Made by a program: the position numbers and the translations under genes. 24,106 nucleotides of DNA from a virus. Location of the stretch: IMG/VR virus record IMGVR_UViG_3300001848_000171, positions 1 to 24,106 of that record, one strand, 5' to 3'. Positions 1 to 24,106 of this stretch are shown here, piece after piece (positions within the stretch are counted from its first letter, which is position 1; every line of letters starts with the position of its first letter). The notes under the pieces are model-generated. The model was not told the DNA's origin, searched no databases, and saw only the letters and a list, made by a program, of their open reading frames with translations.

Positions 1-107
<107 letters not shown>

Positions 108-133
108 CAGACCAAACAAAATCTGATATCATT

Positions 134-160
134 AGGGGGAAATAACTTCCCCCTTTTTTT
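134..160 (+). terminator. Rho-independent terminator after psbA
   Basis: GGGGGAA (135-141) pairs perfectly with TTCCCCC (147-153) around a 5-nt loop, with an additional A-T pair at the base, followed immediately by seven T residues (154-160). This is a textbook intrinsic terminator for psbA. The T-run touches the ATG of the glutaredoxin gene at 161. Confidence 0.93.
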
Positions 161-412
161 ATGGATATTACTGTATTTAAAATTAAAGGTTGTGGATATT
201 GTGTGAAAATAAATGAGTTGATGGAAAGAGCTCAAATTGAATACACCACAATCATGGTTGATGATGAAATTACATCAGAAGAATTTAAAGAAAAATTTCC
301 TAATGCTTCTGGATTTCCTTATGTTATAATTGATGGAGAACCTGTCGGAGGATTGGTAGAAACTGTAAAACTTTTTGTTGAGAAAGGTTTGGTTTCTTCT
401 AGAAAAAAATGA
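161..412 (+). CDS. nrdC: Glutaredoxin (NrdC-like)
   Basis: This 83-aa protein has the length and plan of a small glutaredoxin: an N-terminal beta strand, the redox motif GCGYC near residues 10-14, and the cis-proline/glycine region GFPYVIIDGEPVGG near residues 51-64. Glutaredoxins reduce disulfides, and in T4-like phages they serve as electron donor for ribonucleotide reductase, which fits a phage that has to make deoxynucleotides. The start is the only plausible one, because an in-frame stop lies at 143-145 and no alternative start follows it before ATG 161. There is no Shine-Dalgarno sequence: the psbA terminator ends at the base before the ATG, so expression probably depends on read-through or on leaderless initiation. 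Its TGA overlaps the next ATG (ATGA). Confidence 0.9.
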   Translation: MDITVFKIKGCGYCVKINELMERAQIEYTTIMVDDEITSEEFKEKFPNASGFPYVIIDGEPVGGLVETVKLFVEKGLVSSRKK

Positions 413-585
413 AAGATCTGTCAATAAATAAAGGTGTAGAGCTGATGCTCAGACGGAGGTTGAAGAAGGAAGAACCAGAAAGATATGGTTTAAAGATCAA
501 GAAAACTTTTTCCCTCCTAAAAAAAGAATTTCAAATCAAATTTGAATTTACTTGGAGGGATTTAAAACCAACAAGGGAGAATTAA
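409..585 (+). CDS. Small basic hypothetical protein, 58 aa
   Basis: An open frame of 58 codons begins at ATG 409, overlapping the glutaredoxin stop as ATGA, and ends at TAA 583-585, one base before the next gene. The product is rich in Lys, Arg and Glu (for example LMLRRRLKKEEPER near residues 12-25), with no membrane segment or catalytic motif that I recognise. Its last codons hold the AGGGAG ribosome-binding site of the next gene. Tight packing on both sides and an otherwise empty interval argue for a real gene translated by coupling. Function unknown. Confidence 0.75.
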   Translation: MKDLSINKGVELMLRRRLKKEEPERYGLKIKKTFSLLKKEFQIKFEFTWRDLKPTREN

Positions 586-586
586 A

Positions 587-823
587 ATGGAAGCAGCAAC
601 ACCATACATCCTGTTCTTCAGTGGGATAGGTATCGTCGGTTCATTTGTTGTCGGTTTCATGCTAGGATGGTTTGGAAACGATATTGTCTATGCTTTTTTG
701 AATAAGAACAGAATCGAACCATTACATCCAGAAATGTTTGACGAGAACGGTCAACTAATTCCCGATGAAATTGTCGCTGTTAGATTTGAAAGAGACGAGG
801 ACGAAGAAGACTACGAGGATTGA
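587..823 (+). CDS. Small membrane protein with acidic tail, 78 aa
   Basis: The protein begins with a hydrophobic, glycine-rich stretch of about 25 residues (roughly 6-31, containing ILFFSGIGIVGSFVVGFMLG), which looks like one transmembrane helix. A hydrophilic domain follows, with a strongly acidic end (ERDEDEEDYED). AGGGAG at 574-579 lies 7 nt upstream of ATG 587, a good ribosome-binding site. The stop overlaps the start region of the RNase H gene. I do not recognise a family with assigned function; position suggests a small phage inner-membrane protein of the host-takeover/metabolism block. Confidence 0.8.
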   Translation: MEAATPYILFFSGIGIVGSFVVGFMLGWFGNDIVYAFLNKNRIEPLHPEMFDENGQLIPDEIVAVRFERDEDEEDYED

Positions 824-825
824 AT

Positions 826-1680
826 ATGATTTTGATTGACATGAACCAGATTATGATTTCTAATCTCATGGTTCAACTAAAAAATGATGCTTTGAATGAA
901 AAACTGGCGAGGCATATGGTCCTCACTAGTTTGTTATCTTATGAAAAGCAATACGCCGAAGAGTATGGAGAGATCGTATTAGCATACGATTCAAAACATT
1001 ACTGGAGAAGAGAAGTATTCCCTTATTACAAACAGAATAGAAAGAAAGACAGAGAAAAATCCAACCATGATTGGAATAATATTTTTGAAGTTCTGAATAA
1101 AATTAGAGATGAAATTAAAAATTACTTTCCATATAAAGTAGTTGAAGTCTATGGTGCTGAAGCAGATGATGTTATCTCTACCCTATGTAAAAATAAAGGA
1201 GCATATCCTGTTCTAATTCTTTCTGGTGATAAAGATTTTATTCAGCTACAGAAGTATCCTGGGGTCAAGCAATTAAATCCCATCATGAAAAAGGAAGTCA
1301 GTCATGATAATCCTTATGTGTTTATTAAAGAACATATTTTGAAGGGAGATAAGTCTGATGGTATACCTAACTACCTTTCTTCCGATGATACATTTGTTAG
1401 TGGTGTAAGACAAAAACCTATAAGTAAGAAAAACTTAGATAAGTGGGTTGATCAAGACCCATCTGTTTTTTGTACCACTCCAGAATTACAAAAAAATTAT
1501 TATAGGAATAGACAATTAATTGATTTTGATTATGTTCCTTCCGAGATAGAAAAAAAAATCATGGAAGAATATACTTCACTAAATAACATTGAAAAGAAAG
1601 TTCCTTTAGAATATTTCCGTGACCATCAACTATCTGATCTGATGGAAGCCTACTATTTCCGTAACAAGATTAATTTTTAA
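826..1680 (+). CDS. rnh: T4-type RNase H (5'-3' exonuclease / flap nuclease)
   Basis: This 284-aa protein matches the T4 RNase H family (FEN-1/5' nuclease superfamily), which removes RNA primers from lagging-strand fragments. It shows the spaced acidic clusters of that family: LIDMNQ at the N terminus, FPYYKQNRKKDREKS in the helical-gateway region, GAEADDVIS in the middle and LSGDKDFIQL after it, all expected to bind the two metal ions. Length is close to the roughly 305 aa of T4. I place the start at ATG 826 because GAGGA at 815-819 sits 6 nt upstream; an in-frame TTG at 820 is closer than is normal. It follows the membrane-protein gene directly and probably shares its transcript. Confidence 0.9.
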   Translation: MILIDMNQIMISNLMVQLKNDALNEKLARHMVLTSLLSYEKQYAEEYGEIVLAYDSKHYWRREVFPYYKQNRKKDREKSNHDWNNIFEVLNKIRDEIKNYFPYKVVEVYGAEADDVISTLCKNKGAYPVLILSGDKDFIQLQKYPGVKQLNPIMKKEVSHDNPYVFIKEHILKGDKSDGIPNYLSSDDTFVSGVRQKPISKKNLDKWVDQDPSVFCTTPELQKNYYRNRQLIDFDYVPSEIEKKIMEEYTSLNNIEKKVPLEYFRDHQLSDLMEAYYFRNKINF

Positions 1681-1682
1681 CT

Positions 1683-2114
1683 ATGAAACTACTAATTTCC
1701 GAAGTGTTGCAGAAAGTTAGCAACGCTAAAACTAAAGCTGAGAAAGTTAAACTACTTCAGGAATACAATACACCAGCTCTACGAGCAATTCTAATTGCTA
1801 ATTACGATGAGTCTATTGAATCTTTGCTTCCAGAAGGAGCAGTTCCTTATACTCCTAACGAAGCACCAAAAGGTACTGAGCATACTGTACTAGAACATGA
1901 GTACCGTAAGTTGTATATCTTCTTTAAAGGTGGATCATCTATCAAACAAATGATGAGAGAGAATCTTTTCATTCAAATGATCGAAGGATTACATGCTGAA
2001 GAAGCAGAAGTTCTAGTTCTGATTAAAGACAAAGGACTACAAAGAAAATATAAGATTACGAAAGCTTGTGTAGAAGAAGCATTCCCTCAAATCAAATGGG
2101 GAGGTCGTGCTTGA
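1683..2114 (+). CDS. DUF6433-like conserved cyanophage protein
   Basis: The 143-aa product has an N-terminal helical segment (SEVLQKVSNAKTKAEKVKLL), then the blocks YTPNEAP and EHTVLEHEYR, and a C-terminal end KITKACVEEAFPQIKWGG. I recognise this pattern as the family annotated DUF6433 in T4-like cyanophages. No function is established that I know of. It starts 2 nt after the RNase H stop and has no clear Shine-Dalgarno sequence, so translation may be coupled. Its final codons contain the GAGG ribosome-binding site of the next gene, which overlaps it by 4 nt (TTGA). Confidence 0.82.
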   Translation: MKLLISEVLQKVSNAKTKAEKVKLLQEYNTPALRAILIANYDESIESLLPEGAVPYTPNEAPKGTEHTVLEHEYRKLYIFFKGGSSIKQMMRENLFIQMIEGLHAEEAEVLVLIKDKGLQRKYKITKACVEEAFPQIKWGGRA

Positions 2115-2371
2115 GCATTAAAATTTTACATCAAAACTGTGACCCAGTATTAGCTGAAGATAGAACACTTCCCTACACAACTTACTTAGTTAATTACCAA
2201 AACGAAAGCAACGAACAGTGTTATGATATTGTCATTGCTAATAAGAAAGTAGATATCTTTGATTTTTATTGGGATAAATATCGAGAAGGTTTAAAATCAT
2301 TTAAACAAACTGAAGGTAGAGTTAATCCTAAAGTTTGGTTCCATAAAACAGAAACAAAAAAGAAGAGGTAG
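2111..2371 (+). CDS. Hypothetical protein, 86 aa, TTG start
   Basis: The frame is open further upstream, but the earlier part lies inside the preceding gene and reads as an out-of-frame shadow. I choose TTG 2111 because GAGG at 2101-2104 sits 6 nt upstream and it overlaps the previous stop as TTGA. The product, beginning (M)SIKILHQNCDPVL, is a small mixed alpha/beta-looking protein with a lysine-rich end (KTETKKKR). The region ANKKVDIFDFYWDKYREGLK looks like a helix with aromatic residues. I do not recognise a family. It sits in a run of small genes ahead of speD. Confidence 0.72.
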   Translation: MSIKILHQNCDPVLAEDRTLPYTTYLVNYQNESNEQCYDIVIANKKVDIFDFYWDKYREGLKSFKQTEGRVNPKVWFHKTETKKKR

Positions 2372-2375
2372 ATTG

Positions 2376-2711
2376 ATGGAGAAGATGGGTAAACATTACA
2401 TGTTGAATTTATATGGTTGTTCGTTTTCTCTTTTAGATAATGAATTTTTTCTTTGTGATCTGTTAGAAAATGCAGCAGAGTCAAGTGGAGCACATGTACT
2501 TCAAACGATTTACGAAAAGTTTGAACCTCAAGGTGTTACTGTTGCTTGTATACTTGCTGAAAGTCACATAACTATTCATACTTGGCCAGAGAAAGGAGAA
2601 GCAGCAGCAGATATTTTTACATGTGGTGATGCCCAACCTAAGATAGGATGTGATATACTTATAGAACAACTCGATGCCAAAGATTTTACTTTGGATTATG
2701 TAGAACGGTAA
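2376..2711 (+). CDS. speD: S-adenosylmethionine decarboxylase proenzyme
   Basis: This 111-aa protein carries the prokaryotic SpeD signature AESHITIHTWPE. The enzyme cleaves itself between Glu62 and Ser63, turning the serine into the pyruvoyl group needed to decarboxylate S-adenosylmethionine for spermidine synthesis. The second diagnostic block, DIFTCGD, with the catalytic cysteine (residue 83), is present. Length fits the short bacterial/archaeal class. I place the start at ATG 2376, 7 nt after AGAAGAGG (2361-2368); a TTG at 2373 and ATG 2385 are poorer choices. Cyanophages often carry speD as a host-derived metabolic gene, but its benefit in infection is not settled. Confidence 0.93.
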   Translation: MEKMGKHYMLNLYGCSFSLLDNEFFLCDLLENAAESSGAHVLQTIYEKFEPQGVTVACILAESHITIHTWPEKGEAAADIFTCGDAQPKIGCDILIEQLDAKDFTLDYVER

Positions 2712-2725
2712 CAAACAATACAAAA

Positions 2726-2733
2726 AATAAATA
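2726..2733 (+). promoter_or_regulatory. Possible T4-type late promoter (AATAAATA)
   Basis: AATAAATA matches the T4 late promoter core (TATAAATA) at seven of eight bases and lies about 80 nt upstream of the 50-aa gene, just before the structured leader. The surrounding sequence is AT-rich, so a chance match is quite possible. Confidence 0.35.
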
Positions 2734-2744
2734 ATATATAGTAA

Positions 2745-2803
2745 ACGTTCATTCGCTATTCCCAAATAGCGAACGGAAGTAAGCGACACGGAACGGATCG
2801 TTC
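2745..2803 (+). ncRNA. Structured leader with two hairpins
   Basis: TTCGCTATT (2752-2760) pairs perfectly with AATAGCGAA (2765-2773) around CCCA, and GAACG (2791-2795) pairs with CGTTC (2799-2803) around a 3-nt loop. The block is much more GC-rich than its flanks and repeats GAACGGA and CGTTCAT in both halves (GCGAACGGAAG and GGAACGGATC). It lies immediately upstream of the ATG at 2808, where a standard ribosome-binding site is missing. It may be a cis-acting RNA that controls the 50-aa gene, or the leader part of a small mobile cassette. I cannot identify a known RNA family. Confidence 0.5.
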
Positions 2804-2807
2804 ATCT

Positions 2808-2960
2808 ATGGAAACACTCATCTTGACTTGCTTACAGGCACAATTAATGGCAGGGAGAGTTCTTAAAGCAGACATCCCTAATCATGCTAAAAATGATTTA
2901 GTGTGGGAGATCAAACAAGTATCTCCAAAAGAGTGTAAACTAGACGCAAAGGTTGACTGA
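2808..2960 (+). CDS. Small conserved-looking protein, 50 aa (METLILT type)
   Basis: An ORF of 50 codons runs from ATG 2808 to TGA 2958-2960. Its product starts METLILTCLQAQLMAGRV, continues with a Pro/Asn segment, and ends KECKLDAKVD. My recollection is that short proteins of this kind occur in other T4-like cyanophages, but I cannot verify that here. There is no membrane segment or catalytic motif. The start has no clear Shine-Dalgarno sequence and is preceded by the hairpin-rich leader at 2745-2803, which may govern its translation. Function unknown. Confidence 0.7.
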   Translation: METLILTCLQAQLMAGRVLKADIPNHAKNDLVWEIKQVSPKECKLDAKVD

Positions 2961-2999
2961 AGGAACGCCACCTAACCCACAAAGTAAAGGAGCAAACCT

Positions 3000-3080
3000 A
3001 TGGCGCTTATTTTAATCAGAAACAAAATTTTAAAAGAGCAACGTCTATATCAAGCACAACTTCATATGGCAACTCGCTAA
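3000..3080 (+). CDS. Very small basic protein, 26 aa
   Basis: ATG 3000 is preceded by AAGGAG (2988-2993) at 6-nt spacing, one of the best ribosome-binding sites in this region. The frame runs 26 codons to TAA 3078-3080, giving MALILIRNKILKEQRLYQAQ plus a six-residue tail. The terminator begins 9 nt after the stop. The strong translation signal and exact fit between leader and terminator support a real micro-gene. The sequence could form one amphipathic, basic helix. Function unknown. Confidence 0.6.
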   Translation: MALILIRNKILKEQRLYQAQLHMATR

Positions 3081-3088
3081 TAGATTCA

Positions 3089-3109
3089 GGGGGCATTGCC
3101 CCCTTTTTT
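3089..3109 (+). terminator. Rho-independent terminator before the thyX-phoH operon
   Basis: GGGGGC (3089-3094) pairs perfectly with GCCCCC (3098-3103) around ATT, followed by TTTTTT (3104-3109). It separates the speD/small-gene unit from the next promoter, whose -35 box starts two bases later at 3111. Confidence 0.93.
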
Positions 3110-3110
3110 A

Positions 3111-3139
3111 TTGACATCTTATAATACGTGTGGTAGAAT
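3111..3139 (+). promoter_or_regulatory. Sigma-70 promoter (TTGACA-17-TAGAAT)
   Basis: A perfect -35 hexamer TTGACA at 3111-3116 is separated by exactly 17 nt from TAGAAT at 3134-3139. Transcription would begin near 3146, followed by GGAGGA and ATG 3164. This is a host-type promoter likely read by the cyanobacterial RNA polymerase early in infection, opening the operon that carries thyX, phoH, the exonuclease and gp33. Confidence 0.85.
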
Positions 3140-3163
3140 ACAAACAAATCTAGTGGAGGAAAG

Positions 3164-3460
3164 ATGTCTTCATTAAAGAAAGCAACCAAGCTGCTTACAA
3201 AAGCATTGGATGATCCGAGATATTCTTATGATCAATATGTTGAAATCTTAAAGCGTAGGCATAAGATTAAACAACTACGCCAACAAATTAACAACGATAG
3301 AAAAGCATACCAAGGATTTGGATACACCTATGACCCAATCGAAGCTCTACAACGAACAGACGAATATGCCAGTAAAATTGATATCGGTGACGCCAGAAGC
3401 GGAACAGATGATGGGGTACATAGCGAGGGTGAGCAACCCACAGAATCAGGAGAATCGTAG
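3164..3460 (+). CDS. Hypothetical protein, 98 aa, 3' end overlapping thyX
   Basis: The first gene after the promoter has a strong ribosome-binding site (TGGAGGA, 3153-3159) ahead of ATG 3164. Residues 1 to about 67 are Lys/Arg- and Tyr-rich and predicted helical (SSLKKATKLLTKALDDPRYS, then LKRRHKIKQLRQQINNDRKA). The last ~31 residues are read from the start of thyX in another frame and are rich in Gly, Ser, Asp and Glu, as expected of overprinted sequence. The overlap with the thyX start I prefer (3366) is 95 nt, unusually long for this genome. A sequencing or real frameshift that removed an earlier stop is an alternative. Function unknown. Confidence 0.7.
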   Translation: MSSLKKATKLLTKALDDPRYSYDQYVEILKRRHKIKQLRQQINNDRKAYQGFGYTYDPIEALQRTDEYASKIDIGDARSGTDDGVHSEGEQPTESGES

Positions 3461-4001
3461 CGTTGCTCCTTTGCTCAAGTATTGTATCCAGCATCAGCAC
3501 TGGTCAGTATTTGAGCAGGCACATATGTCTCTAGAGATTGAAACCAATCGTGGTATTGCCGCTCAAATTCTGAGGCATCGTTCGTTTACATTCCAAGAGT
3601 TCTCTCAACGTTATGCTGACAGTTCTTTGCTGAGTGATTACATTCCTGTGCCAGATCTTCGTCGTCAGGATAACAAGAATCGTCAGAACTCTATTGATGA
3701 TATTGGTGAGTATGAGAAACTTACTCTTCAAAGTAAGATCCAAGAACACTTTGCCGAAGGAATGAAACTCTACAAAGAACTTCTAGGTCATGGTGTGGCA
3801 AAAGAATGTGCCAGATTTGTTCTTCCTCTAGCAACACCCACTCGTATCTACATGACTGGATCTGTTCGTTCATGGATCCACTATATAGATCTACGGAGTG
3901 CTCACGGCACTCAGAAAGAACACATGGATATTGCTAACGCTTGTAAGCAAATCTTTGCTGAACAATTCCCTATTTGTGCTGAAGCTTTGGAGTGGAACTA
4001 A
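3366..4001 (+). CDS. thyX: FAD-dependent thymidylate synthase
   Basis: This 211-aa protein is ThyX, which methylates dUMP to dTMP using methylene-tetrahydrofolate, NADPH and FAD. The ThyX motif is clear: RHRSFTFQEFSQRY at about residues 70-83, fitting RHR(X7)S. The C-terminal segment SVRSWIHYIDLRSAHGTQKE holds the conserved substrate-binding arginines. I place the start at ATG 3366 because MPVKLISVTPEAEQMMGYIA is the usual ThyX N terminus; the frame is open back to 3318 but that part lies within the preceding gene. No strong Shine-Dalgarno is visible at 3366, so translation may be coupled to the overlapping upstream gene. It supplies thymidine for phage DNA. Confidence 0.95.
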   Translation: MPVKLISVTPEAEQMMGYIARVSNPQNQENRSVAPLLKYCIQHQHWSVFEQAHMSLEIETNRGIAAQILRHRSFTFQEFSQRYADSSLLSDYIPVPDLRRQDNKNRQNSIDDIGEYEKLTLQSKIQEHFAEGMKLYKELLGHGVAKECARFVLPLATPTRIYMTGSVRSWIHYIDLRSAHGTQKEHMDIANACKQIFAEQFPICAEALEWN

Positions 4002-4240
4002 TGCCTACATACCCTGTAATACATAAAGAAACTAAAGAAAAGAAAGAACTCTACATGACAATGGCAGAGTACGATCAATGGAGAAAAGATAATCCTGAAT
4101 GGGATAAAGACTGGCAAGCTGGCATCGGTGGTGTTGGTGAAGTCGGTGATTGGAGAAACAAGATGGGCAAGACTCATCCTGGATGGAATGAAATTATGAA
4201 CAAAATGAAAAACGTACCTGGATCAAAAGTGGAGTGGTAA
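4001..4240 (+). CDS. Small FmdB-like cyanophage protein, 79 aa
   Basis: ATG 4001 overlaps the thyX stop by one base (TAATG). The protein starts MPTYPVIHKETKEKKELYM, has Trp-rich segments (YDQWRKDNPEWDKDW; EVGDWRNKMG), and ends THPGWNEIMNKMKNVPGSKV. I recognise this organisation from small proteins of marine T4-like phages sometimes compared with FmdB regulatory proteins, but the cysteines of an FmdB zinc ribbon are absent here. No function can be assigned. It lies between thyX and phoH and is probably translated by coupling. Confidence 0.75.
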   Translation: MPTYPVIHKETKEKKELYMTMAEYDQWRKDNPEWDKDWQAGIGGVGEVGDWRNKMGKTHPGWNEIMNKMKNVPGSKVEW

Positions 4241-4241
4241 T

Positions 4242-4994
4242 ATGCCTAGAGCAAGAAAAAGAAATCAACCAGATATTAACGGTATGAGTCTCAAACAAAT
4301 GAAAAGAAGGAAGCCTATTAATGCTGACTATCTTTTAAACATTGAACCTCTTACAGATAACCAACGTGTTATGTTTGAGGAGTATGGTAAAGGACAGCAT
4401 CTATTTGTTTATGGTGCTGCTGGTACTGGTAAAACATTTGTGGCATTGTACCTAGCTCTTCGTGATGTACTGGATGAGAACACACCATACGAAAAAGTAT
4501 ATGTTGTTCGCTCTCTAGTTGCCACTAGGGAGATTGGATTCCTTCCTGGTACACATGAAGACAAAGCATCTCTCTATCAAATTCCATACAAAAATATGGT
4601 AAAATATATGTTTGAGATGCCTGATGATGCTTCGTTTGATATGCTCTATGAGAATCTCAAGCATCAGGAAACTGTTTCTTTCTGGTCTACTTCTTTCCTT
4701 AGAGGTACTACTCTAGATAAAGCAATTGTAATTGTGGATGAATGTCAGAATCTAAACTTCCATGAGTTGGATTCTATCATCACTAGGGTTGGTGAAGATA
4801 CAAAGATCATGTTCTGTGGTGATGCTAGTCAGTCTGACCTACAAAAAACAAATGAACGAACAGGTATCATTGACTTCCAAAGAATTCTACAACAAATGAA
4901 AGAAGTATCTCTCATTGAATTTGGTGTAGAAGATATTGTAAGATCTGGATTGATCAAGTCCTATATTATTGCTAAAATTAATCTTGGTTTCTAA
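4242..4994 (+). CDS. phoH: PhoH-like ATPase
   Basis: The 250-aa protein has a complete Walker A motif GAAGTGKT (residues 58-65) and a Walker B motif IVIVDECQN with D166-E167, followed by the CGDASQSDL sensor-like block. This is the arrangement of the PhoH family of P-loop ATPases. An N-terminal basic segment (PRARKRNQ; KQMKRRKP) may bind nucleic acid. phoH is very common in marine phages; although named for phosphate starvation in E. coli, its role in phage infection is not settled. ATG 4242 follows the previous stop by one base. The last base of its stop codon is the first base of the next ATG. Confidence 0.95.
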   Translation: MPRARKRNQPDINGMSLKQMKRRKPINADYLLNIEPLTDNQRVMFEEYGKGQHLFVYGAAGTGKTFVALYLALRDVLDENTPYEKVYVVRSLVATREIGFLPGTHEDKASLYQIPYKNMVKYMFEMPDDASFDMLYENLKHQETVSFWSTSFLRGTTLDKAIVIVDECQNLNFHELDSIITRVGEDTKIMFCGDASQSDLQKTNERTGIIDFQRILQQMKEVSLIEFGVEDIVRSGLIKSYIIAKINLGF

Positions 4995-5686
4995 TGAAAT
5001 TATTTAATCACACTGGTATTATTGAACCGATAGAGATGGACACAGTTACCATCGAAAACAAACGTTATTATGTCACACCAACTGGATTCAAACATCCATC
5101 GGTTACCACTGTGATTAGTAATAACAGTAGGAAACAAAAGGTTCTTGCTGAATGGAGACGTAGAGTTGGCAAAGAAAAAGCACAACAAATATCTACTCAA
5201 GCTTCTGGAAGAGGTACTAGATACCATAAACTTGTTGAAGATTATCTCAACAATGAATTGAATCTAGAACGATATAAAGATCAACCTCTTCCAGTGCTTA
5301 TGTTTAATTCTACGATCAAGATTTTGGATCGTATAAATAACATATATCTTCAGGAAGCAGCATTATATTCTGATACTTTAGGAATTGCTGGAAGGGTTGA
5401 TTGTATTGCTGAGTTTGATGGTGAACTATCCATCATAGATTTTAAAACCTCAAAGAAAATCAAAGAAGAGGATCACCTCTACGATTATTACGTTCAAGAA
5501 TGTGCATACGCCTGTATGCTTCAGGAAATTTATGGTCTCTCAGTAAAAAAACTGGTTACTATTGTTTCATGTGAGGACGGTGATAGTCAGGTCAGTGTAC
5601 AACCACCTAAAAAAGAATACTTCTTAAGACTACAAGAGTACATCCAGGAATATAAAGAAAAAAATGATAGACATATTGGAGGATAA
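4994..5686 (+). CDS. PD-(D/E)XK family exonuclease
   Basis: The 230-aa protein carries the nuclease core of the PD-(D/E)XK superfamily: GRVDC with Asp136, then IIDFKTSKK with Asp149 and Lys151, followed by a conserved helix YYVQECAYACML. This order resembles RecB-like and mitochondrial MGME1-type exonucleases, so a DNA exonuclease in replication, recombination or host DNA breakdown is the likely role. ATG 4994 overlaps the phoH stop (TAATG). The end of the gene contains the GGAGGA (5678-5683) that serves gp33; the two genes do not overlap if gp33 starts at 5691. Confidence 0.88.
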   Translation: MKLFNHTGIIEPIEMDTVTIENKRYYVTPTGFKHPSVTTVISNNSRKQKVLAEWRRRVGKEKAQQISTQASGRGTRYHKLVEDYLNNELNLERYKDQPLPVLMFNSTIKILDRINNIYLQEAALYSDTLGIAGRVDCIAEFDGELSIIDFKTSKKIKEEDHLYDYYVQECAYACMLQEIYGLSVKKLVTIVSCEDGDSQVSVQPPKKEYFLRLQEYIQEYKEKNDRHIGG

Positions 5687-5690
5687 ATTT

Positions 5691-5909
5691 ATGACGACTG
5701 CGAAGTTCTCGCAGGATGTGGAAAAAATTGCTATCGAATATTCAATGAATTATATCGATGCTATTATTCATTATTGTGAGAAGAATGAAATTGAATTGGA
5801 GCTTGTACCTAAACTAATTTCAAAACCATTGAAAGATAAACTTAAGTATGATGCTCAGAAACTTAACTATATGAAGAAGACTTCACGAGCAAAATTAATG
5901 TTGGTTTGA
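5691..5909 (+). CDS. gp33: Late-transcription coactivator, gp33-like
   Basis: The 72-aa protein aligns by eye with the central and C-terminal part of T4 gp33: the segment VEKIAIEYSMNYIDAIIHYC corresponds to the T4 block EKMVEEFGMSYLEATTAFLE, followed by similar spacing to KLISKPLKDKL and an aromatic/basic end. T4 gp33 bridges host RNA polymerase and the sliding clamp to activate late promoters, which fits the TATAAATA motifs elsewhere in the window. It is shorter than T4 gp33 (112 aa), mostly at the N terminus. I choose ATG 5691 because GGAGGA lies 7 nt upstream; an earlier in-frame ATG at 5664 would lie within the exonuclease gene. Confidence 0.8.
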   Translation: MTTAKFSQDVEKIAIEYSMNYIDAIIHYCEKNEIELELVPKLISKPLKDKLKYDAQKLNYMKKTSRAKLMLV

Positions 5910-5910
5910 T

Positions 5911-6249
5911 ATGTCAGAATTTTTTAAATCCGAAATGGTACGAGGTGAAGTTCAACACATTATGGAACTTCAACAATATTGTTTTCAATGTGCTGCTGCT
6001 TTTCCTGTCTTAAAAAAAGAAAAGAAGAAAGAATACTTTGAGGTTCTTGAAGAATTAATTGAAAAACAAAAGATCTTTACAGCTCGTCTAACATTAAGTG
6101 ATGATCCAGAAGCAGTTGATATGGCAGAAACAATGAAACAATCTGCTATAATGTTAGGAGCAAGTCCAAACACATCATTAACTGGTGTGTTTGATGATCT
6201 TCTTAAAAAAGTTCAAGCAATGAAAGCTAAATTAGCGGCAGAGGGTTGA
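5911..6249 (+). CDS. DUF1825 family protein
   Basis: The 112-aa protein is helical, starting MSEFFKSEMVRGEVQHIMEL and continuing with EVLEELIEKQKIFTARLTLS and a final amphipathic helix. This matches the cyanobacterial DUF1825 family, small soluble proteins nearly confined to cyanobacteria and their phages. The function is unknown to me. It starts one base after the gp33 stop. Its TGA is embedded in the -35 box (TTGACG) of the gp32 promoter. Confidence 0.82.
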   Translation: MSEFFKSEMVRGEVQHIMELQQYCFQCAAAFPVLKKEKKKEYFEVLEELIEKQKIFTARLTLSDDPEAVDMAETMKQSAIMLGASPNTSLTGVFDDLLKKVQAMKAKLAAEG

Positions 6250-6274
6250 CGCCGACCCCCTGCCGTGTTATTAT
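6246..6274 (+). promoter_or_regulatory. Sigma-70 promoter of gp32 (TTGACG-17-TATTAT)
   Basis: TTGACG at 6246-6251 and TATTAT at 6269-6274 are separated by 17 nt, a strong sigma-70-like promoter. Transcription would begin around 6281, giving a leader of about 50 nt before gp32 with a GAGGT ribosome-binding site at 6319-6323. The -35 box overlaps the stop codon of the DUF1825 gene, so gp32 can be made separately from the upstream operon. Confidence 0.82.
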
Positions 6275-6329
6275 ATGTAAGTGATCAGGCGTCACACAGA
6301 CCAAATCCTATTTAATCCGAGGTAATCCT

Positions 6330-7235
6330 ATGTCTTTTGCAGATCTTAAGCGTAAATCCCAGAACAGTTTTGAGTTCCTCCAGAAGGAACTTGAGAAGAC
6401 CGTATCCACTGGTGGCGGTGCTGATGAACGTTTCTGGAAACCAGAACTTGATGCTTCTGGTAATGGTTACGCTGTTATCCGCTTCCTCCCTGCCCCTAAA
6501 GGTGAAAGTATTCCCTGGGCAAAACTTTATTCTCATGCCTTCCAAGGTCCTGGTGGTTGGTACATTGAGAACTCACTGACCACTACTGGCGGGAAAGATC
6601 CTGTCGGTGAAGTCAATCGTAAACTGTGGAACAGTGGCAGTGATGAAGATAAAGAAGTTGCTCGTAAGCAGAAACGTAAACTTGCTTACTACAGTAACAT
6701 CTATGTTGTGAAGGATCCTAAGAATCCCGAGAACAATGGTAAAGTATTTCTTTATAAGTATGGTAAGAAAATCTTTGACAAGATTCAAGCAGCAATGCAA
6801 CCTGAGTTCCAAGATGAAACTCCTGTGAATGTGTTTGATCTGTGGGAAGGTGCTAACTTCAAACTGAAGATCAAAACTGTTGCTGGTTACTGGAACTACG
6901 ATAGTTCTGAGTTTGATTCTCCTTCTGCTTTGTCTGCTGATGATGAAGTTCTTGAGGGTATCTACAACCAAGAATATAGTCTGGAAGCATTCACTGCTCC
7001 CGATCAATTCAAAACATACGAAGAACTTGAGCAACGTCTCAACCTTGTTCTTGGTCTCACTCAAACCCCAGCTGCTGCCCGTGCTGCTACTGTTGTGAAC
7101 CGTATGGATGATGAAGAAGATGAAGACTTCGCTGCTCCTGTACGTCGTGAACCATCTCTACCTAAAGTTTCTACTGCTGTAGATGATGATGACGATGCCC
7201 TGAGTTACTTCGCTCGTCTTGCTGAGGAAGACTGA
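6330..7235 (+). CDS. gp32: Single-stranded DNA-binding protein gp32, zinc-less type
   Basis: The 301-aa protein is the gp32 homolog that coats single-stranded DNA during replication, recombination and repair. It has the basic N-terminal segment for cooperativity (FADLKRKSQNSFEFLQKEL), the core OB-fold blocks FLPAPKGE, GPGGWYIENS, YSNIYVVKDPKNPENNGKVF and WEGANFKLKIK, and an acidic C-terminal tail (DDEEDEDF; DDDDDALSYF) that recruits partner proteins. Length matches T4 (301 aa). It contains no cysteine, so the zinc site of T4 gp32 (three Cys, one His) is absent and the zinc loop is replaced by a GGKDPVGEVNRKLW segment. It has its own promoter and terminator. Confidence 0.96.
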   Translation: MSFADLKRKSQNSFEFLQKELEKTVSTGGGADERFWKPELDASGNGYAVIRFLPAPKGESIPWAKLYSHAFQGPGGWYIENSLTTTGGKDPVGEVNRKLWNSGSDEDKEVARKQKRKLAYYSNIYVVKDPKNPENNGKVFLYKYGKKIFDKIQAAMQPEFQDETPVNVFDLWEGANFKLKIKTVAGYWNYDSSEFDSPSALSADDEVLEGIYNQEYSLEAFTAPDQFKTYEELEQRLNLVLGLTQTPAAARAATVVNRMDDEEDEDFAAPVRREPSLPKVSTAVDDDDDALSYFARLAEED

Positions 7236-7256
7236 ATCTAAAACATAAAATCACCT

Positions 7257-7287
7257 TTGGCGGAAAAATTTTTCCGCCAATTTTTTT
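7257..7287 (+). terminator. Terminator after gp32 (24-nt perfect palindrome)
   Basis: TTGGCGGAAAAA (7257-7268) is followed directly by its exact reverse complement TTTTTCCGCCAA (7269-7280) and seven T residues (7281-7287). It ends gp32 transcription. The convergent gp53 gene ends 11 bases away on the other strand; the palindrome could slow transcription from that side, but the minus strand lacks a good T-run after the stem, so it is mainly a plus-strand terminator. Confidence 0.92.
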
Positions 7288-7297
7288 GTCTAAAAGT

Positions 7298-7960
7298 TCA
7301 ACCAGATTTTTTAACTAGACTGTTGATCCTATCAGTAGATTCTTTATAGAGATTAGTCTTCCTAAAGCTTTCTATAAAAGATGTTAAATACTTTGGTTTA
7401 AGTAAATAGATTTCTCTTTTCTTTTCGTTCTCTTTTACTTCGTAATCAAAAATATATACTGGTTGTGATACTGTATTTCCTGGTACAGATATAACTTGAC
7501 TTCCATTCCAATATGTGAATGGAGAGTTATAAAACTTTTGATCTACAACGATGCCTGGTTTTAAAGCAACAGCATCGACGCCACCAACTTTATATCCAGC
7601 TTTAGTTTCTATAGTTTCGTAGTGATGAATAGTTTCGTATGGATCATCATACTGTGCTTCACAAAACTTTCTTAATTCGTATTCAGACAATGGCATATCA
7701 AACAATGGATTGATCATGTTGTTTGTTAGCACAATGATCCAATCATAAAAGGGATTGCCGTATGCTTTTTCTGCTATCGTATCTAAACGTTCACCATCTT
7801 TAATAGAATATTTTTTAAAGACAACTGAGTAAGAAAATATATCTTGGTTGACTTTATATCTTCTAAAGAAATTTTTAACAATAACATAATCAGATTCAGA
7901 AAAAGGATATCTGATTGGTTTGTTATCGTATTTTACAAATGGTGTGTAAGAAAAATACAT
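7298..7960 (-). CDS. gp53: Baseplate wedge subunit gp53
   Basis: The 220-aa product matches T4 gp53 (196 aa), which links the wedges of the baseplate. The diagnostic part is VKNFFRRYKV near residue 30, then a LysM-like stretch DGERLDTIAEKAYGNPFYDW, followed by IIVLTNNMINPLFDMPLS. The C-terminal half is Lys/Tyr-rich and less conserved. Its ATG (complement of 7958-7960) overlaps the gp48 stop as TAATG, so the two are probably translated together. It is the last gene of the leftward late operon and converges on gp32. Confidence 0.92.
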   Translation of the reverse strand: MYFSYTPFVKYDNKPIRYPFSESDYVIVKNFFRRYKVNQDIFSYSVVFKKYSIKDGERLDTIAEKAYGNPFYDWIIVLTNNMINPLFDMPLSEYELRKFCEAQYDDPYETIHHYETIETKAGYKVGGVDAVALKPGIVVDQKFYNSPFTYWNGSQVISVPGNTVSQPVYIFDYEVKENEKKREIYLLKPKYLTSFIESFRKTNLYKESTDRINSLVKKSG

Positions 7961-9009
7961 TAGTATGATGCTCCATCTATAGTAATTTCTTGTCTGAAGA
8001 GTAGTTTTGTTTCAGTAAATCCTAAGCTTAATTCAGTTGCTACTGGAGATTTAGTATCGTCATCTGATTCTGTGCTTCCTCCGTATGTAGCATAAGATCC
8101 ATCAGGTGTGTAGTTTACATTTACACTAGTGATAGCACATGTTTTAAACTGAGAAACATATTTGTTTGCTGATGGTCCACTCATGAATGTTACTTGACAT
8201 AGATTTGGAATACCAATGTAATTACTGTTGGTATCTTCATTAGGTTTTGCATCTGGATTAAACCATTTGCCTATAGCATCACCAGATTTAGTCCAAAAAT
8301 CATCAGGTGCTGTTGAATAACTTGGTAAAGAAGCTTTTTTGAATGTGTTACATATTGCTCTTATTTCTTTTGCTTCTTTAGAATCACGAGGAGACATTTT
8401 AAAAGACAAATCAAATTGTCTTAAACCAAATCCACCAAACATTAGTTCTGTATTTGGATTTAAAATAACACCACCAATACCACCAAGAACATCTTCAATA
8501 TTAACTTCACCTCCTATGCCTCCTGGTAATTTATTCAGTGCTTCTACAATAGCTTGAGCCCCTACACTTGGACCTCTTTCTGCTACTCTTCCTATCATTT
8601 GACCTATATTTGCTAAGGTCTGTCCTGGTTTTCCTCCTATCCCTCCTCCAGATAATCTTAAAATATCAGCACCAGTATTAGTAAATCCTTTACCAGCCCA
8701 CTGTGTTTCTATTTTACTTTGTATATCTTCTGGCATGTAAAGAAAAATAGTATTTAAACCAGATGGTGTAAGTTGTTCAGCAGAAGCATTATATCCATCT
8801 AAAGTACTTGCTGTTTGATTGAGTTTGTAATCTCCATTTCCATCTGGTGTGACGCCACTTGTTCCAAATTGAAATGGTGGATTATATTTGTAAAAATCAA
8901 AACGAACATAGTCTGTAAAGTTATCGTATACATGATCTTTAGGATAACGATAAGATCCACCAGATGATACTTTGTTTGTCTTGTTGTTGAAAGTAATTGT
9001 TGCTGCCAT
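7960..9009 (-). CDS. gp48: Baseplate tail-tube cap gp48
   Basis: The 349-aa product (T4 gp48: 364 aa) begins with a short segment and the block VYDNFTDYVRFDFYKYNPPF, followed by TIFLYMPEDIQSKIETQWAG, and later MFGGFGLRQFDLSFKMSPRD and CNTFKKASLPSY, in the pattern of gp48/gp54-type tube-platform proteins. The middle carries a glycine-rich insertion (GGIGGKPGQTLANIG and similar). In T4, gp48 sits on the hub and, with gp54, starts tail-tube growth. Both ends overlap neighbours as TAATG, which indicates coupled translation within the gp4-gp2-gp48-gp53 unit. Confidence 0.88.
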   Translation of the reverse strand: MAATITFNNKTNKVSSGGSYRYPKDHVYDNFTDYVRFDFYKYNPPFQFGTSGVTPDGNGDYKLNQTASTLDGYNASAEQLTPSGLNTIFLYMPEDIQSKIETQWAGKGFTNTGADILRLSGGGIGGKPGQTLANIGQMIGRVAERGPSVGAQAIVEALNKLPGGIGGEVNIEDVLGGIGGVILNPNTELMFGGFGLRQFDLSFKMSPRDSKEAKEIRAICNTFKKASLPSYSTAPDDFWTKSGDAIGKWFNPDAKPNEDTNSNYIGIPNLCQVTFMSGPSANKYVSQFKTCAITSVNVNYTPDGSYATYGGSTESDDDTKSPVATELSLGFTETKLLFRQEITIDGASY

Positions 9010-9686
9010 TAGTATGACTTAATAATTCGTTGTGCTTTTAATCTATCTTGATACTTATCGTTGGTTTCATTCCAAACTAATTGTCTATCATAAGGTAGTT
9101 TTCTAGAACCAGATGTTATAACAAACTCTTCTACTGGCAACAGAATACACGTTTCCCATTCAGGTTCAATTAAATCAACGAACAAACTTTTTACATGATC
9201 ATTAATATATTTATGGATACATACCTTAGGTATATCAATCCTACCCTCCTTTAATTTATTGATGACTGGGATTCTTTTCTTTGGTTCTATGTAATGTAAG
9301 TTAGCACCTATGATGTATTCTCCTGTGCTACGTAGTACATAAACCAAAGGAAATTTATCATAGTATGGTAAGTGTTTCATCTTAGCTTCATACTCAAAGA
9401 AATAAAGATGACCCATGAGTGCTCTACGTCTCAGCATATTCTCATCATTAAATCCTTCTGGATCATGAGAATCTTTACGCTCATCTTTAATTAATTTTTC
9501 TGGTTCTTTCTTGTAAGTAGCAGCAATGGTATTGATTGTTTGTTTGTACCAACTCAACCCATGCTTCTCTCCATTTGTTGCCTTGGATACTTTTTCAAAA
9601 AGAGTCACATAACCTTTAGATGTATCCACCTTCCTGACATCAGGTTTAAACCCCATGCCAGAAGTATGTGTTCTTTTCTTTGCCAT
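9009..9686 (-). CDS. gp2: DNA end protector-like protein gp2
   Basis: This 225-aa protein has an N-terminal basic region (AKKRTHTSGMGFKPDVRK), a helical part, and the block LYFFEYEAKMKHLPYYDKFP followed by GANLHYI, which I associate with the T4 gp2 family. T4 gp2 binds the ends of packaged DNA, protects them from RecBCD and takes part in joining head and tail. The order gp2 next to gp4 mirrors T4. It is shorter than T4 gp2 (274 aa). The gene starts 3 nt after the gp4 stop and ends overlapping the gp48 start. The identification rests on motif memory and synteny. Confidence 0.68.
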   Translation of the reverse strand: MAKKRTHTSGMGFKPDVRKVDTSKGYVTLFEKVSKATNGEKHGLSWYKQTINTIAATYKKEPEKLIKDERKDSHDPEGFNDENMLRRRALMGHLYFFEYEAKMKHLPYYDKFPLVYVLRSTGEYIIGANLHYIEPKKRIPVINKLKEGRIDIPKVCIHKYINDHVKSLFVDLIEPEWETCILLPVEEFVITSGSRKLPYDRQLVWNETNDKYQDRLKAQRIIKSY

Positions 9687-9689
9687 TTA

Positions 9690-10127
9690 CTATACTCCTA
9701 AGTGGTCTTCTGTGAGTATTAAAAATTTCATCTGCCTATCCTCACAAAAGTCCTTAGCCGCTTCCCACTTAGCTTGATTTTTAATGAACGTTAGGACTTC
9801 TCTTTTCCAAGCGGCAGTTTTTCTTTTAGGTTTATCATTAGGTCCAATGACTTGACGCTTTGGTTTTACTTCTATGATATATTTTGTAATAGATCCATCT
9901 CTGCTTCTAACTTTGATATAAAAATCGGGATAGTATCTGTGTACTCTACCATCAGTAGGACAAAGATAAGGAACTATTACTTCTTCACTCCCCCACTCAA
10001 TTATACTATCATTGTGGTCACAGAAAACCATAAATTTTCTTTCCCACATTGAGCGATAGATAATCCTAGTTGGATTACCTCTATACTTACGGGGGTTACT
10101 CGGTTTATATTGTCCAGAGTATGCCAT
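9690..10127 (-). CDS. gp4: Head completion protein gp4
   Basis: I place the start at the ATG complementary to 10125-10127, giving 145 aa beginning MAYSGQYKPSNPRKYRGNPT, the normal length and N terminus of T4 gp4 (about 150 aa). Conserved blocks follow: IIYRSMWERKFMVFCD, IIEWGSEEV, HRYYPDFYIK and YIIEVKPKRQ. The E...D...EVK arrangement resembles a nuclease-like fold, as noted for phage head-completion proteins of this type. gp4 acts in closing the filled head before the tail joins. A 7-codon upstream extension in the same frame lies in the promoter region and is unlikely to be translated. First gene of the leftward late operon. Confidence 0.9.
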   Translation of the reverse strand: MAYSGQYKPSNPRKYRGNPTRIIYRSMWERKFMVFCDHNDSIIEWGSEEVIVPYLCPTDGRVHRYYPDFYIKVRSRDGSITKYIIEVKPKRQVIGPNDKPKRKTAAWKREVLTFIKNQAKWEAAKDFCEDRQMKFLILTEDHLGV

Positions 10128-10130
10128 AAA

Positions 10131-10138
10131 TATAAATA
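10131..10138 (+). promoter_or_regulatory. T4-type late promoter (TATAAATA) for the tail operon
   Basis: A perfect TATAAATA lies 21 nt upstream of the GTG start of the gp54-like gene. Late transcription should begin 6-8 nt after it, near 10145. With the gp33-like protein encoded in the same window, this is the probable late promoter for the rightward tail operon. Confidence 0.75.
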
Positions 10139-10151
10139 AACCTTCCACAAT

Positions 10152-10159
10152 TATTTAGC
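10152..10159 (-). promoter_or_regulatory. Possible late promoter (GCTAAATA) for the gp4 operon
   Basis: On the minus strand the sequence reads GCTAAATA, six of eight bases matching the late consensus TATAAATA, 24 nt upstream of the gp4 start. With the perfect plus-strand motif at 10131-10138 it forms an overlapping, face-to-face promoter arrangement in the short gap between gp4 and the gp54-like gene. Confidence 0.45.
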
Positions 10160-10909
10160 GTGGCAAATAAATCAATTTCTACTTTTATGGAGACTATCGC
10201 CAAGCATGGTGGTATGTCTTACAGTAATAATTATGATGTTGAATTTATGTTTAAGAGTGATGCTATCATTCAAAGATTTAAATCTTTTGGTATTAGCACT
10301 AGTACTTCATTAACATTAACTAGTACTGACGCAAGTAACCCTGGTTCAATCGTTAAATTATTTTGTGACGAAGCTCAACTTCCAAATATTCAAGCTGCTA
10401 CTGGTCAGATTACAGGCATGATGCTTGGTGAAGGTATGGTTAATTATCCACACACCAGAATGTATTCTGACTTCCAACTTTCCTGGATGTGTGATGCTAA
10501 TATGACTCCATTAAAATTCTTGGAAGTGTGGTATAGTTGGATCTTTCAGGAGCTTGATACTACAGGAACACAAGTATCATCTGGTAAGTATCAAAAGAAA
10601 AAAACACTTGATGAAATAAAAGGTGGATCAGGAGCAGGTGGTGGTAATGCTATTGAGAGATTTAAATCAGTAAGACTTAATTATCCATCTACATATCTTT
10701 CTAATATCATTATTACAAAGACAGAAAGAAGTAGAAACGCTCCTAATGGTAGAGCACCTGTTTCATACACTATGATTGATGCTTTTCCATATAGTATTGA
10801 TGCTGTACCTCTTTCTTATGGAGCATCACAGGTAACTAAAGTGTCTGCTAACTTTTATTATGCTAAGCACTACGTTACTCATAATGATATCCATGGATTT
10901 GACGGATAA
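10160..10909 (+). CDS. gp54: Baseplate tail-tube initiator, gp54-like
   Basis: The 249-aa product starts at GTG 10160 (MANKSISTFMETIAKHGGMS). It shows the tail-tube fold pattern shared by gp19 and gp54: FCDEAQLPNIQAATGQITGM, then MYSDFQLSWMCDANMTPLKF and VWYSWIF, which corresponds to the final helix of tube subunits. A glycine-rich insert (GGSGAGGG) lies near residue 155. In T4, gp54 sits on gp48 and starts polymerisation of the gp19 tube. I prefer gp54 to gp19 because of its position beside gp48/gp53 and ahead of gp26, but gp19 cannot be excluded by eye. There is no Shine-Dalgarno sequence in the leader. Confidence 0.7.
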   Translation: MANKSISTFMETIAKHGGMSYSNNYDVEFMFKSDAIIQRFKSFGISTSTSLTLTSTDASNPGSIVKLFCDEAQLPNIQAATGQITGMMLGEGMVNYPHTRMYSDFQLSWMCDANMTPLKFLEVWYSWIFQELDTTGTQVSSGKYQKKKTLDEIKGGSGAGGGNAIERFKSVRLNYPSTYLSNIIITKTERSRNAPNGRAPVSYTMIDAFPYSIDAVPLSYGASQVTKVSANFYYAKHYVTHNDIHGFDG

Positions 10910-10912
10910 ATA
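10905..10912 (+). promoter_or_regulatory. Possible late promoter (GATAAATA) before gp26
   Basis: GATAAATA overlaps the stop codon of the gp54-like gene and lies 24 nt upstream of the gp26-like ATG. It matches seven of eight late-promoter bases, in the same geometry as the motif at 10131. Confidence 0.5.
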
Positions 10913-10936
10913 TTAATACGAAAGTGATTTATTGCT

Positions 10937-11656
10937 ATGCCTTTACCAAAGCCTACTGTACCAACTTATGAACTTGAGTTGCCATCTACAGGAAAGAAAA
11001 TTAAATACAGACCATTCTTAGTTAAGGAAGAAAAGATTCTATTAGTAGCAATGGAATCTGAAGATGAGAATGAAATTAAAAATGCTGTCAAAGATATTTT
11101 AAAGAACTGTATCCTAACTAGAGGTGTTAAACCAGAAGAACTTGCCTCTTTTGATTTGGAATATTTGTTCTTAAAGATTAGAGCAATTTCTGCTGGTGAA
11201 GATGTATCATTGAAAGTTACATGTCAAGATGATAATGAAACTGTAGTTAATGTTGACATCAACCTGAATGATGTTGAGGTATATAAACCTGAAGGTCATA
11301 CCAATAAAATTATGGTTGATGATACCATTGGTATGGTCATGAAGTATCCTGCTATGGATAGTTTTGTTAGTGTTACATTGATGGAGAATGATTTAGAGAC
11401 TACTGATGAAGTTTTTTCAATGTTGATATCATGTATCGATCAAATTTTTGAGGGTGATGAAGTATGGGATGCTGCTACAACACCTAAGAAAGAACTGCTT
11501 GGATTTATAGAAGGATTTACTCAGCAACAATTTGCTAAGATCCAGGAATTTTTTGATACCATGCCTGTACTACGCCATGAATTCAGTGTTGTTAACCCTA
11601 ACACAGGTGTTGAATCGACTTACACGTTGGAGGGTCTCCAATCTTTTTTCGGATAA
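10937..11656 (+). CDS. gp26: gp26-like baseplate hub protein / tail-assembly chaperone (short form)
   Basis: The 239-aa product resembles the T4 gp26 family (T4_baseplate; T4 gp26 is 208 aa): an N-terminal strand-rich part with YELELPSTGKKIKYRPFLVK, then KEEKILLVAMESED, LKIRAISAGEDVSLKVTCQD and a C-terminal helical part QQQFAKIQEFFDTMPVLRHE. T4 gp26 is needed to build the central hub. Its position just ahead of tape-measure-like genes and the -1 frameshift signal covering its last codons (TCT TTT TTC GGA TAA) suggest it acts as the G-type tail-assembly chaperone. In the normal frame it ends SFFG. A small fraction of ribosomes should shift and add 61 residues. Confidence 0.85.
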   Translation: MPLPKPTVPTYELELPSTGKKIKYRPFLVKEEKILLVAMESEDENEIKNAVKDILKNCILTRGVKPEELASFDLEYLFLKIRAISAGEDVSLKVTCQDDNETVVNVDINLNDVEVYKPEGHTNKIMVDDTIGMVMKYPAMDSFVSVTLMENDLETTDEVFSMLISCIDQIFEGDEVWDAATTPKKELLGFIEGFTQQQFAKIQEFFDTMPVLRHEFSVVNPNTGVESTYTLEGLQSFFG

Positions 11657-11699
11657 GTTTGTTCTATAATACTCTTGAGAATTACTATAGAACAAACTT
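11644..11699 (+). other. Programmed -1 ribosomal frameshift site (slippery TTTTTTC plus 14-bp stem)
   Basis: The heptamer T TTT TTC (11644-11650) lies in the correct phase of gp26 (codons TTT at 11645 and TTC at 11648). Four bases later begins a perfect 14-bp stem: AAGTTTGTTCTATA (11655-11668) with TATAGAACAAACTT (11686-11699), around a 17-nt loop. The gp26 stop TAA (11654-11656) lies between heptamer and stem and is bypassed by a -1 shift. There is no T-run after the stem, so it is not an intrinsic terminator. Fraying of the basal A-T pairs would give a spacer of 5-6 nt, normal for such signals. Confidence 0.8.
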
Positions 11700-11835
11700 C
11701 ACTCTTATGCAGGACCATAAATATAGCTTGACAGAGATTGAAGAAATGATACCATGGGAGAGAACTATTTACATCTCCTTATTGAATCAATATCTTAAAG
11801 AGAAAGAAGAACAACAGAAAGCCCAACAGAGATGA
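11650..11835 (+). CDS. -1 frame extension of gp26 (T-type chaperone domain, gp51 position)
   Basis: Reading in the -1 frame from C11650 gives 61 residues (RISLFYNTLENYYRTNF..., then the 42-aa ORF from ATG 11707) and stops at TGA 11833-11835, producing a fusion of about 299 aa. The core SLTEIEEMIPWERTIYISLL, followed by NQYLKEKEEQQKAQQR, is a helical, charged ending with the PWER-x-IY pattern I associate with frameshifted extensions of phage tail-assembly chaperones. ATG 11707 has no ribosome-binding site, which argues that this part is made mainly as a fusion. It overlaps the tape-measure-like gene as ATGA. Its place corresponds to T4 gene 51, but similarity to gp51 is not evident. Confidence 0.75.
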   Translation, partial: RISLFYNTLENYYRTNFTLMQDHKYSLTEIEEMIPWERTIYISLLNQYLKEKEEQQKAQQR

Positions 11836-14747
11836 ATCAAGAAGGCAACTCAGAACTAGAGAAAAGAAGTGTAGAACTTTCTATTAATGAGGTGCAATCC
11901 AATGATCAAACACAACCTGTTACAATAGATGTAGAAGCACCATCAAATGATCTTGCTGATAGGATGGCAAGTGCTTTTGATAGGAACTTAGATAAACTTA
12001 TTGAGGATGTACAAGCACCTCCACCACCAGTTAAAATATCTAAACCTAAGAAAGTAAAGGGTGTCAAGGTAAAGAAAGTTAGAACAGTAAAGATAAAACA
12101 ACATGCTTACAAACCTAAGCAAGGTAAAGACTCTAGCTTCAATGCTTTTGTAGGAAGTAAGATAGGATCTGCTTTTTCATTAGCAGCAACTGCTAGAAGA
12201 AATGCTAAACTAGCAGGTGAAGAAGCAAAACCTAAAGGTTATTTTTTAAAACAAGCATTAGGGTTTGAGTTTGGTGGAGATTTAATTAATAGAACGAGGG
12301 GAACATTTTCTAATGATCCTACAGCAGAAGATGATCCAAGTCTATCTAAGGGAGAAAGATTTGCTGCCAGGCTACAAAGAACTGAAGCTCCAATGGGAGT
12401 TAATAAATCAGCAAGCACTGTACCATATACTCAACCATCTTTATTTGATACTAATCAATACACACAGGTTGTTGATAATTCCTTAGGAGAACATATTCAA
12501 AAGGCGGTAAAGAAATTACAAAGATGTTTTGAAAAAGTTGATAAATCTCTATCAAATATATCAGCTGATAAAAATAAAGAAAAGCAAACAGTATCAGAAG
12601 AAAATACTACTATTGAAATTTTATCTGAGAAATTTTTAAAAGTAAAGGATACTATAAAAGAAAATAATGTATTGAGAAGAACTTTTAATACATTAAAATC
12701 TAAAGAAATAGAAGCGTATAAAAAAGCAGAAGAAAAAAGAAAAGAAGCTATTCAAGAATCTCAATTAGAGAATGAAAAAAATACTGCTGGCACTGTTGGT
12801 TACAATGATCCATATATAAACAAACCAAAAGGAAAAGGAATGCTTGAAAGAGCATGGGATTTTATTGCTGGTAATGATGATGAGGAAGATGATGGAGGTG
12901 ATGATAGTGGAGGTCCTAGTATAGATTTACCAGATAGAGAAAAACCTCCAAAACCTAGAGTCAAACCAAGAAGACCTGGATCAAGATTAAGATTAGCAAG
13001 AAGACAATTTAATAGAATGAGACGTGGTGTGGAAGGAGGAATAAAAAGAGCTGGAGAATTTGCTGCTGAAAAGGGTGGAAAAATTGGTGGGTTTCTACAA
13101 CGAAAGGGTGGAGATCTTTTAAATTTTGGTAAAAAATATGGAACAAAAGCTGTAGAAGCTTCAAAAGGATTGTGGGATAATATAGGAGAAAATATAGCTA
13201 AACGAGTTGCTTTTGCTGGGGCAAGAAACGCTGGTAAGTATGCTCCTGGTATATTATCAACAGGATTTTATGCAGCAGATACTGCTGATAGATTAAATAA
13301 AAAGGATTATTTTGGTGCTTGGTTGAATGGTATAGGTTATGGAGCAGATGTATTTGCTACTGGATCCGCTGCTGCTTCTGCTGGTCCACAAGCTCCTGCT
13401 ACTGGTGCTGCTGCTGGAACAGCAGAACTTGTTTCTGGTATTGCTGATAGTATTAATTTTGTTAGAGATATTTTTGGGTATTCGGAACCAAAAAAGAAAA
13501 TGTCTGAGGGTGGCATGGTTAAACTTGCCAAGGGAGGAATGGTTCCTGCTATGGTAGGTGAAGCAGGACCAGAATTAATTACACCAGCATCACCATTTGC
13601 TTCTATGCCTATGATGATGGGGTCTCCAGCAGCATCATCAATTGCTACTATACTAGGAGCAACATCTAGTGTAATGAATAGTGCTGGACCTGGCGCTGCT
13701 GCCATTAAACCTTTTATTGATCAAACCATATCTCCTCTTGCTAAAATATATGGTAAACCAGATTTGAATATACAAACTAAGGTAGGAAATAATTTAGGTA
13801 ATGTAAAAGAACCTGATCGAAAAGGTGGCATACTTGGATTGTTAAAAAAATTAGTAGGATTTATTACTGGTAAAGATGAGGGAGATGATGGAGAAGATGG
13901 TGGTGGAGATAATGGAAGTAATGATAATAATTATAATGGTGGCGGAGGAGATTGGGCTCCATTGTTAGCATTGATAAGAAAAGGTGAAGGTGGTTATGAA
14001 TCTATAGCTGGTAAAGATCCTATTAAAGGATTGACTGATTGGACTATTCAAAAAGTAGCTTCTTCTGCTCCATCATTTGCTGGTGCTTATCAATTAGATC
14101 CGCGTAGTGTTATTTCGTGGGCAAAAGATGTTGGATTGAAACCAGAAGATAAATTTAGTCCAGCAAATCAAGATAAAATTGCTGTTGGATTGATTGAAAA
14201 TAGAGCTCAAGGTAAAAAATGGAGATCAAAACAAATTAGTGATGAACAATTTGGTAATAATCTTGCTTCAATATGGGCAGCTCTTCCTGTTTTATCTCCT
14301 ACAAATGGCAAACAAAGAGGTGTTAGTTATTATGCTGGAGTAGGTTCAAACAAAGCAAATATAAAACCAGAAGAAGTAGAAGGAGCATTCAAACAAATAG
14401 GATCTGGATCATCTAATGTAGCATCTAACCCATCAACTACACCAACAAATCCTGGTAATCCATCTCCAACAACTAAAGATTCTAACCCTTCAAAAACAAA
14501 ACAAAGATCAGCAAACGCAACTAGATCAACTACTACACCATCTCCTTCTTCTAATACTAAACCAGTCACTCCTTCTCCATCTGTAGCTAATGATGGTGGT
14601 GGTATATTAAGCATCTTAAATCTTGGTGGTAAATCTTCTTCTGCTTCTGGTGGAGGTGGAGGTTTTGCTGATACATTTAAACCATTGATTGAAGCTCCTG
14701 CTGCTGCTTATACTGCTATACAGCATCTAAGACTTGCTCAGAATTAA
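11832..14747 (+). CDS. Tape-measure-like tail protein with muramidase-like domain, 971 aa
   Basis: Regions in order: disordered N terminus with a Lys/Val/Pro-rich stretch (residues about 60-95); a module shared with the next gene (about 105-190, KGYFLKQALGFEFGGDL, RTRGTFSNDP); a Lys/Glu coiled-coil region (about 215-325); an acidic patch (NDDEEDDGGDD); an Arg-rich block (RRPGSRLRLARRQFNRMRRG); an Ala/Gly-rich hydrophobic part (about 465-550); the tape-measure-type motif GGMVPAMVGEAGPELITP (GEAGPELI at 576-583); a muramidase-like domain from about residue 707 (LLALIRKGEGGYESI with E719 as candidate catalytic acid, then FAGAYQLDP) to about 850; and a Pro/Ser/Thr-rich end. It probably sets tail length and opens the cell wall. 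No T4 gp29 homolog is otherwise visible here. Confidence 0.72.
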   Translation: MNQEGNSELEKRSVELSINEVQSNDQTQPVTIDVEAPSNDLADRMASAFDRNLDKLIEDVQAPPPPVKISKPKKVKGVKVKKVRTVKIKQHAYKPKQGKDSSFNAFVGSKIGSAFSLAATARRNAKLAGEEAKPKGYFLKQALGFEFGGDLINRTRGTFSNDPTAEDDPSLSKGERFAARLQRTEAPMGVNKSASTVPYTQPSLFDTNQYTQVVDNSLGEHIQKAVKKLQRCFEKVDKSLSNISADKNKEKQTVSEENTTIEILSEKFLKVKDTIKENNVLRRTFNTLKSKEIEAYKKAEEKRKEAIQESQLENEKNTAGTVGYNDPYINKPKGKGMLERAWDFIAGNDDEEDDGGDDSGGPSIDLPDREKPPKPRVKPRRPGSRLRLARRQFNRMRRGVEGGIKRAGEFAAEKGGKIGGFLQRKGGDLLNFGKKYGTKAVEASKGLWDNIGENIAKRVAFAGARNAGKYAPGILSTGFYAADTADRLNKKDYFGAWLNGIGYGADVFATGSAAASAGPQAPATGAAAGTAELVSGIADSINFVRDIFGYSEPKKKMSEGGMVKLAKGGMVPAMVGEAGPELITPASPFASMPMMMGSPAASSIATILGATSSVMNSAGPGAAAIKPFIDQTISPLAKIYGKPDLNIQTKVGNNLGNVKEPDRKGGILGLLKKLVGFITGKDEGDDGEDGGGDNGSNDNNYNGGGGDWAPLLALIRKGEGGYESIAGKDPIKGLTDWTIQKVASSAPSFAGAYQLDPRSVISWAKDVGLKPEDKFSPANQDKIAVGLIENRAQGKKWRSKQISDEQFGNNLASIWAALPVLSPTNGKQRGVSYYAGVGSNKANIKPEEVEGAFKQIGSGSSNVASNPSTTPTNPGNPSPTTKDSNPSKTKQRSANATRSTTTPSPSSNTKPVTPSPSVANDGGGILSILNLGGKSSSASGGGGGFADTFKPLIEAPAAAYTAIQHLRLAQN

Positions 14748-14755
14748 TCTAAATA
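14748..14755 (+). promoter_or_regulatory. Possible late promoter (TCTAAATA)
   Basis: TCTAAATA directly follows the stop of the 971-aa gene, 23 nt before ATG 14779. This is the same motif-to-start spacing as at 10131 and 10905, although the match is only six of eight. It may give extra late transcription of the second tape-measure-like gene. Confidence 0.4.
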
Positions 14756-14778
14756 TTAAGTGGGGGTAATGGCATCAC

Positions 14779-17046
14779 ATGGGCGCTAGTACGGTTTCAT
14801 ATACTAAAGCAAATTACGGGAACCTAGGAAAGTGGTTTGGTGATAAGGTTAAATCTGCTGCAAACATGGCAGCGGAAGAAAGAAAGTATGCCAAAGAACA
14901 TGCTGAACAACAAAGAAAGGAAGGTGTACCTGAAGAAGAAATAAAAAAGACAGGTAAAGGATACTTCTTTGGTAAAGCATTGTCACATGAATTTGGTGGT
15001 GATTTAATTAGAAGAACAAGAGGAACATTCTCTAATGATCCATCAGATACAGAAGATCCAGCACTAACTAAACGTCAAAGGTTTTCTAACTTAGTTAGAG
15101 GTGGTGATGTAGTAACACCACAACCATATAAACAACTTGAACTAGATCTAGGTAACACTGGTGGTAAAGATAAGCAAGTTAATGTAGAAGATAAGAAATT
15201 AAAATCCTGGTTGACTGTAGCATTTGATGGCGTAGAAAAATCATATCAAACTATAGCAGATAAGTTATCTAATCTTTCTAAAGAAGATAAAGATACAAAT
15301 GATGAGCAAGTTAAAACCCATAGGTTAATAACAAAGGTTACTTCTGGATTAACTACTGTTAAAAACTTCTTCAATAAAAATAATAAGATACAAGAAGAAC
15401 AAAATAAAATAGAATCACAGCAATTAGAATTGAGTCTAGATCAATCTAATGCTGATGAGATGAAGCAAAGAGAAAATCAGTTAGAAGTACAAAAAAATTC
15501 TGATAGTGTACAACAAGTTAACGATCCTTACACACAACAAGATGGAGAAGATGAAGAGGGTGGAGGAAAGAGAAATCTTTTAGATAGAATGTTAGACTTT
15601 GATATGGATCGTCGTGGAAGATTTAGAAAGAAAGGTTTCAAAAGAAGATATGCTAGAAGAAAATTTAATAATTTCAAACGTGGATTAGGTAGAAGAACAA
15701 GAAGACTACGTAGGAGAGGAAGAGTAGGATTTGGTAGAGCTCTTAGAAGATTTAAATTATCTGAAGGTGGAACAGCAGCACCAAATATTACTAATAATAT
15801 AGATCAATCTACAGAGGTACAAACACCACAAGCACAGAATAATATAGTACCACTTTCAAAAGCTATAGAACCAAAGACTATTACAAAACCAGTACCAAAT
15901 GTAAAAGCAAAAACTAAATTAGCAAGGGGTGGTATTGTTGATAACCCAACTACTACATTACTAAGTCCTGGTCAGTCAGTGATACCATTGAATAGAAATA
16001 ATCCTGTAGCAGCAGCATTTAAACAACAAAAGCAATCCAATAATAATAAAAAAGATCCAGCAGGAAAACGAATGGGTGATCAATTAGCAACAGCATTACA
16101 GTTGCCAGCACAAGCAGCTGGTGGTTTGCTGTTGTCTACTATGGCATCTGTTTTTAAAAGACTTGGTGGTGTAGGACAGATGATTGCTCCATTCTTCACT
16201 CAATTATTCAGACCACTAGCAACTGTGTTTGGATTGCCTGCTACAGTTGTTGGATCATTATTGGGTGGTGGTCCAGCAGCTGCTGCTACTTTAGACAGTA
16301 AAGATATAGCAGATTTCCTTAAAGGTGGTAAAGATTCTGGTAAAAAACGTAAAGGTGGCAGCGGAGGAGGCGGTGGTGGAGGAGGAAATCCTCCTAGTTC
16401 TACACCAGGAAGTTTAATGGCTGATGTACAAGCAGACTTAGGTAAATCTGCTTCTGATATGAAAGGTGAGATATCTAGTAGTGGTGCTTCTGGTATAGTT
16501 GATCCAACAAAAGATGCGTGGTGTGCTGCCTATGTCAATTCACAATTGAAAAGAAATGGTATTCAAGGATCTGGATCTCCAGCAGCAGATAGTTTTGAGA
16601 AGTGGGGATCTCCAGTAGATAAAAATAATATTCAACCAGGAGATATAATTGTTGGTGATTATGGTGGAGGATCTAGATCACATGTTATGTTTGCTAATGG
16701 AACTCCTAAGGGTGGATACGTAGATCTAATTGGTGGTAATCAAAGTGGTAAAGTTAGTGCTGGTTCTATAGCATTATCGAAGATTGATTATGTAAGAAGA
16801 GCATCCACTGGAAATGTCACTGTAGCTACTAAACCAACAACAAATCCACAACCAGCTTCAAAACCAGTCGCCCCTAATACAAAACCATCTTCAGCAAATA
16901 AACCTACAACTACTGTTGTAAATAGTGGTGGATCTTCTAAACCAAAATCACCACCAGCAACACTAGATCCTATAGGAGCAGTGAGTGGTTTGATTTCTTT
17001 ATCTACTACAAATCCAGTATCTCTTCTTTATAAAGTTCATTGGTAA
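14779..17046 (+). CDS. Tape-measure-like tail protein with CHAP/NlpC-P60-like peptidase, 755 aa
   Basis: The N terminus (residues about 12-115) is paralogous to the preceding protein: GKGYFFGKALSHEFGGDLIR, RTRGTFSNDP, DPALTKRQRF. Then come a coiled-coil region (about 130-250), an acidic patch (GEDEEGGG), a very Arg-rich block (about 275-325) and a motif GGIVDNPTTTLLSPG similar to the tape-measure motif of its neighbour. After a Gly-rich linker, a cysteine peptidase domain (about 550-675) shows DAWCAAYVN with Cys582, RSHVMFANG with His635, and GGNQ with Asn654, fitting a CHAP/NlpC-P60-type peptidoglycan amidase or peptidase. A Pro/Thr-rich end follows. I keep ATG 14779 because homology with the paralog begins just after it. 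Confidence 0.72.
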   Translation: MGASTVSYTKANYGNLGKWFGDKVKSAANMAAEERKYAKEHAEQQRKEGVPEEEIKKTGKGYFFGKALSHEFGGDLIRRTRGTFSNDPSDTEDPALTKRQRFSNLVRGGDVVTPQPYKQLELDLGNTGGKDKQVNVEDKKLKSWLTVAFDGVEKSYQTIADKLSNLSKEDKDTNDEQVKTHRLITKVTSGLTTVKNFFNKNNKIQEEQNKIESQQLELSLDQSNADEMKQRENQLEVQKNSDSVQQVNDPYTQQDGEDEEGGGKRNLLDRMLDFDMDRRGRFRKKGFKRRYARRKFNNFKRGLGRRTRRLRRRGRVGFGRALRRFKLSEGGTAAPNITNNIDQSTEVQTPQAQNNIVPLSKAIEPKTITKPVPNVKAKTKLARGGIVDNPTTTLLSPGQSVIPLNRNNPVAAAFKQQKQSNNNKKDPAGKRMGDQLATALQLPAQAAGGLLLSTMASVFKRLGGVGQMIAPFFTQLFRPLATVFGLPATVVGSLLGGGPAAAATLDSKDIADFLKGGKDSGKKRKGGSGGGGGGGGNPPSSTPGSLMADVQADLGKSASDMKGEISSSGASGIVDPTKDAWCAAYVNSQLKRNGIQGSGSPAADSFEKWGSPVDKNNIQPGDIIVGDYGGGSRSHVMFANGTPKGGYVDLIGGNQSGKVSAGSIALSKIDYVRRASTGNVTVATKPTTNPQPASKPVAPNTKPSSANKPTTTVVNSGGSSKPKSPPATLDPIGAVSGLISLSTTNPVSLLYKVHW

Positions 17047-17049
17047 AAC

Positions 17050-18465
17050 ATGGCAAACGTTAATAATAAAAGTATAGAATTAATTAGAGCAACTCTATCT
17101 GATGTTAAAGGTACTGAGTATAATATTACACCAATTTGTGTGGCGTTTGCTTACTATGAAGATATATTTTCTCCATTTGTTACTGCTGTTCTACATGTGG
17201 TAGATAGTGGTATGAATTTAATTGGATCTCTACCTATTCAGGGAGGAGAAAAGGTATACCTTAAAATAAAAGATGTAAAAGATAATTTATTTGAATACGA
17301 ATTACATGTATGGAAAATATACAACAGACAGTTCAATAAGAACACACAAAGTTATAATCTTGCTTTGATATCTAAAGAGGGTTTGTATAATGAAGGAGTT
17401 AGAATAACTGAAAAACTTTCTGGTCTGCCAGATAAAATTGTGAATGATATTATGACAAAGTATCTCAACACAACTAAAAAAATTGATGCTGAGACAGCAA
17501 AGTATAATATTAATTTCTATCCAAACGGAAAGAAAGCTCACTCAATTATTCAATCAATACAATACAAATCAGTACCAAAAAGTTCAACACCTGGGACTGG
17601 TAAATCAAAAGACAGTAAAAGAACTGGATCAAAATCTTCTATTCCAACTAATACAGATGCGGCATCTGGAACTGCTGGATATCTTTTCTTTGAGAATAAA
17701 GATGGGTTTGTATTTAAATCCATGGATCTATTATGTTCTGATGGAACAGATACATTTAAAGGAGCATCACCTGTTGCTACCTATACATATAAACCAACAC
17801 TCAATCAATCCGATCCAAATAATTATTACATCATAGAAGAGTATGCTTTCACAGATGAACTTGATATGGTAGATCAAATGAGAAATGGAATCTATTCTAC
17901 CTACATGGTGTTCTATAATTATTCTACAGGTTCTTATGAAGAATACACTTTTAATTTAGCAGATACATTTAATGCTATGTCACATTTAGGTAGTCAAACA
18001 AAACTACCACAGTTTCAAAGTGACTTATCTAATTATCCCACTAGAGTTATGTCTATGATTTTAGATCATGAGACATGGTTTAGTGGTGAAGGACCAGGAT
18101 CTAATGAAGAAAAAGATTTAGGAAAAGATGCTACAAGTGGTGGATCAAATTTTCCAGACTATCAAAAGTATTATATTTCTCAGGGAATAGCAAGGAGATA
18201 TCTGATGGAGAATCAGAAGATGGAAATTGTTATTCCAGGTAACATGACATTAAAGGTTGGGGATAAGATCAAAGTTTTAATTCCTAACATGTCTGCTGAA
18301 TCTAGTAGAGAAACACAACAATATGATGAAGAAAATAGTGGTACATATTTGATATCAAAACTATCCCATAACAATATGTTTCTAAATACTTTTATGTGTA
18401 GTACAAAAATAGAATTGATTAGAGACACCTATGGTATTAAAGATTATTCCAGTAAAGTAAAGTGA
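17050..18465 (+). CDS. gp27: Baseplate central hub protein, gp27-like
   Basis: The 471-aa product has the sequence character of the gp27/gpD hub family: an N-terminal strand-rich domain with PFVTAVLHVVDSGMNLIGSL and GGEKVYLKIKDV, then LYNEGVRITEKLSGLPDKIV, a Lys/Ser/Thr-rich insertion near residues 175-200, a domain beginning GYLFFENKDGFVFKSMDLL, and an end with MTLKVGDKIKVLIP. T4 gp27 (391 aa) forms a trimer that joins the gp5 spike to the baseplate and tube. Its place directly before the gp5-like gene supports the assignment. It starts 3 nt after the previous stop. Confidence 0.85.
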   Translation: MANVNNKSIELIRATLSDVKGTEYNITPICVAFAYYEDIFSPFVTAVLHVVDSGMNLIGSLPIQGGEKVYLKIKDVKDNLFEYELHVWKIYNRQFNKNTQSYNLALISKEGLYNEGVRITEKLSGLPDKIVNDIMTKYLNTTKKIDAETAKYNINFYPNGKKAHSIIQSIQYKSVPKSSTPGTGKSKDSKRTGSKSSIPTNTDAASGTAGYLFFENKDGFVFKSMDLLCSDGTDTFKGASPVATYTYKPTLNQSDPNNYYIIEEYAFTDELDMVDQMRNGIYSTYMVFYNYSTGSYEEYTFNLADTFNAMSHLGSQTKLPQFQSDLSNYPTRVMSMILDHETWFSGEGPGSNEEKDLGKDATSGGSNFPDYQKYYISQGIARRYLMENQKMEIVIPGNMTLKVGDKIKVLIPNMSAESSRETQQYDEENSGTYLISKLSHNNMFLNTFMCSTKIELIRDTYGIKDYSSKVK

Positions 18466-18466
18466 T

Positions 18467-21400
18467 ATGGAACAAGTATTATCTACCCTCTTTCCAATAC
18501 ATCAAATAGGTTCCGATGGTTTCAACTGGTGGGTTGGACAGATCGAATCTAATAGTGGTGACGATCCTAAAAAATCTGGAAGATATAAGGTAAGAATTGT
18601 TGGACAGCATTTAAAAGATTGTAATGCTACCAAATCAGGTGACTTGCCATGGGCTAATGTAATGATGCCAGTCACTGTACCATTTACTGATGGTGGTACA
18701 AGTGGAGGTACAGTTAATTTAAAATTAGGTAACTGGGTTGTAGGATTTTATCTTGATAATGATAAACAGAAACCAATTATCATGGGATCAATTGGTCACA
18801 CTGCTGGTGCCACATTAAAAACTAATGTGGAAAAAGATCCTGATCCAAACTCAACATGTAAATCTTTTACTACATTTTTAGATCCAAAGTCTAATCCATA
18901 TCTTCATGCTCCTTTACCAGAAAAAGATAAGAAGAGTGGAGATACAACAAAAGATGATACAAAGTATACTAAAGTAGGTGAAGCTGGTCTTCCTGCTATC
19001 GCTACGGACACACCTCCTGCTGCTTTCTATGGACTGTTTGCTGAGAATACTGCTACCAATCCAACAGGTTCTAAAGTTTGTGTAGAGATTGCCAATCCAA
19101 AGTGTGGTTCTGAATCAGATTTGAAAGGTGGACTGACTAATATTCTCGGACAAATGTTGGCTGCTAATCAACAATCAGGAGGGCAGTTAGGAACTTATTA
19201 TGTTAGCAAAGTTAATGGTGAACTAACCAATTATATTAACAATGGTAGAGAGTATATAAACAAAGCGATTAGACTTGTCACTAGTTTCATTAACCGCATC
19301 AAAGGTGAGATTGTTAAGTTAATAAGAAAAGGTGTTGATAGTTTAGTACAGTTACTACTCACAGAAGATGTTGCTGCTAAAGATTCTTTAGGAAATGTTA
19401 ATACTGGTCCAGTAAACCCAGACCTAGGTATCAAACCTTTTGCTCCTGTAACTAAGAAACAAAGTAGACTCAAACCAATTCTAGATGCTGTCAATAAAGT
19501 ATTAGAAGATCTTGGTTGTAGCATAGCAGATCTTACAGATAAAATTGCTCAGTGGTTGACTGATCTTTTGTTTGGTTACTTGATGGATGCTTTCAATGCT
19601 GCCACATGTTTAATCAATTCATTAGTAGATGGAATTATCAATCAGATAATGAGTTACTTGGATGAACTCATTGCTTCTGTTCTTGGACCTCTTCAAGAGT
19701 TATTGGCAATAGTAGCATCGCCGTTAGATCTTATTGGATCTGCTATTAATAGTGTGTTCCAATTGCTGGGCATTTCTTGTGATGGACCTGGATCTCAGTG
19801 TGAAAAGGTAACAAAAGAATGTACTGATTGTGGAACAGATGAAAAGAAAGATTGGTTAGATGATTTGATATCACAGTTAGAAAATGGACCATCTTATCCT
19901 GGTTCTGTTTGTCCAGATGCTCAATCAACAGCAATCTTAGATACGCCAACAAATATTATACCAATCGGTGGTGTTCCATCACCAGTTCCAACACCATCTC
20001 CTATTGACACAGTAGTTCCTGGAGAAAAAGTAATTAAATATCAATCAAGTAATATTATTACAGTTGAAGGAAGGGATGCTGTCTTTACTGTTCTTAGAAC
20101 AGGTAACACAACAGTATCTTCAAGTGTAAGTTACACTACAATCAATGGATCGGCTACATTAGGAGTTGACTTTGTTGCTGCCACTGCTAGTACAGGAACG
20201 ATAGGATTTGCTCCTGGTGAAACCAGTAAGCAAGTTATCTACACAACTTTAGTTGATAATCTTGTCGAAGGAACAGAAAATTTCATATTTAGATTAAGTG
20301 ATGGAACAATTCCGCCAGGACATATTAATGTTTATCCAGATGGAAAAGATTTTACCTGTGAAATTTTAGATTATACTGGAGCTGGAAGCACTCCTGGTGG
20401 AGGTGGTGGAGGAGGTGGTGGAGGAACAACACCTACAGTCCCACCAATTCTTTCTATCACACAACCAGTAGTAGCTTTACCTATTCAACTCAATCCAATC
20501 CCTGTCATCCCATCGTACAGTGTAAACACAGATAAAAATTCTTATCAAGAAGGAGAGGTTGTGGTATTCAAAATTACTACAGTAAATGTTCCTGATAATA
20601 CTGTTCTCAATTACACTATGGATGGTACATATATTACAACAGAAGACATTGTTGGTGGACAATTAACAGGATCATTTACAGTATTAAATAATCAATCTCA
20701 AGTTTCAATTACTCTAGCAACCAATGTAGATACTGATGATGAAACAACTGATGAAACATTATTCTTTAGAATCGATGATACTAATGCCTTCACATCAATT
20801 ACAATTCTTGGTGAAGCATCTACCACTCCAGTCTATTCTGTAATAGCTGATAAGTATTCTTTAGCAGAAGGAGAAACAGTTACATACACAATCACTACAG
20901 TAAATGTTTCAAACAATACTGTATTAAACTACACTTTATCTGGTGATCAAATTACAAAAGATGATATTGCTAGTGGATCTTTAACAGGATCATTTACAAT
21001 ACAAAACAATACAGCAACAGTAGAAGTTAAAATAGCAGAAGATTCTATTGTAGAGCAAGCAGAACTATTGACATTTAAAATTGATAATACAACAGCATCC
21101 GTTGATGTAGTTATCACTGCTCAAAGTCAACCGTTTACAATTGATACAAACATACCTACGTATGCTTTACAAACAGATAAGTTCCAGTACGAAGAAGGAG
21201 AAACAATAGTTTATACTGTAACTACAACTAATGTTGCTGATGGTACAAAACTACAATACTCATTGTTCGGGGAACAAATTACAGCATCAGATATTAGCAC
21301 AGGGTCTTTGTATGGAACGTTCGTGATCATTAATAATCAAGCGAAGTTCTATGTCACTATAGAAAAAGATTCTGTTATAGAAAATGATGAGTCAATGAGA

Positions 21401-22039
21401 TGTGTTATCAGTGGTACTAATGCCTTTGCTGATATTATTATTCTAGGACAAATTACACCAGAAGATAATAAACCAGAGGACAAGATCATTAAAGAACCAT
21501 GCTACAAGCAGCCAATCTTTGGTGCTCCAATCACTGATGCTAAAGGAGCAATCATTAGTATTCCTATTTTAGATTCTGGTTGCCCATATCAAGAACCACC
21601 TAAGATTATTATTACGGGTGGAGGTTATGGTGCTTCTGCTATTGCTTTATTGAATGATAAAGGATTAGTTTCAGAAGTAAGAGTTACTAGGGGTGGCATT
21701 GGATACCTGAAGAAAACTGCTCTCGAAGCAAACCTATCTTGTGTTATCGATTCATTTACATTACTAAATCCTGGCAGAGGATATACATCTGAACCAGAAG
21801 TTTATTTAAATGGTATTCCTAATCTAGCAAGAGCAAGAGTTAACGAACGAGGGTTTGTTTATAGTGTAGAGATCATAGATAGACAAACAAAATACACTGA
21901 GTTACCTGAGGTTACTATCATTGGTGGTGGTGGAGCAGGAGCCAGAGTTATCGCTTCTCTAACTTGCCTAGATATAGCAGAACTTGAGCGTAATGGTTAT
22001 GCCAAGATCGGAACTGGTAAATATATTGACTGCCCATAA
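18467..22039 (+). CDS. gp5: gp5-like hub/spike protein with Ig-like repeats and no lysozyme domain, 1190 aa
   Basis: Residues 1-125 form a gp5/VgrG-type OB domain (WWVGQIESNSGDDPKKSGRY, VRIVGQHL, PWANVMMPVT, GNWVVGFYLDNDKQKPIIMG). A helical part and an unusual hydrophobic segment bounded by cysteines follow (351-438). Next come a Calx-beta-like domain (about 525-635), a linker of ten glycines (about 645-655), three tandem repeats of about 105-109 residues starting near 684, 790 and 899 (each with DK...EGE..., then LTGSF or LYGTF), and a C-terminal Gly-rich strand region (about 1010-1170: TGGGYGASAIALL, RGGIGY, GGGGAGARV). The T4 lysozyme segment is not present. The ATG follows the gp27 stop by one base. 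Confidence 0.8.
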   Translation: MEQVLSTLFPIHQIGSDGFNWWVGQIESNSGDDPKKSGRYKVRIVGQHLKDCNATKSGDLPWANVMMPVTVPFTDGGTSGGTVNLKLGNWVVGFYLDNDKQKPIIMGSIGHTAGATLKTNVEKDPDPNSTCKSFTTFLDPKSNPYLHAPLPEKDKKSGDTTKDDTKYTKVGEAGLPAIATDTPPAAFYGLFAENTATNPTGSKVCVEIANPKCGSESDLKGGLTNILGQMLAANQQSGGQLGTYYVSKVNGELTNYINNGREYINKAIRLVTSFINRIKGEIVKLIRKGVDSLVQLLLTEDVAAKDSLGNVNTGPVNPDLGIKPFAPVTKKQSRLKPILDAVNKVLEDLGCSIADLTDKIAQWLTDLLFGYLMDAFNAATCLINSLVDGIINQIMSYLDELIASVLGPLQELLAIVASPLDLIGSAINSVFQLLGISCDGPGSQCEKVTKECTDCGTDEKKDWLDDLISQLENGPSYPGSVCPDAQSTAILDTPTNIIPIGGVPSPVPTPSPIDTVVPGEKVIKYQSSNIITVEGRDAVFTVLRTGNTTVSSSVSYTTINGSATLGVDFVAATASTGTIGFAPGETSKQVIYTTLVDNLVEGTENFIFRLSDGTIPPGHINVYPDGKDFTCEILDYTGAGSTPGGGGGGGGGGTTPTVPPILSITQPVVALPIQLNPIPVIPSYSVNTDKNSYQEGEVVVFKITTVNVPDNTVLNYTMDGTYITTEDIVGGQLTGSFTVLNNQSQVSITLATNVDTDDETTDETLFFRIDDTNAFTSITILGEASTTPVYSVIADKYSLAEGETVTYTITTVNVSNNTVLNYTLSGDQITKDDIASGSLTGSFTIQNNTATVEVKIAEDSIVEQAELLTFKIDNTTASVDVVITAQSQPFTIDTNIPTYALQTDKFQYEEGETIVYTVTTTNVADGTKLQYSLFGEQITASDISTGSLYGTFVIINNQAKFYVTIEKDSVIENDESMRCVISGTNAFADIIILGQITPEDNKPEDKIIKEPCYKQPIFGAPITDAKGAIISIPILDSGCPYQEPPKIIITGGGYGASAIALLNDKGLVSEVRVTRGGIGYLKKTALEANLSCVIDSFTLLNPGRGYTSEPEVYLNGIPNLARARVNERGFVYSVEIIDRQTKYTELPEVTIIGGGGAGARVIASLTCLDIAELERNGYAKIGTGKYIDCP

Positions 22040-23286
22040 TGACTGCTCCTACTAATAAGCCACAATCAGATCCAACAAAGACTCAAGGTTCAGTACCTTC
22101 TAGTGATTCTCCTAATTATAATGAAGTACCACAGATAGTTTGGTCACAACTAGAAGGTGCTGGATGGCTTAACTGTTGCTATACACTTGATGGTAAGTAT
22201 GGTTGGGCAAAAACTAATGGTGAAATGGCAATCCATTTTGATACATTAAACAATATGATCTTTACTGCTGGTGCTCCTAGTGACTCGGGATGTGGTGGAA
22301 AGATGATTAATGTTTCCAAAGGAGGAAAGATTGATAAACATTCTTCCGTCTCAATTGAAGTGACTGGAAGACAAGATGATGGAAAAATAAGCACAACAAA
22401 AACAGATAAAGGAACTACAGAAGAAACAAAATCACCAGCATATTCTTTAAAAGTATATGGAGATATTTTAATTGAATGTATTGGTGGAGAAGTAGCAATC
22501 AAGGGAGATAATATTACACTCAATGCTGCCAGCACATTGAATTTAAAGTCGGGAAAAGATATTAACATCGAAGCTGGAGAAACTAGCGGACGAATTAATT
22601 TAAATGGTGGTGCTTTAAATATTAATACAGCACACCTAAACAAAAATGTTAGTGCTGTTGAATCAACAACGGGTGCTGGTGAAGTATCAAACGAACAATA
22701 TCATCCAGGATCTAGTACAAGTATTAGCACACCAGGAAGCATTAAATACACAGTTAATGGTGATTATGAACTCGGTGTTACAGGAAAAGTTAGACAATTA
22801 ATTACAAAAAGTTATGAGTTTAATGTTGATGGTGATTATGCTCAAGTAATTAAAGGAAACAAATCCGATAAAGTACAAGGAAAATATAAATTAGAAGTCA
22901 ATGGAACAGATACTAAACCTGTTTCTTCCCAACAAGAAAATTATTTGATCAATGTTGGTGCTGGAAAAAGTAAAACGACACCATCTTATAGTGTTACCTC
23001 AGGAAGTGGAGCAAAGATATCTTCTACAACTGGAAACTTTACTGTTGAAGTTGCTAAACAAGCTGGTGTTATAGATTTATCTGAAAAAGATTTCAAACTT
23101 AATGTTGGTAAAGAAGCAGGACTATTAAAAATGGATGCTAAAAGTGTTGAATTATCTTATGGTAAAGCATCAGGATCATTAACAATGGATGCCAAAGAAG
23201 CTTTGTTATCTTTTGGTAAGACGAGTAAAGTATCAGTGAAACCAGCTATGATATCTGTAGAAGCAACTGCTATTTACCTAAACTGA
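22039..23286 (+). CDS. Beta-helix spike / gp5 C-terminal-like protein, 415 aa
   Basis: The protein has an N-terminal domain with Trp/Cys motifs (VWSQLEGAGWLNCCYTLDGK), then a long beta-strand-rich part: GDILIECIGGEVAIKGDNIT, LNLKSGKDINIEAGETSG, and repeated short strands (LNVGKEAGLLKMDAKSVELS, YGKASGSLTMDAKEALLS). This pattern fits the intertwined beta-helix at the C terminus of T4 gp5 and VgrG spikes. It overlaps the stop of the gp5-like gene (TAATG). I infer that in this phage the gp5 hub and the spike needle are encoded separately. It may instead be a different tail-spike structural protein. Confidence 0.72.
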   Translation: MTAPTNKPQSDPTKTQGSVPSSDSPNYNEVPQIVWSQLEGAGWLNCCYTLDGKYGWAKTNGEMAIHFDTLNNMIFTAGAPSDSGCGGKMINVSKGGKIDKHSSVSIEVTGRQDDGKISTTKTDKGTTEETKSPAYSLKVYGDILIECIGGEVAIKGDNITLNAASTLNLKSGKDINIEAGETSGRINLNGGALNINTAHLNKNVSAVESTTGAGEVSNEQYHPGSSTSISTPGSIKYTVNGDYELGVTGKVRQLITKSYEFNVDGDYAQVIKGNKSDKVQGKYKLEVNGTDTKPVSSQQENYLINVGAGKSKTTPSYSVTSGSGAKISSTTGNFTVEVAKQAGVIDLSEKDFKLNVGKEAGLLKMDAKSVELSYGKASGSLTMDAKEALLSFGKTSKVSVKPAMISVEATAIYLN

Positions 23287-23378
23287 AATTCATAAGTCAA
23301 TTACATGAATTTGGAAAAAAAATTTCCGCCAAAAAATCTTTAAAAAAGTTGAGACAGTTTGTAAAGTGGCACAAGGGG

Positions 23379-23412
23379 TTGACAGATCCTCATCACAGTG
23401 CTACTATAAATA
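23379..23412 (+). promoter_or_regulatory. Composite sigma-70 (TTGACA-17-TACTAT) and late (TATAAATA) promoter
   Basis: TTGACA at 23379-23384 is followed after 17 nt by TACTAT (23402-23407), a sigma-70 promoter. A perfect late motif TATAAATA (23405-23412) overlaps the -10 box. The downstream basic protein and tRNAs could thus be transcribed both early by the host enzyme and late by the gp33-modified enzyme. Confidence 0.7.
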
Positions 23413-23435
23413 CATACACAGGTCGAGGAAGTCAC

Positions 23436-23561
23436 ATGACTGTTCCAAATTGGCAACACCATAGCAAAAAAGAACAGAAAAGGCACCTCAAGCCCCAGGC
23501 TTTACGTGCTGCTAAGAAACGTAGGCAAATTATTAAGATTAAGATGCTCCAGCGAATATGA
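23436..23561 (+). CDS. Small very basic protein, 41 aa
   Basis: I choose ATG 23436 because GAGGAA (23425-23430) precedes it at 5-nt spacing and the promoter at 23379-23412 lies just upstream; a longer reading from 23349 would begin upstream of that promoter. The product (MTVPNWQHHSKKEQKRHLKP, then QALRAAKKRRQIIKIKMLQRI) is about one third Lys/Arg and likely helical, suggesting a nucleic-acid-binding role. No family with known function is recognised. It is the only protein gene ahead of the tRNA cluster. Confidence 0.68.
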   Translation: MTVPNWQHHSKKEQKRHLKPQALRAAKKRRQIIKIKMLQRI

Positions 23562-23589
23562 AGCGATTAACCTAGTATAATCACTTCAT

Positions 23590-23678
23590 GGGGGTGTGAT
23601 GTATGGAGCATCGTGGGTCTTATAAGCCCAAGTGGACCAGATTAGTCCCGTGTTAGGGTTCGATTCCCTACACCCCTA
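23590..23678 (+). tRNA. Atypical tRNA, anticodon UAU, long variable arm
   Basis: The acceptor GGGGGTG (23590-23596) pairs with CACCCCT (23671-23677, first pair G-U). The T arm TAGGG-TTCGATT-CCCTA (23654-23670) is perfect. The anticodon arm TGGGT-CTTATAA-GCCCA (23614-23630) gives anticodon TAT at 23621-23623, which reads AUA (Ile). The variable region is 23 nt (23631-23653) with a GGAC/GTCC stem, a class II feature expected only for Leu, Ser or Tyr tRNAs. The D arm is short. The gene could be a real but odd tRNA or a degenerating one; the amino acid is uncertain. Confidence 0.6.
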
Positions 23679-23680
23679 TT

Positions 23681-23753
23681 GCTCCTTTAGCTATCTGGTG
23701 AAAGCAGCGAACTCATAATTCGCCTCAGGTGGGTTCGATCCCCTCAAGGAGCA
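23681..23753 (+). tRNA. tRNA-Met (CAU), or tRNA-Ile2
   Basis: The acceptor GCTCCTT/AAGGAGC, anticodon arm GCGAA-CTCATAA-TTCGC with anticodon CAT (23714-23716), and T arm with GGTTCGATCCC give a complete cloverleaf with discriminator A; CCA is not encoded. The first acceptor pair is G-C, so it is not an initiator tRNA. It may be elongator Met or an Ile tRNA whose C34 would be changed to lysidine to read AUA. Confidence 0.9.
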
Positions 23754-23757
23754 CCTA

Positions 23758-23843
23758 GGAAGATTGGCAGAGCGGTTAATGCAGCGGTTTGCTAAACCGT
23801 GAGGGTAACACCTCCGTTGGTTCGAATCCAACATCTTCCGCCA
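23758..23843 (+). tRNA. tRNA-Ser (GCU)
   Basis: The acceptor GGAAGAT/ATCTTCC, anticodon arm GCGGT-TTGCTAA-ACCGT with anticodon GCT, a class II variable arm GAGGGTAACACCTC, T arm GTTGG-TTCGAAT-CCAAC and discriminator G define a serine tRNA for AGC/AGU. The 3' CCA is encoded (23841-23843) and directly touches the next tRNA. Confidence 0.95.
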
Positions 23844-23916
23844 GGGTCTGTAACTCAGTTGGTAGAGTAGCGGGCTTTTAACCTGTAAGTCGTCGGTTCG
23901 AACCCGACCAGACCCA
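23844..23916 (+). tRNA. tRNA-Lys (UUU)
   Basis: The acceptor GGGTCTG/CAGACCC, D arm with AGTTGGTAGA, anticodon arm GCGGG-CTTTTAA-CCTGT with anticodon TTT, and T arm GTCGG-TTCGAAC-CCGAC form a complete lysine tRNA with discriminator A and no encoded CCA. Confidence 0.95.
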
Positions 23917-23918
23917 TT

Positions 23919-23990
23919 GGAACCGTAGCTCAGCGGTAGAGCACTCGGCTGATAACCGAGCGGTCACAAGTTCAAATCTTGTCGGTTCCA
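23919..23990 (+). tRNA. tRNA-Ile (GAU)
   Basis: The acceptor GGAACCG/CGGTTCC, D arm with AGCGGTAGAGC, anticodon arm CTCGG-CTGATAA-CCGAG with anticodon GAT, and T arm ACAAG-TTCAAAT-CTTGT form a complete isoleucine tRNA with discriminator A and no encoded CCA. Confidence 0.95.
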
Positions 23991-23991
23991 C

Positions 23992-24020
23992 TTGACAATT
24001 CTAGCAACACCTGCTATAAT
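23992..24020 (+). promoter_or_regulatory. Perfect consensus sigma-70 promoter inside the tRNA cluster
   Basis: TTGACA (23992-23997), 17 nt spacer and TATAAT (24015-24020) match the bacterial consensus exactly. It begins one base after the Ile tRNA and would start transcription about 7 nt before the Leu tRNA, so the Leu tRNA and what follows outside the window have their own strong promoter. Confidence 0.92.
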
Positions 24021-24033
24021 TGTCTCATCACCA

Positions 24034-24106
24034 GGGGAGGTGGTGGAATCGGTAGACACACCAGACTTAAAATCTGTTGGGCATTGCCCGTGGGGGTTCA
24101 AGTCCC
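24034..24106 (+). tRNA. tRNA-Leu (UAA), partial at window edge
   Basis: The 5' acceptor GGGGAGG, D arm GTGGAATCGGTAGACAC, anticodon arm CCAGA-CTTAAAA-TCTGT with anticodon TAA, class II variable arm TGGGCATTGCCCGT, and the start of the T arm GGGGGTTCAAGTCCC identify a leucine tRNA reading UUA. The window ends within the 3' part of the T arm, so the acceptor 3' strand is not seen. Confidence 0.93.

Follow-up and report, generated by a model that had tools for sequence, protein, structure and literature searches.

A conserved -1 frameshift signal between gp26-like and gp51-like sequences in a fragment of an uncultivated T4-like cyanophage

The locus and its genes

Is the short gp51-like sequence that follows a gp26-like gene in T4-like cyanophages a small gene of its own, or is it the C-terminal part of a longer protein that ribosomes reach by shifting back one base at the end of gp26? 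This question is raised by a 24-kb fragment of an uncultivated virus (24,106 nucleotides, hereafter the window), whose relatives are T4-like cyanophages and for which a preliminary description had proposed a programmed -1 frameshift fusing a gp26-like protein to an open reading frame (ORF) at the gp51 position. The gp26-like gene (10937-11656, + strand) encodes a 239-aa protein, probably the short form of a tail assembly chaperone (TAC-N), that matches phrog_150 (E = 9.1e-76) and PF12322 (E = 3.6e-72) and aligns with T4 gp26 as far as the end of the latter. The gene upstream (10160-10909) encodes the tail tube protein (PF23849, E = 1.7e-54). An AlphaFold model of the short form alone was confident (pLDDT 90.4), and a PDB fold search with it yielded no significant match to any structure. 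The HK97 chaperone 2OB9 came third, with a non-significant E value of 1.5 and a probability of 0.41, the best among the matches listed. Likewise, the gp26 profile had no significant match among the sequences of solved structures.

Downstream lies a gene in the tape-measure position (11832-14747, + strand, 971 aa), which overlaps the end of the gp51-like sequence as ATGA. Its product matches phrog_5453, a family of unknown function, and contains an endolysin-like stretch, with no match to a tape measure family, such that we consider it a putative tape measure by position. This ORF and the next one (14779-17046, 755 aa) are related over ~300 residues (29% identity, E = 2e-29) and both carry lysin-like stretches. 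The pair may have arisen when a tape-measure-like or virion-lysin gene was duplicated in tandem. In S-CREM2, a cyanophage with a long tail (418 nm), two “endolysin” ORFs of about 1565 and 1456 aa lie side by side (PMC10665884) and might be enlarged counterparts of this pair. Further downstream, a 1190-aa gp5-like hub/lysozyme protein (18467-22039) combines a Gp5 OB domain with a Calx-beta domain.

The slip site and the frame that it opens

The gp26-like gene ends with the codons TCT TTT TTC GGA TAA, so that direct reading places the heptamer T_TTT_TTC (11644-11650, + strand) in the exact codon phase required for -1 slippage, as had been claimed. Taken alone, such a heptamer is cheap evidence, because the genes of the window contain 45 in-phase XXXYYYZ sites; the weight of the case rests on its position, phase, and conservation. 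We therefore read 231 distinct sites in relatives, coming from the first 80 viral contigs, the phages S-PM2 and S-RSM4, further scans (those with the single sequences of KVP40 and DLP6 yielding two loci each), and annotated phages. TTTTTTC was present in every sequence of the first 80 contigs and in S-PM2 and S-RSM4, and the whole set comprised 217 TTTTTTC, seven TTTTTTA, five TTTTTTT, one TTTTTTG, and one non-canonical sequence. In 230 of the 231, a T_TTT_TTN heptamer lies directly ahead of the stop and leads into a gp51-like extension, although such counts overstate the statistics since the relatives are not independent. The 0-frame stop that the proposed frameshift would bypass (TAA, 11654-11656, + strand) follows the heptamer by a single codon, with a spacing of 3 nt that recurs in 226 of those 230. 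The variants ending in TTA, TTT, and TTG all keep the capacity for slippage, yet TTA and TTG replace the 0-frame phenylalanine by leucine; therefore, selection appears to act on the slippery property. Elsewhere in gp26, just 9 of the 68 Phe-Phe pairs are encoded by TTT TTC. The same slip site occurs in phages of Prochlorococcus, Stenotrophomonas, Desulfovibrio, Cronobacter, Aeromonas, Vibrio (KVP40), and Rhizobium, and it is retained even where the GC content of the phage sequence reaches 54-55% (DLP6 and YB07). A broken heptamer or a closed -1 frame in relatives, both named beforehand as outcomes that would speak against a frameshift, did not occur. The sole exception among the 231 is the most distant relative, Vibrio phage K452 (~23% identical), which reads CTT TTT GCG TAA instead of a canonical heptamer and where translational coupling may be in use. 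There (positions 4700-4905 of locus L094), the -1 frame still runs without interruption into a short ORF, whose start lies at a stop-start overlap.

From position 11650, the -1 frame of the window reads CGG ATA AGT and stays open for 61 residues until a TGA at 11833-11835, which shares bases with the ATG (11832) where the next gene starts. The earlier claim that this frame runs past the gp26 stop for 61 codons and joins a 42-codon ORF was thus borne out by direct reading. This extension (11650-11835, + strand) would complete a 299-aa fusion (TAC-NC), whereas the 42-codon ORF inside it (11707-11835, + strand), starting with ATG, corresponds to the form often annotated in relatives as the gp51 gene. 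The -1 peptide matches phrog_634 (E = 3.2e-27) and also positions 239-281 of phrog_150, a match to the C-terminal part of that family that is expected because T4 gp51 itself matches phrog_150 over nearly its full length (see below). Wherever its end was in the sequence, the extension of relatives measured 55-68 codons, and a P-x-E motif was found in 224 of 226 of them. The PWER core highlighted in the preliminary description does belong to gp51-like proteins, but the association with the lambda G/GT proteins that had been drawn from it finds no counterpart in sequence similarity.

Coding selection was examined in the stretch that runs from the gp26 stop to the first common ATG (codons 3-17). 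Counting single-base codon differences between pairs of sequences, the -1 frame shows 8362 synonymous versus 3308 non-synonymous differences, while the other two frames show about 2000 versus 11,000. Judged from these counts, the stretch is evolving as a -1-frame protein under purifying selection. In 37 of 63 sequences, the extension has no ATG, GTG, or TTG among its first eight codons, and no Shine-Dalgarno (SD)-like sequence was detected ahead of the first ATG. The combination of -1-frame selection, scarce start codons, and lack of an SD-like sequence argues that this stretch is translated, with ribosomes likely entering it from gp26 in most lineages. No separate start or ribosome-binding site is conserved in relatives, another outcome that had been set out in advance as adverse to the proposal. 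Nevertheless, two observations initially advanced in favor of the frameshift had to be given up as evidence. The 42-codon ORF is indeed devoid of an SD-like sequence, but this is uninformative because the gp26-like gene of the window also lacks one, as do most of its homologs (an SD-like sequence precedes it in only 15 of 82 sequences). Similarly, the ATGA junction exists in the window at 11832 but is not a conserved feature, being shared by only 6 of the 64 extension ORFs.

A stem-loop rebuilt in several registers

Beginning 4 nt past the heptamer, as announced in the preliminary description, a perfect 14-bp stem closes a 17-nt loop (arms 11655-11668 and 11686-11699, span 11655-11699, + strand) and constitutes a putative stimulatory element. 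No other perfect 14-bp inverted repeat with a loop as short as 3 to about 40 nt occurs in the window, and its folding is stronger than that of dinucleotide shuffles (z = -3.05) and of codon-synonymous shuffles that keep the -1-frame protein (z = -4.2). Across 63 distinct sequences, the mean best-helix score was 18.9, compared with 11.5 after synonymous randomization (100 runs, sd 0.5, maximum 13.0), figures that overstate independence because the sequences are related. The stem exceeds what the -1-frame protein requires.

In these 63 sequences, three stem registers recur in different lineages: one mostly formed by a 9-bp stem with an 8-nt loop located 7 nt past the heptamer (29 sequences), another with stems of 6-12 bp (10 sequences), and that of the window and S-PM2 (9 sequences), the spacing from the heptamer ranging from 4 to 10 nt. 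With regard to the compensatory changes that the preliminary description suggested looking for, some variable positions remain paired, for example as C-G or T-A in one pair and as T-G or T-A in another. A simple stem was absent in 5 of the 63, and in several further relatives the folding was no better than that of randomized codons. We tentatively entertain the idea, somewhat less probable than its opposite, that within this one gene family, while heptamer and position stayed fixed, different cyanophage lineages rebuilt the stem in three or more pairing registers under the added constraint of the -1-frame protein, which could provide a natural series linking stem geometry to the ratio between short and long products. 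As far as the accessible parts of the literature allow us to tell, these registers are the part of the system for which no published report could be traced.

Probably one gene in cyanophages, two genes in T4

Both products belong by sequence similarity to the T4 gp26/gp51 family (phrog_150, phrog_634, and PF12322). A profile of the fused protein matches T4 gp26 through the GLKEFF motif at its C-terminus, which corresponds to the slip site, and matches T4 gp51 over both body and extension (hhalign probability 97), the extension aligning with the gp51 C-terminus. The match of T4 gp51 to phrog_150 covers almost the entire protein (E = 2.6e-84), and T4 gp26 and gp51 resemble one another (E = 2e-6 in a single comparison). 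Of these two T4 hub assembly chaperones, gp26 thus corresponds to the short product and gp51 to the short-form body plus the extension, that is, the whole fusion; therefore, T4 encodes both forms as separate genes. Frameshifting is reportedly conserved in several T4-like groups according to the abstract of a 2022 study, T4 using its genes 26 and 51. These two T4 genes lie on opposite strands and involve no frameshift, in contrast with the single, probably frameshifted gene of the window; cyanophages, KVP40, and others appear from their sequences to make the short and long forms from one gene. Assembly requires T4 gp51, but the finished particle does not contain it (PMC3004832), and cyanophage gp51 has been described as ~20% of the T4 gp51 length and matching its C-terminus (Sullivan 2010, PMC3037559). 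In KVP40, the GenBank note for the small ORF KVP40.0327 (positions 4819-4986 of locus L093) likens it to the C-terminal 40 residues of T4 gp51.

The locus also resembles lambda G/GT, where a -1 frameshift occurs near the end of a short chaperone gene that directly precedes the gene for the tape measure, although the lambda slippery site is GGGAAAG instead of TTTTTTC. Nonetheless, no homology with lambda GT was found: the comparison with lambda G, T, and GT revealed no sequence similarity (hmmsearch scores below zero), so that the window locus may work like G/GT but descent from a common ancestor is unsupported. The idea that gp26 and gp51 are the T4-lineage equivalents of G and GT, already put forward in the preliminary description, fits T4, with gp26 as the short form and gp51 as the long one. 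Another parallel in layout is the TAC locus of Vandenendeviridae/Andersonviridae (phage Adele, PMC12846349), a different phage family, which has a conserved -1 frameshift at a poly-T sequence (GTTTTT) at the TAC-N end and whose downstream portion had been wrongly annotated as an ORF of its own.

The preliminary description knew of no report of such a frameshift in T4-like cyanophages. The TAC genes of T4-like phages were reportedly identified by Vladimirov, Gautam and Davidson (Virology 2022;566:9-15), a work cited for T4-like phages with a short gene and a longer fusion gene (PRFect, PMC10885494) and for poly-T slippery sites in their TAC-N genes (PMC12846349). It concerns the same gene pair 26/51, whereas the window comes from an uncultivated phage. 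The frameshift finding is therefore correct but already known in kind, a confirmation and not a discovery.

Competing readings and implications

Considering these data together, the gp26-like gene and its extension very probably encode a tail assembly chaperone produced as TAC-N and TAC-NC via programmed -1 frameshifting. Most ribosomes would stop at 11654 and release the 239-aa short form; a minority, aided by the stem at 11655-11699, would slip back one base on T_TTT_TTC, bypass the stop, and produce a form of 299 aa that ends in the gp51-like domain (61 residues). If the two products act like lambda G and GT, the short one would cover the tape measure protein, while the tail of the long one would bring in tube subunits as the tail is assembled, nucleating the tube. 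What the sequences show is the signal with its phase, the stem, the conservation of these elements, the coding selection in the -1 frame, and the match of the products to T4 gp26/gp51; that ribosomes slip in infected cells, in what proportion the two forms are made, and that they serve as chaperones is what we infer.

The main competitor is a separate small gp51 gene with its own start (ATG at 11707 or TTG at 11659), coupled to gp26 termination. GenBank lists such a gene in S-PM2, S-RSM4, P-HM1, KVP40, and others, and the heptamer-less Vibrio phage K452, whose next ORF begins at a stop-start overlap, would suit it. However, the annotated starts vary among relatives, the first ATG lacks an SD-like sequence, and coding selection in the -1 frame extends upstream of the first common ATG, where no start codon is conserved. 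A separate gene would also leave the fixed phase of the heptamer unexplained and sits uneasily with T4, where the domain belongs to a longer protein whose body resembles gp26. We regard it as very unlikely. Even more improbable is transcriptional slippage, in which RNA polymerase would stutter on the T run and join the frames in mRNAs of altered length. The six-T run, which reaches seven or more T in a few relatives, invites this idea, but most relatives have only six, a short run for polymerase slippage, and such a process requires neither the ribosomal codon phase nor a stem at 4-10 nt, both of which have been kept. Chance, with a run of T arising in an AT-rich gene, an unrelated hairpin nearby, and a frame open by accident, could be invoked in view of the AT-rich window and its many in-phase heptamers, but it is refuted by the near-universal conservation of the slip site, the -1-frame selection, and the excess of stems, and we give it almost no credence.

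Under programmed frameshifting, what hundreds of cyanophage genomes carry as a small annotated “gp51” gene is most likely no separate gene but the C-terminal portion of the frameshift product, and the length of cyanophage gp51, about a fifth of that of T4 gp51 (PMC3037559), is thereby explained. In that sense, and in line with a concept already present in the 2022 literature, the hub-assembly “catalyst” gp51 of T4 can be understood as a tape-measure chaperone in its long form.
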